Of a stretch of DNA of 64,000 nucleotides, positions 1-64,000 are shown piece by piece. The notes beneath the pieces are model-generated. The model ran no database searches and was not told where the DNA came from. It saw only the letters and a program-made list of their open reading frames with translations. Where the stretch lies: assembly GCF_009765835.1 (NCBI RefSeq), contig NZ_LMUS01000006.1:2348645-2412644 (forward strand), read 5' to 3'. The first letter of the stretch is position 1. Each line of letters opens with the position of its first letter. Source of the stretch: Granulicella sp. L56. GTDB lineage: Bacteria > Acidobacteriota > Terriglobia > Terriglobales > Acidobacteriaceae. The position numbers and the translations under genes are program-made.

Positions 1-799
1 CGACCCGAACTGCTATCAGGCCAAGGTCGCTGCTCATCTTGCCAAGCGGGTCGCCGCGAAGCCGCAGCTCGTCCAGATCAGCACCGCTTACGGCAAGCAG
101 CAGGAAGGCAGTAAGGTCTTGCCCCGTAACCAATACACCGCCATTCGGGACGAGAAGCCGAAATCAAAGGACGAGGCAAAGCGGCCCGAGTTCAAGGTCT
201 GCAAGTTTGCCACAGAGGCCATCATCGCCGAGGGCAGCGATGTTGGCACCGTCCACAAGGTCTGCGCCAATTCCACTTGCCCGGTACATCGTCCCAAGCA
301 GGAGAAGAATCGTGACGATGTGAAATGGAAGGCAGAACAGGAGAAGCAGCGCAAGGAGCAAGCCATCGCCAACACCACGGGCATTCGCGTATTGAAGGTT
401 ATTGGAGACGCTGTCCCGGTACGACTCATGAAGAAAGACTTGCTCTTCGTTCTGATCCAAACGTTTCCGCTGTTGAACGAGTGGCAGTTGCAAACACTGG
501 CGCGGCAGCATGGTATCCGCAAAGACCGGGAAACCGACATGCTGGACAAGATGTTTCCCGCTCTCCTGCGTCGTGCTGACGAGGGAACACTATCTCGTTT
601 GCTTGTCGAGGTGAGTGTCGTCCTTGCCACTGGCCGAAACAACGGAACGAACGCTCTTCGCGAGGCAGCCACCGTTTACAAGGTGGACACCGATGCGATT
701 ACTCTCAAGGTCAAGCAGGAATTCGCTGCCAAGGCGAAGACCAAGAAGGAAACCAAACCGCCAACTTCATCCACGGGCAAGAGTCGTAGAGCAGCGTAG
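1..799 (+). CDS. ParB-like partition protein, C-terminal part (5' end outside window)
   Basis: The reading frame is open from base 2 with no stop upstream, so this is the 3' part of a longer gene. It gives about 265 residues. The segment after 'CYQAK' has the look of the extended C-terminal half of ParB/RepB/Spo0J-like proteins seen in Acidobacteria: 'LVQIS', then 'FKVCKF', then a Cys-rich 'CANSTCPVH' near residue 100 of the visible part, then a helical tail ending in a Lys/Arg/Ser-rich stretch. The N-terminal ParB nuclease/CTPase-like domain would lie outside the window. The role (partitioning or nucleoid-associated) is inferred from family resemblance only. A strong terminator follows directly. 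The internal TTG at 119 could open a shorter frame, but similarity continues upstream of it. Confidence 0.7.
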   Translation, partial: DPNCYQAKVAAHLAKRVAAKPQLVQISTAYGKQQEGSKVLPRNQYTAIRDEKPKSKDEAKRPEFKVCKFATEAIIAEGSDVGTVHKVCANSTCPVHRPKQEKNRDDVKWKAEQEKQRKEQAIANTTGIRVLKVIGDAVPVRLMKKDLLFVLIQTFPLLNEWQLQTLARQHGIRKDRETDMLDKMFPALLRRADEGTLSRLLVEVSVVLATGRNNGTNALREAATVYKVDTDAITLKVKQEFAAKAKTKKETKPPTSSTGKSRRAA

Positions 800-806
800 G
801 AAACTT

Positions 807-840
807 TGGGGAGCCGCGAGGCTCCCCACTTTTCTTGTTT
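807..840 (+). terminator. Rho-independent terminator after the ParB-like gene
   Basis: A 9-bp GC-rich stem (TGGGGAGCC / GGCTCCCCA) with a GCGA tetraloop at 807-828 is followed by the T-rich tract ACTTTTCTTGTTT. It starts 8 bp after the stop codon of the ParB-like gene. Confidence 0.85.
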
Positions 841-1036
841 GCATTCTCGGCTCCGCGCCGGGCAGCAGGGCGACGTTCCCCCTTCCTGCACCTGCCCCCT
901 TTACTGCCTGCGGCGCTCTCGAGAGACTACCTGCGAGGTCGATTAGGTTTCGAAGATTTATAAGAAGCGCGGCGCCCCCAACCACTTTCGTCCGATAAAC
1001 ATCCTGACCCACAATCCAAGCAAACCCTGCCAGGCA

Positions 1037-1483
1037 TCAACCGTACGTAAGATCTGTGCTCTGACCGACCTCGATGATATAGCCGTCAGGATCGCGGATA
1101 TAGCAGCGGATCTCGCCGTACTTGGGGATCGGCTCCGTGATGAACTCTGCTCCGCGACTCTTCCACAGTTCATAGCGCGCTTGAATATCCGCAACCCGGA
1201 AATTTAAGAAACTGTTGAGGTGGTTCGGGTCAGGGACGCTGAGCGATACCGTCGGCTTATCCGGGGTTGGTCCGCCCCCCACGTTGATAATCATCCAGAT
1301 ATTCGCAAGCTGAAGGTACCCGGGCGCGTTGCCGTCGCCCCTGCTCAAGATGCGAGCACCGAAGACCTTCTCGTAGTAGTCCAGCGATCGTTGGATATCG
1401 GCCACGGTTATAAAATGCGCGATGCTCATCCCCTCCTTCGGGGGCATCTCATAGCTTTTCTGATCGATTTGTACATTACTCAT
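1037..1483 (-). CDS. VOC family (glyoxalase/bleomycin-resistance-like) protein
   Basis: 148 residues, the usual size of a single two-module vicinal-oxygen-chelate protein. Module 1 starts at 'GMSIAHFITVADIQRSLDYYEKVFG', read here as the typical H-x-V-x-D-x-x-x-S-x-x-F/Y-Y opening. Module 2 ends with the hallmark 'CYIRDPDGYIIEVGQ', whose Glu is a usual metal ligand. Such proteins isomerise or open small electrophiles, but the substrate cannot be told. ATG has GGAG 7 nt upstream. It lies 67 bp downstream of the DJ-1/PfpI gene on the same strand and is probably co-transcribed from the promoter at 2704-2748. Confidence 0.85.
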   Translation of the reverse strand: MSNVQIDQKSYEMPPKEGMSIAHFITVADIQRSLDYYEKVFGARILSRGDGNAPGYLQLANIWMIINVGGGPTPDKPTVSLSVPDPNHLNSFLNFRVADIQARYELWKSRGAEFITEPIPKYGEIRCYIRDPDGYIIEVGQSTDLTYG

Positions 1484-1550
1484 TTGACGACTCCAATTCG
1501 GATAGATTTACCAGCAGGGGGAACCGCGGAACCAGCCCTTACTTACCGAC

Positions 1551-2348
1551 TCACTTTTTCTTCTCGTTGAGTGCTTGTAGAAGAAGTTTCAGAACTGCTT
1601 CATCAGAGAACGGGTTCTGGCCCGAGATCAACTCTCGATCCTGAAGGGCGTAGCTCCCCCATGGAGCGACAACACTCACGTCGCCACCCGCCGTACGCAA
1701 GGCGAAGTCCGGGTAAAACAGAACCTTACCACCAATCTCAAGCGGCTCGCGCTGCTGCTCTTCCGCCGTCGCAAAGATAGTCATCTTATATCCGGCATAG
1801 ATCCAGCCTTGAGCCTTGGCCTGCGCTCCGGCGACATCGCCCGCTGCCAGCGCGGCGACGAACTCCCACGAATTTGGAAGAGCCGATAGCAGTGAAATCG
1901 GGCCATGGCAGAGCACAGCCGTAGGCTTGGACGTTTCGTGAAAGTGTCTCAGCACGATGCCGGCATTGGGATCATCCAGAAGATCGATCATCGGGCCATG
2001 GCCGCCCGGAACGAAAACAGCGTCATATTGATCCAGGCCCGACGCGATGACATCCCTGATGCGAACTGGATCTCTGAGCCCAAGCAAGCCGTCGCGGAAT
2101 AGCAGGTAGTCCTGCAGCTTGGCCGCGTCCCCGCCGAAAAAGCCGATGACCTCGGAATAGACATCCACCTGCGGCGTATTGCCGGTGGGGTTGGCGAAGG
2201 TGATCTCGTAGCCCTCCTCCATCAGGGCGCGAACCGGAACCGTCACTTCGTTGAGGTAGTAGCCGGCGCCGGTATAAATCTTGCCATCCTTCAAGGGCAA
2301 ACCGCGACCGCTCGAGATCAATGCCAGGATTTTTCCTTTTGTAGTCAT
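1551..2348 (-). CDS. DJ-1/PfpI family (Hsp31-like) class I glutamine-amidotransferase-fold protein
   Basis: 265 residues. It starts 'KGKILALISSGRGLPLKDGK' and carries the Hsp31/DJ-1 signatures 'FVPGGHGPMIDL' and a nucleophile elbow 'AVLCHGPISLL' near residue 146 (Cys in CHGP). Members act as glyoxalase III, deglycase or chaperone against carbonyl stress; which applies here is not shown. AGAGGAG lies 7 nt before the ATG. The nearest promoter signal is a regulon-type promoter about 350 bp upstream (2704-2748), which would give a long leader. The VOC gene follows, so the pair probably handles reactive carbonyls or electrophiles. Confidence 0.88.
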   Translation of the reverse strand: MTTKGKILALISSGRGLPLKDGKIYTGAGYYLNEVTVPVRALMEEGYEITFANPTGNTPQVDVYSEVIGFFGGDAAKLQDYLLFRDGLLGLRDPVRIRDVIASGLDQYDAVFVPGGHGPMIDLLDDPNAGIVLRHFHETSKPTAVLCHGPISLLSALPNSWEFVAALAAGDVAGAQAKAQGWIYAGYKMTIFATAEEQQREPLEIGGKVLFYPDFALRTAGGDVSVVAPWGSYALQDRELISGQNPFSDEAVLKLLLQALNEKKK

Positions 2349-2703
2349 TTTGTTCTCCTCTTTAAATCGGTGAGTTATGCCATCGGGGATGGTCTCTAGG
2401 TTCCGGTTATGGCAGCGCGATCCGGTCCGCGAGTGCCTCGGCCCCAGCCACCGTGGTCATGGCGTCCACCAGTACCCGCGTCGTGCTGGCCGAAGATCGA
2501 CGTCGACGTGGCCGGATCAACACCGAGCGGCTCACCAAAAGGCCTTGGCCGCTCGCCGACTATGGCCTTTCCCAGAGCGGTAAGGATGTTGACGCCAAGT
2601 GTATTCGACGTGATGCGGCGGTCATGGGCCTGCTCTCCTTAAGTTCATATGGCGCTCCTCGCCTGACCCAGGGCGCCTGTCGATTCAGGGCCTTGTGTGT
2701 CTG
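2349..2703 (-). other. Long leader between regulon promoter and DJ-1 gene, with mini-ORFs
   Basis: About 350 bp lie between the minus-strand promoter (2704-2748) and the DJ-1 start. Within it, a 21-codon ORF (2560-2625) begins at an ATG preceded by AAGGAG, and an 8-codon ORF overlaps that start. Translation in the other frames gives a low-complexity product with no family I recognise. It may be a regulatory leader or the decayed remains of a gene. No terminator is seen. Confidence 0.4.
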
Positions 2704-2748
2704 ATTAAGCCTGACAAGAGAAGGTAGAACAATTGGACCAAGGTATCG
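2704..2748 (-). promoter_or_regulatory. Regulon promoter A-reverse (toward DJ-1/VOC genes)
   Basis: Operator 19-mer at 2730-2748 (CGATACCTTGGTCCAATTG on the minus strand), then 20 nt, then the -10-like CTTAAT at 2704-2709. It shares a 58-bp operator block (2730-2787) with the divergent promoter A-forward. Confidence 0.75.
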
Positions 2749-2768
2749 GGCCACACCTTGGTATTGAT

Positions 2769-2813
2769 CGACACGTTCGTCCAATAGATTCATCGTTGGG
2801 CTTCTGGCCTAAT
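2769..2813 (+). promoter_or_regulatory. Regulon promoter A-forward (toward flavoprotein gene)
   Basis: Operator 19-mer at 2769-2787 ending GTCCAATAG, 20-nt spacer including CTTCTGG, and -10-like CCTAAT at 2808-2813 in a TGn extended context. The predicted start near 2820 leaves a 30-nt leader before the ATG at 2850. Confidence 0.8.
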
Positions 2814-2849
2814 CGACTTTTACGGGTGTCATTTCGGGGAGAAGAAAAG

Positions 2850-4133
2850 ATGTTGAATGGCAGGATGGTCATCTATGGGCGCGCGAATTCGGCCGCGGGT
2901 TATGAGATACGCGATTTCCTGACTCGTAACTGCTCTGACTATGACTGGGTCGAACTGAATACGGACGAGGAGGCCCAGAGGCTGGCAGGAGTTTTAGGAC
3001 TCACAGACCCCAGGCTCCCACTCTGCGTCGTTAGCGAGAGTTTGAGACTGTATTGTCCTAGTCTGCGCGAACTGGCGACGGCCCTGGAGTGGTTCAAAGG
3101 ACCGAAGTACCAGTGCTACGACCTGGCGATCTTTGGCGCGGGACCGGCGGGTCTGAGTGCCGCTCTCTACGGTGCGTCTGAAGGGTTGCGAACTGTACTT
3201 TTTGAGAAGACTGCAGTCGGTGGGCAGGCTGGCAGTACCTCAAAGATTGAAAATTATATGGGGTTTCCGGATGGAATCAGCGGATGGGAACTCGCAAGCA
3301 GGGCGCGCCGACAAGCGATTCGAATGGGAGCAGAGATCATCGTAGGTATCGAGGGAGTGGCCGGAGAGCATCAGGATGGCTGGCAGTTAAGCTGGTTCGC
3401 CAGCGGCGAGCGGATCGCTTCGAAGGCCACGATCTGCGCCACCGGCGTCGAATACTCGCGGCTTGGGCTTGAACGAGAGGGTGATTTTCTGAATCGTGGC
3501 CTCTACTACGGTGCCGGCTCCAGCGAAGCTGGAATCTGCAAGGGACATGTCGTGATTGTGGGCGGCGGGAACTCCGCCGGCCAGGCTGCGTTGAACTTCG
3601 CGCGGCAGACGCAGGTAACGATGCTCGTCCGAGGGGAGTGCCTTAAAGATACGCTTTCGACGTATCTCCTAGAGCGCATTGAAGACACCTCGTCGATTAC
3701 GGTGCTGACGAGGACTACGTTGATCGAACTCGAAGGGGATGATGCGTTGGAGAGAATTACGTATCGCAATGAGACTTCCGGCAAGACGGCAACCATCGAG
3801 ACGCATAGCGTTTTCGTTTGTATCGGAGGCAGGCCTCGCCTCGAATGGGCAAGACCTGGGGTGCTGCATTGCGACCCAGCGGGCTACATTTTGACGGGCT
3901 CGGATCTCAACCGGTCGAGCCTGTCAGCGGAGATGTGGGCAGATGGTCGAGCACCACTCTTCATGGAATCGAGCATCCCAGGCTTATTCGCTGCCGGGGA
4001 TGTCCGTCATAACTCGACGAAAAGGTGTGCGGCGGCAGCGGGAGATGGTGCAACCGCAGTCGCTATGGCCCATCAATTTCTACTTTCCGTGAAGTATCGG
4101 CTTTACGGTACTTCGCGGTCTGCGTTGAGATGA
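2850..4133 (+). CDS. Thioredoxin-reductase-like FAD/NAD(P) oxidoreductase lacking the CxxC, with N-terminal redoxin-like segment
   Basis: 427 residues from the ATG at 2850, chosen because GGGGAGAAG lies just upstream. The longer frame from 2733 would run through the promoter. Residues 1-85 (MVIYGRANSAAG...) look like a glutaredoxin/thioredoxin fold in which the N-terminal Cys pair is absent. The reductase core follows: FAD-binding 'FGAGPAGLSAA' near 92, NAD(P)-binding 'VGGGNSAGQAA' near 240, and the FAD-ribityl motif 'IPGLFAAGDVR' near 385. Where thioredoxin reductases carry CATC this protein has 'YYGAGSSEAGIC', so dithiol chemistry as in TrxB is unlikely. Electron acceptor unknown; a stress-linked diaphorase or NADPH sensor is possible. 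Its 3' end overlaps the convergent kinase gene by 31 bp. Confidence 0.85.
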   Translation: MLNGRMVIYGRANSAAGYEIRDFLTRNCSDYDWVELNTDEEAQRLAGVLGLTDPRLPLCVVSESLRLYCPSLRELATALEWFKGPKYQCYDLAIFGAGPAGLSAALYGASEGLRTVLFEKTAVGGQAGSTSKIENYMGFPDGISGWELASRARRQAIRMGAEIIVGIEGVAGEHQDGWQLSWFASGERIASKATICATGVEYSRLGLEREGDFLNRGLYYGAGSSEAGICKGHVVIVGGGNSAGQAALNFARQTQVTMLVRGECLKDTLSTYLLERIEDTSSITVLTRTTLIELEGDDALERITYRNETSGKTATIETHSVFVCIGGRPRLEWARPGVLHCDPAGYILTGSDLNRSSLSAEMWADGRAPLFMESSIPGLFAAGDVRHNSTKRCAAAAGDGATAVAMAHQFLLSVKYRLYGTSRSALR

Positions 4134-6694
4134 TGCCGGGACTTTCTGAGATGGCGGACTACACGGCTGGAACCCAATTCCAGGGACTGATGTCCGGGCT
4201 GGCGGAGCGCCCGATATTCTTTATGCTGAATCATTGCGGCAGGCAGGTTCAAGTGAAAAATTGCGCCGCGCCCGACGGCTCTCTCGGCCCACAAGCGTCC
4301 ACCATGAGACTCAACGATTGATCGGCTGATTCGAAGACCCATGCCAGTGCCGTTAGGTTTAGTCGTAAAGAACGCGGCAAATATCTGTGCCTCCAATTGT
4401 GACGGGAGCCCTATGCCCGTATCACTGAATGAAACAAGAATCTGCTCGTTCTCAGCTCGTTGCGACTTGATGACCATTTCTCGTATTCCATCAACGTCCT
4501 TCATCGCCTCGATACTATTGACGATTAGATTCATCGCGACCTGTTGCAATTGAACGCGATCCCCGACGATTTGAGGAAGATCGGCTGCCAGTTCAGTCCG
4601 GACCGATATGTTGTACCGCATCGCTTCGTCGCGCAGGAGGGCGACCGTTTCTCGAACGATTTCGCTTACATCAAGTGTCTCCTGCTTCAAGGATCCTTTC
4701 TCGAATTGCGATCGAATCCTGCCGAGAATCTCAGCGGCACGTTGTCCGTCTCTCACCATTCTGGCGACAGCCTCGCCCACTTCATTGAGATCGGGCTTCT
4801 CCCGCCCGAGCTTTCGGAGAGAGACATTTCCGTTGGTGATGACACCGCTGATCGGCTGACTGATTTCATGAGCCAGGGAAGCTGCTAACTCTCCCATGGT
4901 TGTGACCCGATTGATGCGGGCGAGGTCGCTCTGCGCCTGGCGCAGAGCCTCTTCGGTGCGCTTCTGATCATCGATGTCGGTCGTCGTACCGACGAATTTG
5001 AGGACTCGCCCTTCCGCATCGCGCAAAACCACGGCTTGTTGGAGATGCCAACGATAGGTGCCGTCCTGAGCGCGGAGAGACCGAGTCTCGAATGCAAAAT
5101 TTTGTCCCGAATGCACGCCATCCCAAAAGCTTCTGACTGCTATGTCCCGGTCGTCAGAGTGGACTGCGGTCATCCAAGCCTCGGGATGCGACTGGACGAA
5201 GTCACGGGTCTGACCCGCGAATTCAAGCCAAACGTGATTCACAAAATCCGGTGTCCCATCGGGCCTGAGCGTCCAGGCGGATACGGGAAGATTCTGCAGC
5301 AGTCCAACCTGGAGCTGCAGATCGGCATAGAGACGCGTGTTCTCCAGCGAGACCGCTGCTTGTGCCGCCAGCAGATCTAAGACCGCGATTCGAGCCGCGC
5401 TGAATGCGTCTGTCAGCAACGTGTTCTCAAAAAGGAGAATCCCAATCAACTCATCTTGCTTGATCAAAGGAAGGCAGAGGACCGACTTCGATTGTCTCTT
5501 GCGTAGATAGTCGTCGGCGGAGAACAGGTTAGGCTTGCAGGCATCCGCGAGAGCCACGCTTTCACGCGTACGGATGACATGATGGATGAGCAATTCGGGA
5601 CAGTCCATCCTGGTAATCGGCTTTTGACGCAAAGCGACTTCTATTTGATCGCCGGTCGCTCTCGCCTCCGCCTCAATTAGATATCCATCCTCAGACGGTA
5701 GGACCAAAAGGCCACGGTCAGCGCCCGAATTTTTCATTGCAATCTTCATTAGCCGCTCGATCAACCTGGGCAACATGATCTCGCTGGACAAGGCCCGGGA
5801 GGAATCAGCAATGTCTGCGAGCATATTGGCGCGGGCAACGCCAGCATAGAGCCTCGACGTTTCGGCAAGTAGAGCGATCAAAACAACTGTCGAGGTGAGG
5901 AGAGAAAACAGGCGGCCGGTATAAAAACCAAGAGAAGCCGTGCGCGGCCCACGTCCGCCGATCAGTGCTGTGATCGTCAGCTCTACGATCATGGCAAGCA
6001 TGACTACCATGAGCCATTGATCCAACACTGAGCGCCTAAAAGTCCACAGCAGGGAAAGCGCAGCTGCGCATATCAGCATGGTGATTGCAGTGAGCCATCT
6101 CCCTCCTATCGGATCTACGGGCGGCAGTAAGGCGAGCCATGCGATGCAACTCACGAGGGCTAATGCGCCCAGACCTCCGAAGGTAGCTGCGATCTCTGTT
6201 GACGTAGGCGGGCCAGTCTTCGTACGGTCTTTCTCCCTAAGCCATATATATACAAACAAAGCCACGGGCAGGCCAAGATGCCACAACAGATAGATTCTGA
6301 AATTGGTGTGGGGACTTCCGCCTAGATTTCCTGTCGGCGAGATAACGCCCGGGAAGGTCAGCCCGTGTACGACGACCAGCGCTGCTGAAAAAAGATATCC
6401 GCACGCCAGCGCCCTGAGCGCTTTCAAGCGAGTGATTGAGAACTGCGCCAAAAGGAGGGCTGCGGTAATGAGGTCGGCGACAGAGATAACCGCGTCGAAC
6501 GCGGTAATGAAGCCATTAACCAGCGGCAGCGGTCTGGCCGCGAAGGGAAGCAAAACGATCAATCCGAAAAGCAGAACTATCGCCCCGGCAAGTGCCATCC
6601 GCGTCTGCCGCAGCGTCGGCGGTAAATAGGCCAGCGAAATTGGAGGATGGTCGGCGCCAATTTCCTTCGAGCTGAGTTCGGAAGATATTCTCAC
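4103..6694 (-). CDS. Membrane sensor histidine kinase (MASE4-GAF-PAS-HisKA-HATPase)
   Basis: 863 residues from a GTG at 6694 preceded by GCGAGG; the frame itself is open to 6874. The N-terminal ~280 residues carry about eight hydrophobic segments with the MASE4-like 'AFDAVISVADLITAALLLAQFSITR'-type pattern (quoted in part: 'FDAVISVADLITAALL'). A GAF domain follows (about 300-450), then a PAS domain ending 'KFVGTTTDIDDQKR', the phosphoacceptor 'SLAHEISQPISG' (His near 605), the N-box 'LIVNSIEAM' and G-boxes 'DTGIGLP' and 'GTGMGL'. The HisKA type is that of FixL/TodS/TutC. No response regulator is adjacent. The C-terminal ~40 residues beyond the ATPase domain are basic and overlap the convergent flavoprotein gene. 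Confidence 0.87.
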   Translation of the reverse strand: MRISSELSSKEIGADHPPISLAYLPPTLRQTRMALAGAIVLLFGLIVLLPFAARPLPLVNGFITAFDAVISVADLITAALLLAQFSITRLKALRALACGYLFSAALVVVHGLTFPGVISPTGNLGGSPHTNFRIYLLWHLGLPVALFVYIWLREKDRTKTGPPTSTEIAATFGGLGALALVSCIAWLALLPPVDPIGGRWLTAITMLICAAALSLLWTFRRSVLDQWLMVVMLAMIVELTITALIGGRGPRTASLGFYTGRLFSLLTSTVVLIALLAETSRLYAGVARANMLADIADSSRALSSEIMLPRLIERLMKIAMKNSGADRGLLVLPSEDGYLIEAEARATGDQIEVALRQKPITRMDCPELLIHHVIRTRESVALADACKPNLFSADDYLRKRQSKSVLCLPLIKQDELIGILLFENTLLTDAFSAARIAVLDLLAAQAAVSLENTRLYADLQLQVGLLQNLPVSAWTLRPDGTPDFVNHVWLEFAGQTRDFVQSHPEAWMTAVHSDDRDIAVRSFWDGVHSGQNFAFETRSLRAQDGTYRWHLQQAVVLRDAEGRVLKFVGTTTDIDDQKRTEEALRQAQSDLARINRVTTMGELAASLAHEISQPISGVITNGNVSLRKLGREKPDLNEVGEAVARMVRDGQRAAEILGRIRSQFEKGSLKQETLDVSEIVRETVALLRDEAMRYNISVRTELAADLPQIVGDRVQLQQVAMNLIVNSIEAMKDVDGIREMVIKSQRAENEQILVSFSDTGIGLPSQLEAQIFAAFFTTKPNGTGMGLRISRSIVESHGGRLWAERAVGRGAIFHLNLPAAMIQHKEYRALRQPGHQSLELGSSRVVRHLRKSRHHLNADREVP

Positions 6695-7056
6695 TCGCGT
6701 ACCTCGCCGCTGGGCCGTCAGGTGTAACCGGCACTCTGTGTAGTTCAACACAAACGGAAGATTTGTCGACACAAGAATAACCGAAAGTTGGAAAAGATTC
6801 GCTTTGAAGCGGATGTGGGGTTGAGCTGCCTTCGGTCGGGAGGCATTTCCACGCTGCCGCGTGCCCATCGCCAAGCTCGCTATCTATTTGTGAAGTCGCC
6901 AATGTCAGCTATCCGACATGTGAATTTCGGGATTGTCACAAGACTGCTAAATTATCCAGTTCCCGGCCGGTCGATGTTTTCGCTTTCCCATCTCTGATAA
7001 GAGGCTGACCGCACGCTTAAGTGTTTGGTTTGACATACGCGTCGCAACTACAGACG
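6695..7056. other. Intergenic region, nothing recognised
   Basis: 362 bp between the start of the MASE4 kinase gene and the stop of the nitronate monooxygenase gene. I see no terminator, no copy of the regulon operator and no credible small gene. The kinase frame stays open to 6874, so part may be coding if an upstream start is used. Confidence 0.4.
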
Positions 7057-8166
7057 CTAGCTAGCCATACGATTCAGCAGGCTGGTCGCATCCGCAACGA
7101 GCGACGCGACGAGCTCGGAAGCGCTGTGGTGCCGTAAGAGACTTATACTCTGTCCTGCCCATAGTTGCATCAGTTCCGCTTGACCCTGTTTCTGAGCCTC
7201 GGCGACGACGGTCTTCATGAGGGACCGCTGGAGTGGGTATGGAAGAACCGCAAGGTTGCCCGTCTCTAATTCATCCATCAAGCGATTTCTGATTCCTCGC
7301 GCGAGTCTGCCGGTAAAGGTCTTGGTGAGATCTGTATATGCGCCGTTGCGGCCGAAGAGAGCGGCTCGATGTTGAGCGCTGGCTCCAGATTCATCGCATG
7401 CGAGGAAGGCCGTTCCTATTTGTACGGCTTCGGCGCCGAGTGCGAATGCTGCCACCATGCCTCTGGCATCGGCAATGCCGCCGGCTGCGATCACGGGAGC
7501 TAGAACGGCATCGACCACTTGAGGAATGAGAGAAATTCCTCCGGTTAGAGATCGCTCGGAGGAACGGATGAAAGAGCCGCGATGGCCGCCAGCTTCAAAT
7601 CCGGAAGCGACGATAAGATCGACCTCTGCAGCATCGAGGGCCATGGCCTCTTCCGGTGTCGTCGCCGTCCCCATCGTAACGATGCCGAGGTGTTTGCATT
7701 CGTCGAGGACTTCCCTCGGGGGAACTCCAAGAATGAAACTGAAAACCGCTGGTTTGGATTCAAAGACGGCGCGAATCTGCTCGTCAAAATTTTGTGGTTT
7801 GAACTCTGGTGGCGGGGGCGGGTCGACACCGAGTTCGACGTAATATCGGCTGAGGGCGGCGACGCTTTCCTTGATGGTTTTGCGCGAAACGCTCTCGGCG
7901 CCATCGTCCGCCATTGATAGCCAGAGGTTGATGGCAAATGGTTTCTTCGTTATCGCTTTGATCTCGCTTACGATGTCTTTGATTGCTGTGCCGGACTGTC
8001 CGTGAGCACCATACGATCCAAGACCGCCTGCGTTGGAAACAACGGCAGCGAGCAGTTGGGTTGAGATTCCGCCCAACGCTCCCTGAATGATTGGATACTC
8101 GATGCCGAGGAGAGCAGTTGCTCTTGTGGATGTCCAACGCGGGGCAGGTTCGTTCGCGGCACTCAT
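7057..8166 (-). CDS. Nitronate monooxygenase (2-nitropropane dioxygenase family)
   Basis: 369 residues, a usual size. FMN-dependent TIM barrel: 'YPIIQGALGGIS' near residue 24, 'VSNAGGLGSYGA' near 44, catalytic-His region 'VASGFEAGGHRG', and the phosphate-binding 'APVIAAGGIADARGM' and 'EAVQIGTAFLA'. It oxidises nitronates or related anionic substrates, or acts as an NADH:quinone reductase in some members. GGGGAG lies before the ATG. It is 54 bp downstream of the HbpS/GlcG-like gene and probably shares its promoter (8748-8792). Confidence 0.88.
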   Translation of the reverse strand: MSAANEPAPRWTSTRATALLGIEYPIIQGALGGISTQLLAAVVSNAGGLGSYGAHGQSGTAIKDIVSEIKAITKKPFAINLWLSMADDGAESVSRKTIKESVAALSRYYVELGVDPPPPPEFKPQNFDEQIRAVFESKPAVFSFILGVPPREVLDECKHLGIVTMGTATTPEEAMALDAAEVDLIVASGFEAGGHRGSFIRSSERSLTGGISLIPQVVDAVLAPVIAAGGIADARGMVAAFALGAEAVQIGTAFLACDESGASAQHRAALFGRNGAYTDLTKTFTGRLARGIRNRLMDELETGNLAVLPYPLQRSLMKTVVAEAQKQGQAELMQLWAGQSISLLRHHSASELVASLVADATSLLNRMAS

Positions 8167-8220
8167 TATGTATCTCCCCTGAGATTTTAGATCCCGCTGC
8201 CGAGACCAACTGTCTCTGCG

Positions 8221-8715
8221 TTACGAGATGACAGCCGCGCCTGCTTTGCTGACGACTTCGTCCTGGGAATCTGTGCCTCCCGAACAGCCGACTGCGCCGA
8301 TGATTACACCTTGATCGATCAGTGGAATGCCACCTCTGGATGCAATGATTCCGTCGAACGCGAACAGGTAGTTGAGGTGCATGAGTTGGACACCGTCTTC
8401 GAAGATTTTCGTCGGACGCCGAAAGGTCGCGGATGCGCGCGCCTTGTGCTCTGCAATCTTGATCGAGGCAAGCATTGCGCCGTCCATGCGTTGAAAGGCA
8501 ACGAGGTTGCCGCCGGAATCGGCCACAGCTACATTCATCTTCCAATTCCTCTTCTTCGCCTCTGCCACAGCGGCTCCGATAACTGCCTGGGCACGGTCCA
8601 ACGATATCGGCAGGCCGTAGGGGACGTCGAAGGGCATTTCGTCCGGGATGGCATCGAGTGGGTTCAGTTCAACTGGATGCGCTTCCGTGGAGACTACTGT
8701 TTTCTGGTTTGGCAT
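8221..8715 (-). CDS. HbpS/GlcG-like (heme-binding family) protein
   Basis: 164 residues. The core from 'LDRAQAVIGAAVAEAKKRNWKM' to the end matches the GlcG/HbpS family: 'VAVADSGGNLVAFQRMDGA' (quoted in part 'DSGGNLVAFQRMDGA'), then 'SRGGIPLI', then 'IIGAVGCSGGTDSQDEV'. Family members bind heme or cobalamin, or accompany oxidative metabolism genes. No signal peptide is visible, so it is probably cytoplasmic. First gene of a two-gene unit with nitronate monooxygenase under the minus-strand regulon promoter in the 8.75-8.90 kb divergent region. Confidence 0.85.
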   Translation of the reverse strand: MPNQKTVVSTEAHPVELNPLDAIPDEMPFDVPYGLPISLDRAQAVIGAAVAEAKKRNWKMNVAVADSGGNLVAFQRMDGAMLASIKIAEHKARASATFRRPTKIFEDGVQLMHLNYLFAFDGIIASRGGIPLIDQGVIIGAVGCSGGTDSQDEVVSKAGAAVIS

Positions 8716-8747
8716 GCGTCATCCTTTCAGTTCTCAATCACATCGCA

Positions 8748-8792
8748 ATCAGAGCAGGAGAGCACGGACGGAACAATCAGACGAAGGTGTTG
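8748..8792 (-). promoter_or_regulatory. Regulon promoter B-reverse (toward HbpS/NMO genes)
   Basis: Operator 19-mer at 8774-8792 on the minus strand (CAACACCTTCGTCTGATTG), exact 20-nt spacer, -10-like TCTGAT at 8748-8753 preceded by CTCCTGC. Divergent from B-forward across a 105-bp operator block that also holds two further half-sites. Confidence 0.75.
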
Positions 8793-8859
8793 GTAATACC
8801 TTCGTATTGGTCCGCGATGCGCGTCGATGTCGCAGTTCGAGTTGATACGAAGGTATTGG

Positions 8860-8904
8860 CTACACCATCGTCCAATAGCGCAGGCCAAGGGGTTCTGGCT
8901 AAAT
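8860..8904 (+). promoter_or_regulatory. Regulon promoter B-forward (toward enoyl-CoA hydratase gene)
   Basis: Operator 19-mer at 8860-8878 (CTACACCATCGTCCAATAG), 20-nt spacer ending GTTCTGG, -10-like CTAAAT at 8899-8904 in TGn context. Leader of about 75 nt. Confidence 0.75.
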
Positions 8905-8985
8905 GAATGCATTGCGAACTGACCGACGGCAACGACGTCCCCGATCAACCGATTTCAGTGACTAACAAATACAACGGAGAATCTT

Positions 8986-9834
8986 ATGACAACTTTGATT
9001 GCACCCACAGAAACTGCACAGATTCGCCTTACGAAGCGGACGCCCGCCTACTGGTGTGTCACTATCGACAATCCGCCGATCAACGTCATGGGACCGGAGA
9101 TGGTCAAGCAGTTCCAGAAAGTCATCCAGGCTCTTGAAGCTGACGAGCAGGTTAGGGTCGTGGTGTTCGACAGCGCCGTCGACGCATACTTTCTGAACCA
9201 CTCCAATTTTCTGGCCAAGCTTGAGGATTTGACCTCGCTGCCGGAAGGGCCTACAGGTCTGACCCCATGGCCGGACTTTCTCGTGCGTCTGACCCGCTTG
9301 CCGGTGGTCTCCATCGCTCTCATCCGCGGCCGTGCGACGGGTAATGGCAGCGAGATTACGCTTGCTTGCGACATGAGCTTTGCGAGTCGCGAGAAGACGA
9401 TCATTTCGCAATGGGAAGTTGGCGTGGGAATGGTCGCCGGTGGCGGTCCAATGGCGCGGCTGCCTCAACTAATTGGCAGGAACCGCGCCCTCGAGGTGCT
9501 GCTGAGTTCGGAGGATCTGAGGGCAGATCAGGCTGAAGCGTACGGCTACATTAATCGCGCGCTGCCCGACGCTGATCTGGATGCGTTTGTGGAATCGCTC
9601 GCGAACCGGATTTCCAAGTTCGACAAGTGGGCGATCACCCAAACCAAGCGCCTGGTCAACACCAGCCTGCCGCCGGACGTCGAGCTCGGAGCGGGATGGC
9701 ATGCGTGTATTGCTTCGCTCGGACGACCTGCCGCGCAGGAGGGGATCAAGGCGCTGATCGCGCGCGGCTTCCACAAGCCTGGAGACATAGAGGATCGGCT
9801 CGGATACTATTTGGGTGAACTCGCCGCGCAATAA
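8986..9834 (+). CDS. Enoyl-CoA hydratase/isomerase family protein
   Basis: 282 residues, crotonase fold. 'WCVTIDNPPINVMGPEM' near residue 25, oxyanion-hole region 'IRGRATGNGSEITLACDMSFAS' (part: 'GRATGNGSEITLACD') near 115, and 'GVGMVAGGGPMARLPQLIG' (part: 'GGPMARLPQLIG') near 150. The usual 'GGG.EL' is 'GNGSEI'. With no other fatty-acid oxidation genes nearby, it may act on a non-standard acyl-CoA or have lost CoA chemistry. ATG with ACGGAG upstream. Followed after 41 bp by an aldo-keto reductase, probably one transcript. Confidence 0.85.
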   Translation: MTTLIAPTETAQIRLTKRTPAYWCVTIDNPPINVMGPEMVKQFQKVIQALEADEQVRVVVFDSAVDAYFLNHSNFLAKLEDLTSLPEGPTGLTPWPDFLVRLTRLPVVSIALIRGRATGNGSEITLACDMSFASREKTIISQWEVGVGMVAGGGPMARLPQLIGRNRALEVLLSSEDLRADQAEAYGYINRALPDADLDAFVESLANRISKFDKWAITQTKRLVNTSLPPDVELGAGWHACIASLGRPAAQEGIKALIARGFHKPGDIEDRLGYYLGELAAQ

Positions 9835-9875
9835 GTCGGAAGCCGTGGATTGGCAGATAATACTGAGGAGACATC

Positions 9876-10820
9876 GTGATTGCATCTTCTGATTTGCGGA
9901 CTATGAGGATATCGCTGAACCACGGAACCGGCCAGATGCCAGCTCTTGGTTTTGGCACCCTGATCCCTGATCCAGCTGAAACGAAGCGCGCCACAACAGA
10001 CGCACTGGAGGCAGGATTCCGGCACTTCGATTGTGCAGAGCGATACCGGAACGAGAGCGCGGTAGGTGAGGCCTTGCAGGCAGGACTTGCTGCCGGGAGG
10101 CTTACTCGCGAGGAACTCTTCGTCACCACAAAATTGTGGAACACGAATCACCGGCCCGAGCGCGTCGAACCCGCTTTCGAGGCAAGTCTTGGGAGGCTTG
10201 GACTGACCTATCTGGATCTCTATCTCGTCCACACGCCGTTTGCGTTTCAGCCGGGAGACAATCAGGATCCGCGGGACCAAAACGGCAATGTCATTTACGA
10301 TTCTGGCGTGACATTGGTCGAGACCTGGAGGGCGTTGGAGAGTCTTGTGGACGGTGGCAAGTGCCGCGCCATCGGATTGTCTGACATCACGTTGGAGAAA
10401 CTATTGCCTGTTTATGAAGCGGCGAGAATAAAGCCGGCCGTGATTCAGGTTGAAGCGCATCCGTATCTTCCCGAGACGGAGCTTCTAGAATTCTGTAAAG
10501 AGAAGGATATTGTGCTCCTGGCTTTTGCGCCCCTGGGTCATGGAGCGAGACCCGGACCGCTCGAAGATCCAGTGATCACCGCGATCGCGACGCGGGTCGG
10601 AAAGACGCCTGCACAGGTGTTGTTGGCTTGGGCGGTACAACGCGGCACCGCCTTGCTTACGACTCCCCGGACAGCGGACCGCGCGAAAGAGAATTTCAAC
10701 ATCTCCGCGCTTCCACAAGAGGCGCTGGAGGAGATTAATCGCATCCAGATCAGGCAGAGGCTCAATGACGTTGTGAATACTGGCAGCCCGGGTTTCATTC
10801 CGCGAGTGAACCCAGCTTGA
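9876..10820 (+). CDS. Aldo-keto reductase
   Basis: 314 residues from a GTG start, chosen because GAGGAG lies 5 nt upstream. All four catalytic residues of the AKR family are in context: Asp and Tyr in 'FRHFDCAERYRNE' near 47-53, Lys in 'LFVTTKLWNT' near 85, His in 'DLYLVHTPF' near 116. 'AIGLSDIT' and the C-terminal NADPH-site region 'LLTTPRT' are also present. It reduces aldehydes or ketones with NADPH. Likely co-transcribed with the enoyl-CoA hydratase. Convergent with the PAS kinase gene, 12 bp apart. Confidence 0.9.
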   Translation: MIASSDLRTMRISLNHGTGQMPALGFGTLIPDPAETKRATTDALEAGFRHFDCAERYRNESAVGEALQAGLAAGRLTREELFVTTKLWNTNHRPERVEPAFEASLGRLGLTYLDLYLVHTPFAFQPGDNQDPRDQNGNVIYDSGVTLVETWRALESLVDGGKCRAIGLSDITLEKLLPVYEAARIKPAVIQVEAHPYLPETELLEFCKEKDIVLLAFAPLGHGARPGPLEDPVITAIATRVGKTPAQVLLAWAVQRGTALLTTPRTADRAKENFNISALPQEALEEINRIQIRQRLNDVVNTGSPGFIPRVNPA

Positions 10821-10832
10821 AAATCAACGCGG

Positions 10833-13667
10833 CTACTGAGAGTCGTGGCAGCAGGGAATTGAGAAGGCAAATGTAGAGCCTGGGCCGTCGTTTCTGGCCG
10901 CCCATAGTTGGCCATGATGCGCCTCGACAATCGAGCGGCTCACGGAGAGACCTATACCCATTCCTTCTTCTTTGGTCGTAAAGAATGACTGAAAAAGCCG
11001 GTGCGTCATTTCGGGATCAAAGCCGACTCCGGAATCCTGTATCGAAACGCGCACAAGATCTCCATCCGCGTCCGTATGGATGATCAATTGTCTTGGCCTG
11101 TCATCCACTATTGTCATGGCGTCTGATGCATTGCGAAGCAGGTTGAGAATGACCTGTTGTAGTTGAACGCGATCTCCCATGACGCGGGGTAGATTTTCAC
11201 TGAAGCGAAGCTGTAGAGCCACTCCGTCCTTCTGTAACTCGCCCAACAGGAGTGCGACCACCTCTCGAGTGGCTTCATTCATGTCCACCGATTCGATGTT
11301 GATCTGTTTCGTGCTGTAGAGCGTTCGCAGTCGAGTGATTACGTCTGTGGCACGATGTCCATCGCGAATTGTGCGTTGCGTCGTTTCTCGTGCCCCGTCG
11401 ACATTCGGAGGATCGCTGTTCAACATGCGGAGACAGGTGCCTGCGTTGTTGATTATTCCCGACAGGGGCTGGCTCACTTCGTGCGCGATCGAAGCGGTCA
11501 ATTGGCCCATGGTCATTACCCGCATCATTCTGGCGAGTTCTGATTGTGTGTTGCGTAGTTCTTCCTGGGCCTGCTTCCAATCATGCATGTCCACAACAGT
11601 GCCGTGCCACTTCAAAATGTGGCCATCATCATCGTGTAGAGGAAGCGCGCTTGTTACACACCAGCGATACGTTTGATCGGCAGCATGAATCGTACGAACT
11701 TCAACCCGGTAGGGCGTGCCACTCTCGACACAAGACTTCCATGTCTCCGCTGCAGGCCCGACATCGTCGGGATACAGAAGTTTCATCCAGCCGTCGCTCA
11801 TAATGTCTTCGTGCGAAAAGCCGGTGTATTCGAGCAAGCGACCATTGCAGTAATCGATGGCACCATCCGGCGTCGCACTCCAAAGCATCTCCGGTATGGT
11901 CTCCGTTATCTGCAGCAGGTTGAGTTCGCGTAGACGCAGCGCTTCCTCCGCTCGCTTGCGATCGTCGATATCGGTGTTAGTGCCGTACCATTTGACGATG
12001 TTGCCTGCGTCGTCGCGCAAGGGGTTGGCACGGAACAGGAACCATCGATACACCCCATCGAAGCGGCGCATGCGTGCTTCCACGTCAACATCGGTGCCGG
12101 AAACCATTGCCGCTTGCCAGTAATTCAAAAGCCTTTTCGCGTCCTCCGGATGAATCGCAGCAGCCCAACCCCACCCGGCGCCTTCTTCCGCAGACATGCC
12201 GGCATAATCGAGCCAACGTTGATTGAGAAACTCAACGAAGCCGTCCGGACCGGTAGACCATGCAAGCATCGGAATCGTATTGATAATCAGATCGAGGTTG
12301 CGGGTGCCTGCTTGTACTGCCTCTTCGGCACGCTTCCGGTCTTCGATGTCGACGATGAGACAGTACCAGCGGATGATTGCGCCTTGCGTGTCCTTCACAG
12401 GAAGAGTGTGAAACTGAAACCAGCGATATACCCCGTCGGCACGACGATAACGGACTTCAATGTCGTAGGGAGTTCCGGTCGTCATGGCGTGTGTGAATTT
12501 CGCGATCACGCGCGGAAGATCTTCTGGATGGACCGAACCGTTATCGCCTTCCCACATGTTCAATTGCTCAACCGTCATGCCGAAGTATTCGGTAAGTGGC
12601 TGATTGGCAAGTTCGATCAGACCCGCCGGATTTAGCGTACATACCTGCCCGGGAATGCTGTTGAGAATCTGACGCAGCTCTTCCTCGCTTGCTCGCAACT
12701 CTTCGGCACGCTTCTGGTCGTCGATGTCGGTGGTCGTGCCGACGTATTTGAGGACGTTTCCCTGGGAGTCGCGCAAGACCACAGCTTGATTCAGGTGCCA
12801 GCGATATAACCCGTCTTGAGCGCGGAGAGACCGGGTTTCGATCGCGAAACCCTGTCCCAACTGCACAGCCTCCCAAAAACTTTTGCCTGCCCTCTCTCGA
12901 TCTTCAGGGTGGATCGCAGTCATCCAGGCCTCGGGATGCGAGCGGACGAAGTCGAGGGTTTGGCCGGAGAACTCGAGCCAGACTCGATTCACGAAATCCG
13001 GTGTCCCATCAGGCGTGAGGGTCCAGGCAGACACAGGAAGATGCTGCAGTATTCCAACCTGGATTTCCATCTCGCTGTTGGTTTCGACAAGCTCCCTTGT
13101 GCGTTCCGCGACTCGGAGATCGACTTCACTTGCAGACCGCTTTTGCTCATCCACGCGTAGTGCGTGCAGCAAACCGATGGCCGCCTGATTCGCCGCTACA
13201 CTTAGGACAAGCCTTTCGGTCTGTTCGGGAAAGCCTGATCTGCCGGATCCGGCAACGATGAGTCCAACCTCGCCTTCTGCTCCCATTTGCAGAGGGAAGA
13301 TCGATACCTCCTTATCCCCCAGAGTTACCGAGGACTTGGTAATCCGTCGCTGCACACCTTCGCCAAACAATGGGTCCAGAGCCTGGCGAATTTGCTTTGG
13401 ACTATGACTCGCGCCATAAGACTGAGCGGTTTTGAGCGCCTCGATCGGGATGCCGATGGAACCAATTCTGACTTGCACATACAGGAAGTCGAGATCGAGC
13501 ATTCCTACCAGAGCATCGAGAAAAGTTTCAACGACTCGACCCGGTTCGCTACCGCTCCAAAGAGCTGGCAGAGCAAGCGCGCTTACCAGATCGTTCATGG
13601 AACGCTGTAGGCGTTGGACTTCAATAGCGGGATCGGAAGGGTAATTGTGCATGCTTGTATGCCGCAA
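10833..13667 (-). CDS. Cytoplasmic multi-PAS histidine kinase (GAF-like + 4 PAS + HisKA + HATPase)
   Basis: 944 residues from a TTG preceded by AAGGG at 5 nt; an ATG 15 bp further in lacks a clear site. There are no membrane segments. Residues 25-185 form a GAF-like domain. Four PAS/PAC units follow, each ending in a '...DIDDQKRAEE'-type PAC linker. The phosphoacceptor is 'TASIAHEVSQPLSGI' near residue 705, followed by the N-box 'ILNLLRNASDAM' and G-boxes 'DSGVGFD' and 'GMGIGLSVS'. It belongs to the same FixL/TodS-like kinase subfamily as the kinases at 4103, 15075 and 20628. Its third PAS is almost the same as the fifth PAS of the kinase at 20628. No partner regulator is adjacent. Confidence 0.9.
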   Translation of the reverse strand: MRHTSMHNYPSDPAIEVQRLQRSMNDLVSALALPALWSGSEPGRVVETFLDALVGMLDLDFLYVQVRIGSIGIPIEALKTAQSYGASHSPKQIRQALDPLFGEGVQRRITKSSVTLGDKEVSIFPLQMGAEGEVGLIVAGSGRSGFPEQTERLVLSVAANQAAIGLLHALRVDEQKRSASEVDLRVAERTRELVETNSEMEIQVGILQHLPVSAWTLTPDGTPDFVNRVWLEFSGQTLDFVRSHPEAWMTAIHPEDRERAGKSFWEAVQLGQGFAIETRSLRAQDGLYRWHLNQAVVLRDSQGNVLKYVGTTTDIDDQKRAEELRASEEELRQILNSIPGQVCTLNPAGLIELANQPLTEYFGMTVEQLNMWEGDNGSVHPEDLPRVIAKFTHAMTTGTPYDIEVRYRRADGVYRWFQFHTLPVKDTQGAIIRWYCLIVDIEDRKRAEEAVQAGTRNLDLIINTIPMLAWSTGPDGFVEFLNQRWLDYAGMSAEEGAGWGWAAAIHPEDAKRLLNYWQAAMVSGTDVDVEARMRRFDGVYRWFLFRANPLRDDAGNIVKWYGTNTDIDDRKRAEEALRLRELNLLQITETIPEMLWSATPDGAIDYCNGRLLEYTGFSHEDIMSDGWMKLLYPDDVGPAAETWKSCVESGTPYRVEVRTIHAADQTYRWCVTSALPLHDDDGHILKWHGTVVDMHDWKQAQEELRNTQSELARMMRVMTMGQLTASIAHEVSQPLSGIINNAGTCLRMLNSDPPNVDGARETTQRTIRDGHRATDVITRLRTLYSTKQINIESVDMNEATREVVALLLGELQKDGVALQLRFSENLPRVMGDRVQLQQVILNLLRNASDAMTIVDDRPRQLIIHTDADGDLVRVSIQDSGVGFDPEMTHRLFQSFFTTKEEGMGIGLSVSRSIVEAHHGQLWAARNDGPGSTFAFSIPCCHDSQ

Positions 13668-13916
13668 TCAAACCCTTGGCCAGAAAGGGTCTGCAGGATT
13701 TGAAGAACCGTCGGGACAAATCCTATTCTACTGTCCATTTTCCATCTCCAGGCAGCAATTGACCGGAAAACCGCCGCCAGCAGGTCTCCTCGACGTCAGA
13801 CCAGAAAGGTAGAGGTCGAGTTGGAACCACTCCAGCGATACCGTGCCTATGCGCGCCGGTGAAGAAAGCGCAATCGGTGAATTGCCTTCATCACGTCCAA
13901 TGTGAACAGGATTTGT

Positions 13917-14981
13917 TCAATAGCCGTCAACATCCACGACGGCCTGGGCAAAGTCAGTCGGGGCTTCCTGAGGTAGGTTGTGGCCGATGCTGCCTGTGAT
14001 GATTCGATGAGCATACTTGCCGGAGAATTTATTGGCATAGGCACTGGCGTCCAGATGCGGTGCGGCATTGGCATCACCTTCCAGGGTGATAGTGGGCACG
14101 GCGATGACGGGACTCGCGGCTAGTCGCTTTTCCAACTCGTTATACTCCAGCTCTCCTTCAGCCACAGCCTGCCGCCAGCGGTAGTTGTGGATCACGATTT
14201 TGACGTGATCCGGATTATCGAAGGATGCCGCGCTGCGATCGAATGTGGCATTGTCGAAGTTCCATCCCGGCGATGCGAGCTGCCAAATGAGCTTCGCGAA
14301 GTCACGCCGATATTTCTCGTACCCCGCCTCGCCGCGTTCGGTGGCAAAGTAAAACTGATACCACCACTGGAGTTCAGCCTTCGGAGGCAAGGGCACTTTG
14401 CCGGCGGCGTGGCTACCGATCAGATAACCGCTCACGGAGACGAGAGCCTTGCAGCGTTCGGGCCAGAGTGCTGCGATGATGTTGGCCGTTCGCGCTCCCC
14501 AATCAAAGCCGGCAAGGATCGCCTTACTGATTTTCAGTGCGTCCATGAGAGCGATGGTGTCGAGAGCAACCACCGACTGCTGACCATTGCGCATGGTCTC
14601 GCCGGAAAGAAAACGGGTTGTTCCAAAGCCACGCAGATACGGAACGATGACCCTGTAACCCTTTGCTGCCAGCAACGGCACAACATCGACGAAGCTGTAG
14701 ATATCGTAGGGCCAGCCGTGCAGAAGGATCACGGCGGCCCCGTCGGCGGGTCCGGCTTCAGCATACCCAACTTTGAGGAGGCCGGCGTCAACCTGCTTGA
14801 GGGGAGCGAAGGACGTGTTTGTGCCTCGCTTCGGCGCGGGAGTATCGGTGTCGACCGATTCTCCGGGCAGGGTTCCACTCCCCTGTGCGGAGAGTCTGTG
14901 CGATGAGAACAGGGCAGCGCTCGCCGAAAGTGCGGTCACCGCAAGGCGACGACGGGATAGAACTTCACGATTAGCAGCCAT
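13917..14981 (-). CDS. Tat-exported alpha/beta hydrolase (epoxide hydrolase/dehalogenase type)
   Basis: 354 residues from the ATG at 14981, which has AAGG upstream. The N-terminus 'SRRRLAVTALSASAALF' is a twin-arginine signal with cleavage likely after 'LSAQ'. Hydrolase features: oxyanion 'LLHGWPYD', nucleophile elbow 'AGFDWGARTA' with Asp as nucleophile (as in epoxide hydrolases and haloalkane dehalogenases), and a C-terminal 'IGHNLPQEAP' with the catalytic His. It probably detoxifies an epoxide or halide in the periplasm. Its promoter lies inside the 3' end of the upstream kinase gene. Confidence 0.87.
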   Translation of the reverse strand: MAANREVLSRRRLAVTALSASAALFSSHRLSAQGSGTLPGESVDTDTPAPKRGTNTSFAPLKQVDAGLLKVGYAEAGPADGAAVILLHGWPYDIYSFVDVVPLLAAKGYRVIVPYLRGFGTTRFLSGETMRNGQQSVVALDTIALMDALKISKAILAGFDWGARTANIIAALWPERCKALVSVSGYLIGSHAAGKVPLPPKAELQWWYQFYFATERGEAGYEKYRRDFAKLIWQLASPGWNFDNATFDRSAASFDNPDHVKIVIHNYRWRQAVAEGELEYNELEKRLAASPVIAVPTITLEGDANAAPHLDASAYANKFSGKYAHRIITGSIGHNLPQEAPTDFAQAVVDVDGY

Positions 14982-15045
14982 CTGATCTTTACCTTCATTT
15001 CTGTGATGTATACGTGGCGCTCCACTTGATGGACGCGGTAGCAAA

Positions 15046-15090
15046 ATCACAACAGACCAGTGTGTCCGCAGCCATTAGACAATGGTTTCG
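15046..15090 (-). promoter_or_regulatory. Regulon promoter C (toward Tat hydrolase), overlapping kinase 3' end
   Basis: Operator 19-mer at 15072-15090 on the minus strand (CGAAACCATTGTCTAATGG), 20-nt spacer, -10-like TGTGAT at 15046-15051 in TGn context. A second palindrome (AATACAAACGTATC) lies at about 15093-15108. The operator sits within the last codons of the kinase gene that ends at 15075. Confidence 0.65.
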
Positions 15091-15965
15091 GTCGATACGT
15101 TTGTATTGGTCAGCCTGATGGTGATGGCTTTATGTCTCTTAAAATCAGGCGGTTCTGCCACATGATCTGAATGTTCAAACTGATTGCAACGCGTGACGCC
15201 GTCGCGACTCTTCGGCATTGCTGAAAAGCATGGAATTGAGAATGAAAATGTGGCTCCGGGGCCGTCGTTTGGCATTGCCCATAGATGACCGCTGAAGCGC
15301 TCCACGATAGACCTGCAGATGGATAGCCCGATGCCCATGCCGCTACTCTTCGTGGTGTAGAACGCTTCGAAGAGCATCGCGGTGGCTTGAGCGTCGAACC
15401 CGATCCCGGAGTCTACAACGGTCAAGCGAACATGGCCGTGTTCGTCGAGTCCGGTTCTAATCAGCAACTGCCTTGGACGGTCTTCGACATCTTTCATCGC
15501 CTCCGATCCGTTTCGAAGCAGATTTAGAATGACCTGCTGAAGTTGCCCACGCAAACCTGAGACAGGCGGGAGACCGTCTGTAAGTTCCAACTGAAGGACT
15601 ACGTGGTTTCGCTGCAACTCGTCCCATGTCAGTGCGATGACGTCTCGCGCGGCATCATTCAGATTCACGGGTTCGGTCAGGGGGTCATTGTTGGCGAAGA
15701 GTGCGCGGAGTTGTGTGACGACCTCAGCGGCGCGGTTGCCGTCGCGGATCGTGCGTCGTGCCGTTTCGAGTGCGCCGTGAATGTTGGGAGGATCAAGCGC
15801 CAACATCCGCAAGCAGGTGCTGGCATTGGTGATGATCCCCGATAGCGGTTGATTGACTTCGTGTGCAATCGACGCGGCTAACAATCCAAGTTTTGCAACG
15901 TTGATGGACGCGGGGACTTCAATGTTTACTGAGTTCTGGGGCAACGAATTTGCAAGCAGATTCAT
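15075..15965 (-). CDS. Sensorless histidine kinase (HisKA-HATPase only)
   Basis: 296 residues from an ATG with GGGAG upstream. After only about 25 residues it enters the dimerisation/phosphoacceptor region 'LLAASIAHEVNQPLSGIITN' (part: 'SIAHEVNQPLSGI', His near 35). N-box 'ILNLLRNGSEAM' and G-boxes 'DSGIGFD' and 'GMGIGLSIC' are intact, so it should be catalytically competent but has no PAS, GAF or membrane sensor. It closely resembles the kinase cores at 10833 and 20628. It may be activated by a partner protein or serve as a phosphodonor or phosphatase for the shared regulator. Last gene of a minus-strand run that starts at 20300. Confidence 0.88.
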   Translation of the reverse strand: MNLLANSLPQNSVNIEVPASINVAKLGLLAASIAHEVNQPLSGIITNASTCLRMLALDPPNIHGALETARRTIRDGNRAAEVVTQLRALFANNDPLTEPVNLNDAARDVIALTWDELQRNHVVLQLELTDGLPPVSGLRGQLQQVILNLLRNGSEAMKDVEDRPRQLLIRTGLDEHGHVRLTVVDSGIGFDAQATAMLFEAFYTTKSSGMGIGLSICRSIVERFSGHLWAMPNDGPGATFSFSIPCFSAMPKSRDGVTRCNQFEHSDHVAEPPDFKRHKAITIRLTNTNVSTETIV

Positions 15966-15967
15966 AT

Positions 15968-16189
15968 CTAACTCCCTGTTTCGTTACGTGTCGCCGCTAA
16001 AAGAAAGTTGAACTCTTTTATGGTTGGGTCGATTCTGAACGAATGCGCTGATTCTGTGAAAGCCCAGATAGAGTCGTGCGCGAACTGCATTACGTCTGTG
16101 CAGGCCTCTTTCGAGTCAATAAAATCAGGAGCCCGCAGATTTGCTTCAGTCTCCGAGGTCGATTCTTTTCCACCCGAAGAGCCTGGCAT
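15968..16189 (-). CDS. Possible small protein between DoxX and sensorless kinase
   Basis: A 73-codon frame overlaps the DoxX 3' end by 44 bp and stops two bases before the kinase ATG, a spacing typical of translational coupling. A shorter 40-codon version starting 'MQFAHDSIWAF' is possible. No ribosome-binding site is convincing and I recognise no family. Confidence 0.3.
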   Translation of the reverse strand: MPGSSGGKESTSETEANLRAPDFIDSKEACTDVMQFAHDSIWAFTESAHSFRIDPTIKEFNFLLAATRNETGS

Positions 16190-16517
16190 CCAACGACCAT
16201 GCTCCTGGTCCTATGAGTGCCAGGCCTGCACCGATCACGGCCGACAAAACAGTGGAGTACAGGTTTGCATGCTGGGCAAGAATGCTCCACGCGGCGAGTA
16301 TCACCACGAGAGACCCTGCAACTGGGGTCCAAAGCCCCACCATAACCAGCACCCCGTCTGCGATGGTAAGAATATCGAGAATTGTCAGTTCAGGGGCCTG
16401 TCCGGAGCGGAATCTCACGATTCCGTTGGCAATCAGAGAGACACCCACCGCTGTTCGAATCAGTAAAAGCCCAACTCCTGGCCAGCCACAGGCAAAGGTA
16501 GAAAATAGTCGACGCAA
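16146..16517 (-). CDS. DoxX-like membrane protein
   Basis: 123 residues with four hydrophobic segments. 'GVGLLLIRTAVGVSLIANGIVRF' (part: 'LLIRTAVGVSLIANG') resembles the DoxX/DoxD opening helix with its conserved Arg. DoxX-like proteins are integral membrane proteins linked to thiol and redox homeostasis in some bacteria; the role here is unknown. The start is TTG with GAGG 5 nt upstream, and that site lies in a perfect hairpin (16521-16537). It sits between the NarL-type regulator and the sensorless kinase. Confidence 0.75.
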   Translation of the reverse strand: MRRLFSTFACGWPGVGLLLIRTAVGVSLIANGIVRFRSGQAPELTILDILTIADGVLVMVGLWTPVAGSLVVILAAWSILAQHANLYSTVLSAVIGAGLALIGPGAWSLDARLFGWKRIDLGD

Positions 16518-16520
16518 GTA

Positions 16521-16537
16521 AACCTCTGTTAGAGGTT
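16521..16537 (-). promoter_or_regulatory. Hairpin sequestering the DoxX ribosome-binding site
   Basis: On the minus strand the mRNA reads AACCUCU-AAC-AGAGGUU, a perfect 7-bp stem with a 3-nt loop. The 3' arm is the Shine-Dalgarno sequence, 3 bases before the TTG start codon. Confidence 0.5.
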
Positions 16538-16598
16538 AGCTGGCTGTCGCACCCTCTCGATACCCCCAGAAGAGTCCAATGCTGACTCTTTCGAGGCG

Positions 16599-17231
16599 CT
16601 AAAGTTCGATGATTCCACGCCTTAATCCGATCGTTGCGGCGTGGGTTCGATCGTTTGCACTCAACTTCGACAGAATATTCTTGACTCGGCCTTTGACTGT
16701 CTCCTCGGTAATCGAGAGTCGATCGGCGATCTGTTTATTCGCGTTTCCTGCTGCGATCAGCCGCAGCACTTCCACTTCGGCCTTTGTAAGCTGGTCATCT
16801 GTCGCATGCTCAGCAATTTCGAAAGATGCTTCGGGCGATAAGGCTTTCTTGCCTGCGTGAACAGCTCGGATTGTATCCAGAAGATCTTTGTGAAGAAGGT
16901 TCTTTAGCAAGTAGGCTTGCGCACCGGCCCTTAGGGCGCGCAACACCTGAACGTCGCCGGTATACGTGGTCAACACAATGAGCTTGGCTTCGGGAAACTC
17001 CCCACGAATTGCAATGACGGCGTCGAGTCCGTTCATCTCGGGCATCTGCATGTCCATGAGAGTGATGTCCGGACGATGGGCGCGGTACTGCTGAATTGCG
17101 TCGCGTCCGTTGCAGCCTTCGGCGACAAGCAACATATCAGGCTGATCGGCCAGAAGACCCTTAATCCCGCCGCGGAAAATGGGATGGTCATCCACCGCCA
17201 GGATTCGAATCGGATTGGAATCACTATTCAT
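16599..17231 (-). CDS. NarL/LuxR-type response regulator
   Basis: 210 residues. Receiver domain with the acidic pair 'VDDHPIF' near 13, phosphoacceptor Asp in 'ITLMDMQMPEMNG' near 57, Thr in 'VLTTYTG' and Lys in 'YLLKN'. The C-terminal LuxR helix-turn-helix 'LTKAEVEVLRLIAAGNANKQIADRLSITEETVKGRVKNI' is recognisable (part: 'NKQIADRLSITEETVKG'). The start ATG overlaps the stop of the upstream HisKA_3 kinase by 4 bp (ATGA), so the kinase is its clear partner. Confidence 0.92.
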   Translation of the reverse strand: MNSDSNPIRILAVDDHPIFRGGIKGLLADQPDMLLVAEGCNGRDAIQQYRAHRPDITLMDMQMPEMNGLDAVIAIRGEFPEAKLIVLTTYTGDVQVLRALRAGAQAYLLKNLLHKDLLDTIRAVHAGKKALSPEASFEIAEHATDDQLTKAEVEVLRLIAAGNANKQIADRLSITEETVKGRVKNILSKLSANDRTHAATIGLRRGIIEL

Positions 17232-18562
17232 TTTTTGGCTCGAAGAGATACAAGAAAAAATAACCAGCGCGAAGCTGAGGGTTTCGCGTAAGCGTTCGCC
17301 GACGGTATCTTCAGTTCAATCTCAGTGCCGGAGCCGAGCTTACTCCATATTTCAAAACTGGCCCCGATAAGTTTGGCCCGTTCGCGCATGCCGCGCAAGC
17401 CCCAGTGGCCGGGGACGTGTTCCTTATCGAGAACGCTGGTATCGATACCAGTGCCATCATCGCGGATTCGCAGCGTCAAGTGCCCATGGTCGTAACGTAT
17501 CTCCACTTCGATTCGTTTGGCGTCCGAGTGTCGAATCGCGTTTCGCAGCGCCTCCGCTGTAATCCGGTAGGCTTCGTCCCGGACCACGGGATTCAGGTCA
17601 TTCGGAGTGCCCTCCACCTGGACATTGAATTCTGGCAAACTCCCACTTGAAAAATTGCCGAGCAGTTCTTTGGCAAAACTTCTGATGGACTCCGCTAGAT
17701 CGATGGTCGTCAGTCCCATGGAGCGCAGTTCATGCACGGCGTCTCTGCCCTCGGTAATCGCACCGGATCCCTCCTCGATCGCACTATCGATTCGCGTCTT
17801 GGCGTCCTCGGGCCGCGCTGGCAGCAAATTCGACACGGTCTGAAAGCGGAGAAGCAGCCCTTGGAAGCTTTGCAGCAGAGTGTCGTGCAGCTCTCGCGCG
17901 ATGCGGGTCCGCTCATCCACGCGCGCTCGTAGCGTCGCGTTGAATTGCCGCTCAAGTTGGCTGAGGCGAAATTGATATAGTGCCCAAAGCAACAGAAGAA
18001 AGACTCCAACGCAGAGGACTTCGAACCATCTTGTCTGAAACCATGCGGGCGCGATGCTGAAGTCAAGGTTAGCGCCCTCTTCGTTCCATACACCATCGTT
18101 ATTGCAGGCGATAACTTGGAAACGATAATGGCCAGGCCCAAGACCGGTGTAAAAGGTCTCGCGGCGTGTTCCGGCGTCCTGCCAATCGTGGTCCGATCCC
18201 TCAAGCTTGTAGCGAAACAGGACGCGTTCAGGGATCGCCAGGCTAAGCGCGGTATAGTCGATTTCTATCCTTCCGGTGCGTGGAGGTACCACGAGTCCTT
18301 TCAGATTCGAATGTGTTTTCCCATTCCAAGCTAGCGACCTGATGAGGACGTTTGGCGGCGTTGAATTGCGGGCTTTAGCAAGCGACGCCGGATCGAGCCA
18401 TGCAACTCCTTTAATCGTGGCAAACCACAATCGGCCATCGCCGGCTTCAACAATCGACGGGATATATCTCTCTACAGCGAGGCCCGGAAGCCCGTCTAAG
18501 GTATCGAACTTCTCCCCTGAGACGGCGTAATCCGGGTTCTGTAACCACTTAAGCCTTAACAT
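17228..18562 (-). CDS. Y_Y_Y + HisKA_3 sensor kinase, C-terminal half of a split propeller kinase
   Basis: 444 residues. It starts with the last propeller blade ('LPGLAVERYIPSIVEAGDGRLWFATIKG', part: 'GDGRLWFATIKGVAWLDP'), then a Y_Y_Y domain ('FRYKLEGSDHDWQDAG') near 120-185, one membrane helix near 195-212, HisKA_3 'RIARELHDTLLQSFQGLLL' (part: 'ARELHDTLLQSFQG') near 245, and HATPase 'RDDGTGID' and 'GHWGLRGMRERA'. Family members are single proteins of about 1000 residues, so the upstream ORF (18549-20300) is its missing N-terminal half. The two overlap by 14 bp in different frames. The ATG at 18562 lacks a good ribosome site, so either coupling or a frameshift is possible. Confidence 0.85.
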   Translation of the reverse strand: MLRLKWLQNPDYAVSGEKFDTLDGLPGLAVERYIPSIVEAGDGRLWFATIKGVAWLDPASLAKARNSTPPNVLIRSLAWNGKTHSNLKGLVVPPRTGRIEIDYTALSLAIPERVLFRYKLEGSDHDWQDAGTRRETFYTGLGPGHYRFQVIACNNDGVWNEEGANLDFSIAPAWFQTRWFEVLCVGVFLLLLWALYQFRLSQLERQFNATLRARVDERTRIARELHDTLLQSFQGLLLRFQTVSNLLPARPEDAKTRIDSAIEEGSGAITEGRDAVHELRSMGLTTIDLAESIRSFAKELLGNFSSGSLPEFNVQVEGTPNDLNPVVRDEAYRITAEALRNAIRHSDAKRIEVEIRYDHGHLTLRIRDDGTGIDTSVLDKEHVPGHWGLRGMRERAKLIGASFEIWSKLGSGTEIELKIPSANAYAKPSASRWLFFLVSLRAKK

Positions 18563-20300
18563 GTGCGATGCCTGAAAATCCGCTGGTCCAAAGATCCCCT
18601 GCTGCCGTTTCCACCATACCCGTCACTCGTCCCGGCAGGCTCGGATCTTTCCACCGCAACATGTGAAACTCGCCCTTGCTGAATAGTTGAACGCCATCTT
18701 CCGCGCCAAGCCAGACGTGCGTCCCTTTCACTGTAAGAGAAATGGGATAGCGGTTCTTTCCGGTAAAGGTGTATCGGTGGTAGTTGGCGCCATCCCACTC
18801 GATCACGTGGTTCGAAAAAGCGAACCAAACATTGCCTGCCTCATCTCCTTCCATGGCGCCTAATATGCCAGGTTCTCTTCCGAGCGCTTTGTTCTCGTTT
18901 CCCCAAGTGTCGCCGATGCGCCGATCTACCTGTTGATCAAAGGTGATTAGCCAGAGGTTATTGTTTTTGTCGACTGCCATCGAGGCGACTAATTCGACGG
19001 CATCATTAGGGAAAGTGACGGGCTTTATCCCATCCCAGGAGGCCTTCCAGAGGTGTGGGCCGGCACCCAACCCACTCGACCATACATCGCCTTTGAGATC
19101 GCGCCGGATCGTCATGGTTTGCTTGGTTTTGGCAAACGTCTTCGTCCTGCCATCGGGACACACCTCGGTGAGAGGCAGGCTTCGGTTACCAGTCCAAACA
19201 CAACCATGGTCGCCGGACCCGACTGCAAACTGGTATTCATTGGTTGGCGGGGTCTCAAGCTGCGATATTACATTCCGTCGAAGTTGATCGAGCCCAGCGT
19301 TCGTCCCGATCCAAATGCTGCCTTCGCGGTCCACCAGAAGCTTCCGAACGACATCGGAACTCAGTCCCTGAGCAACGGTGAAGTTTTGCCCGGCCGCTGG
19401 ATCGATACTCACCCCGATTGGCACTCCAGTCGCGTCTGGAATTCGTTTCAATCCGGTGCTGCTTCCAGCCCAGAGTGTCCCGCTGCTATCGAAGGTAAAG
19501 TTTACGAATCGCGGACCTTTCGGACGGTCTGGATCTGGCGCGGAGGTTGCTTCGAACGGCACGCCATTCTCCGACACCCGCCGCAGTCCCACAGCGTCGG
19601 AGAGCCACACCGAGCCATTTGGCCCATTATGCAAATAACAATTATTTCCAGCCGCGCCGTCGCCATACCGGCTCAGCTTGAACCTAGTTCCACCGTGCGG
19701 CAGATACAGGAGTTTGCCTGAATCCATCTTCACCCAGAGAGTGCCAGCTCTGTCAAACAATATGGCGTAAGGAAGGCCGTTGGGAAGTCCATACTTCTCG
19801 CCTACCCGTTCGCACCTTCCTTCGCCCACGATGAACAGGCCGGCTGACCCGCCGACCCAAATTGTGCCGTCAGGTCCCTCAACAGTCGATTCCGTTGGCA
19901 ATCCCGGCGTGCAGCCCTTGATCGGATATGCCGATAATTTCCCGTCTCGCCAAAGTAGAAGTCCAGGCAATCGAGTTCTGAACCAGACATCTCCTGAAGA
20001 CGAGACGAAGGCTGAGAAAAGTTCGAAACCTTTCGTGGCTCCCGAAGTGATTTCGTCGGCAGTCTGAAAACGAGATCCGTCGAATCGGAAGACTCCCCTC
20101 GAAGTGCTCAGCCACAAATACCCGTCTGGACTTTGCTGAATGTCCAACACTGCACCCATCGCGCCGTTAGAGGACCACGCAGTGTGATGAAAGTTTCTCA
20201 ATTCCTGCGCGCCAACAGTCTGGATCACCCAGAACATCGTTGACAGCACAAGGAAACCGATCTGCGATCGTGTGATCGCACTGAGACGTGCCCGCAACAT
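18549..20300 (-). CDS. Periplasmic propeller sensor, N-terminal half of a split sensor kinase
   Basis: 583 residues from the ATG at 20300, chosen because GGGGAG lies 5 nt upstream; the frame is open to a GTG at 20351. A signal sequence or membrane anchor ('IGFLVLSTMFWVIQTVGAQ') is followed by many short repeats of the two-component-regulator propeller type: 'IQQSPDGYLWLSTSRGVFRFDG', 'TVEGPDGTIWVGGSAGLF', 'LLVDREGSIWIGTNAGLDQL' (each quoted in part: 'SPDGYLWLSTSRG', 'PDGTIWVGGSAG', 'REGSIWIGTNAG'). It would sense a periplasmic ligand, often a saccharide in relatives. It ends '...GIAHVKA' exactly where intact homologs run on into 'KWLQNPDY', which is found in the next frame. Confidence 0.83.
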   Translation of the reverse strand: MLRARLSAITRSQIGFLVLSTMFWVIQTVGAQELRNFHHTAWSSNGAMGAVLDIQQSPDGYLWLSTSRGVFRFDGSRFQTADEITSGATKGFELFSAFVSSSGDVWFRTRLPGLLLWRDGKLSAYPIKGCTPGLPTESTVEGPDGTIWVGGSAGLFIVGEGRCERVGEKYGLPNGLPYAILFDRAGTLWVKMDSGKLLYLPHGGTRFKLSRYGDGAAGNNCYLHNGPNGSVWLSDAVGLRRVSENGVPFEATSAPDPDRPKGPRFVNFTFDSSGTLWAGSSTGLKRIPDATGVPIGVSIDPAAGQNFTVAQGLSSDVVRKLLVDREGSIWIGTNAGLDQLRRNVISQLETPPTNEYQFAVGSGDHGCVWTGNRSLPLTEVCPDGRTKTFAKTKQTMTIRRDLKGDVWSSGLGAGPHLWKASWDGIKPVTFPNDAVELVASMAVDKNNNLWLITFDQQVDRRIGDTWGNENKALGREPGILGAMEGDEAGNVWFAFSNHVIEWDGANYHRYTFTGKNRYPISLTVKGTHVWLGAEDGVQLFSKGEFHMLRWKDPSLPGRVTGMVETAAGDLWTSGFSGIAHVKA

Positions 20301-20442
20301 CCCACTCCCCATATACTGCGGAAGGGATGCTATTTGCTTCTTGATCAGCACGCCTGCCTGCCGTTCCCTTTCTCGCCAGCCTCATTCAGCCGTGGATCAT
20401 CGCGACTCTTTTCAACTCTTCACTTATTCGCATGCCGGTCAA

Positions 20443-20487
20443 CTATAGAACGGGTTCGAAGGCAGGCACCATTATGCTTTGGTATTG
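20443..20487 (-). promoter_or_regulatory. Degenerate regulon promoter D-reverse (toward propeller sensor operon)
   Basis: Minus-strand CAATACCAAAGCATAATGG at 20469-20487 matches the operator except GC for GT in the core. CTATAG sits at the exact -10 spacing, with the better TATAGT overlapping it. Weaker than the other copies. Confidence 0.4.
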
Positions 20488-20587
20488 GTCAATTTATCCC
20501 GGAAGGAAGGGAGACAGTCGTTGCGTCTGAAATGAAGTATTTAGTGGATGGATCATGATGGCGATTCCGTCTCATGTCGAGGGACCC

Positions 20588-20601
20588 AATACCAAAGTAT
20601 T
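20588..20601 (+). promoter_or_regulatory. Operator-like palindrome upstream of six-PAS kinase
   Basis: AATAC-CAAA-GTATT, a perfect 5-bp inverted repeat with the AC-N4-GT core of the regulon operator. TTATAG lies at 20619-20624, closer than in the standard promoters, so the geometry differs; it could be a repressor or autoregulation site. Confidence 0.5.
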
Positions 20602-20627
20602 ATCGACATCGGAATGACTTATAGCGC

Positions 20628-23600
20628 ATGCTGTTGCTACTGAGCACTGCCAGAAAGGACCCCGTGGAGGATGAGTCCAGTCGCGTTGTCAACGCGTTAC
20701 CCGGATTGATTTGGATTGCGCTTACGAAAGGAAATGTTGATTTTGTAAATCGATACTGGTGCGAATATACCGGCATCGGTATGGGTGGAGCATGTGGTGT
20801 CGGCTGGCAGACTGCAATCCACCCCAAGGATCTTCCTGAGCTCCTCGAACGTTGGCAATCGATTATTGTCTCTGGTGAACCGGGTGAAATGGAAGCCCGC
20901 TTGCGGCGCTTCGATGGCGAATACCGTTGGTTTGTCTTCGCGGTAAATCCGATGCGCTACGAAGCGGGCCAGATTCTTAGATGGTATGGATTGAACTCCG
21001 ATATCGAGGACCGCATGCGTGCTAAAGAAGACTTGCACGCTCACCAGGGAGGCAGTTTTCTCTCGATCGGCGACGGAATTCCAGCGTTGATTTCATTTAC
21101 GAGTCCTACGGGCGAAATCGAAAGCGTGAATCGCCACTACTTGGAATACTTCGGAATCACGCTAGACGAAGCAAAACGCTGGGGAACGAATGACATGGTT
21201 CATCCAGCTCATCGTCAGACGACGCTTGATTCTTGGAGGCGTTCGGTACAGACGGGTAAGACCTTTGACGTAGAACACCGTGTGCGACGAGCCGATGGCG
21301 TCTATCGTTGGTTTCAGAGTAGGGGACTGCCTCTCAAGGACGTCGAAGGTCGAATCGTCAGCTGGTTTGTAACTGCGACTGATATTGACGACCGGAAGCT
21401 GGCGGAGGAGGCCCTGCAGAACAGCGAACGTAATTTCCGCCAGATTGTCGATAGTATTCCTGGGCTTGTGTGTACCCTGAGCCCAACCGGTGAGGTTGAA
21501 CAGCTCAACCGGCCCCTCCTGGAGTATTTCGGCAAGGCTTCCGCTGAACTCAAGGGCTGGAAGATGACCGATGCTGTCCATCCAGAGGACCTTCCTCGCG
21601 TCGTCGCCGCTTTTACTGATTCTGTAACGACAGGTACCCCCTACGATGTCGAACATCGTTGCCGCCGTTTCGATGGGATATATCGATGGTTTCAGGTTCG
21701 CGCCCTCCCTGTGCAAAATTCGGACGGTCAAATCGCCGGCTGGTACGTCCTGCTGACGGATATAGAAGACCTCAAACAAGCCGAAGAATCGCTAGAGTCC
21801 GGTGAACTTGACCTGAGATCGGTCATCAACACGATTCCTATGACGGCATGGTCTACCGAAGCAGACGGCTACTGCGATTTCGTTAATCGGCGCTGGCTCG
21901 ACTACTCCGGCCTCTCTTTAGAGCAGGTGCGAGGCTGGGGCTGGGGTGCTGTGATTCATCCCGATGACCTCGCTGACCTTGTGGAGCATTGGCAATCCTG
22001 TCTGGCCTCTGGTGCGTCAGTCAATACCGAAGCGCGCATGCGTCGGTTCGATGGTGTCTATCGTTGGTTCCTGTTCCTGGGCAACGCTTTACGGGACGAA
22101 TCCGGTGACATCGTCAAGTGGTTTGGAACGAACGTCGACATAGAAGATCGCAAGCAGTCCGATGAAGCCTTGCGGGCAAGCGCCCGCAATCTCGACCTGA
22201 TCATTAACACGATTCCTATGCTTGCATGGTCTACGGGGCCAGACGGCTTCGTCGAGTTTCTCAACAAGCGTTGGCTCAACTTCGCGGGCATGTCCGCAGA
22301 AGAGGGAGCTGGTTGGGGGTGGGCAGCTGTAATCCATCCAGAGGACTCGACGCGCCTTTTGGACTACTGGCAGGCGGCGATGGCTTCAGGCACCGATGTT
22401 GATGTGGAAGCACGCATACGTCGTTTTGATGGGGTGTATCGATGGTTCCTGTTTCGTGCCAGCCCGCTGCGCGATGAGCAGGGTACCATCCTCAAATGGT
22501 ATGGAACGAATGTCGACATAGAAGATCGCAAGCGTGCCGACGAGGGGTTGCGGCGCAGTGAAGCGTTTCTCGCAGAGGGTCAGAGGCTAAATCTAAGCGG
22601 CAGCTTTTCCTGGCGCTTGGACACGGAAGAGATCACTTTTTCGGATCAGCTCTATCGTATCTATGAATTTGATCAGGACACTCCAATTACGCTTGAACTG
22701 ATTGCCGGTCGATTGCATCCTGAAGATGTCTTGCTGGTGTCTGAAAAGACGGAGCTGGCGCGAACCGGCTGCAGCGATCTTGATCTCAACTATGAGTGCC
22801 GTCTGAAGATGCAAGATGGCTCAGTGAAGTATCTGCGCACGGTCGCTCATGCAACCAAAGACCGGGAAGGCAGGCCTGAGATCATCGGGGCGGTTCAGGA
22901 TGTGACGGAGCGAAGGCTATCGGAAGAGGCGCTTGGCAAAGTTCGATCGGAGCTTGCCCGCATGGCAAGGGTTGCCAGCCTGGGAGCTTTGACAGCCTCA
23001 ATCGCGCACGAAGTTAGTCAACCACTATCGGGGATCATTACAAACGCCAACACGGGAATACGAATGCTCGCCACTGAACCACCAAATGTCGATGGCGCCC
23101 TCGAAACTGTACGGCGCAGCCTCCGCGATGGTAACCGTGCATCTGAAGTCATCTCTAAATTGCGTGCGCTGTTCAGCAAGAAGAGCTTCACGGCCGAACT
23201 AGTGAACCTCAATGAGGCAACGCGTGAGGTAATTGCTCTTTTGCTAAGTGAACTCCAAAGAAATCGTGTGCTGCTGCGTACCGAACTTGAAGAGGATCTT
23301 CCCCCTGTCATTGGGGATCGCATCCAGCTTCAGCAGGTCATTTTAAACCTGCTGCTAAACGCTTCCGAGGCTATGACCGACGTCTACGATCGTCCAAGAG
23401 AGATACTCGTTAAAACGAATCGAGACGTCGACAATTCGGTGCGCTTCACTGTTCAGGACTCAGGTATTGGGATCGATCCGGAAGATCTGGACCGACTGTT
23501 TGACGCCTTTCACACTACAAAAAACGACGGTATGGGGATGGGTTTATCTGTCAGCCGGTCCATTATTGAGGCTCATCATGGACGCCTTTGTGCAATGTCC

Positions 23601-23720
23601 AATGATGGTCCCGGAGCCACTTTTTTCGTCTCTATGCCTGGTGCAAGAGAAAACAGAAATCTTTACTCAAATCAGGAACCTGCTCTGAACGACAAGCAGA
23701 GTGAGATGAGGGATCTATGA
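20628..23720 (+). CDS. Six-PAS cytoplasmic histidine kinase (FixL/TodS-like)
   Basis: 1030 residues from ATG 20628, which lacks a ribosome site. GTG at 20664 with AGGA 4 nt upstream gives 1018 residues and may be the true start. Six PAS/PAC units in tandem follow (roughly 20-130, 140-260, 265-385, 390-510, 515-635, 640-765), the first five ending '...DIEDRK'-like. The phosphoacceptor is 'TASIAHEVSQPLSGIIT' near residue 785, the N-box 'ILNLLLNASEAM', and the G-boxes 'DSGIGID' and 'GMGMGLSVS'. No membrane segments. Its stop overlaps the start of a lone receiver gene (ATGA), and a FixJ-type regulator follows. This is the best candidate sensor for the regulon promoters described here. Confidence 0.92.
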   Translation: MLLLLSTARKDPVEDESSRVVNALPGLIWIALTKGNVDFVNRYWCEYTGIGMGGACGVGWQTAIHPKDLPELLERWQSIIVSGEPGEMEARLRRFDGEYRWFVFAVNPMRYEAGQILRWYGLNSDIEDRMRAKEDLHAHQGGSFLSIGDGIPALISFTSPTGEIESVNRHYLEYFGITLDEAKRWGTNDMVHPAHRQTTLDSWRRSVQTGKTFDVEHRVRRADGVYRWFQSRGLPLKDVEGRIVSWFVTATDIDDRKLAEEALQNSERNFRQIVDSIPGLVCTLSPTGEVEQLNRPLLEYFGKASAELKGWKMTDAVHPEDLPRVVAAFTDSVTTGTPYDVEHRCRRFDGIYRWFQVRALPVQNSDGQIAGWYVLLTDIEDLKQAEESLESGELDLRSVINTIPMTAWSTEADGYCDFVNRRWLDYSGLSLEQVRGWGWGAVIHPDDLADLVEHWQSCLASGASVNTEARMRRFDGVYRWFLFLGNALRDESGDIVKWFGTNVDIEDRKQSDEALRASARNLDLIINTIPMLAWSTGPDGFVEFLNKRWLNFAGMSAEEGAGWGWAAVIHPEDSTRLLDYWQAAMASGTDVDVEARIRRFDGVYRWFLFRASPLRDEQGTILKWYGTNVDIEDRKRADEGLRRSEAFLAEGQRLNLSGSFSWRLDTEEITFSDQLYRIYEFDQDTPITLELIAGRLHPEDVLLVSEKTELARTGCSDLDLNYECRLKMQDGSVKYLRTVAHATKDREGRPEIIGAVQDVTERRLSEEALGKVRSELARMARVASLGALTASIAHEVSQPLSGIITNANTGIRMLATEPPNVDGALETVRRSLRDGNRASEVISKLRALFSKKSFTAELVNLNEATREVIALLLSELQRNRVLLRTELEEDLPPVIGDRIQLQQVILNLLLNASEAMTDVYDRPREILVKTNRDVDNSVRFTVQDSGIGIDPEDLDRLFDAFHTTKNDGMGMGLSVSRSIIEAHHGRLCAMSNDGPGATFFVSMPGARENRNLYSNQEPALNDKQSEMRDL

Positions 23721-24091
23721 AAATCAAACGCTCACTCGTCTCCGTCGTTGATGATGATGAATCGATACGTGAATCGCTGCCAGACTTGCTGAGGGAGTTG
23801 GGCTATGCCGCGCATACCTTTTCGTCGGCAGAAGAGTTTCTTGAATCAGACTATCTCCATCGGACCGACTGTTTAATCCTCGACATTGCAATGCCGGGCA
23901 TGACAGGACCCGAACTCCAAAGCGAATTGACGATTCGTCAACAGAGGATTCCGATCATCTTTATTACCGCCAAAAGAGATGAAGCACTCCGGCCACGCTT
24001 GCTCAAACTGGGAGCAGCAGAATGCCTGCTAAAGCCCTTCAGCGAAGCAGATCTTCTGGGAGCGCTCGATGCTGTGTTTCAAAAAAACTGA
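23717..24091 (+). CDS. Single-domain (CheY/FixJ-receiver-like) response regulator
   Basis: 124 residues, receiver only. 'SVVDDDESIRESL' near 10, phosphoacceptor Asp in 'CLILDIAMPGMTG' near 56, Thr in 'IIFITAKRD' and Lys in 'ECLLKPFSE'. It overlaps the kinase stop by 4 bp, so it is translationally coupled. With no output domain it may be a phosphate relay or sink between the six-PAS kinase and the FixJ-type regulator 83 bp downstream, whose receiver it resembles. Confidence 0.9.
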   Translation: MKIKRSLVSVVDDDESIRESLPDLLRELGYAAHTFSSAEEFLESDYLHRTDCLILDIAMPGMTGPELQSELTIRQQRIPIIFITAKRDEALRPRLLKLGAAECLLKPFSEADLLGALDAVFQKN

Positions 24092-24174
24092 AGACGCGAG
24101 ACGGCTTAGCTGCTTTATCGAATAAGCAATACCAGTAAGTCACGGGCCATAGGACACCATTTGAGGTCATCGCT

Positions 24175-24804
24175 ATGTCATATCCCACGCCAATAGTTTT
24201 CGTTGTAGACGACGATATTTCAGTACGTGAGTCGCTGGAAATGCTGATCCGTTGCGAGGGATGGGAATCTGAGACTTTTGCGTCTGCTGAGGAGTTTTTA
24301 AATCGCCCGCGTGCTCTTGCTCCTAGCTGTTTGATCTTGGATGTTTCACTTCCTGAACTGAATGGTCTCGATTTGCAGAAACGTATCGCTGTCGATCGAA
24401 AAGACATGCCGATCATATTTATCACCGGTTATGGAGACGTCCCCACGACAGTCAAGGCCATGAAAGCAGGAGCCGTCGAGTTTTTGACGAAGCCGTTCGA
24501 TGACACAACGTTATTGAACGCCATTCGGCACTCGATTGAACGCAGTCATATTATGCTTCGCCGGGAGACCGAGACTGGGACGCTCCGAGATTGTTACGCA
24601 TCACTGACACCTCGGGAGAGGGAAGTGCTAGCGCTCGTTGTTTGCGGACTTCCCAATAAACAGGTGGGTGCTGAGCTGGGCATCAGTGAGATTACCGTAA
24701 AGGCGCATCGAGGCAAGGTAATGCAAAAGATGCAAGCCGAATCTCTTCCCGACCTGGTAAAAATAGCGACGAGGCTTCGACTGACACCCGCGCACAAGGT
24801 TTGA
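24175..24804 (+). CDS. FixJ/StyR/TodT-type response regulator
   Basis: 209 residues. Receiver: 'FVVDDDISVRESLEMLIR', Asp in 'CLILDVSLPELNG' near 57, 'IIFITGYGDVPTTVKAMKAGAVEFLTKPF' (part: 'ITGYGDVPTTVKAMKAGA'), the last typical of the FixJ subfamily. LuxR-type DNA-binding domain: 'LTPREREVLALVVCGLPNKQVG', 'ISEITVKAHRGKVMQKM' near 145-190. FixJ-subfamily members bind short palindromes with an AC-N4-GT core as recalled for StyR and TodT, the same core as in the 15 promoters of this window. It is therefore my candidate activator; that assignment is inference. It forms a unit with the six-PAS kinase and lone receiver. Confidence 0.92.
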   Translation: MSYPTPIVFVVDDDISVRESLEMLIRCEGWESETFASAEEFLNRPRALAPSCLILDVSLPELNGLDLQKRIAVDRKDMPIIFITGYGDVPTTVKAMKAGAVEFLTKPFDDTTLLNAIRHSIERSHIMLRRETETGTLRDCYASLTPREREVLALVVCGLPNKQVGAELGISEITVKAHRGKVMQKMQAESLPDLVKIATRLRLTPAHKV

Positions 24805-24996
24805 CTTTTGCTGCAGAGAGCACTCCGCTCGTCCATCTGTTACGCACGACTACTCCGTTTAGCGATCGCAGCGCGTTGTCCCCCAGCTCAAAATGTGTGT
24901 CACTAAAGCGGGAAATAACTTGGGGGAACGTCCATTTTCGAGAAGCCAAACAACACGACACTGAGCACAATGCTAATCAATCGGAGGTTTTCTAAG

Positions 24997-25659
24997 TCAC
25001 GACTCGAGCATGTTGTGCAAGTATGCACGCAAGCCGATCTGCCGTAAATTATCTGATTTCCCGATGCCGGTTTGATCCGTATCTGTCGTCGAACCAGCTA
25101 CCGCTAATTCCACTTGATGGTGACAGTGGGGGCAAAGGCATTCGAAGCGCAGCAACTTCGTGTTTTGCAGACAATGAGGAAAAGTTCTCAAACATTCTGG
25201 GCAAGAGATTGCGAAAATAGCGAGAGCCTCGTCGTCGATCGGGACACGTGGTATCCAGATCGGTGCTGCGCCACGTATGGAATTACGTGTCGCCTCATCT
25301 TTGATCGAACGTAGAATCTCGAAGAATCGTGCGACGCTCGTTGAGCCTTTGGCATAAAAAGCATCGGCTGCAACCCCTTGGGGCACGGCTACGCCGAAAT
25401 ACGATCCGCTCATCGCAATGACGGCAATCGAAGGAAATCGCCGTCGTACGATTGATAGAAGTTCAAACCCGGACATACGAGGCATGTTCAGATCCGATAT
25501 GAGAACATCCGGCACTCGCTCCCGTATCGACGCGAGTGCGGCAAACCCATCTGAGGCCGTCCGAACGGTATAACCGCTTTCTCGAAAGATCTCAGAGAGT
25601 ATGTTAGCTAATATCTGGTTATCATCTATCACTAGAACGTCGTTCATTTCATTTGGCAA
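24997..25659 (-). CDS. Receiver domain fused to a Cys4 zinc-ribbon-like tail
   Basis: 220 residues from a TTG start with AAGGAGG 6-7 nt upstream. Residues 8-120 are a receiver ('VLVIDDNQIL', Asp in 'VLISDLNMPRMSG', 'IAVIAMSGSYFG', Lys in 'FYAKGS'). The C-terminal 60 residues hold 'CPECLRTFPHC' and 'CLCPHCHHQVEL', two CxxC knuckles that would form a zinc ribbon rather than a known output domain. The partner kinase is unknown. It stands alone between the FixJ-type regulator and the epoxide hydrolase gene. Confidence 0.8.
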   Translation of the reverse strand: MPNEMNDVLVIDDNQILANILSEIFRESGYTVRTASDGFAALASIRERVPDVLISDLNMPRMSGFELLSIVRRRFPSIAVIAMSGSYFGVAVPQGVAADAFYAKGSTSVARFFEILRSIKDEATRNSIRGAAPIWIPRVPIDDEALAIFAISCPECLRTFPHCLQNTKLLRFECLCPHCHHQVELAVAGSTTDTDQTGIGKSDNLRQIGLRAYLHNMLES

Positions 25660-25771
25660 AGCTTTCCTCCTTTCAAGACCCCGAGTTTCAACGGAAGCGT
25701 CAGCCCAGTCTTCCCTTTAGAGTTATAGAGAGACATCGCAAGCCTCTTTTTGGAGGGAACCGTCGCTCTAA

Positions 25772-27142
25772 TCAGCGCAATGAGTGGAAGGCTGCTCGTA
25801 ACTCGGCGCTGAAGAGTTCCGGCTGCTCCCAGGCTGCGAAGTGGCCGCCCTTTAAAGGCCGGTTGTAATAGATCAGCTTCGGATATGCTCGCTCTGCCCA
25901 GGACCGCGGAGCTTGATAAATCTCGTCCGGAAAAGCGCTTACAGCAACCGGGACGGTCACACCCCTGGGGTCAAAAAAACCACCCTTATATTCCCAATAG
26001 AGACGGGCCGATGAGATCGCTGTTTTCGTCAGCCAATACAGTGTGATGTTTTCGAGGACATCGTCTCGAGTCAGCCCCTCGGTCTGACCAGCAAAGACGC
26101 GTGCGACCAGCGAGTAGCTGGCGGCATCGTGATCGAGAATCCAGGCTGCCAAACCGATCGGTGAATCCTCAATCGCATACAGAGTTTGTGGGCGCCCCGC
26201 CATTTCTTGGGCATATCCAAGTCCACGCTTATAAAAGAAGTCAAGCTGGTCCCAAGCGCGCTTCTCTTCGGCTGAGAGGCTATGGGGTGGCTGTCCCCCT
26301 GACTGGAGAGCTTTCTCCACGTCCCCCGGAACAGTAGCCGCCATATTAGTATGGATACCAATCAACTCAGAAGGTGCCTGCAGAGCCATGGTCTCGGTGA
26401 CAGCGTTTCCCCAATCGCCGCCCTGGGCGACAAATCGGTTGTATCCGAGCCGCTTCATCAACACGGTCCAGGCACTTGCGATACGAACTGGACCCCAGCC
26501 GCTAGTAGCCGGCTTCTCTGAAAATCCATAGCCGGGCAGGGAGGGGATAACTACATCAAAAGCGTCTTCCGGCATTCCGCCGTAGGCGGCAGGGTCGGTG
26601 AGCGGGCCGATCAGCTTCAGCTGCTCGATGATCGATCCGGGCCACCCGTGGGTGATAACGATTGGCAGAGCATTCGCATTCTTCGAACGGCCGTGGATGA
26701 AGTGGATGTCAAGGCCGTCAATCTTCGTGACGAATTGTGGCAGAGCGTTCAGTCTTGCCTCAACCTTCCGCCAGTCATAGTCGGTCACCCAATAATTCGC
26801 GAGCTTTTGCATGGTCGCGAGTTGGACGCCTTGTGTTGCATCGCTGACCGTTTCGCACTCGGGCCATCGTGTCGCGACGATACGACGCCGAAGATCAGCG
26901 AGGTCCGCATTCGGGAAGCTAATGCGGAAGGGGCGAATGGCAGTGTTCTGTTCCTCTTCGCGAGAGTGGACAGAAAGTTCACTGAACGCGGAGGCTACGG
27001 CAAAACCGAAAGAATCCCTCGGAAAGAAACTCAAAGCACCTGCGGTCATCGATGCAGCGATAAAACTGCGTCGTGATGGACCACTACCGATGCTGCTGAT
27101 GCCATTTCTAATTGCGAGCTGCACTTTGTCGAGTTGCGTCAT
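25772..27142 (-). CDS. Tat-exported epoxide hydrolase (EHN domain)
   Basis: 456 residues. N-terminal Tat signal 'PSRRSFIAASMTAGAL'. Then the EHN domain 'IRPFRISFPNADLADLRRRIVATRWPE' (part: 'LADLRRRIVATRWPE') and 'NYWVTDYDWRKVEARLN' near 120. Hydrolase core: 'ITHGWPGSI' oxyanion, 'VIPSLPGYGFSEKP', nucleophile 'AQGGDWGNAV' (Asp), catalytic-His region 'KGGHFAAWEQPEL'. Residue pattern fits microsomal-type epoxide hydrolases acting on juvenile-hormone-like or xenobiotic epoxides. It has its own regulon promoter at 27210-27254. Confidence 0.9.
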   Translation of the reverse strand: MTQLDKVQLAIRNGISSIGSGPSRRSFIAASMTAGALSFFPRDSFGFAVASAFSELSVHSREEEQNTAIRPFRISFPNADLADLRRRIVATRWPECETVSDATQGVQLATMQKLANYWVTDYDWRKVEARLNALPQFVTKIDGLDIHFIHGRSKNANALPIVITHGWPGSIIEQLKLIGPLTDPAAYGGMPEDAFDVVIPSLPGYGFSEKPATSGWGPVRIASAWTVLMKRLGYNRFVAQGGDWGNAVTETMALQAPSELIGIHTNMAATVPGDVEKALQSGGQPPHSLSAEEKRAWDQLDFFYKRGLGYAQEMAGRPQTLYAIEDSPIGLAAWILDHDAASYSLVARVFAGQTEGLTRDDVLENITLYWLTKTAISSARLYWEYKGGFFDPRGVTVPVAVSAFPDEIYQAPRSWAERAYPKLIYYNRPLKGGHFAAWEQPELFSAELRAAFHSLR

Positions 27143-27209
27143 AATGGTTCTCCTCGGACAGATGTTTTGGCATGGATAGAATTAGCCACGAGCTTGCTAC
27201 ACAGTTGCG

Positions 27210-27254
27210 ATCAGACCAGAAGCAAGAATGAGAATCTATTAAACGTTGGTATTG
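27210..27254 (-). promoter_or_regulatory. Regulon promoter E (toward epoxide hydrolase)
   Basis: Minus-strand operator CAATACCAACGTTTAATAG at 27236-27254, 20-nt spacer ending CTTCTGG, -10-like TCTGAT at 27210-27215 in TGn context. The leader is about 60 nt. Confidence 0.8.
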
Positions 27255-27300
27255 ATACGTACTTAAGTCTCACTCGGATAAACGTGCTTGAGGTGCCCGT

Positions 27301-28164
27301 TTACTTCTGCCTTTTCATGAACTCACGGACGAGCGAAGCAATATCATCCGCTTTCGTATCCAATGCGAAGTGTCCTGCGTCAAGTACGTGGACCTCAGCG
27401 TTCGGCACATCCATGCGATAGCGTTCCGGCTCTCCAGGATCGAATGAGAGATCATGCTTACCCCAAAGAACCAAAAGCCGCGGTTGGGCCTTTTGCATCC
27501 ACTCCTGCCATCTCGGATATGCGTCCACGTTCGTACGGTAGTCGTAGAAGAGATCGCTTTGGATCTGGGCCTGTCCGGGTGAATTCAGGAACGCATACTC
27601 ATCCGTCCAAAGATCTGGATCATAGAGCTCGACCTTCGGATCGTCTCCGATATGACGTCTCTTTGTGGCCGACAGCGACAGCAAGTCAGTTCGTAACGCG
27701 GCTTCTTGAGCGGAGCGGTTCGCCCAGAAGGCCCGCCTCGTTGCCCAGTTCGCCCCCAGGCCTTCATTGTGTGCAACTGCATCTTGGACGATGAGGGCCT
27801 GCACTCGCTCCGGGTGAGCCAGCGCCAAGCGAAAGCCAACCGGGCCGCCGTAGTCCTGCATGTAAAGCGTGTAGTGAGACAGGCCCAATGTCTGCGTGAA
27901 ATCGTTCATCACATCTGCAATATTGTCGAAGGTATATTCGAACCGTTTCGGGTCGGCCCAGTCACTGTGTCCGTAACCCGGGTAATCGGGAGCAATTAGA
28001 TAGTAGTGATCTGCAAGACTTGCCATTAGTGGTTGAAACATCCGTGACGATGACGGCAGGCCATGCAGGAACAAGATCACAGGAGCATCCTTTGGCCCAG
28101 CTTCCCTGTAGAAAATATTCAGACCATCGACTTTTGCAGTGCGGTAGAAGACGTGTTGAACCAT
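27301..28164 (-). CDS. Alpha/beta hydrolase, haloalkane-dehalogenase-like
   Basis: 287 residues with AAGGA before the ATG. 'LFLHGLPSSSRMFQPLM' (oxyanion), 'LIAPDYPGYGHSDWAD', nucleophile elbow 'YMQDYGGPVGFRLA' with Asp, acid region 'VLWGKHDLSFD' and catalytic His 'LDAGHFALD'. The Asp nucleophile with 'DYGGP' is the pattern of haloalkane dehalogenases and related hydrolases. No signal peptide in this frame, but a signal-peptide-like ORF overlaps just upstream (28119-28253). Last gene of a minus-strand run led by the PfpI gene. Confidence 0.87.
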   Translation of the reverse strand: MVQHVFYRTAKVDGLNIFYREAGPKDAPVILFLHGLPSSSRMFQPLMASLADHYYLIAPDYPGYGHSDWADPKRFEYTFDNIADVMNDFTQTLGLSHYTLYMQDYGGPVGFRLALAHPERVQALIVQDAVAHNEGLGANWATRRAFWANRSAQEAALRTDLLSLSATKRRHIGDDPKVELYDPDLWTDEYAFLNSPGQAQIQSDLFYDYRTNVDAYPRWQEWMQKAQPRLLVLWGKHDLSFDPGEPERYRMDVPNAEVHVLDAGHFALDTKADDIASLVREFMKRQK

Positions 28165-28253
28165 TGGTTCCTTCTGTTCTGAGCGTTGAGGCCGACATTG
28201 ATAGCAAATGCGACCGTCAAAGTCGTGAAGATGTGGAGAATAGATTTCGCCAT
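28119..28253 (-). CDS. Small signal-peptide-like ORF overlapping the hydrolase start
   Basis: 44 codons: 'MAKSILHIFTTLTVAFAINVG' reads like a secretion signal, then about 20 residues out of frame with the hydrolase. It may be a leader peptide, or the former signal sequence of the hydrolase cut off by a frameshift. AAGGA lies 10 nt upstream. Confidence 0.35.
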   Translation of the reverse strand: MAKSILHIFTTLTVAFAINVGLNAQNRRNQWFNTSSTALQKSMV

Positions 28254-28293
28254 GCTTTGCTTATCCTTGGTTGAAGCAGACGGTTCAGGCCAG

Positions 28294-28974
28294 TCAGGAG
28301 ATTGCATGCTTTTCTTTCGCTTTACACCGGGAGACCGTCAGCGAACTGAGCGTGGTGCGTGCCCTATAGAGCCTCGACTTGGCGGCGGATTCGGAGATGC
28401 TCAAGCGGGCCGCAATATCCTTCACCGAACAGTTGTCTGCTAGGCGCATTCGAATTGGTATTCGGAGTTCCGGAGAGAGGTTCTGTATGGCGTGCAGAAG
28501 TTTTTCGAGCTTCTCCTGCTTTGCGTAAATCTGTTCAGGGTCGGGAGCTAGATCTCTAAATTCCTTGAGCCCATCCTCATTTTCCGACTGAATATCTAAG
28601 TTCAGTGCGCCTTCCGGCCGCGAGCGGCGCCTGCGTAGAATGGCCAAGCCCGAGTTGATTGCGACGCGAGTCAGCCATGAATAGAAGCTCGACCGACCCT
28701 CGAAGCTTTCAAGCGCCAGAAAGGCTCGAAAGAACGCGTCCTGCAGTGCGTCTTCGGCGTCATCGGCGTTCTTCATAATCGTCAAGAGGGTTCGGTACAC
28801 GCGTCGCCAGTAAAGCTCCCACAATTCCCGAAATGCAATCTGGCAACCCGATCGAGCGGCAAGAACCAACTGTTGTTCTTTCGGCGTAGCAGTCTCACAA
28901 AGATGCTTACCGAGATTGCCGCCCGATCCGATGGGAATCGTCACTCGAAACGTGTAATCGTCCTGGGTATCCAC
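28294..28974 (-). CDS. ECF-type RNA polymerase sigma factor
   Basis: 226 residues from GTG 28974, chosen for GGAGG at 5 nt; the frame extends to 29067. Region 2: 'AFRELWELYWRRVYRTLLTIMKNADDAEDALQDAFFRAF' (part: 'NADDAEDALQDAFFRAF') near 60-95 and 'FYSWLTRVAINSGLAILRR' near 110. Region 4: 'LSPELRIPIRMRLADNCSVKDIAARLSISESAAKSRLYRAR' (part: 'SVKDIAARLSISESAAKSRL') near 175-215. No anti-sigma factor gene is adjacent. It lies inside the stress-gene run PfpI-SDR-RidA-sigma-hydrolase. Confidence 0.9.
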   Translation of the reverse strand: MDTQDDYTFRVTIPIGSGGNLGKHLCETATPKEQQLVLAARSGCQIAFRELWELYWRRVYRTLLTIMKNADDAEDALQDAFFRAFLALESFEGRSSFYSWLTRVAINSGLAILRRRRSRPEGALNLDIQSENEDGLKEFRDLAPDPEQIYAKQEKLEKLLHAIQNLSPELRIPIRMRLADNCSVKDIAARLSISESAAKSRLYRARTTLSSLTVSRCKAKEKHAIS

Positions 28975-29102
28975 TGTTTCCTCCATTCGCAAATACGTAA
29001 CTTCTCGCATGCCTTGCTTGCGGATCATCATCAAGGGCCCAATTAGCTGGTCCAGCACCTCGGGCAATTACCGACGCCAATGTCGGCAGCGAGGTCGTGT
29101 AC

Positions 29103-29591
29103 TTATGCGATGACTTCAAAGATGACTTCCAGTTCGATCGGCATGCCGAGCGGAAGACTGGCAACACCGATGACCAGCCGGACCGATGACTTTTCTTTAC
29201 CGAAAACGTCTTGAAAGAGATCCGAAACTGCGTCCGCTACTCTTGGTTGATCGAGGAAGTCTCCGCAGGTGGCCATGAATACGCCAAGTCGCACGACTTT
29301 GCTGACCCGATCGAGAGATCCGAGATATTGTTTAGTCGCGGCCAGGGCACTCAGAGCGGCGGTGTAGGCGGCATCCCGCCCCGCGTCGGTATCGAGCTCT
29401 CTTCCAATTCGTCCTATGTACTTCGGACTATGGTCAACGACCGGAAGCATACCGCTTAGGAAAAGTAGATTTCCAGTCTGGACGGCTTCGACGTAATAAC
29501 CAAATGGCGTTGGTGCGGCTGGGAGTGTAACGCCGAGATCTCGAAGCCGGCGCTCTGCACCGTGCTGCTGGAAATCCCCACCGCTTACCAT
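29103..29591 (-). CDS. RidA/YjgF family protein
   Basis: 162 residues, longer than the ~130 of typical RidA because of an N-terminal extension of about 20 residues. 'FGYYVEAVQTGNLLFLSGMLPV' (part: 'VQTGNLLFLSGMLP'), 'NLAATKQYLGSLDRVSKVVRL'-like region near 90, and the C-terminal 'RLVIGVASLPLGMPIELEVIFE' (part: 'LPLGMPIELEVIFE'). The substrate-binding Arg of enamine deaminases ('R..V....LP' with Arg in 'SVRLVIGV') is present. It could deaminate reactive imines/enamines. It overlaps the SDR gene by 7 bp. Confidence 0.85.
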   Translation of the reverse strand: MVSGGDFQQHGAERRLRDLGVTLPAAPTPFGYYVEAVQTGNLLFLSGMLPVVDHSPKYIGRIGRELDTDAGRDAAYTAALSALAATKQYLGSLDRVSKVVRLGVFMATCGDFLDQPRVADAVSDLFQDVFGKEKSSVRLVIGVASLPLGMPIELEVIFEVIA

Positions 29592-30307
29592 CGGCCGGTG
29601 TGCGCACCACCGTCCACGTGCAGCACCTCCCCTGTAACATGATGAGCTTCGGCAAGATATAGGACGGCCTCGGCAATGTCCTCTGCGTCGGTGATCGTGC
29701 CGAGTGGTGAAAGAGTTTTCATGAAGTCCTTTGGAGTTCTCTTATGAAGCGGTGTATCGACGACACCCGGCGCTACTGCGTTGAAACGGATGTTCTCCTT
29801 GGCATATTCACTTGACAGGCTACGAGTGATGGCTTCGAGTCCGCCTTTAGTGATCATCGGAATCGATGCATTGACGCCGGCGATTGGGTTTTCCACCAAG
29901 GATGATGTGATGGTGGTAACGCTGCCTCCCACGCCCTGCGCCAACATCTGCTTTACTGCTAGTTGGGTGATAAAGATGAAGCCTTCAAGATTGATAGAGA
30001 CGAAGCTTCGGAATTCGTCGATCGTGTATTCCGTGAAGGGCTTGGCCGAGAAGATTCCGGCGTTGTTGATGACATGGTCGATCGAGCCGAACTTGGCTAT
30101 CGCGGTTTGCGTGACGCTCTCGGCCGTTGCTGCCAAGCTGATATCACCATCGACGATTGCAAGATTAGGCGATGCCGCGAGTCCTGCCTTTGTGGCATTG
30201 CGCGATGTTGCGACAACCTGATAGCCGTGATTAATAAACTCTCGAACGATAGCTGCTCCGATCCCCTGGGAGCCGCCCGTCACGAGGACTGTTTGTTTTC
30301 TTGGCAT
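29585..30307 (-). CDS. SDR-family protein lacking the catalytic Tyr
   Basis: 240 residues, classical SDR length. 'VLVTGGSQGIGAAIV' nucleotide site, 'HVINNAGIF' near 80, 'NAVAPGVVDTP' near 185 and C-terminal 'VTGEVLHVDGGAH'. At the active site the Ser region is 'TITSSLVENPIAG', but the YxxxK element reads 'PMITK', so the catalytic Tyr is replaced by Pro while Lys remains. It may be a non-catalytic NAD(P)-binding protein or use another acid. It overlaps RidA (7 bp) and the read-through end of the PfpI frame, consistent with an operon. Confidence 0.85.
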   Translation of the reverse strand: MPRKQTVLVTGGSQGIGAAIVREFINHGYQVVATSRNATKAGLAASPNLAIVDGDISLAATAESVTQTAIAKFGSIDHVINNAGIFSAKPFTEYTIDEFRSFVSINLEGFIFITQLAVKQMLAQGVGGSVTTITSSLVENPIAGVNASIPMITKGGLEAITRSLSSEYAKENIRFNAVAPGVVDTPLHKRTPKDFMKTLSPLGTITDAEDIAEAVLYLAEAHHVTGEVLHVDGGAHTGRW

Positions 30308-31022
30308 ACGAGACCCTCTCTTCAGCTATTCCGGTAGTAGTACTCGGCCAGGATGTTATGGCCGTTATCCTGGCCTGGGGTGTTGACAATCGCTTAGGCG
30401 GCCTTTTGAACTGTAAGCGACTCCAAAAGCGCCAGGGCTGAGGAAGTCGACGAGGCGGGATTTGTCCTGTCACCAAGAGCCCATCGACGACGGAGAAGGG
30501 CTGCCAATCGGCCTTGGTGAGTTGCATCTCTTCCTCTTCCCCGTTCGTGAAGCCCGCCACATGTTTGCCCTTCACAAGCGGCACACCCTGATATTTGGCG
30601 TGACTGAGCACTCCCGGAGAATGACACACCAACGCAATGAGCTTACCCGAGTTGTAGAACGACTCGAGAAGAGCGATCGAAACGGGGCTCTCGGCAAGGT
30701 CCCACATGGGTCCGTGCCCACCCACATAGAAGACGGTGTCGAAGTCTACTGCTCTCATGTCGGCAAGTTTAGAAGTTTGGGAGAGTGGTTTTCGCACTTC
30801 TTCGTCCTTCTTGAACCGTGTCATCGCGGGCGCCTGACTTTCGGCAAGATCACTCTTTCGATCAAGTGGTGGCTGCCCGCCGTTCGGTGATGCAAGGGGT
30901 AACTCGACACCGGCATCTCTAAAGACAAAGTAGGGAGCCGCGAACTCTTCAATCCAGAACCCGGTTTTGTGGCCTGTCTCGCCGAGCTGATCGTGCGACG
31001 TCAGTACCATCAGTATTTTCAT
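30231..31022 (-). pseudogene. PfpI/DJ-1 family gene with 3' frameshift
   Basis: Starts at ATG 31022 (GAGGAG upstream). 'FDTVFYVGGHGPMWDL' and nucleophile 'ALVCHSPGVLSH' are intact. After 'VVDGLLVTGQ' the frame continues into nonsense to 30231, whereas the next frame reads 'NPASSTSSALALLESL' and stops at 30394, which is the expected C-terminus of this family. One missing A in the AAA run at 30461-30463 explains it. The normal protein would be about 210 residues and only the last ~25 are affected. It is a functional gene if the base is a sequencing error, otherwise a fresh mutation. First gene of the operon from promoter F-reverse. Confidence 0.8.
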
Positions 31023-31078
31023 GGTGCTTCTCCTCGATTCCTCGGTTCGCGCCTTGATCAGGGCGACGGCACAACGCG

Positions 31079-31123
31079 ATAACACCAGAAGCAGGGAGAC
31101 TGAACAATTGGACTAAGGTATGT
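31079..31123 (-). promoter_or_regulatory. Regulon promoter F-reverse (toward PfpI-SDR-RidA-sigma operon)
   Basis: Minus-strand operator ACATACCTTAGTCCAATTG at 31105-31123, 20-nt spacer with CTTCTGG, -10-like TGTTAT at 31079-31084 in TGn context. Leader of about 50 nt. Confidence 0.78.
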
Positions 31124-31184
31124 GTCGATACGAAAGTGTCGACACACAGTAGACGGTTGTATTGACTGAGACCTAAGTGTTTAT

Positions 31185-31229
31185 CAATACCAAAGTTCAA
31201 TAGATTTCCTTTCATCCTTCTGGTCTGAT
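31185..31229 (+). promoter_or_regulatory. Regulon promoter F-forward (toward efflux operon)
   Basis: Operator CAATACCAAAGTTCAATAG at 31185-31203, 20-nt spacer with CTTCTGG, -10-like TCTGAT at 31224-31229. The 99-bp block shared with F-reverse holds two more palindromes (GATACGAAAGTGTC near 31128). Confidence 0.82.
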
Positions 31230-31296
31230 CCTCCCAAGAAAGCTGACGTGATTTGATGTCCCGCTTTCCCCAGAACTTCCGAGAGCTCGATTCGAC

Positions 31297-32715
31297 ATGA
31301 ACCAGGAAATCAAGAAGCAGAAAAGGTACCGGCTTTTCACCGTAAATCTACGGGTCGGACTCCTGCTTATCACCTTCGGAGCGACGAGCCAACGGATAGA
31401 AGCACAGATTGAAACATCCAGAGGCTCCGGCATCGAAGCTGTAATGTCCCCGGACGCAGCTTCTGACATCGAGAACCTTACGCTAGTCGCGGCTGTTGAT
31501 CTGGCGCTCAAGCAGAATCTCGACATCCAGATCGCCAATATTGAAACCGCGAGTAAGCAGCAAGAACGTTTGATCGCTCGCTCGGACCTGCTTCCACATG
31601 CTGGTTTCAGCGCAAGCGAAGCTGTCACAAGATACAACGCTAAAGCTCAGCTCGGGGTTCAGCCTTCCGTTATTCCGCATGACATCGGCCCATATCAGTC
31701 CATCCATGTTGGACCGACATTCTCGACTCCGATTTTTAATCTGACCCTGATCCGTCAATACCAGGCGAGCGGACACCGTCTGCTCGCGGGACGCGCCGAT
31801 GAGCAGACAGTCCGCGAAGAGACTGTCTTGCTGACCGTGAGCGAATACATGGCCCATCTTCGCGCACTAGCCAGCATCACCGCTACTGAGTCGCGCGTCG
31901 AACTGGCCGACCGGTTGGCGCATCAGGCGCAGGACCTGCTCAACGATGGCGTAGCGAGCAAAATTGATGTATCGCGTGCTCAAGTCCGGCTCAGAGAAGA
32001 GAAGCAAGGCCTAATTGATAACCAGCGGGACGCGGAGACTACTCTCCATGCGTTGAAGCGCATTCTAAACATTTCGGACAGCGCGAAAATCGGATTCGTT
32101 GACCAGCGGAACTTTTTCTCGACACCTTCGCTCGATGTTTCTGATCCGCTAGCGACTGCGCTTGAGCAGCGATACGAATTGAGCTCCCTGTCTGAGAGCA
32201 TCAAGGCTGCTGAATCGGCATACAAGGCAGCTATGGCCGAATCTATCCCGAATCTGACTTTTGATGGAAGGTGGAATGAGCAAGGCCAGACGCTCACCAC
32301 GCTGGTTCCTGGATATGACTATCAATTTGATTTGAAAGTTCCTATCTTCACAGGGGGACGGCTTAACGCTGAACGCAAGAGCACAGCACTCGCAGAGCAG
32401 CGATGGCAGAAACAGCTCGCTCAGGAGCGAAATCTGATAACCGAGCAGGTGCGCGACGGGCAGGTCGAGTTGCAGGCAGCCTTGCATCAGGTAGAGCTTA
32501 GCCGAGAGGAGGTGCAATTGGCCAATGAGGAGGTCTCGCTTTCGCAGGGACGTTTTCAGTCTGGTGTTACCGACAATATCGAGGTCACCACTGCGCAGGA
32601 TTCGCTCGCTCGCGCGAACGACGCGGAGATCGGTGCGCTGTTCCGCTACAACATCGCGCGTGCTCAACTTGCGCGTGCGATTGACACTGTGGAGAAGACG
32701 TATACCCATCCTTGA
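31297..32715 (+). CDS. TolC-family outer-membrane efflux protein
   Basis: 472 residues. An N-terminal signal sequence ('VGLLLITFGATSQRIEAQ') is followed by the two repeated OEP halves rich in long coiled-coil helices: 'LTLVAAVDLALKQNLDIQIANIE' (part: 'AVDLALKQNLDIQIA') near 65 and 'FDLKVPIFTGGRLNAERKSTALA' (part: 'VPIFTGGRLNAE') near 345, ending '...LARAIDTVEKTY'. It forms the outer-membrane channel for the adaptor and transporter encoded next (30 and 9 bp gaps). Driven by promoter F-forward. Confidence 0.9.
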   Translation: MNQEIKKQKRYRLFTVNLRVGLLLITFGATSQRIEAQIETSRGSGIEAVMSPDAASDIENLTLVAAVDLALKQNLDIQIANIETASKQQERLIARSDLLPHAGFSASEAVTRYNAKAQLGVQPSVIPHDIGPYQSIHVGPTFSTPIFNLTLIRQYQASGHRLLAGRADEQTVREETVLLTVSEYMAHLRALASITATESRVELADRLAHQAQDLLNDGVASKIDVSRAQVRLREEKQGLIDNQRDAETTLHALKRILNISDSAKIGFVDQRNFFSTPSLDVSDPLATALEQRYELSSLSESIKAAESAYKAAMAESIPNLTFDGRWNEQGQTLTTLVPGYDYQFDLKVPIFTGGRLNAERKSTALAEQRWQKQLAQERNLITEQVRDGQVELQAALHQVELSREEVQLANEEVSLSQGRFQSGVTDNIEVTTAQDSLARANDAEIGALFRYNIARAQLARAIDTVEKTYTHP

Positions 32716-32745
32716 TACATACACGTTTGAGAGAGGGGCAAGGCA

Positions 32746-34038
32746 ATGAGTGAAGTAGCTTTAGCACCGCCGATTGAAGAATCAGTCATAGTGCCGGAAC
32801 CTCCGAAGGCTGGCGGGATTGCCGCGAGGAAAAAAGCACTATTGATATGGGGAGGGGTCGCCGTTCTGGTCTTGTTGGTGGTGCTTGGCGTTCGATACAT
32901 CATCTGGTCTGCACATCATGAGGAGACGGATGATGCGTATCTGGAAGGACATCTCCACCCAATTAGTGCTCGCGTCACGGATACAGTACAACAGGTCCTG
33001 ATCGACGACAACCAGCACGTAGTTGAAGGACAGACCCTCGTCATCCTGGACCCCAATGACTACAAGGTGAGACTGGACCAGGCGAAGGCAGCCCTTGATG
33101 TTGCACGTCGCGAAGCTGATACCGCGGAGTCTGCGATCCGATCAACTTCCCAATCCGCTACGGCGCAGACCACACAAGCAGTGGGCACGATTGGTGAGAC
33201 CAAAGCTTCAATCCAGGCGTCAAAAGCCGCAGTTGTCGCTGCTGAGGCAGGTGTTCCGCGTGCGCAGGCCCAGCTTCAAGAGGCAGATGCAACTCTTCAT
33301 CGCGACGATGTTGACCTCCACAGGTACGAAGATCTCTACGCGAAGGAGCAAGTCTCGAAGCAAACCGTCGATCACCAGCGCGCAAGCTACCAAGTAGCTA
33401 TTGCCGCGCAAGCCGCTGCTCAAGAGCAGGTGCGGCAGGCGCAGGCACAATTGGTTGCTGCACAACAAGGCGTCGTCCGCACGGAGGCGTTGCTGACGAA
33501 CTCGGTGGGCGGATTGCAATCCGCGAAAGCTTCACGGCTTGAGACACGCGTACGGGAGGGCCAATTTGCAACGGCACAGGCCGCAGTCGCACAGGCTATG
33601 GCCGCGCTGGAGGAAGCAAAGCTTCAGCTTTCCTACACGCTCATCAAAGCTTCCGCGAGCGGACGCATCGGCAGAAAGTCAGTTGAAGCAGGGCAGCGAG
33701 TCCAGATAGGGCAGCCGCTGATGGCGATTGTGGAAGACAAGCCATGGGTGGTCGCTAATTTCAAGGAAACACAACTGCAGAATATGCGTACCGGCCAGCG
33801 TGTTGAGGTAGAGATCGATACATTTCCCAAGCACAAGTTTTACGGTTATATAGACAGTCTCGCTCCTGGCTCTGGTAATGAATTCGCGTTGCTGCCACCG
33901 GACAATGCGACCGGCAACTTCACCAAGATCGTGCAGCGCATTCCGGTTAAGATCGTGCTCGATCAGGATAGCGTGCGCGGCTATGAGAACCTGCTTTCAC
34001 CCGGTATGTCGTCCATCGTCACCGTAGCCACGAAATAG
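32746..34038 (+). CDS. HlyD/EmrA-type membrane fusion protein
   Basis: 430 residues. One membrane helix near 36-55 ('LLIWGGVAVLVLLVVLGVRYI', part: 'GGVAVLVLLVVLGV'), then 'ETDDAYLEGHLHPISARV' biotinyl-lipoyl half near 65, a long Ala/Gln-rich coiled-coil hairpin from 110 to 300, and the second lipoyl half 'LSYTLIKASASGRIGRKSVEAGQRV' (part: 'IKASASGRIGRKSVE'), then the beta-barrel 'VVANFKETQLQNMRTGQ'. This is the EmrA subclass that partners 14-TM MFS pumps. Ribosome site AGAGGGGCAAGG. Adaptor between the MFS pump and TolC-like channel. Confidence 0.92.
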   Translation: MSEVALAPPIEESVIVPEPPKAGGIAARKKALLIWGGVAVLVLLVVLGVRYIIWSAHHEETDDAYLEGHLHPISARVTDTVQQVLIDDNQHVVEGQTLVILDPNDYKVRLDQAKAALDVARREADTAESAIRSTSQSATAQTTQAVGTIGETKASIQASKAAVVAAEAGVPRAQAQLQEADATLHRDDVDLHRYEDLYAKEQVSKQTVDHQRASYQVAIAAQAAAQEQVRQAQAQLVAAQQGVVRTEALLTNSVGGLQSAKASRLETRVREGQFATAQAAVAQAMAALEEAKLQLSYTLIKASASGRIGRKSVEAGQRVQIGQPLMAIVEDKPWVVANFKETQLQNMRTGQRVEVEIDTFPKHKFYGYIDSLAPGSGNEFALLPPDNATGNFTKIVQRIPVKIVLDQDSVRGYENLLSPGMSSIVTVATK

Positions 34039-34047
34039 GAAAACTCC

Positions 34048-35652
34048 ATGGCAACTGCGATGATGAGTCCGGCGATACCCGCAAGAAATCCCGCCACAGA
34101 GACTGCCGATCATGTCTCGGTGAAGACCTGGATATGCGTTACAGGAGTTCTTCTTGGGTGTTTCATGGCGGTGCTCGATATCATCGTCACAAATTCTTCG
34201 CTTCGCGACATCGCAGGAACCCTGGCAGCCAGTTCAGATGAGATTTCATGGGTTCCGACGGCATATCTGGTCGCTGAGATTGTTGTGATCTCGTTGACCT
34301 CGTGGCTCTCTGCGGCATTTTCACTGAAGAAATATCTTCTAGTGAACTCGATCCTGTTTGTAGTCTTTTCTGTCTGTTGCGGACAGGCGCGTTCTTTGGA
34401 GTTCATGATCCTCTTTCGCGTACTACAGGGATTCACGGGGGGCGTACTCATTCCACTCTCTTTCGACGTGATCCTCAGATACCTTCCGACGACGAAGAGG
34501 GCAATTGGCATGGCCATGTTCACCATCACGGCGACTTTTGCTCCTGCCGTAGGACCTCTACTCGGCGGATGGCTGACGGACAACTATGGATGGCCATTCA
34601 TCTTTTACATCAACGTAATTCCGGGAGCACTGCTAATCACAGCGGTGTGGTTCACCATGGAACAGCAGCCCATGAACCTAAGCCTGCTAAAGAAGGGTGA
34701 CTGGTGGGGCATCCTGACTATGGCGATCGGCCTCGCTTCATTCGAGATCGTGCTCGAGGATGGAAATCGTAAGGACTGGTTCGGCGATCCGGAGATTGTG
34801 AAGCTGGCCGTGATCGCAGCGATCTTCATTCCCGCTTTCATTATTATCGAGTTGCGAGAAAAAGAGCCGCTCGTCGATCTACGACTCTTTGCGCGCAGGA
34901 ATTTTGGGCTCGGCAGCATCGTCAATTTGGCTCTTGGAATTGGCCTCTATGGTGTCATCTTCATTCTGCCCACGTACCTCGGCCAGATTCATGGATACGA
35001 TGCGACTCAGATAGGGACGGTGATCATCTGGCTGGGCCTTCCACAACTTGTTGTTATCCCCCTGATACCGAAATTGATGAAATTTATCGACGCGCGAATC
35101 ATTATAGGCATCGGGATTCTTCTTTTCGGCGGTAGCTCTTTTTTAGATATTCATCTCGATTCCGATTTCGCCGGCCCGCAGTTTTATATCCCGCTTATCA
35201 TCCGCGCGATAGGCCAACCTCTCATCATGACTCCTCTTTCCGCCGTCACCACGGCCGGCATGGCCGAAGGACGTGAAAGTGGGGCGGCATCGTCGCTCTT
35301 CAACATGATGCGTAATATAGGCGGATCGATCGGTATCGCCGGACTATCGACGTTGCTCTCTGTGAGAGAGCGGTTCCATTCGGAGCGCATCGGCGAATCG
35401 GTGACCATTTACGCGGGACCGGTGCAGGAACGCCTGCAGCGGTCTGCGAATTACTTCGCGTCTCAGGGCAGCGATCCGTACTCGGCTCGCGCTCGCGCGA
35501 TCGGCGCTGTCGGCTCCGCGATCCGACGCCAGGCGTTTCTACTCGCCTATGGAGATTGTTTCCTGGTGCTGGGCTGCGTATTGCTCGTCAGTGGAGTCGC
35601 CTTATTTTTTATGAAAAAGGCAAGAATATCGGGTCCCGCGGGGGGGCATTGA
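34048..35652 (+). CDS. MFS drug transporter, DHA2/EmrB family
   Basis: 534 residues with about 14 hydrophobic segments. Motif 'VLDIIVTNSSLRDIAGTLAAS' (part: 'VLDIIVTNSSLRDIAG') near 45, the DHA2 pattern 'RVLQGFTGGVLIPLSF' near 128, and 'GPLLGGWLTDNYGWPFIFYIN' (motif C, part: 'GPLLGGWLTDNYGWPF') near 170. It exports lipophilic toxic compounds by proton antiport through the EmrA/TolC-like partners. 9 bp after the adaptor gene with TAGGA upstream. No dedicated repressor gene (MarR/TetR) is nearby, consistent with control by the shared operator upstream of the operon. Confidence 0.92.
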   Translation: MATAMMSPAIPARNPATETADHVSVKTWICVTGVLLGCFMAVLDIIVTNSSLRDIAGTLAASSDEISWVPTAYLVAEIVVISLTSWLSAAFSLKKYLLVNSILFVVFSVCCGQARSLEFMILFRVLQGFTGGVLIPLSFDVILRYLPTTKRAIGMAMFTITATFAPAVGPLLGGWLTDNYGWPFIFYINVIPGALLITAVWFTMEQQPMNLSLLKKGDWWGILTMAIGLASFEIVLEDGNRKDWFGDPEIVKLAVIAAIFIPAFIIIELREKEPLVDLRLFARRNFGLGSIVNLALGIGLYGVIFILPTYLGQIHGYDATQIGTVIIWLGLPQLVVIPLIPKLMKFIDARIIIGIGILLFGGSSFLDIHLDSDFAGPQFYIPLIIRAIGQPLIMTPLSAVTTAGMAEGRESGAASSLFNMMRNIGGSIGIAGLSTLLSVRERFHSERIGESVTIYAGPVQERLQRSANYFASQGSDPYSARARAIGAVGSAIRRQAFLLAYGDCFLVLGCVLLVSGVALFFMKKARISGPAGGH

Positions 35653-35764
35653 TAGATATAGGCGATGTATTCTTCTTTCAAGAACTGCGGAAGCTAGCCA
35701 TCCGGAGCGCATTAGACGCATCCGATGAAGTAGATTCGGCTACTACTGCTATGTGGAGAATAGT

Positions 35765-38281
35765 TTGAAACATATACAGGAGCAAGAGCAGGGATTGCCG
35801 TTGAGCCATGATCGCGAACAGCAGCAGATGGGTGTGCTGGCCGGCGAAAACCGCGCCGGTACATCGGCTGAAGAAATTGCAGTTTCGTTCCGCAATCACA
35901 TGACGCATAGCGTAGGCCGACCGCTGGAATCGTCCAGCATGATCGATAAATATCATGCGCTGTCAGCCGCTGTGCGCGATCGCTTGATGGATCAATGGCT
36001 AGAGACGATTCAGACCTACAGACAGAAAGATGTTCGGGTCCTTTCGTTCCTGAGCGCCGAATACCTGTTGGGGCCTCACCTACAGAACGATCTGTTGAAT
36101 TTGGATTTGACTCCACAAACCGAGCAGGCGCTCAAGAGCCTCGGGCTGGATCTGACGGCCATCGCCGTCGAGGAGCCTGAGCCTGGCTTGGGCAACGGCG
36201 GGTTGGGTCGATTGGCGGCGTGCTTTCTTGATTCGCTCTCGACGCTGGATGTACCGGTGATTGGATATGGTCTGCGTTACGAGTTCGGTATCTTCCGCCA
36301 GGAGATCGTGGATGGATGGCAGGTAGAGAAGTCGGATAAATGGCTCCAGTTTGGCAATCCATGGGAGATTCCGGCTTCGATGTCTATGGAAGTAGGGCTC
36401 TTCGGGCACACCGAGACGTACACGGATGATAAGGGTTCAGTTCGTCGCAGATGGGTGCCTGGTTATACGGTGAAGGGCATTCCGTTCGATACGCCGATTC
36501 CGGGCTATAAGACGCGCACAGTCAACCGGCTGAGACTCTGGGAGTCTGAAGCTGTCGATTCGTTTGATTTGAGGCTATTCAACAGCGGCGATTACGCAGG
36601 GGCCGTGCACGCAAAGATGGAATCCGAGACCATCAGCAAAGTCCTGTACCCGCCGGACGAAAAGGTTGAAGGCAAGCGTTTGAGGCTGACGCAACAATTT
36701 TTCTTTACGTCGTGCTCTTTGCAGGACATGGTGCGGTTACATCTGGCACTCGGCAAACCGCTGACAGACTTCGACAAAAAATGGACGGTGCAGTTGAACG
36801 ACACCCATCCTTCGATCGGTATTGCGGAGCTGATGCGGCTGCTGATGGATGAGCACGAGGTAGGCTGGGACGATGCGTGGCGGGTGACACAAGCTACTTT
36901 CGGTTATACCAACCACACGCTTCTGCCTGAGGCGTTGGAGCGTTGGCCGTTGGACATGTTTGCAAATCTGCTGCCACGGCATCTTGAAATCATCTACGAG
37001 ATTAATCGCCGGTTTCTGGATGATATGCGCGCTCGCTTTCCTGACGACGACGCGCGACTTCGACGAATGAGCATCATCGGCGAGGACGGGGAACGCAGCG
37101 TGCAGATGGCACATCTTGCCGTCGTCGGCAGCAAAGCGATCAATGGCGTCGCGCAACTCCATACGGAATTGTTGGAAAAAACTACTCTGCATGACTACTA
37201 CGAGGCCTTCCCGGAACGTTTCAGCAATAAGACCAATGGTGTCACTCCGCGTCGCTGGTTGATGCTTTCAAATCCGGAGCTTACAGGGCTAATCAATGAG
37301 ACCATCGGGACTGATTGGCACAAGGATTTGTATGGTTTGAAGTCGTTGGAGCCCTTTGCCAAGGATACGGGCTTCCTCGATCGTTGGCGGAAGACACAGG
37401 AGGCTTCAAAGGGCCGGCTTGCTGCCTACATCAAGGAGACGATGTCCATAGACGTGGATCCGAAATCGATGTTTGACGTTCAGGTAAAACGGCTGCACGA
37501 GTACAAGCGCCAACACTTGAATGCACTGCATATTCTTTCGCTGTACTGCCAGATCAAGAGCGGAACAATAAAAAACCTTGCGCCGCGGACGTTCTTGTTT
37601 GGAGGAAAAGCCGCGCCCAGTTATTCGATGGCGAAGTTGATCATCAAGCTGATCTGTCAGGTCGGTGAGTTGGTCAACAATGATCCCCAGGTAAAAGATG
37701 TTTTGAAGGTCATTTTCCTTCCGAATTACTCGGTCTCGCTGGGCCAGCGTATCTACCCCGCTGCTGATCTCTCCGAGCAAATCTCTACTGCAGGATTCGA
37801 AGCGAGCGGAACCGGATGCATGAAATTCATGATGAATGGGGCCGTCGCCATTGGCACACTGGACGGCGCGAATATTGAAATTCGCAAAGAGGCGGGTGAA
37901 GAGAACTTCTTCCTCTTCGGCATGACGGCGCCGGAGATCAGCGATCTGCAGCAGGCAGGCTACAACCCACGCCGCTACTACGATAAGAGTCCGCTGCTGC
38001 GTGAGGTACTGGACGGCTTGCGTGATGGGAGGTTCTCAAATGGTGATCGCGATCTATTTTCGCCACTGGTAAATGACCTGATGAATCATGACCGTTATTT
38101 CGTGCTCGCTGACTTCGATGCCTACGCCGCGGCGCAGCAGGAAGCCGGCAAAGCCTATGCCGACATTTCACGTTGGGGGACCATGTCACTGCTGAATACA
38201 GCACGTTCAGGCAAATTCTCATCCGATCGCACGATCCGCCAATACTGTGAGGATATTTGGAAGCTTCCGCTCGGAAGCTAG
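35765..38281 (+). CDS. glgP: Glycogen/alpha-glucan phosphorylase
   Basis: 838 residues from TTG 35765, chosen because GGAG lies 6 nt upstream; the frame begins at GTG 35753. Family length is 815-850. Diagnostic regions: 'VRVLSFLSAEYLLG' near 80, 'GNGGLGRLAACFLDSLSTL' (part: 'GNGGLGRLAACFLDS') near 145, 'QLNDTHPSIGIAELMRLL', 'VKRLHEYKRQHLNALHI' near 575, and the pyridoxal-phosphate lysine region 'ASGTGCMKFMMNGAVAIGTLDGAN' (part: 'GTGCMKFMMNGAVAIGT') near 690. It releases glucose-1-phosphate from glycogen. Located 112 bp after the efflux operon with no terminator, so read-through from promoter F is possible. Confidence 0.93.
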   Translation: MKHIQEQEQGLPLSHDREQQQMGVLAGENRAGTSAEEIAVSFRNHMTHSVGRPLESSSMIDKYHALSAAVRDRLMDQWLETIQTYRQKDVRVLSFLSAEYLLGPHLQNDLLNLDLTPQTEQALKSLGLDLTAIAVEEPEPGLGNGGLGRLAACFLDSLSTLDVPVIGYGLRYEFGIFRQEIVDGWQVEKSDKWLQFGNPWEIPASMSMEVGLFGHTETYTDDKGSVRRRWVPGYTVKGIPFDTPIPGYKTRTVNRLRLWESEAVDSFDLRLFNSGDYAGAVHAKMESETISKVLYPPDEKVEGKRLRLTQQFFFTSCSLQDMVRLHLALGKPLTDFDKKWTVQLNDTHPSIGIAELMRLLMDEHEVGWDDAWRVTQATFGYTNHTLLPEALERWPLDMFANLLPRHLEIIYEINRRFLDDMRARFPDDDARLRRMSIIGEDGERSVQMAHLAVVGSKAINGVAQLHTELLEKTTLHDYYEAFPERFSNKTNGVTPRRWLMLSNPELTGLINETIGTDWHKDLYGLKSLEPFAKDTGFLDRWRKTQEASKGRLAAYIKETMSIDVDPKSMFDVQVKRLHEYKRQHLNALHILSLYCQIKSGTIKNLAPRTFLFGGKAAPSYSMAKLIIKLICQVGELVNNDPQVKDVLKVIFLPNYSVSLGQRIYPAADLSEQISTAGFEASGTGCMKFMMNGAVAIGTLDGANIEIRKEAGEENFFLFGMTAPEISDLQQAGYNPRRYYDKSPLLREVLDGLRDGRFSNGDRDLFSPLVNDLMNHDRYFVLADFDAYAAAQQEAGKAYADISRWGTMSLLNTARSGKFSSDRTIRQYCEDIWKLPLGS

Positions 38282-38313
38282 CCAACAAGAAAGCCGCGCG
38301 CTATCGCACTTCC

Positions 38314-38703
38314 TCACTTCAAGAGCACATAATGTCCCCCGTCCGTGAAGGCGATCACTAGATTGATTAGGATGAACATTAGGTCGTAGTGCCAGCCGTA
38401 GGTTGTTTGCCCCCAGAATCCTATGTGCCAGGAAAAGATTTTCTTCTCGATCGCTCCTAGCATGAGGAAGATCAGTCCAAAAGCGGCGAGTTGTGTGAGG
38501 ACACCAAAGGTGACCCCCAGGCTGCCAGCGACCTCGGCGATCCCGAGAAAAATCGTGAAGCCCTTCGACATCTCGATGCTCTTCGAGCGCGCCTCCGGAT
38601 CCTTCAGATGACCATAGCCGCTTGTGATGAAGACTAAGCCCACCATAAGCCGCAGCAGGAGCAGACCGAGATCGGTAAAGTGAGCGAGTTGCGGGAACAT
38701 CAT
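38314..38703 (-). CDS. DoxX family membrane protein
   Basis: 129 residues with four membrane helices. 'LGLLLLRLMVGLVFITSGYGHLKDP' (part: 'LLRLMVGLVFITSGYGHLK') is the classic DoxX opening; 'GIAEVAGSLGVTFGVLTQLAAFGLI' (part: 'GIAEVAGSLGVTFGVLTQ') follows near 55. Role unknown; related proteins are tied to thiol/redox stress. 152 bp downstream of the SDR gene on the same strand and convergent with glgP. Confidence 0.87.
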   Translation of the reverse strand: MMFPQLAHFTDLGLLLLRLMVGLVFITSGYGHLKDPEARSKSIEMSKGFTIFLGIAEVAGSLGVTFGVLTQLAAFGLIFLMLGAIEKKIFSWHIGFWGQTTYGWHYDLMFILINLVIAFTDGGHYVLLK

Positions 38704-38855
38704 AAATATCTCCTAAGATTTCACGAGCCAGCCGCGGTTGGTGACATCATCGAAAGAATGCGTAAGCGTTGAGCTTTTTGCTTGATTGCTTCGGATGGTG
38801 CCGCGGCAGTGGTCATAAAGCCTCTTCTTCAGATTTCAACTCTGGGCTCCGCTGG

Positions 38856-39617
38856 CTAGACGGCTACGAACTGCTGGCCACCATCGATGTCGTAGGTGGC
38901 ACCCGTAATGGCGGTGTTGCTCATGATGTGCACCGCCAGCGAGGCGACATCTGCTGGTTGAATAACCCGCCGGATGGGGAGTTTGGCTCGAAGCTGGTTG
39001 CGACGTTTTTCAAGTTCATCGCCCAGGAGTGATGCGGACAGCTCCGTGTCGACGAATCCGGCGGCGATGAGGTTTACGCGAACCGGTGCGAGTTCAAGAG
39101 CTAGATTGGCGGTGAGGGCGGGAAGTGAGGCCGCTACCGTCGATGCGATCCCGATGCCAATGCCTGGACGACGGCTATCGGCGTCGCCCATAAATATCAA
39201 TGTTCCTCCATCTCTTACCTTGCCAGCTGCGTTCCGCGCGACTTCGATAAAGAGTAAGAGGCGGTCGGTCAGAGCACGGCGTGCGCGGTCGTATTCCTGA
39301 TCAATGATGCGCCCGTAGGAAGGCTGGCCGGCGGTCACCATGATGTGATCGATTGGAGCCTGCAGATCGCGGAAAAACTGAGCGAGCAGCGGAGGATCCG
39401 TGGCGTCAAAAGCACTACAGCTCAGCGCATTTACCTCGCTCGCTGCGCGCTGCAGACGCTGAAGATCGCGGCCGGTGAGGATGACCTTTGCTTGCTCCGC
39501 ACTTGCTCTTCGGGCGGTTTCGAGCCCGATTCCTAAGCTTCCACCGATGACGACTACGGTTTGCCCTGAGAGGTCCGGTTTCCGCTCAACATGACGGACA
39601 GCGATTATTGCGCTCAT
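38856..39617 (-). CDS. Atypical SDR-family protein without a YxxxK motif
   Basis: 253 residues from ATG 39617, chosen for GGAGGAATT directly upstream. 'VVVIGGSLGIGLETARR' nucleotide site, 'ITVTAGQ'-like 'IMVTAGQPSYG' in place of NNAG, 'NLIAAGFVDTELS' and C-terminal 'ITGATYDIDGGQQFV'. The catalytic region reads 'SRRPGIGIGIASTVAASLPALTANLAL' (part: 'GIASTVAASLPALTANL') with neither the Tyr nor the Lys of YxxxK. It is either a binding protein or an oxidoreductase with unusual chemistry. Under promoter G-reverse. Confidence 0.83.
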   Translation of the reverse strand: MSAIIAVRHVERKPDLSGQTVVVIGGSLGIGLETARRASAEQAKVILTGRDLQRLQRAASEVNALSCSAFDATDPPLLAQFFRDLQAPIDHIMVTAGQPSYGRIIDQEYDRARRALTDRLLLFIEVARNAAGKVRDGGTLIFMGDADSRRPGIGIGIASTVAASLPALTANLALELAPVRVNLIAAGFVDTELSASLLGDELEKRRNQLRAKLPIRRVIQPADVASLAVHIMSNTAITGATYDIDGGQQFVAV

Positions 39618-39642
39618 AATTCCTCCGACCAGCTTCAAGGTG

Positions 39643-39687
39643 ATTAAGCAGGAATCGCGATGACAAATCTATTGGACGAACGTATTG
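39643..39687 (-). promoter_or_regulatory. Regulon promoter G-reverse (toward atypical SDR)
   Basis: Minus-strand operator CAATACGTTCGTCCAATAG at 39669-39687, 20-nt spacer, -10-like CTTAAT at 39643-39648. The leader is about 20 nt. Confidence 0.75.
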
Positions 39688-39766
39688 ACTGCCACCAAAG
39701 TATGGATTGGCAGGAGCGCGGAGCGGTGCGTCCTCTATTCTGCGGGTTCCGATACAAAGGTATTGC

Positions 39767-39811
39767 CGATACCATCGTCCAATTGCTTCACCGGAATACC
39801 TCGGGTGTAAT
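39767..39811 (+). promoter_or_regulatory. Regulon promoter G-forward (toward carbonic anhydrase operon)
   Basis: Operator CGATACCATCGTCCAATTG at 39767-39785, 20-nt spacer, -10-like TGTAAT at 39806-39811. Part of a 117-bp divergent block with extra half-sites at 39693-39708. Confidence 0.75.
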
Positions 39812-39853
39812 CGCTCCATCTCAGTCGGGCATCAGGCTCGCTGCCAGGAGAAA

Positions 39854-40378
39854 ATGATGAGCATAATTGATAAGGCATTAGAAGCAAACCGTAAGTACGC
39901 GAAGGGCTACGACCCATCTCACGGAAAGCCCCCGGCTCCCAAGATCGTAGTCGTAACCTGTATGGACCCACGGCTCTCAGACCTGCCTGCGATCCTGGGC
40001 TTGCCGGAGGCCGATATCGACGTTATCCGGACTGGCGGACCAGCGGTAACGGAAGATGTCCTGGGAGAGCTTGTTGTGTCGAACCATGTGCTCGGAACCA
40101 AAGAGATATTGCTTCTCAACCATACCGGCTGTGGGTTCACAACCTTCACTGACGCTGAACTGAACGCGAAGCTGAGCGCTTCTACCGGTGATGCGTCGCC
40201 GGCCCCGATGCGGTTCTTCTCCTACAAGGACCCGGAAGAACACACGCGGGAGCAGATGAGAAGGATCAGATCGCATCCATGGATTGACAAAGATATTCCC
40301 GTGCGCGGCGTGGTTTTCGACATGGAAACGGGGAGATTGCACGAGGTCAAAGACCTGAAACATGAGCACGCCGCCTGA
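39854..40378 (+). CDS. Beta-class carbonic anhydrase
   Basis: 174 residues from ATG 39854 (AGGAG upstream); the longer frame from 39707 would run through the promoter. Zinc ligands and dyad: 'VVTCMDPRLSDL' (Cys, Asp-Arg) near 40 and 'LLNHTGCGFTTF' (His-x2-Cys) near 92. 'DVIRTGGPAVTEDVL' is the family's substrate-loop region (RNAG in plants). It interconverts CO2 and bicarbonate in the cytoplasm. First gene of a plus-strand run followed by a small helical protein, an oxidoreductase and a DNA glycosylase. Confidence 0.92.
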   Translation: MMSIIDKALEANRKYAKGYDPSHGKPPAPKIVVVTCMDPRLSDLPAILGLPEADIDVIRTGGPAVTEDVLGELVVSNHVLGTKEILLLNHTGCGFTTFTDAELNAKLSASTGDASPAPMRFFSYKDPEEHTREQMRRIRSHPWIDKDIPVRGVVFDMETGRLHEVKDLKHEHAA

Positions 40379-40512
40379 TTCGCGATCACGTTTCTTTGTT
40401 CGTCGGCGGTCCTGCAAGGCTTGTATGTGATCGGGCCGTCGGCGGTTAGTCTGCTGGATGTTGGCAATGTAACGTATCTCATTTCGCACCAGGACCTTTC
40501 ATAAGAGGAAAT

Positions 40513-40719
40513 ATGGACCACAATGAGGTAGTCCGCAAATTTGATCATTTGTTGAGCAGAGAGGCTGAGCGCGCGCACGAAACGGCGATCGAACTTGAGG
40601 CTTTGATACCGCTTCTGCTCGGGCACAAATCTCGACCGCTCGCTCAGCTCCAGCTAAAAGCGAGTCACAAGCGGGCGAAAGATTTCCGGGAGTTAGCGCA
40701 GAAAGTCAGAGAAACGTAG
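40513..40719 (+). CDS. Small helical hypothetical protein
   Basis: 68 residues with AGAGGAA upstream of the ATG. It is rich in Lys, Arg, Glu and Leu and predicted to be almost fully helical ('DHLLSREAERAHETAIELEALI'; part quoted: 'AHETAIELEALIPLLL'). I recognise no family. It lies 134 bp after carbonic anhydrase and 7 bp before the quinone oxidoreductase gene, so it is part of the same transcript. Confidence 0.6.
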   Translation: MDHNEVVRKFDHLLSREAERAHETAIELEALIPLLLGHKSRPLAQLQLKASHKRAKDFRELAQKVRET

Positions 40720-40726
40720 GAGTCTT

Positions 40727-41632
40727 ATGAAGGCAATCGTTGTGACCGAATATGGTGGTCCGGAAGTGCTAAAGTTCGAGGATTACCCTGACCCAGTTCC
40801 GGGACCAGGCGAGGTACTGGTGCAGATCGCCGCAACGAGCGTGAACCCCATCGACTACAAGCGACGTGCCGGGTTAACGAAAGACTTCTATCCGATGACT
40901 TTTCCGGGATTGATAGGAATCGATATTTCTGGAACCGTGGTGAAGGTCGGGCCGGAAGTGGAAGGCTTTTCCGTCGGTGACCAGGTATTCGCCATAGCGG
41001 ACAATACTTATGCCGAGCTCTGCGTGGTAAAAGCAGAGGTTCTGGCGAAAATTCCGCAAGGTCTGGATTTGATTCAGGCGGCGGCGCTGCCGCTGGCAAC
41101 TATAACTGGCAACCAGCTCCTTTCATCTACGGGGATCGAAACGGGCCAAACGGTTATGGTCGTAGGTGCTGTGGGAAATGTCGGACGTTCGGCGGTATTC
41201 ACCGCGAAGGACCGCGGGGCGATTGTAATCGCGGGGGTTCTGAAGCGGCAGATGGATGAGGCGAAGACTCTTGGCGCAGACTGGGTAGTCGCAACCGACG
41301 ATGACACCGCGATTGCGAATCTTCCGCCGCTCGATGCGGTGGCGGATACGGTCGGCGGGAAGATCGCCGAGAAGCTGCTTGCCAAGGTCAAGCCTGGAAG
41401 TGTGTTTGCTTCAGTTAACGGGGCACCGCAGAACGCCGCGAAGTATCCCTCTGTAAAAGTGGTGACAGTGTTCTCGAAATTTGACAGGAAGACGCTCGTG
41501 TTTATGGCAGAAGCCGTGCGAGATGGCAAGCTGGTCATCCCGATCAGCCAGATACTGCCTCTGAGTGGCGCCGCGAAGGCTCATGCAGCGGCGGAAAAGG
41601 GCGGCATCGGGAAGATATTGCTGGTGCCCTGA
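40727..41632 (+). CDS. Zinc-independent MDR oxidoreductase (quinone oxidoreductase-like)
   Basis: 301 residues. 'MKAIVVTEYGGPEVLKFEDYP' opening, 'TSVNPIDYKRRAG' near 40, 'PGLIGIDISGTVVKVGP' near 62 and nucleotide site 'VMVVGAVGNVGRSAVF' near 145. The structural and catalytic Cys residues of zinc-dependent alcohol dehydrogenases are missing, as in NADPH:quinone reductases and enone reductases. It reduces quinones or alpha,beta-unsaturated carbonyls, fitting electrophile stress. GTAGGAG lies before the ATG. Confidence 0.9.
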   Translation: MKAIVVTEYGGPEVLKFEDYPDPVPGPGEVLVQIAATSVNPIDYKRRAGLTKDFYPMTFPGLIGIDISGTVVKVGPEVEGFSVGDQVFAIADNTYAELCVVKAEVLAKIPQGLDLIQAAALPLATITGNQLLSSTGIETGQTVMVVGAVGNVGRSAVFTAKDRGAIVIAGVLKRQMDEAKTLGADWVVATDDDTAIANLPPLDAVADTVGGKIAEKLLAKVKPGSVFASVNGAPQNAAKYPSVKVVTVFSKFDRKTLVFMAEAVRDGKLVIPISQILPLSGAAKAHAAAEKGGIGKILLVP

Positions 41633-41674
41633 AGATTTCTGGGCCGACTCTGGCAGACCGATCGGGGTATTTCA

Positions 41675-42286
41675 TTGCAGACCGCGTCTCATCTCGCTTA
41701 TGAAATCCAGAGGCTATCACGGGCCAGCTTGCCAACTCATACGGCTGAGCTGGCCAGATATCTCATCGGCAAAACCATTGCACATAAGATCGGAAGAAGC
41801 ACACTTAGCGGTCGTATTGTCGAGACAGAGGCTTACCCGCCAGGCGATCCGAGTGGCCATGGTTACCGCGGGCGCACGGCAAGGAACAAATCGCTATTTT
41901 TAGAAAAAGGGTTTGCCTATGTGTACTTCATCTATGGGACGTCGTTCATGCTCAACGTGTCGGCTGAGGAACCGGAGGTTGGTGCCGGGGTGCTGCTGCG
42001 CGCCATCGAGCCTCTTCAAGGAATTGACATAATGAAACAGCTCCGCGAAACCGACAAGCTCACAGATTTGGCGAGAGGTCCGGGACGGCTTGCGGCTGCA
42101 TTGGAAATCGACCGGCAACTGGACGGAGTCGACCTGTGTGCCAATGGTCCGCTTTGGCTTGGCACTGCAGTTCGAGAAACCGGGCACATCAACACGAGCG
42201 TGCGCATCGGCATCACGCGTGAGATAGACCGGCTGCTGCGTTTCTATGAAGCAGGCAGCCCGTTTGTTAGCGGACCCCGCAAATGA
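41675..42286 (+). CDS. 3-methyladenine DNA glycosylase (MPG/AAG type)
   Basis: 203 residues from a TTG start, 42 bp after the oxidoreductase. 'LARYLIGKTIAHKIG' near 28, catalytic 'GRIVETEAYPPGDPSGHGYRG' (Glu in 'VETEAY') near 50, 'AYVYFIYGTSFMLNV' near 82, and 'RGPGRLAAALEI' near 137. It removes alkylated purines (3-methyladenine, hypoxanthine). A repair enzyme in this operon fits damage by alkylating electrophiles. No good ATG exists nearby and GGGG lies 7 nt before the TTG. Confidence 0.9.
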   Translation: MQTASHLAYEIQRLSRASLPTHTAELARYLIGKTIAHKIGRSTLSGRIVETEAYPPGDPSGHGYRGRTARNKSLFLEKGFAYVYFIYGTSFMLNVSAEEPEVGAGVLLRAIEPLQGIDIMKQLRETDKLTDLARGPGRLAAALEIDRQLDGVDLCANGPLWLGTAVRETGHINTSVRIGITREIDRLLRFYEAGSPFVSGPRK

Positions 42287-42336
42287 GATGAGAGGTAGTT
42301 AGGTTCGACCGTCTTCCCAATACCATCTCTGTACTC

Positions 42337-44406
42337 TTACAACTTAAGAGAAGTTTCACTCCCACATCGTCCGGTCGTCATCAGCACGATTGACCGGGAT
42401 TGAACGGTGTATGCGGTGTGATCGTTCGTCTCAACTTCTCGCTCCAAAAAATCTAACGGTGTGTCCTGAAATGTATCGATGAGCCGACGCCACGATCCAC
42501 AACCATCTGGACGAGGAGGCAGAGTGAAGCTCAGTGGCTTCCAATATGCGTTGACCATCAAGTGGAACCCACCTTCATTCTCAATATAGGCGGTGGCTGC
42601 GAGGCTGTGAGAGTCACCCGAAAGATCAGGCGCCCACAGGTGCACCCCGTTCCACTGGATCTTCGCTCGCTCAATGAAGTCCGAGAGTGACAGGAAATTC
42701 CCGCTCCGATCCGAAGCAAAACGCAGCCGCAATTGGATCAGGAGTTGAACGAACCTATGAATATCGGCATGCTTTTGGCAGAGGTTCCAGTCGAACCAAC
42801 TCATCTCATTGTTCTGGCAATACGCGTTGTTATTGCCAAGCTGCGTCCTCCTGACTTCATCTCCCATCAACAGCATCGGAGTACCAACCGAAAGCAGGTT
42901 GAGCGTCAGGGCGTTGCGGATCTGGCGCGCTCGAAGGCGCTCGACCGCCGGATCATCGGTAGGACCTTCTACCCCGCAGTTCCAAGAGTCATTTACTGAG
43001 GCCCCATCGCGGCTATTCTCCCGATTCGCTTCATTCTGTTTTCCATTGAACGATACAAGGTCATTGAGAGTGAAACCGTCATGACATGTCACGAAATTAA
43101 TACTCTGTCCAGGAGGCTGGTTTCTTTTCGTATAAATATCCGGACTTCCAAGCAGCCTCTGTCTAAGATTGAAGACTGTGTCTCGATCGGACTTGAGAAA
43201 GCGTCGAACATCGTCGCGAAAACGTCCATTCCATTCCTTCCACCGGTCTCCTGCGAAGGACCCGACCAGGTAGAGACCGCCTGCATCCCACGCCTCTGCT
43301 ATCAACTTCCTACCCGCAAGTATGGGTTCGGAATCAATCTCCCAGAGAAGAGGCGCGTCAGGAACCGATCTGCCATGTTCGTCACGGGTGAGCACCGCAG
43401 CAAGATCGAATCGAAAGCCATCGATATGCATCTCGGAAACCCAGTATCGAAGACTGTCGCCAATCATCCGTCGTAGAACCACAAAGTTCGTGTTGAGCGT
43501 ATTGCCTGTGCCGGTGTAGTCCGCGTATTGCGAGAAATCACCCGATAGAAGGTAGTAGAGCCGATTATCCAGCCCTTTCAATGAAAAGGTAGGTCCCGCG
43601 CCACCACCTTCAGCAGTGTGGTTGTAAACGACGTCGAGAATAACCTCAATACCGGCCTTGTGAAGTGCTTTCACCATGTCACGGAACTCGTCGAGGCATC
43701 CCAATGGGTCACCGCTGGAGGAGTAGCCGCCATGGGGTGCAAAGAAGGACATAGGACTATAGCCCCAATAGTTTTCTAGGCCTGTCGGCGCATCCTGTGC
43801 GTCGAACTGGAAAACAGGCATCAACTCCACCGCGGTGATCCCCAGGGCCTTCAGGTACGGGATCCGTTCGATCAACCCCGCATATGTGCCTCGCTTCTGT
43901 TCGGCAACGCCAGAGTTTGGATTCCGCGTGAATCCGCCAACGTGCACCTCATAGAGGACGGTGCTGGAGAACGGGTGATCAAGAGGCTGATCGCCCTCCC
44001 AGTCATACCCGCTGAGATCTGCGACCATGCTTTTCGCGGCTGCTTCTACGTTGTCACCGGATTGAGTGGCGGCACCACGTTGATAGTTCTTCAAGGAGAT
44101 CGCCCTGGCATAGGGATCGAGAAGTAGTTTCTCAGGATCGAAACGGTGACCCAGATCGGGAGCATAGGGCCCGCTCATCCTGTAGCCATATAGTTGGCCT
44201 GCCTTTATCCCCGGCAAGTGAGTATGCCAGTAGTGCGAGGTGCGGTTCCTCCCGGGAACGAGATCGATGATACGGCTTGGCTGTGCTGCATCCTCAGTGT
44301 CGAAGAGCAGCAATTCGGCACGAGTCGCATGGTATGAGAACACGCTGAAGTTGACGCCTGTTGCTGTGACGCTTGCACCCAGTGGATATGGGCTCCCCAT
44401 CTTCAT
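42337..44406 (-). CDS. glgX: Glycogen debranching enzyme (GlgX/isoamylase type)
   Basis: 689 residues from ATG 44406; the frame extends to GTG 44433 with only weak ribosome sites for either. N-terminal carbohydrate-binding module 48 ('YPLGASVTATGVNFSVFS', 'ATRAELLLFD') is followed by the GH13 barrel: 'VILDVVYNHTAEG' near 245, nucleophile 'IDGFRFDLAAVL' near 325, acid 'LIAEAWDAGGLY' near 370 and 'FVTCHDGFTLNDL' near 440. It cleaves alpha-1,6 branches in phosphorylase-limit dextrins, the step that complements GlgP encoded 6 kb away. Under promoter H-reverse. Confidence 0.93.
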   Translation of the reverse strand: MKMGSPYPLGASVTATGVNFSVFSYHATRAELLLFDTEDAAQPSRIIDLVPGRNRTSHYWHTHLPGIKAGQLYGYRMSGPYAPDLGHRFDPEKLLLDPYARAISLKNYQRGAATQSGDNVEAAAKSMVADLSGYDWEGDQPLDHPFSSTVLYEVHVGGFTRNPNSGVAEQKRGTYAGLIERIPYLKALGITAVELMPVFQFDAQDAPTGLENYWGYSPMSFFAPHGGYSSSGDPLGCLDEFRDMVKALHKAGIEVILDVVYNHTAEGGGAGPTFSLKGLDNRLYYLLSGDFSQYADYTGTGNTLNTNFVVLRRMIGDSLRYWVSEMHIDGFRFDLAAVLTRDEHGRSVPDAPLLWEIDSEPILAGRKLIAEAWDAGGLYLVGSFAGDRWKEWNGRFRDDVRRFLKSDRDTVFNLRQRLLGSPDIYTKRNQPPGQSINFVTCHDGFTLNDLVSFNGKQNEANRENSRDGASVNDSWNCGVEGPTDDPAVERLRARQIRNALTLNLLSVGTPMLLMGDEVRRTQLGNNNAYCQNNEMSWFDWNLCQKHADIHRFVQLLIQLRLRFASDRSGNFLSLSDFIERAKIQWNGVHLWAPDLSGDSHSLAATAYIENEGGFHLMVNAYWKPLSFTLPPRPDGCGSWRRLIDTFQDTPLDFLEREVETNDHTAYTVQSRSIVLMTTGRCGSETSLKL

Positions 44407-44437
44407 TTTCTTTCTCACAATCTCCACCCACACTGTG

Positions 44438-44482
44438 ATTAAGCCACAAACCCGGCGCCGTATCTAGTGGACGATTGTATCG
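44438..44482 (-). promoter_or_regulatory. Regulon promoter H-reverse (toward glgX)
   Basis: Minus-strand operator CGATACAATCGTCCACTAG at 44464-44482, 20-nt spacer, -10-like CTTAAT at 44438-44443 after TGTGG. Shares a 57-bp block with H-forward. Confidence 0.75.
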
Positions 44483-44501
44483 GCCAATACCAACGTATCA
44501 T

Positions 44502-44546
44502 CCATACCAAAGTTCAATAGATTTCCTTTCGCGCTTCTGATGTGAT
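44502..44546 (+). promoter_or_regulatory. Regulon promoter H-forward (toward class II aldolase)
   Basis: Operator CCATACCAAAGTTCAATAG at 44502-44520, 20-nt spacer with CTTCTGA, -10-like TGTGAT at 44541-44546 in TGn context. The stretch CAATAGATTTCCTTTC is shared letter for letter with promoter F-forward. Confidence 0.8.
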
Positions 44547-44589
44547 CCAGGAGCAGGCCATAGCGATCTGTCGCTAGGAAGGAATAAAG

Positions 44590-45468
44590 ATGCACTCCTT
44601 ATCACAACTGCTGGAGCAATCGCAGGCATCCGGAGTGGCGATCGGGCACTTCAATGTTTCCGATATTGTTTTGTTGAAGGCCGTGGTTTCGTCCGCGCTG
44701 GAGTTGCAGGTGCCGGTGATGGTCGGAGTGTCAGAAGGTGAACGGCAATTTATTGGAACTCGCCAGATAGCCGCACTCGTTTACAGTCTGCGTGAGGAAT
44801 ACGATCTCCCGATCTTTCTCAACGCAGATCACGCACACTTGCTGGAGAGCGCCGTTGAAGCGGCAAGGTGCGGTTTCCACGCCATTACGTTCGATCGCTC
44901 TGAGTTGCCGTTTGAACAGAACATTTCCGAGACTCGGAAGGCAATCGAAACTCTCAAGTCAATCAATCCGGACATCATTGTCGAAGGAGAGATCGGAGAA
45001 ATCGGAACCGGTTCCGAGATCCACGAAGAAGATTCTCGCCAGGCAGGCAGTCTCACCACTCCTGCGGAAGCACAGCAGTATGTTGATCTAACCGGCGTCG
45101 ACGTACTGGCTCCAGCTGTGGGCAATAGACATGGACTAACGAAGAGCATGGTATCGGGAACGACGAAGAAGCGCTTGGACGTAGCTTTGATTGCTCGAAT
45201 TAAGAATACGGTCAGAATTCCACTAACCCTGCATGGTGGATCTGGGACTGACGATGACGATTTGCGAAATGCCATTAGCGCGGGTATCACCATCGTTCAC
45301 ATCAACACAGAACTGCGAGTCGCGTGGAGACGTGGATTAGAGGAGGGCCTGTCTAAAGATATTTATCAGGTGGTCCCTTACAAAATTCTTTCCCGTGCCG
45401 TGGAGTTAGTCAGCCAGGTAGCCCACTCGAGGTTGCAGCTGTTCAACAGTCCACCACCCCTACTCTAG
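44590..45468 (+). CDS. Class II (zinc) fructose/tagatose-bisphosphate aldolase family protein
   Basis: 292 residues, usual for the FbaA/GatY/KbaY family. 'GVAIGHFNVSDIVLLKAVV' opening (part: 'GHFNVSDIVLLKAVV'), zinc-binding 'LNADHAHLLESAVEA' near 80, 'IVEGEIGEIGTGSEI' near 133, and 'LTLHGGSGTDDDDLRNAI' near 217 (second zinc His and phosphate loop). The usual 'DGS' of the family in 'ITFDRSELPFEQN' is 'DRS'. It cleaves a ketose bisphosphate; the exact substrate is not told by sequence. Divergent from glgX with a shared operator, so glycogen breakdown and lower glycolysis would be induced together. Confidence 0.87.
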   Translation: MHSLSQLLEQSQASGVAIGHFNVSDIVLLKAVVSSALELQVPVMVGVSEGERQFIGTRQIAALVYSLREEYDLPIFLNADHAHLLESAVEAARCGFHAITFDRSELPFEQNISETRKAIETLKSINPDIIVEGEIGEIGTGSEIHEEDSRQAGSLTTPAEAQQYVDLTGVDVLAPAVGNRHGLTKSMVSGTTKKRLDVALIARIKNTVRIPLTLHGGSGTDDDDLRNAISAGITIVHINTELRVAWRRGLEEGLSKDIYQVVPYKILSRAVELVSQVAHSRLQLFNSPPPLL

Positions 45469-45553
45469 AGAAGAAGATTGCATCGCCGTGACGTGATCAA
45501 AGAACGCTGCCGGGCCTGCATAGCAATTTGAATAGATAAAGGAGAAACGACAA

Positions 45554-45790
45554 ATGAGAGATCTTCAAAGAATAAAGGAGTTAGAGGCACAGATTGCTCA
45601 AGACAAAAATAGATATAGCGAAGTCGAACGCCTGGAAGCAGAACTATTGGGAAACGTCACTCCACAAGGATTCAACGAAGCTACCACGATAGGAAGGTAT
45701 CGCGTCGAAAAAGAAGCTCTCGCATATTCGATCCGCGTAGCCGAGGAGATGTTGGCGGGAGCGAGAAGCCAGCCCGATTTTGTCCCATAG
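45554..45790 (+). CDS. Small coiled-coil hypothetical protein
   Basis: 78 residues with AAAGGAG upstream of the ATG. Strongly charged and helical at the start ('MRDLQRIKELEAQIAQDKN', then 'YSEVERLEAELLG'), a Gly/Pro break in the middle, then a second helix. No family recognised. It lies 85 bp downstream of the aldolase gene, probably on the same transcript. Confidence 0.6.
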   Translation: MRDLQRIKELEAQIAQDKNRYSEVERLEAELLGNVTPQGFNEATTIGRYRVEKEALAYSIRVAEEMLAGARSQPDFVP

Positions 45791-45986
45791 TGGGCTAGGA
45801 TCCCTCTCGACCGTCGCCTGAACTGACTGTCTAATTAAAATCTGTCCAGCCAACTTGCATTGGTTGTAGTCAGCACCACCTAAATTCGCAGTAGACTCGA
45901 GGAGACCCGCGGACCTGCTTAGCGGGCGATTTCAGGTTACTACTGCCCGAGCTGATCATCAGTTCCAGCGGATAAGAGGGCAACCA

Positions 45987-46853
45987 TCATTCGTAATAGG
46001 CCGGCAACTTCCTTTGCCTGTCGCTTTGTGGCTGGTCGTGATTAATCCAGAGCTGCGCATGTTCTTTCAGCATGATCGCTGCTATCTTGTCCATGGACTG
46101 GAGCGAAGCCTGCTTGCTCCAATTATTGCTTGGTACATAGCGATGTTCAAAGCTTGTCTCGAAATGCGCAACATCGCCGCTAAGAATGACCGGTCCGGTT
46201 TTAGGAAGTCTCACGAGCAGAGATTGATGGCCGGGCGTGTGTCCAGGCGTAGAGAGAAGCACGAGGCTCCCGTCGCCAAAGATATCGTAGTCGCCATCAA
46301 TAAGCTTCACTGGATGCTTTTTGTTAAAGGCGACGGTATCCTGGCGGCTCCCAGCCCATTCATATTCGACTCTTTGCACCAACAGCATCGTGTTGAGAAA
46401 CATTTCGATGTTACCCGCGTGGTCAGGATGACTATGTGACACGGCCATCAGCTTGATGTCAGAGGGCTTAACATGTATCTGTTCAAGCTGGGCCGCAAGC
46501 GTGATCGGTTTGCCCCAGATAGGCCCAGTACCGGGCCCCCATTCGTGCAGCACCAGTTCATGATTCGGCAGTTTTGCCACAGCATCATCAACGCCTGTGT
46601 CCCATAGGAACCACCCTTGAGTGTGGTGAATGAGATAGCAGTGGTCGGGGAAACTGACCGGGGTTCCAAGATTAGCTCCCGGCGTCCAACGTGATTCATC
46701 CGGCCCCTTGCCGTCGCCGCAATCGATCACGTAAAGGCGGTCTACCCCAGATCTGGGTTGCTGATTCGCGGCTGCGGAAATCCGCGGCTCAGAAATAGCT
46801 GCCGTAAGCGTCAAGAACGCAGCTACCAAGATATGCTTAACGTTCGCTGTCAT
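45987..46853 (-). CDS. Secreted metallo-beta-lactamase-fold hydrolase, AHL-lactonase-like
   Basis: 288 residues from ATG 46853, chosen for AAAGGAG upstream; the frame is open far beyond. Signal peptide 'ILVAAFLTLTAAISEPRISAA' (part: 'ILVAAFLTLTAA'). Metal site 'AVSHSHPDHAGNIEMF' (HxHxDH) near 140, then 'STPGHTPGHQSLLV' near 210 and 'ILSGDVAHFE' near 232, the pattern of N-acyl-homoserine lactonase family proteins. It may hydrolyse lactone signals or another lactone in the periplasm. It stands alone, with no regulon operator upstream. Confidence 0.87.
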   Translation of the reverse strand: MTANVKHILVAAFLTLTAAISEPRISAAANQQPRSGVDRLYVIDCGDGKGPDESRWTPGANLGTPVSFPDHCYLIHHTQGWFLWDTGVDDAVAKLPNHELVLHEWGPGTGPIWGKPITLAAQLEQIHVKPSDIKLMAVSHSHPDHAGNIEMFLNTMLLVQRVEYEWAGSRQDTVAFNKKHPVKLIDGDYDIFGDGSLVLLSTPGHTPGHQSLLVRLPKTGPVILSGDVAHFETSFEHRYVPSNNWSKQASLQSMDKIAAIMLKEHAQLWINHDQPQSDRQRKLPAYYE

Positions 46854-47067
46854 AACACTCTCCTTTGAAATTAGATTGAAGTGGACACGACCACTCTTCC
46901 TATACGTATCCGCTCGCCTTCGTCCATTCGTATGCTCACGGATCGCCCATCGCACTCGAAGCAGTACGCATGTACTATGGCGATTGCAGGCCCTGCGAAG
47001 CGTCCGAACCCCTCGATGAAATCCGGTAACGACTGAAAAGCCTGAACCAGGCTTCAAGCAAAACTGA

Positions 47068-48129
47068 CTACGATGGACTGACTGTCCCAGACTCGCTCCA
47101 GCAATCAATCGGACGATCCATTGCATTCAGCCCGTTCACAATTCGGCTGAGCGTTAGTGCATACCAATGGCGTGAATCCTTCCACGTCGTTTCTATCTGA
47201 AAGCCCGAGTGAGAAAGAAGGGTACTGAGCATCGCGTCGGTAAATTTGTAACTGTTCTCCGTATGGATAGTCTCACCCTTCGTAAAATCGAGCTCAAGTC
47301 CAGCTAGAGGAATCTTGGCGGTTTGGATACGTATGCTTTCGAGATGCATTTCAATTCGCGATTCGATCGGATTCCAGCGCGCACAATGTCGAAACCCATC
47401 AAGATCAAAATCTGCATCGAGTTCTCTGTTGAGACGATTCAAGATGTTCAAGTTGAAGGCACCGGTGACGCCTTCGTTGTCGTCATAGGCCGAGACCAGC
47501 GTGGACGCGTCTTTCACAAGATCAGTTCCCAATAGAAATGCATCTCTGGGACCTAATTGACAGCCAAGATTGTGGAGAATTGTTTGCGACTCCCTCGGCG
47601 TGAAATTCCCAATGCTGGTTCCAAGGTAGAGCGCGAGAGTAGAGCCATCGAATTGCTCGAGTTCTGGCGGGCTTTCCACGTAATTCACGACGCGCGGCTC
47701 AATGGTTACTCGTGGAAACGCGCTCTCAATGTTGTCGCACGCCATCTCTAGAGCACCGGCAGATACGTCCAGAGGCATGAAAACTATGTCGACCAGTCTT
47801 CTTGCGGCGGCAGCAAGCAACAAGCAAGTTTTTGATGCTGAGCCCGCGCCGAGTTCGACGATACGCAATGGCTGTGAACCGTCACACACAGACGCGACAA
47901 TTGCATCGGCGCGACTTTCAAGTAGCATGCGTTCAGTGCGGGTAGGGTAGTATTCCGGTAATGTCGTAATTTGCTCAAATAGACGAGATCCCAACTCGTC
48001 ATAAAACATCCACGGTTTGAGCGAACGAGGCCGTGAACAAAGACCATCCTGGACATCTCGTATCAATTCTGTCTGTGCTTCGATAAAGGGCCGCTGCTCT
48101 GGTTCAAATACAGGAGAAAGAGTAGGCAT
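47068..48129 (-). CDS. egtD: L-histidine N(alpha)-methyltransferase
   Basis: 353 residues, family length about 320-350. 'LRSLKPWMFYDELGSRLFEQIT'-like region reads 'PWMFYDELGSRLFEQIT' near 38, 'EYYPTRTERMLL' near 60, SAM-binding 'RIVELGAGSASKTCLLL' near 88, 'LALYLGTSIGNFTPRE' near 165 and 'LLGTDLVKD' near 198. It trimethylates histidine to hercynine, the first step of ergothioneine synthesis. It starts 11 bp after egtB with AAGGA upstream, so the two are one operon. Confidence 0.92.
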   Translation of the reverse strand: MPTLSPVFEPEQRPFIEAQTELIRDVQDGLCSRPRSLKPWMFYDELGSRLFEQITTLPEYYPTRTERMLLESRADAIVASVCDGSQPLRIVELGAGSASKTCLLLAAAARRLVDIVFMPLDVSAGALEMACDNIESAFPRVTIEPRVVNYVESPPELEQFDGSTLALYLGTSIGNFTPRESQTILHNLGCQLGPRDAFLLGTDLVKDASTLVSAYDDNEGVTGAFNLNILNRLNRELDADFDLDGFRHCARWNPIESRIEMHLESIRIQTAKIPLAGLELDFTKGETIHTENSYKFTDAMLSTLLSHSGFQIETTWKDSRHWYALTLSRIVNGLNAMDRPIDCWSESGTVSPS

Positions 48130-48140
48130 AGATCATCCTT

Positions 48141-49523
48141 TTAGTTTGCTAGGCGTATTCCGCTGAACTGCCATCGTGTCGCGGGAGAAAAGAAGTTTCG
48201 ATAGGTTGCGCGCATGTGATCCGCGGGTGTGACGCACGAGCCACCTCGCAGAATCATCTGTGCAGACATGAACTTGGCGTTGTATTCGCCCAATGTGCCT
48301 CGGAGAGGTTTGTATCCTGGATAGCCTGTATAAGCGCTGGCCGTCCATTCCCAACAGTCACCGAATAATTGCTCGACGCCCTCCGCGCCATTCAACACTG
48401 ACGGATGAAGTCTGCCTGACTCGAGAAAATTACCTCGTACGAGTTCCTGACTCGCGAGCGCTTCCCATTCGATTTCGGTGGGAAGTCGACAGGAACTCCA
48501 CTTGGCAAAGGCGTCGGCCTCGAAGAAACTGACGTGACAAACTGCAGTGTCGAATTGATCCGAAAGTCCATACCACCCCCTAAGAGTAAAGATTCTCCAA
48601 CCGGTGCTATCGCTCGGGTCCCGTTCCCAATAAAGCGGCGCGTGCCACTTCGATTGCTTCACAGTCTCCCAGCCGTCCGATAACCACAGATCGGGTCGGT
48701 TATATCCCTCATCGGACATGAAATCGAGATACTCGCGACACGTTACCTTGCGGCTTGCGATCCTGAATGGCTGCAGGTAGACCCAATGACGCGGAGCTTC
48801 ATTGTCAAAGCAAAAGTCCAAAGGGTTGTCGCGGTCCGGCGAATGGCCAATCTCCCTAAGCCCACCACTGTAGCTGAGCCATTGCAGAGCCGGAACTTGA
48901 TCAGCACGCTCTTTCGCCAGCGTATTGGCCTGGTAGGCCGGACGGAGAGGATTCGAGAAGAATGCATGCTTGATGTCGGTTAATGCTAGTTCCTGATGCT
49001 GTTGCTCATGGCTCAGGCCCAGGATGACGCGTCGAGTCACCTCTTCATTGATGGGCTGCTTAAAGAGTCTCTCCATCTCCCGATCTACATGCGCCCGAAA
49101 GGCTACAACCTCTTCAAGTGATGGACGAGAGAAGGACGATCTAAGCTTTTTTTCGGGAATTTCGTCTCCTAGAGACAGGTAATAACTGTTGAAGAGATGA
49201 TGGAAATCTTCACGGAACGGTTTGTAGCCTAGAAGGTACGGTCGCAGCACAAACGTCTCGAAGAACCATGTCGTATGCGCTTGATGCCACTTCACTGGAC
49301 TGGCATCAGTACATGACTGAACCATCTGATCCTCAGCGGATAATGTCGCAGCCAGACGACGCGTCATCGATCTCACAGACCGATATCTTGAGTGAAGAGA
49401 GGAAGCAGCAAGATCGGAGCTCCCGGGTGCTCCGGGATCATGAGGTTTTCTCCGATCGCTTGGAATGTATGCGGCGGATCCCGTGGCTAGGCACATTGTT
49501 CCTTCAGTGTGAAAAGCACTCAT
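48141..49523 (-). CDS. egtB: Ergothioneine biosynthesis protein EgtB (hercynine sulfoxide synthase)
   Basis: 460 residues from ATG 49523, chosen for AGGAGG 6 nt upstream; the upstream frame crosses the promoter. N-terminal DinB-like domain with iron ligands 'PVKWHQAHTTWFFE' near 78 and 'LSHEQQHQELALT' near 175. C-terminal formylglycine-generating-enzyme-like domain: 'VTCREYLDFMSDEGY', 'CRLPTEIEWEALA' near 345, 'LFGDCWEWTASAYTGYPGYK' (part: 'GDCWEWTASAYTGY') and 'RGGSCVTPADHMRATYRNFF' (part: 'GGSCVTPADHMRATYRN'). It joins sulfur to hercynine with iron and O2. Under promoter I. Confidence 0.93.
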   Translation of the reverse strand: MSAFHTEGTMCLATGSAAYIPSDRRKPHDPGAPGSSDLAASSLHSRYRSVRSMTRRLAATLSAEDQMVQSCTDASPVKWHQAHTTWFFETFVLRPYLLGYKPFREDFHHLFNSYYLSLGDEIPEKKLRSSFSRPSLEEVVAFRAHVDREMERLFKQPINEEVTRRVILGLSHEQQHQELALTDIKHAFFSNPLRPAYQANTLAKERADQVPALQWLSYSGGLREIGHSPDRDNPLDFCFDNEAPRHWVYLQPFRIASRKVTCREYLDFMSDEGYNRPDLWLSDGWETVKQSKWHAPLYWERDPSDSTGWRIFTLRGWYGLSDQFDTAVCHVSFFEADAFAKWSSCRLPTEIEWEALASQELVRGNFLESGRLHPSVLNGAEGVEQLFGDCWEWTASAYTGYPGYKPLRGTLGEYNAKFMSAQMILRGGSCVTPADHMRATYRNFFSPATRWQFSGIRLAN

Positions 49524-49545
49524 TTTGTTCCTCCTGTGCAATCCG

Positions 49546-49590
49546 ATTAGGCCGGAAGAAGCTAGAGACGGCAATTGGACGAAGGTATCG
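49546..49590 (-). promoter_or_regulatory. Regulon promoter I (toward egtB-egtD)
   Basis: Minus-strand operator CGATACCTTCGTCCAATTG at 49572-49590, 20-nt spacer with CTTCCGG, -10-like CCTAAT at 49546-49551. A second palindrome AATACCAAAGTATTG lies adjacent (49591-49605). The leader is about 16 nt. Confidence 0.8.
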
Positions 49591-49605
49591 GCAATACTTT
49601 GGTAT

Positions 49606-49919
49606 TTGTCACCGTGCATCTTGGATAGGAGGCAGTGAGTCGGAGTTTGCTGATCAAGCTGCGTTGGATCGAGACCCTGCTCGCGCACATTGCCGACGAG
49701 TCTGCTGCACGGATGTATAGCCGCCGTTGCGTGAGGTTTCGATCAATCCCTTCGTCTGCTAGTGCTCTCGCAGGTGTTAGCCGGCGAGAGCTAAAAGGGG
49801 AGGCGTTGACTTCGTCGCACTGCGCATGGAGTTTTAGTTATTCCATCTCATGAAGTTCTGGCAATGCGCTGCGTCGCGTTCGTTTGCGAAGATGGGAGCG
49901 AAACGTAAGACCACAGTCG
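49606..49919. other. Intergenic region, nothing recognised
   Basis: About 310 bp between the egtB promoter region and the stop of the small membrane protein gene. Short frames exist on the plus strand, but none has a convincing start or family resemblance. No terminator or operator copy seen. Confidence 0.4.
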
Positions 49920-50096
49920 CTACCAAATTTTGTAGCCGAACCGGAGCGCGACTATCAGAAATGACAGAATGACCGCAACCGCGACAAGAAATCCCAGCAT
50001 CACCGAGTTTGGGTGGATATAGAAGTAGTCTTCATCTGAAGACATCTGATAAACGTGAAATGAACGTGTCTTCTTGCCAAGCATGAATAATTTCAT
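49920..50096 (-). CDS. Small single-pass membrane protein
   Basis: 58 residues (starts MKLFMLGKKTRSFHVY, ends RFGYKIW). A hydrophilic N-terminal ~30 residues ('MSSDEDYFYIHPNSV') is followed by one membrane helix ('MLGFLVAVAVILSFLIVAL') and a short basic tail. No family recognised. Its ATG overlaps the stop of the upstream 41-codon gene (ATGA), a translational-coupling arrangement. Both are downstream of promoter J-reverse, whose consensus quality supports real expression. The positive-charge balance suggests the C-terminus is cytoplasmic. Confidence 0.7.
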   Translation of the reverse strand: MKLFMLGKKTRSFHVYQMSSDEDYFYIHPNSVMLGFLVAVAVILSFLIVALRFGYKIW

Positions 50097-50218
50097 GGCT
50101 TAGCCTTGCGAATGAGCAGATCCTCTCCCTGCAACTCGCTCAGTCTTCGTGGTGCGTCCCCCTGATTCGACAGGGGACAGTCGAGAAAAACACTTCTCGG
50201 AATGATGTCAAAACGCAT
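50093..50218 (-). CDS. Small protein (41 residues) first in a two-gene unit
   Basis: Starts MRFDIIPRSVFLDCP and ends GEDLLIRKAKP. GGAAGGGAG lies about 8 nt before the ATG at 50218. It is hydrophilic, with no signal peptide, and no family is recognised. The predicted transcript start from promoter J-reverse near 50240 gives a ~20-nt leader. It overlaps the membrane-protein gene by 4 bp. Confidence 0.65.
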   Translation of the reverse strand: MRFDIIPRSVFLDCPLSNQGDAPRRLSELQGEDLLIRKAKP

Positions 50219-50246
50219 CGCAGTGCTCCCTTCCAAACGCAATGTG

Positions 50247-50291
50247 ATTAAGCCACGAGCGCGGAAGCGAATCTATTGGACGATGGTGTTG
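50247..50291 (-). promoter_or_regulatory. Regulon promoter J-reverse (toward two small genes)
   Basis: Minus-strand operator CAACACCATCGTCCAATAG at 50273-50291, 20-nt spacer, -10-like CTTAAT at 50247-50252 after CTCGTGG. It is the left half of the 58-bp palindrome 50273-50330. Confidence 0.8.
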
Positions 50292-50311
50292 GCCAATACC
50301 TAGGTGTCCAT

Positions 50312-50356
50312 CAATACCAAGGTTCAATAGCTCTGCTCTCACTCTTCTGGTCTGAT
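50312..50356 (+). promoter_or_regulatory. Regulon promoter J-forward (toward yceI-like gene)
   Basis: Operator CAATACCAAGGTTCAATAG at 50312-50330, 20-nt spacer with CTTCTGG, -10-like TCTGAT at 50351-50356 in TGn context. Right half of the 58-bp palindrome centred on CCTAGG. Confidence 0.82.
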
Positions 50357-50390
50357 CTTTCGAGAAAGCTTTAAAAAGGAGATTTAACTC

Positions 50391-50936
50391 ATGAGTTCAA
50401 CTACTAATATTTCGACGTGGAACCTCGATGCTGGCCATTCGGCCGCCGGCTTTAAGGTGAGACATATGATGATCTCCCATTCGAAGGGTGAGTTCTCAGG
50501 CCTCTCAGGTGTGTTGCAGCTAGACGAGGTTGATTACACTCATTCGACAGTTGAGGCTTCGATTCCAGTCTCTACGCTGAGAACCGGTGATGACAGTCGC
50601 GATGAGCATCTGAAAAACGCAGATTTTTTTGATGTCGAGAGGTTTCCCACGATGACATTTGAGTCCACCAGCATGAGGTCTACCGGCGCCCGCAATTATG
50701 CGGTAACCGGCGATCTGACCATCCACGGTGTTACAAAGTCCGTGACACTGACCGTTGAAGATGTCAGCCAGCCTTCTAAAGACCCTTGGGGTAACTGGCG
50801 CATCGGTCTATCCGCCTCCGCTAAGATCAATCGCAAAGACTTCGGGCTAACCTGGAACTCCGCGTTGGAGTCGGGAGGGGTGCTGGTAGGTGACGAAGTG
50901 ACCCTCACACTCGATGTGCAATTCGTTCAGGGATAA
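50391..50936 (+). CDS. YceI-family lipocalin-like protein
   Basis: 181 residues, usual length. 'WNLDAGHSAAGFKVRHMMISHSKGEFSG' (part: 'AGFKVRHMMISHSKGEF') near 15, 'DDSRDEHLKNADFFDVERFPTMTF' (part: 'RDEHLKNADFFDVERFP') near 66, 'VTGDLTIHGVTKSVTL' near 105 and 'NRKDFGLTWN' near 150. The fold binds long isoprenoids such as ubiquinone precursors in relatives. No signal peptide is present here, so it is cytoplasmic, unlike E. coli YceI. A-rich AAAAAGGAG precedes the ATG. Confidence 0.92.
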   Translation: MSSTTNISTWNLDAGHSAAGFKVRHMMISHSKGEFSGLSGVLQLDEVDYTHSTVEASIPVSTLRTGDDSRDEHLKNADFFDVERFPTMTFESTSMRSTGARNYAVTGDLTIHGVTKSVTLTVEDVSQPSKDPWGNWRIGLSASAKINRKDFGLTWNSALESGGVLVGDEVTLTLDVQFVQG

Positions 50937-51087
50937 ACGGATCAAATGGCATCCATTATCTGGGGTTGCGCGTCGCTTTGAAAAAGACACGACCTGCCGG
51001 ACTGATTGATCCCAAGATTGACTATGCCGTTGAGCCGTATGAACGGCCGCAGCCGGGGAAAATGTAGTGCCCATTGACAGAGCATGA

Positions 51088-52860
<1,773 letters not shown>

Positions 52861-52983
52861 TTCTCGGCAGAGCTACTCATATTGCCTGTCCCACTCATTT
52901 GAGAGATCTTGGACAGTGCTGGTCCGCAATCGGCCAAATCTCGGCTGGAATAAGACTGATCAAAGCTTTGAAGACTGTGTGGC

Positions 52984-53022
52984 ATTGCGACTATGGTGTT
53001 GGTGGATACTTTTGTATTGGTC
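52984..53022. promoter_or_regulatory. Degenerate operator copy K
   Basis: GGATACTTTTGTATTGGTC (53004-53022) is a good palindrome with the AC-N4-GT core. A second core, ACCATAGT (minus strand, 52990-52997), is followed by a GTC-x-CAATG end that carries one extra base. No -10 is found at the standard spacing. It lies upstream of the small gene at 53089. Confidence 0.45.
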
Positions 53023-53088
53023 AGGGGAGGACATAAGGCTTGAGCATCTCAGCTAAACTAAACGTCGTAGTTTGAATCGAGGTTGCCT

Positions 53089-53358
53089 GTGTTCGAAAGA
53101 CCCATCGTCATTGGACAGCGTCTCCGCTGGAGGTACGCCGACAGTAACAAGCCCTCAGAGGACGCTGTAATCGTCAATGTTCGAACCGACCTTGAGGAAG
53201 GTCTATCGCCGGAAGCAACGGATTATGCAGCGCTTTGGATCGAGGCAAAATACGTGCAAGACCCACCGGAAGCAAGACCCTTTACGATTGAACTCGCTAC
53301 GGACAAGCTAATTTACATCGAGGGCAAAGAGGTCACCATCGACCTCCTCGAGTCATGA
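53089..53358 (+). CDS. Hypothetical protein, 89 residues
   Basis: GTG start with GAGG 6 nt upstream; a TTG two codons earlier is also open. Mostly beta-strand by eye: 'RPIVIGQRLRWRY', 'DAVIVNVRTDLEEG', 'KLIYIEGKEVTIDLLES'. No signal peptide, no family recognised. It lies between the porin gene and the luciferase-like oxidoreductase gene, 67 bp after the degenerate operator K. Confidence 0.6.
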   Translation: MFERPIVIGQRLRWRYADSNKPSEDAVIVNVRTDLEEGLSPEATDYAALWIEAKYVQDPPEARPFTIELATDKLIYIEGKEVTIDLLES

Positions 53359-53496
53359 AAGAGCGGGGTGACCCAAAACCGGCTGCGGCATGCTCGCGTC
53401 GACCGACTGAACGGCCAGCGACCTCAAAACTGTCTTCAAGGTCAGTGATCGCATCAGAACAAAACTGGCTTGAAAGCAGCGAAAGGCATTATCAGT

Positions 53497-54519
53497 ATGA
53501 AAAAGATTGGCTTTCTTTCATTCGGCCATTGGACACCTTCTCCACAATCACAAGCACAGACTGCGGCGGACGTGCTGTTGCAGTCCATTGATTTGGCGGT
53601 AGAGGCCGAGCGTTTAGGGGTGGACGGAGCTTATTTTCGCGTTCACCACTTCGCTCAACAGCTGGCCTCACCGTTTCCACTGCTCGCGGCGGTGGGGGTC
53701 AGAACGAAAAAAATTGAGATCAGCACCGGCGTGATCGATATGAGGTACGAGAACCCTCATTACATGGCGGAGGACGCCGGCTCCGCGGATCTTATCGCTG
53801 GCGGACGCCTGCAGCTGGGGATCAGCCGCGGCTCTCCTGAGCAGGTGATCGAGGGCTGGCGCCATTTTGGCCACAGTCCAGCAGCAGGAGAGACCGTCGC
53901 AGACATGGGGCGGCGGCATGCCGAGAAATTTCTCGACCTGCTGGGCGGCAAGGGCTTCGCTCAGCCTAACCCTCGCCCGATGTTTCCGAATCCACCAGGT
54001 CTGCTGCGGCTTGAGCCGCACTCTGACGGTCTGCGAGACCGTATCTGGTGGGGTGCGGGATCAAACGCAACGGCTGCCTGGGCCGCTAAGCTCGGGATGA
54101 ATCTTCAATCATCAACACTTAAATTCGACGAGACCGGTGAGCCGTTTCACGTTCAGCAGGCCAAACAGATCCGTGTTTTTCATGCAGCATGGAAGGAGGC
54201 CGGTCACACTCGGACTCCGCGCGTGTCAATCAGCCGCAGCATCTTCGCGCTCGTAGACGACCGGGATCGTGCCTATTTTGGTAAAGGTGGTAATGACGGG
54301 GATCAGTTTGGCTACATTGATGGGCCCACAAGGGCAGTCTTCGGCCGGACTTATGCGGCCGAGCCGAATGTGCTGATCGAACAACTCAAGGAGGACGAGG
54401 CGATTGCGGAGGCAGATACGCTATTGCTGACGATCCCGAACCAACTAGGCGTTGCCTACAATGCGCACGTACTCGAGGCGATTCTCACAACTGTCGCACC
54501 GGCTTTGGGTTGGCGCTAA
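53497..54519 (+). CDS. Luciferase-like (LLM class) flavin-dependent oxidoreductase
   Basis: 340 residues from ATG 53497; the frame starts at TTG 53470. 'KKIGFLSFGHWTPSP' opening, 'EAERLGVDGAYFRVHHFA' near 42, 'TKKIEISTGVIDMRYENP' near 78 and 'GRLQLGISRGSPEQVIEG' near 112 are the usual bacterial-luciferase-family barrel segments. It uses F420 or FMN; the 'RVHHF' residues lean to FMN-type monooxygenase, but this is not certain. No partner reductase is adjacent. Confidence 0.85.
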   Translation: MKKIGFLSFGHWTPSPQSQAQTAADVLLQSIDLAVEAERLGVDGAYFRVHHFAQQLASPFPLLAAVGVRTKKIEISTGVIDMRYENPHYMAEDAGSADLIAGGRLQLGISRGSPEQVIEGWRHFGHSPAAGETVADMGRRHAEKFLDLLGGKGFAQPNPRPMFPNPPGLLRLEPHSDGLRDRIWWGAGSNATAAWAAKLGMNLQSSTLKFDETGEPFHVQQAKQIRVFHAAWKEAGHTRTPRVSISRSIFALVDDRDRAYFGKGGNDGDQFGYIDGPTRAVFGRTYAAEPNVLIEQLKEDEAIAEADTLLLTIPNQLGVAYNAHVLEAILTTVAPALGWR

Positions 54520-54843
54520 GGGCTGCGATTGGTCTGGATGAATAAGCTGTGGGATACGGGAAGCCGGGGGCAGGAAACGAAGATGTTACGAAACTCCTGG
54601 CTGACAGTTTGATGAGCAGGATTACTGACGAGAAGCCGACTTATCATTACCTACTTTTCGGGCGAGGGGTTGTTCCCAGTTTCAGAAAGGCCTACTTTCT
54701 GGCAGAGCTACCGGGCCGGGCTGCTGGGAATTTAAACGGTTTGCCAGTTGAACTGCCCTTTTGTTTGAGGCATCATAAAAATTGCTCGAATCGCACGGTT
54801 CGCGGTTCAACCTTAGAAGAGCCCGAAGTTCCGCGGAGGAGTT
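54520..54843. other. Intergenic region, nothing recognised
   Basis: 324 bp before the GH28 gene. An open frame (54549-54917, GTG start) crosses into the GH28 signal peptide in another frame and looks non-coding. No operator copy or terminator is visible. GGAGGAG immediately precedes the GH28 start. Confidence 0.4.
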
Positions 54844-57271
54844 ATGTCACTTCGTCGTGCGCTGATAGTGGTTGGCTTATTCTTTTGCAGTTCAGCGCCC
54901 CTTATGGCGCAGGATGACCGCCCGCTTACTGAACCAACCTTTCCCAAAACTTGCATTATTCTCCAGGCGCCTCTACGGTCTTTTGGCGACGGGCCACTCA
55001 TCGGGCAGACGGTGACCGAGCAGGACAAAGAGTCTGAAACGGAGACTGAGGTGCTTACGGAGGCATTGGAGCATTGTGGTCCAAGCCAAGCGGTCGAATT
55101 AGCGTTTGGTGCCGACCGGTCCTATAACGCCTTTCTGATTAATCCAATTCTCATACCCCAGGGTATTTCCCTAATCATCGATGGTGGCGTTACGGTGTTC
55201 GCTACGCGGGATCCAAGAAACTACCAGGACTCTTCCGATGCAACTTGTGGAGCCTATGGCCCCATTTCGACTTACATCGTTGACGTGGGCTGTCGTGCAC
55301 TGATTACGATGGAAGCCAACAGCGGCGTATATGGATACGGTGTGATTGACGGCCAGGGGCAAATGCCGTTCCTGTTCTATCCAGGATTTCCAACCGGGAC
55401 CGTTCCACCGCCTCAACCGTACAACTGGTGGGATCTGACGACCCAAAAGGAGCAAAGCCAGAACACAATACCTAATTGTCCGGTGAAGAATTGCGGACAA
55501 GCAAGTCCTGAGATGATTTCTGGGGGAAACATTCAGGGCGGTGTGAATGAGAATCTGGTTCTGTACAAGATCACGATCCGAAATCCCCCGTACCATACCG
55601 TGAAGCTCGGCGGGAAATACGTAACCGTGTGGGGAGTTAAGATCCAGGCCCCATGGAACATCCCCAACACTGACGGCTTCGATCTCCATGCCTCGGAGGC
55701 CACTATCTATGGCTCATCGGTCGCTAATGGCGACCAGGAGATCGCTCTTATTTCGAGCGGAGGGAAGGATACCGAGAACGTCACTGTAGACCACTTCAAC
55801 GGATACAGCAAAGGGGGAATCACGGTCATCGCCAGTGGAACAGGTCTATCTAAGATTCTGGTCCAAAACGTGAATATCATTGGGGATCTTCCAAGCGTTG
55901 TCCCGACCGTTAGCGTCAACGGAATGTCAGTCAGCGAAATGACGAAGTTGTACAACATTACGACATATGGACAGGCGCTTCCGAACGCAACGAATGATTT
56001 GAAGGCTATTCAGATCACCGATAGCAGCCAGACAAACCCGACCAAGGCTGGCGCAGCGATCTCAGAGGTCACCTTCAGTTCATTTTGTGTCCAGGATATC
56101 GGCAAGCCCATCAGTTTCGTATTTTCTCCGGCGGATGAACTTCCGAACCTTGAAGGTGCATACCTTCAGAACATCCACATCCTCGCGCCCACATCGCAGT
56201 TTCCGGACATGTTGAAGGGGGTGCCCACCGGCAAGCAAGGCGGCTATCAACTTTCATTTGTGACGCACGTGCCGTCCTCAGGGGTGTCAAGCCCCAATCA
56301 GATTACGTTGGACAATGTCATCGTGGACGACTATGCCCCAAACGCAACGAGTGCAATGACGACTTCGATCGCATCGATCGATGCCGAAATAAATAACTTC
56401 ACAACGAAGACGAATATTTACCCGTCCCTGTTCAACGGACTCAAGGCGACAGGACCGACCCCCATCACCGTACCTGGGCCACCAAAGCTGACTCTGTTCT
56501 CGAACGCTTATGGATCAATGACGAAAGTAAGTTCTCCCGCCCCGGCGAACAATTGCCTAGCACCCTTTATTACGGGTGATCTTTATTTATCGGTGGGAAG
56601 CAAGCTGGCAACTGGCGACGTCAACAATCTCCAGTCAGCAACTGTTACTGCCGGCGGCTCAATCACATTGAATGCCGTCGTCCAGCCCCACGATGTCCCA
56701 AACAACAAACTTTGTGGCAAACAGCTATGGAGCTAGCCCTGGCCTTCTTGCCGTTGGTTCACCGTCACTCAAGAGTCCGATCATTTTCTACGAGGGCTCA
56801 AGGCCGATCGGATTCGGAATTCTTTCAGCCAACGGAACACTGGCGACAAGTGTGGTGAGGAATATCTCACAAGGCTCCCATACTTACACTGCACAGTATC
56901 TAGGGGATCGTTTCTATAAACAGATGAATTTCGGTTCCGTGACCGTAGAGGCCACTCCCCCTCCCCCCGCTCAGGTCACCCTGTCGCTGATCGGACCTTC
57001 GGTAGCGATCGCTGGACAGCGAGTATTGGGCTTCTTTGTGACCCCACTGAACGATCGTGGAGGTATCGATCGCGATTTTTCCGGCAACGTAACGATCACT
57101 CTTTCAGATCAAGGAGGCATAGTTGAGCAGACCACTCAGTTCCTCCATGGTAGGCCGGAGTTGATCGACCTGAACACGAGCTATCCCCGTGCTGGCATCT
57201 ACACACTGACAGTGTCCTACCTAGGATCCGTTGCGACCCGCTCGGTTCGTGTTCTACCGCGAGGTTTTTAA
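54844..57271 (+). pseudogene. Secreted GH28 (polygalacturonase-like) + Ig-like protein, frameshifted
   Basis: Signal peptide 'ALIVVGLFFCSSAPLMAQ' follows GGAGGAG-TT-ATG. The first frame (54844-56736) contains a pectin-lyase-fold right-handed beta helix: 'YGYGVIDGQGQMPF' near 160, 'NLVLYKITIRNPPYHTVKLGG' (part: 'ITIRNPPYHTVKLG') near 240, 'NIPNTDGFDLHASE' near 280, 'NGDQEIALIS' near 298. GH28 catalytic Asp residues are plausible in 'NTDGFD' and 'GDQEI'. An Ig-like tail begins 'VTAGGSITLNAVVQP' and continues only in the next frame ('TMSQTTNFVANSYG', 'IIFYEGSRPIG', 'HTYTAQYLGD'), to 57271. One extra C in CCCC at 56686-56689 explains the break. The catalytic part is intact either way. Confidence 0.75.
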
Positions 57272-57410
57272 GGGCTTAGGTATCTCATGCATCGAGGGAT
57301 GATTTCTTAGAGACGAGGTTTCCGAAAACCTGAGGCGTATTTCTGTAAAAGCCGTGTTCCCGCAAGATGGCGTTTTCGGAAATCAGCGGATTACTCCTCA
57401 TAAACGCGCT

Positions 57411-58640
57411 TCACGCCACTCGGCTATCACTTCCGAAAAGGATTTCATCTAGCCAATCGAATGCTCGCATATTGAAGGTGGATCTTCCCAGGCTTTCGCA
57501 ATGCCCGGCAGCACCTTCGGCCGCGGTAAAACGCAATCGTGACTTTGGGGAACGAACGGCAGCGTACAGTGCATCCGCCGTTTGGCCGATGTCATCGTTC
57601 TCCGCCGAGCAAATCAGCATGGGACAGCGAATCTTCGACCCATCCGTGACATACTGTTCGGCCAGCTTCAGATATTGAAACGGAGTTTGGACCCCGTGAA
57701 CCCAAAGGCCTCGCCGCAGTGGCCAACCTTCGGTCAGATGTTTCATGCGCCGGTTCATCACCCGTTCCAGAATCCTGAGCAGAAACCTGTTGCCGTTCGG
57801 CACGTGGGGGGCGATGAACTTCGGCAGCCGGGTGCGGAACTCCTCCAGTAGGCTCTGCTGTCCCGGATCGGCGATGGTTGCAGCGAGTCCTTCTACGCCG
57901 GATGCGGCTCGCGGCCCAAGATATCCGCCGAAGCTGATGCCAAGCTGCGCAATCCTGGCCGAATCCACATTCGGTTGCTGCTGCACCCACGCCAGCACCG
58001 CACGCAGCACGGTCTCCCAGTCTGGCCGAAATACCTGGCCATTCTCGATCAGTTCTGCTCCCTGCCCGGGGCCGTCATAGGTCACAACGTGATATCCGCG
58101 CGCCAATGCAGCGGGACCGGAAAAGAAGTACGACTCTTCGGCAGTCGAGTCGTAGCCTCCCGTGATGATAAGCACTGGCCGAGGGCCGGGAGATTGCGAA
58201 GGAAAAAAGTAACCATGCAGGTGCCGCTGTTCGAACGGAATTTCGATCCTCCTGCCCCATTGGGGAAACAGAACCGTGACCTTCTCGAAGGCGCGTCGCC
58301 GCGCCTTATATGCCGCCAGCAACCGCGAATCCGGCTCCGGCTGCATCATGAACATATACGCGGCATGGTAGTAGTTGGACGCCTTGAGCAATCCCGAACG
58401 CGCGCTGGCCGTGTGCCCCAATGCCAGCGATGCTTCCGCCTGCAATTCTGTCCGTTGCGCTAGACCGTGCCAGCCGGAATACCAGCTCTCGCCGTCGCCC
58501 TCTCGTACGGAGGAGGCGGCAGCGTAACATTCACCGATGTCAGCGCCGCCGGCACCCGTATGGCCTACAAATCGCTGCAACTGAGCATTAAGTAGTGAAT
58601 CCTTAAACACATTCAATGGGCGAACGTTATGAGTGTGCAT
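57411..58640 (-). CDS. Alpha/beta hydrolase (dienelactone/esterase, DUF1100-like)
   Basis: 409 residues with a helical N-terminal half of ~130 residues rich in Ala ('AEASLALGHTASARSGLLKASNYY'; part: 'GHTASARSGLLKASNYYH'). Hydrolase core: 'VLIITGGYDSTAEESYFF' near 157, 'TYDGPGQGAELIE' near 187, Ser nucleophile 'QLGISFGGYLGPRAA' near 240, acid 'MLICSAENDDIGQ' near 345 and His 'GAAGHCESLGR' near 378. Resembles 2,6-dihydropseudooxynicotine-hydrolase-type enzymes that cleave C-C or ester bonds. Start ATG 58640 has no clear ribosome site. Confidence 0.8.
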   Translation of the reverse strand: MHTHNVRPLNVFKDSLLNAQLQRFVGHTGAGGADIGECYAAASSVREGDGESWYSGWHGLAQRTELQAEASLALGHTASARSGLLKASNYYHAAYMFMMQPEPDSRLLAAYKARRRAFEKVTVLFPQWGRRIEIPFEQRHLHGYFFPSQSPGPRPVLIITGGYDSTAEESYFFSGPAALARGYHVVTYDGPGQGAELIENGQVFRPDWETVLRAVLAWVQQQPNVDSARIAQLGISFGGYLGPRAASGVEGLAATIADPGQQSLLEEFRTRLPKFIAPHVPNGNRFLLRILERVMNRRMKHLTEGWPLRRGLWVHGVQTPFQYLKLAEQYVTDGSKIRCPMLICSAENDDIGQTADALYAAVRSPKSRLRFTAAEGAAGHCESLGRSTFNMRAFDWLDEILFGSDSRVA

Positions 58641-58783
58641 GGCATATATAGGGTAAGAGCGAAGTGCATGCAGTGTCTAATCGGCAGTCGGTATCCCGGA
58701 CTCCAGGCAAAGTACCGGGAAACGCGCTTCTCGGAAGTGATGCTTACTCGCGATAAACCGACATATCGGGACCTATAGACCTT

Positions 58784-59656
58784 CTATGCGCTCCGATCTC
58801 CTAGTTGATAACGCAGGAAGAGGTAGTCTGCTGCACTTTTTGTGCTGAGAAGCTTCCACCAGGGAGCCGTCGCTGGAGAGAACTCAACGTTGGCGACCAG
58901 ACCTGGCCTCGGGTGCGCTGCGACTCTTCCCGCAATCTGAGGCGCGACTGTCAGAAAAAGTTCATCCATGAATCCGCCTGCGAGAAATTCGCCAAACAGT
59001 GTCGGGCCGGCTTCGTTAAGCAGTAACTCCACTCCAGCTTCGCGTCTGAGCGACGTCAGGATCGCAGAGGGTGGAATGTCTTTCTCTGCTGTGGGGAGCG
59101 CCTTCACCTCGACTGAGACGAGTGCCTCCGATCCGCTTTGCGACAACCTCTGTTTGCCCTGCTCTGTAGTCAGTATGAGCACCCTGGTTCGAGGTGTATG
59201 AAACATGGCGCTGGCGAGGTCCAGGCCGCCGGTTCCGGTGACGATCACTACGAGTGGATACTCCGGCTTGCGGAGCACCTCGGTGCGATATTTCCGGTAT
59301 AGATCCTTCGCTGGTTGATAGACAGATTCAGGGAGCCAAGTGCCCTGCGGGCCGACGGCTTGAAGCGTCCCCGAACCCACCAGCACCGCGTCTGCCGAGG
59401 CCCGCAGCAGGCCCATGATGAAGCGGTCTTCTTCGTTCGATTTACTGATCTGAGCTCCTTCCGACTGACCTGGCATGTTGAAGCTCACGACACCGTCGAG
59501 TGTCGACACGAAGTTTGCGATGCAGTAGGGACGCTCTTGCGGGGCCAACGGAAAAGAAAGATCTCCGTCATATCTGGCACGAAGCCCTTCGGGGAGGACT
59601 ACTTGCGACGGATGAGAGGGGCGAGCCGCGAACAGCGTGCGAATAGGTTCTTCCAT
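58784..59656 (-). CDS. RibD C-terminal / dihydrofolate-reductase-fold protein
   Basis: 290 residues. 'PYCIANFVSTLDGVVSF' near 43 (RibD-C opening), 'RFIMGLLRASADAVLVGSGTL' (part: 'LLRASADAVLVGSGTL') near 78, 'PLVVIVTGTGGLDL' near 132, 'ELLLNEAGPTLFGEFLAGGFMDELFLTVAPQIAG' (part: 'NEAGPTLFGEFLAGGF') near 215. NADPH-dependent reductases of this fold act in riboflavin or folate metabolism. No deaminase domain is fused, so the role in riboflavin synthesis is not proven. Confidence 0.85.
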   Translation of the reverse strand: MEEPIRTLFAARPSHPSQVVLPEGLRARYDGDLSFPLAPQERPYCIANFVSTLDGVVSFNMPGQSEGAQISKSNEEDRFIMGLLRASADAVLVGSGTLQAVGPQGTWLPESVYQPAKDLYRKYRTEVLRKPEYPLVVIVTGTGGLDLASAMFHTPRTRVLILTTEQGKQRLSQSGSEALVSVEVKALPTAEKDIPPSAILTSLRREAGVELLLNEAGPTLFGEFLAGGFMDELFLTVAPQIAGRVAAHPRPGLVANVEFSPATAPWWKLLSTKSAADYLFLRYQLGDRSA

Positions 59657-59806
59657 AGTGAAAAGGTTACTTCACACTGAAAGCTGCTCACGGCGGGGCG
59701 ATCTGACCTCGTGCCTGAGTTGGTCGGATTGGAGCTCTGAGTCTGTGGGGGATTTTGTGGGGACTCTGCATCAAAATGATGGGTAATAGCGAGTAATCCC
59801 CACAGT

Positions 59807-60241
59807 CTAAGTGTTGAATCGAAAAACGGTAAACTCATATATTAAAGCAACATAGAGAGCCAATGAGTAACCATGAAATGAGCAAATATCTAGCTGTTTA
59901 CCTAGCCCTTTTGTAGTCGCCCATTTATTGGCAGAACCCACCTGCATGGCAACGTTTTGATTTTTTAGTATCGTGAGGTCCGTGTCAGGTTCGTCTATTT
60001 CCACGTCAAAAAAAATGTTAGCAGGGTTGTCTTTGGTTGCGCTGATCGACCAGGTGATGGGTGGAATAAACTCATATGCTGTTGGGCTGACAGGCGGACC
60101 CCCAAATGGAACGTTGTTGCTGCAACGATGGTGCTGTCCGTCCCACGCGACGCCGTCCCAGTCTCCCTTGGGAAGCGGACGAAAATTGACGCCCGAATTT
60201 GGATTACCGTCCTTGAGCCAAGTCCAGATGATTTGTGACAT
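59807..60241 (-). CDS. Hypothetical protein, 144 residues
   Basis: AAAAGGAGAAAGT precedes the ATG, so it is likely translated. Rich in Trp, Asn and aromatic residues early ('IIWTWLKDGNPNSGVNF', 'GDWDGVAWDGQHHRC'), no signal peptide. A hydrophobic stretch near the C-terminus ('GYSLALYVALIYEFTVF') may be a membrane segment or buried strand. No family recognised. It is minus-strand, 93 bp downstream of the PEP-CTERM gene. Confidence 0.55.
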   Translation of the reverse strand: MSQIIWTWLKDGNPNSGVNFRPLPKGDWDGVAWDGQHHRCSNNVPFGGPPVSPTAYEFIPPITWSISATKDNPANIFFDVEIDEPDTDLTILKNQNVAMQVGSANKWATTKGLGKQLDICSFHGYSLALYVALIYEFTVFRFNT

Positions 60242-60334
60242 ACTTTCTCCTTTTGCTTGCTTAAATTGCTTGGTTGGACCGGGAGCAGATGCCTAGGCAC
60301 TCGCTCCCATTCGCGACTCCGCAATGTTTGCGTT

Positions 60335-61057
60335 TTATATAGCCATCTTTCTTCGGCTCCAGAGAGCAGCCACCCCTGACAGGCCCGTTCCGACCAGCAA
60401 CAGCGATCCCGGTTCAGGTACAGGCGACGCGCTGACATCCGCAGCATAAGCCAGGCCAGCCATATTGTTGGGCGTGAAGGGAATCCCATTGATAGAGTCG
60501 TTGAGCTGATATCCGCCCAGGCCGCCATCGCTCCACAAGTCAGCCGTATACCCGCCAGCCACGTCGAACGCCATCCCATACACGTCAAAGTAGCCGCCGA
60601 AAAAAGCAAGGGCGTCCGTGCATACTGCCGGTGAGTTCCCACCAGGCCAAAAGAGGTCATCGTAGGAAAACCCGGCATCAGTGACGGCAGGAGGGCCAAA
60701 GGTATTCGGTGCTGCAGGAGGCGAGACATTGAACGTCGGAGGGGGAGCAGATTCCAACCCCGTGATCGCTCCCGAGATACCGTTGTTCGAATCCGAGAAT
60801 GATCCGGTGATCCCCGTCACGGTATAGGCCCCCAAGGGGCCGGTGTTCGAAACCTGGATGACACCCGACGCCTGGATGCCGCTTCCGTTCACTGAAAAGT
60901 TATAGGAATCCGCTCTGGCAGCCTGCGACATCCCTATCGGGGCCACTAACGCGATCACTGTTAAAAGGACCTTGGCATGCGACTGGACAATATCATTAAC
61001 CCTGGACTGGAAGTACCCAGAAGCGAACCAGCGGTTGCTAAGCATTGAGTTTTTCAT
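60335..61057 (-). CDS. PEP-CTERM sorted surface/exported protein
   Basis: 240 residues with GAAGGAG before the ATG. Signal peptide ('VLLTVIALVAPIGMSQAARA') with a long N-terminal region, then a Gly/Ser/Pro-rich body without recognised catalytic motifs, and a C-terminal PEP-CTERM signal: 'VPEPGSLLLVGTGLSG' followed by 'ALWSRRK'. Such proteins are recognised by an exosortase (EpsH-like), which is not encoded in this window. Function unknown; relatives are often exopolysaccharide-associated. Confidence 0.9.
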   Translation of the reverse strand: MKNSMLSNRWFASGYFQSRVNDIVQSHAKVLLTVIALVAPIGMSQAARADSYNFSVNGSGIQASGVIQVSNTGPLGAYTVTGITGSFSDSNNGISGAITGLESAPPPTFNVSPPAAPNTFGPPAVTDAGFSYDDLFWPGGNSPAVCTDALAFFGGYFDVYGMAFDVAGGYTADLWSDGGLGGYQLNDSINGIPFTPNNMAGLAYAADVSASPVPEPGSLLLVGTGLSGVAALWSRRKMAI

Positions 61058-61363
61058 ATTTACTCCTTCATGGCCCTCTTTTGAGTGGCCGCAGACACTT
61101 GATTCAGGCGGCAGACTAGCATCCAGTTATGGAGATCCGCATGGTCTCTTTTGTGGAGTTTTTCTGATGTTTTTATGATGACGGCCCAAATCGCGTGCTA
61201 ACGTCACCATGCAATGGGCTAATTCCTGATTCCTGCCTCTCAGTTTTCGAGCTCTGCGGATAAAATGGGCAACGGCATCTCCCTGCAGCAGCAGGCTGCA
61301 GCCGGACGGGGCTGCGCTGAACATTTTGGCGGGGAATTCTTGTAGCAGACAGAAGGTGCGCCG
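61058..61363. other. Divergent intergenic region, nothing firm
   Basis: 306 bp between the PEP-CTERM and winged-helix/TPR genes. It holds a CTGCAG-CAGCAGG-CTGCAG repeat near 61283-61301 (self-complementary hexamers) but no operator copy, terminator or small gene I can support. Confidence 0.4.
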
Positions 61364-63247
61364 ATGATCTATCGCTTCGCAGATTTCGAGCTCCGCGAAG
61401 AGGATTTCTGCCTGGTGCGCGAGGGCGCACGCGTAGCGCTGGAGCCGAAGAACCTGCGTGTTCTGCTACAGCTCGTCAGCCATGCAGGCCGCTGTGTCCA
61501 AAAGAACACCCTTCTGGACACAGTCTGGGCCGATACCTTTGTCGAAGAAAATACTCTGACGCGCGCCATTGCCGTCCTGCGTCGTGTGCTAGGCGACAGC
61601 GCCCAGGACCCCAGGTTCATTGAGACGATTCCCACCCGCGGTTATCGCTTCATCGCTCCCGTGGAAGCGCTGCCGGAGACTCCACCTGTGGTTCCCGCGC
61701 CCAAAAACGCCCCTCAGGAATCTTTCGTAGCCGCCAGCCAGGAACGGCTTCCAGCCCGTTCCTTATTGCCAGCGGTCGCCGTTCTCGCTCTATGCCTAGT
61801 GGTCATAGGAACTACTTCCGTCCTATTGTGGCACCGGCACAAGACGATCGCGACGGTACGCCGAGGACCCATCTCGATCGCTGTGCTTCCCATTCTCAAT
61901 CAGACCGGAGACCCTTCCCTGGATTACGTCTCAGACGGTACGACGCAAAGCGTGATCCAGGACCTTGCCGGCGTCCTTGGCCTGCGCGTTATCGGCAGCA
62001 CGACCGCGTTCCGCTTTCGCAATACGCCACAGGACGCGCAGAGTATAGGACATAACCTTGGGGTCGATGCGGTGCTTCAGGGTCGGCTGCAACGCAACCA
62101 GGACAAATTGGTCCTCAACGTCGAGCTGACCCAGACGAACAACAACAGCATCCTTTTGAGCCATCAGTACCTCTCCGATACCCCGGATCTACGCAGGGTT
62201 CAGGCAGATATTTTGCACGACACTCTGCAGGCGCTTTCCTTCGATACCGGCAAACTAAACGGGCAGTCCCCGCTTGGCCAGCACACGAATAGTCCGGCAG
62301 CATACGAGGAAAACCTTCGCGGGGAGGCGCTGACCCGAACCGATTCTCCCCAGGCCTTCCGCGAGGCCGTCCAGCACTTCCAGAAGGCTACCAGGCTGGA
62401 TCCGAACTATGATCGCGCCTGGTCCGATCTCGCTCAGGCCCATCTCTTTTTGGGGATCTATTACGAATCGCCCCTCGACCACATGCCCATCGCGCGCACG
62501 GCGGCGCTAAGAGCCCTGCAACTCAATCCTGCGCTGCCCGAGGCCCACGGCTCGCTAGGCGTCGTCGATCTGCTCTACGACTGGGACTATGCCAGCGCTG
62601 CATCGGAGCTCGAAAAAGAAGGAGCCATGCGCTCAGCGATGAGCATGCTTGCCTGTACCGCCCATCTCCGTGAGCAATCCGGGCATCCTCAACGCGCGGA
62701 AGAAGAGGTGCGACGACTTCTGGCCTATGATCCCCAGTCCGAAATGCTGGTCTCCGAGCTCGGATGCGCCGCCTACTATGAGCGTCACTATGACGATGCA
62801 GTCCGCTCCTACAGCTCCGCAATGGAGCTCGATCCGGGCTCACCTCTGCCCTATCTCGGTATCGGAAGGTCCTTGACCCAGCTCGGAAAGTATAAAGAGG
62901 CTGTCGATGTGCTGGACTCGTTCTCTAAGCGCAATGGTTTTGCTCCTCCAATCCTCCTGGCGGAGTCGGGATATACCTGTGCACTTTCGGGAGACCGAAA
63001 GGGCGCCATGCAGCGCATGGAATCGCTCGAAGACCAGGCGAGGTCCGCATATGTCGATCCTTACCTGATCGCGTTGATCTATCACGGGCTCCACGATCAC
63101 ACGGCGACTATCGATTGGCTGCAAAAGGCGGCGGCCGTCCATTCATCACTTCTTTTCTCAGTCCTGAGCGATCCGATGTGGCAGGACTCGCAACAGGATC
63201 CGCAGTTGATCGCCATCGTCGACAAGATGGAGAGTAAAGCCGATTGA
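61364..63247 (+). CDS. CadC-like winged-helix transcriptional regulator with TM and TPR domain
   Basis: 627 residues. N-terminal OmpR-type winged helix (1-100): 'RFADFELREEDFCLVREG', 'LEPKNLRVLLQLVSHAGR', 'FVEENTLTRAIAVLRRVLGD' (part: 'NTLTRAIAVLRRVLG'), 'IETIPTRGYRFIAPV'. One membrane helix near 128-150 ('LPAVAVLALCLVVIGTTSVLLW', part: 'AVAVLALCLVVIGTTSVLL'). A periplasmic FlgO-like domain ('ISIAVLPILNQTGDPSLDY') is followed by about seven TPR-like repeats to the C-terminus ('FREAVQHFQKATRLDPNYDRAW', part: 'AVQHFQKATRLDPNYDRAW'). Acidobacteria carry many copies of this architecture. Target genes unknown. Confidence 0.9.
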   Translation: MIYRFADFELREEDFCLVREGARVALEPKNLRVLLQLVSHAGRCVQKNTLLDTVWADTFVEENTLTRAIAVLRRVLGDSAQDPRFIETIPTRGYRFIAPVEALPETPPVVPAPKNAPQESFVAASQERLPARSLLPAVAVLALCLVVIGTTSVLLWHRHKTIATVRRGPISIAVLPILNQTGDPSLDYVSDGTTQSVIQDLAGVLGLRVIGSTTAFRFRNTPQDAQSIGHNLGVDAVLQGRLQRNQDKLVLNVELTQTNNNSILLSHQYLSDTPDLRRVQADILHDTLQALSFDTGKLNGQSPLGQHTNSPAAYEENLRGEALTRTDSPQAFREAVQHFQKATRLDPNYDRAWSDLAQAHLFLGIYYESPLDHMPIARTAALRALQLNPALPEAHGSLGVVDLLYDWDYASAASELEKEGAMRSAMSMLACTAHLREQSGHPQRAEEEVRRLLAYDPQSEMLVSELGCAAYYERHYDDAVRSYSSAMELDPGSPLPYLGIGRSLTQLGKYKEAVDVLDSFSKRNGFAPPILLAESGYTCALSGDRKGAMQRMESLEDQARSAYVDPYLIALIYHGLHDHTATIDWLQKAAAVHSSLLFSVLSDPMWQDSQQDPQLIAIVDKMESKAD

Positions 63248-63448
63248 GTCCTCGATCTTATAGGAGTGTGACGGATTCGATGGGATCTATATTTTCTGTG
63301 TGAGCATAAATTCACGAATCCGGAATTCTTCTGGCGTTTGCTCAAGTCTCGCTGAAGCTATCAGTCGCGCGGATTCATGCGGGTCTGACTATTTCCAGAG
63401 ACATATACAAGAATGGATGAGGCTGGTCGGCCTCATCCATTCAGACGA

Positions 63449-63820
63449 TTATTCGTCGTCGGCTCCATCCGAAGGATCGTCCGCGGCCTCGATCTTCGAG
63501 AGCCGCTTGATGCTGATGGCATGTATCTCAGCGATCCGGGGCTTGAAGGTGACGCCCTTGATTTCATCCTCTACCTCGCGATAGCGGAGGATACCTTCCA
63601 GGGTAACGAGCTGCCCCTTTTGGAGAGTTTTGGCGAACTTCGAGAGATTCCTCCAGGCATCGACGCGATGCCATTCGGTGCGGTTTTCGTAGTCGCCCTT
63701 GTCGTTCTTCCAGCTCTCCTGGGTTGCGATGCTAAGGATGACGTACTCTTTGTTGTTCTGAGCGGTTTTGGCTTCTGCGTTCTGCCCGAGGCGGCCGATG
63801 AGGATGATTTTGTTGAACAT
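63449..63820 (-). CDS. ssb: Single-stranded DNA-binding protein
   Basis: 123 residues from ATG 63820 (GGAG upstream); the frame extends to 63877. OB-fold: 'NKIILIGRLGQNAEAK', 'EYVILSIATQESWKND' near 28, 'TEWHRVDAWRNLSKFAKTLQKGQLVTLEG' (part: 'TEWHRVDAWRNLSKFA') near 48-75, and 'YREVEDEIKGVTFKPRI'. The tail ends 'DPSDGADDE' instead of the canonical DDDIPF used to recruit partner proteins, so it is probably a second, accessory SSB. Confidence 0.9.
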   Translation of the reverse strand: MFNKIILIGRLGQNAEAKTAQNNKEYVILSIATQESWKNDKGDYENRTEWHRVDAWRNLSKFAKTLQKGQLVTLEGILRYREVEDEIKGVTFKPRIAEIHAISIKRLSKIEAADDPSDGADDE

Positions 63821-64000
63821 GGTGTTTAACTCCGTTTCTTTTGCTTTGTCAGCTGTCTGCGGTACATGCTTGCCCAACGGGTGTGCCGTCGCGATTCACT
63901 CCCTCGGCGACTGGACAGAATCTGCGGAAGGGGACCACAGCTTGCCTTGGGCAGGAGTCCGCACCTCTTGAGAGGCGCATAGCGGATTCTGCGAAGGAGA

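Follow-up and report, generated by a model that had tools for sequence, protein, structure and literature searches.

AcrZ, KdpF, SafA and CydX are small membrane proteins that act as accessories of transporters, kinases and oxidases. A pair of overlapping small ORFs in a detoxification and stress island of Granulicella sp. L56 can be compared with these proteins on the one hand, and with AhpC/TSA and SelL-related redox proteins on the other. Proteins of the latter kind, in the same bacterial family, resemble the first ORF of the pair over their first 36 residues. However, this ORF of 41 codons ends before Cys45 and cannot form the thioredoxin fold. We analysed the pair within a window (the whole stretch of DNA studied, 64,000 nucleotides long), and argue that its two members probably have very different standing.

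Results

Both ORFs proposed from the sequence alone are present on the minus strand. The 41-codon ORF (50218-50093) overlaps the 58-codon ORF (50096-49920) at an ATGA, and has the good ribosome site that had been claimed for it, a GGGAG upstream of an ATG at 50218. A mechanical ORF list opens this frame earlier, at a TTG at 50242, but we prefer the ATG because of the ribosome site and because homologues align with it from residue 1. The divergent neighbour yceI (50391..50936, plus strand; PF04264, E = 3e-50) lies under the opposite arm of the promoter region that it shares with these ORFs, and has its promoter at 50324 (plus strand). The next downstream gene is egtB-like (ergothioneine pathway; 48141..49520, minus strand; FGE-sulfatase and DinB_2 domains) and has its own regulon promoter at 49578 on the minus strand. 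An Rfam search of the locus gave no match.

The promoter element of the small ORFs, CCAATAG-N18-GGCTTAATC (50246..50279, minus strand; named J-reverse in the sequence-only reading), is preceded by boxes and matches other regulon promoters of the window, where the same element is found before egtB, SDR, glgX, DJ-1, a TrxR-like gene and other genes. The operator region shared by yceI and the small ORFs (50281..50324) contains tandem GGTATTG-nn-CAATACC-like boxes, at 50285-50300 and adjoining it. The distance from the -10-like element to the first ATG is 27 nt at the 41-codon ORF, which fits the 21-35 nt seen at egtB, SDR, yceI and the TrxR-like gene and agrees with the earlier description of a correctly spaced regulon promoter. 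A generic sigma-70 scan did not report the promoter at 50279-50246. Among 398 family genomes, 42 carry the strict pattern of the element, and a reversed-control pattern had no matches in the genomes listed; in the window's own genome, all seven strict-pattern matches fall inside 48 kb. In the genus, the yceI loci that match best are without the promoter boxes, and the two of them read in detail contain no similar small ORFs. The divergent architecture of GGTATTG-nn-CAATACC boxes and CAATAG-N18-GGCTTAATC recurs, for example at 2736-2781, 39675-39779 and 50279-50324, and is also seen in scattered genomes of the family.

To estimate chance expectation, we used 5000 dinucleotide shuffles of a 724-nt stretch. 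An ORF of at least 58 codons occurred in 56% of the shuffles, so that length by itself carries no significance for the 58-codon ORF. An ORF of at least 41 codons that lay close to the start and had a ribosome site occurred in 2.5%, the same with an ATGA-coupled ORF of at least 40 codons in 0.06%, and the same with a membrane helix in none of the 5000. The combination of features is significant, as is the conservation, in keeping with the earlier claim that spacing and coupling make chance unlikely.

We then examined the 58-residue protein (49920..50096, minus strand). Its hydropathy peak is 2.99, and a single-sequence AF2 model predicts one helix at residues 9-57, confident at residues 31-50 and of low confidence before the helix. 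Two intact homologues, 45-59% identical, were found. The one in Granulicella sp. L46 matches at 63% over residues 10-58 (E = 4e-16), that in Bryocella elongata DSM 22489 at 49% over residues 8-58 (E = 4e-11). The alignment of the three sequences has 18 invariant columns, dense in the motif VYxMSxxxDYFYxxPN[ST]V, after which come the helix and, at the C-terminus, IW. In two pairs dN/dS was 0.26 and 0.18, values that are historical and do not prove present use of the window copy, and substitutions concentrated at third positions. Synonymous change was saturated in the third pair (pS of 0.76 versus pN of 0.27). When the window frame was mutated without constraint, about 4 of 10,000 trials per pair arrived at the observed identity with the frame still free of stops. 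As judged from these three sequences, on which the constraint rests, the 58-residue frame is under purifying selection. The sequence-only reading had named absence of frame conservation or of coding constraint as evidence against its proposal; both conservation and constraint were found. Together with the promoter, the homologues and the constraint uphold the proposal of a real single-helix membrane protein placed with detoxification genes.

In searches for members of the family, a first contig scan, including plasmids, found no homologue, a search of 62 genomes of the genus returned only chance matches, and 398 family and 387 class genomes contained no further convincing member. The distribution is narrow, as about 400 family genomes yielded no more than three intact members. 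One match in a family genome (E = 1.4e-5) covers only the hydrophobic half, without the motif, and was judged to be due to chance; it lies between P450 and TPR genes, where the strict pattern finds no promoter. Another candidate proved to be an unrelated hydrophobic ORF. The protein had no match in Pfam, NCBIfam, PHROGs or PDB sequences, no viral relatives were found, and a literature search found nothing. The best reading of these comparisons is that it represents a new family of small single-pass membrane proteins, absent from Pfam and NCBIfam.

The 41-codon ORF (50093..50218, minus strand) gave a different picture when its homologues were sought in 300 family genomes. The best matches align with residues 1-36, always from residue 1, at 44-56% identity (best E = 7e-6), and lie in larger ORFs, typically of about 200-210 residues, in many Acidobacteriaceae. 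The ORF alone has no Pfam match, while a homologue belongs to PF00578 (AhpC/TSA; E = 1.7e-12); otherwise, SelL-related redox proteins (NF040769) are only weakly linked to the homologues. Homology to the N-terminus of the AhpC/TSA family thus amounts to 53% identity over residues 1-36, from Met1. The active-site cysteine and the full thioredoxin-fold domain are missing, as the ORF stops before the conserved Cys45, and it is altered at 6 of the 19 N-terminal positions that are invariant in seven homologues. Nucleotide identity to the start of the peroxiredoxin-like gene (prx) of B. elongata is 73/108. The locus contains no prx sequence past residue 36 (residues 37-200), and elsewhere in the genome there is no intact prx orthologue, only relatives of about 25% identity. 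No stand-alone 41-residue homologue was seen. On this homology, a deleted AhpC/TSA peroxiredoxin-like gene has left the ORF as its 5' stump; the ORF is a remnant and not a member of the family, and the suggestion that it is an independent small gene is not borne out. The ATGA coupling is, therefore, probably a by-product of the deletion. The terminal RKAKP of the stump may be the old prx C-terminus, brought there by an in-frame deletion. We also considered joining the two frames into a single gene, and rejected this since the halves match different proteins.

Gene order in the relatives is informative. In B. elongata, the promoter lies between yceI and, in the other direction, prx, the small protein and an aldo/keto reductase. 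One copy in Granulicella sp. L46 has fba on one side of the promoter and the small protein followed by glgX on the other, without prx. In the second island copy of this genome, prx has no start and carries an in-frame stop and a frameshift, and is followed by what is left of the small protein, a relic of its helix, and then by glgX. Given the orders in B. elongata and in this second copy, promoter, prx and small protein is most likely the ancestral arrangement. The two small ORFs do not recur elsewhere as a pair; relatives carry the membrane protein either with prx or by itself. All three genomes have lost or broken prx and retain one intact small protein each, in every case downstream of the same promoter type and in a homologous island. 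Codon 141 in the prx of B. elongata DSM 22489 (L055:5023-5612) is an in-frame TGA, at a position occupied by Trp or Phe in homologues; either a genuine nonsense mutation or an error of sequencing could account for it.

The island itself (window 1037-50936) is common to Granulicella sp. L46, in two copies, and B. elongata, with the order shuffled. Its genes include DJ-1, glyoxalase, aldo/keto reductase, EmrAB-TolC, glgP/glgX, fba and MPG, as well as egtB/egtD, yceI, a PAS kinase and a FixJ-type regulator, and an ECF sigma factor. The homologous islands have in common the pump of the EmrAB-TolC type and the regulator of the FixJ type.

Discussion

We place a probability of roughly 85% on the identity and history of the two parts given here, namely a prx stump followed by a surviving small membrane protein. 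That both ORFs are functional microproteins forming a translationally coupled pair would agree with the good ribosome site, the canonical promoter distance of the first ORF and the ATGA overlap. However, the first ORF derives from prx, lacks Cys45 and has changed at otherwise invariant positions; it is not matched by any stand-alone homologue, and the prx of relatives is full-length, broken or absent, so that such a pair appears improbable. Even harder to credit is the notion that both frames are open merely by chance within the divergent transcript of a bidirectional promoter. Although shuffled sequence readily yields an ORF as long as the second, the homologues of both ORFs in matching frames count strongly against chance, as does the coding-type pattern of substitution.

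Decay of the whole stretch, with prx deleted and the membrane protein open but unused, is unlikely but deserves somewhat more weight than either of these. The breakage of prx in all three genomes, the decay of the second Granulicella copy of the membrane protein and the narrow distribution of this protein are all in keeping with it. On the other hand, the 58 codons have stayed open with their conserved residues, dN/dS is low in pairs that include the window copy, the promoter is intact, and the intact Granulicella copy sits directly under the regulon promoter.

For the preferred reading of a stump and a surviving protein, the following course of events can be proposed. The ancestral locus would have been an operon of promoter, prx and small membrane protein in a stress and detoxification island. 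Deletion of most of prx, including Cys45, would have left a translated stump of 41 codons. The stop codon of the stump runs into the small protein's start, and the stump may now act mainly as a translated leader that feeds ribosomes to the membrane protein. The island is probably controlled by its FixJ-type regulator, which would induce this promoter unit. Since basic residues precede the helix, the protein is predicted to insert with its N-terminus inside, and the conserved acidic and aromatic juxtamembrane motif might then dock on a membrane partner upon induction of the regulon. Candidate partners are the EmrAB-TolC-type pump of the island, a membrane-bound oxidoreductase and a sensor kinase, none of which is singled out. 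That the small protein serves such a partner as an accessory or regulator is a tentative proposal, to which we give somewhat less than even odds. Our results speak neither for nor against the regulation of a pump or kinase suggested in the sequence-only reading. More doubtful is the further idea that the small protein is the selected core of the promoter unit, outliving prx in every genome that has it, with its motif controlling the pump or kinase of the island as feedback on the regulon.

Taken together, these results add to a stress island that recurs in acidobacteria an undescribed family of small proteins whose promoter and motif are defined. They also illustrate how gene decay can yield an apparent pair of overlapping small genes, in which the 5' stump of a deleted enzyme is coupled to a surviving small protein. 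In contrast to AcrZ, KdpF, SafA and CydX, the 58-residue protein is without a Pfam, NCBIfam or PDB sequence match and its partner is a proposed one; in size, in its single predicted helix and in its stress-linked promoter, it resembles them.
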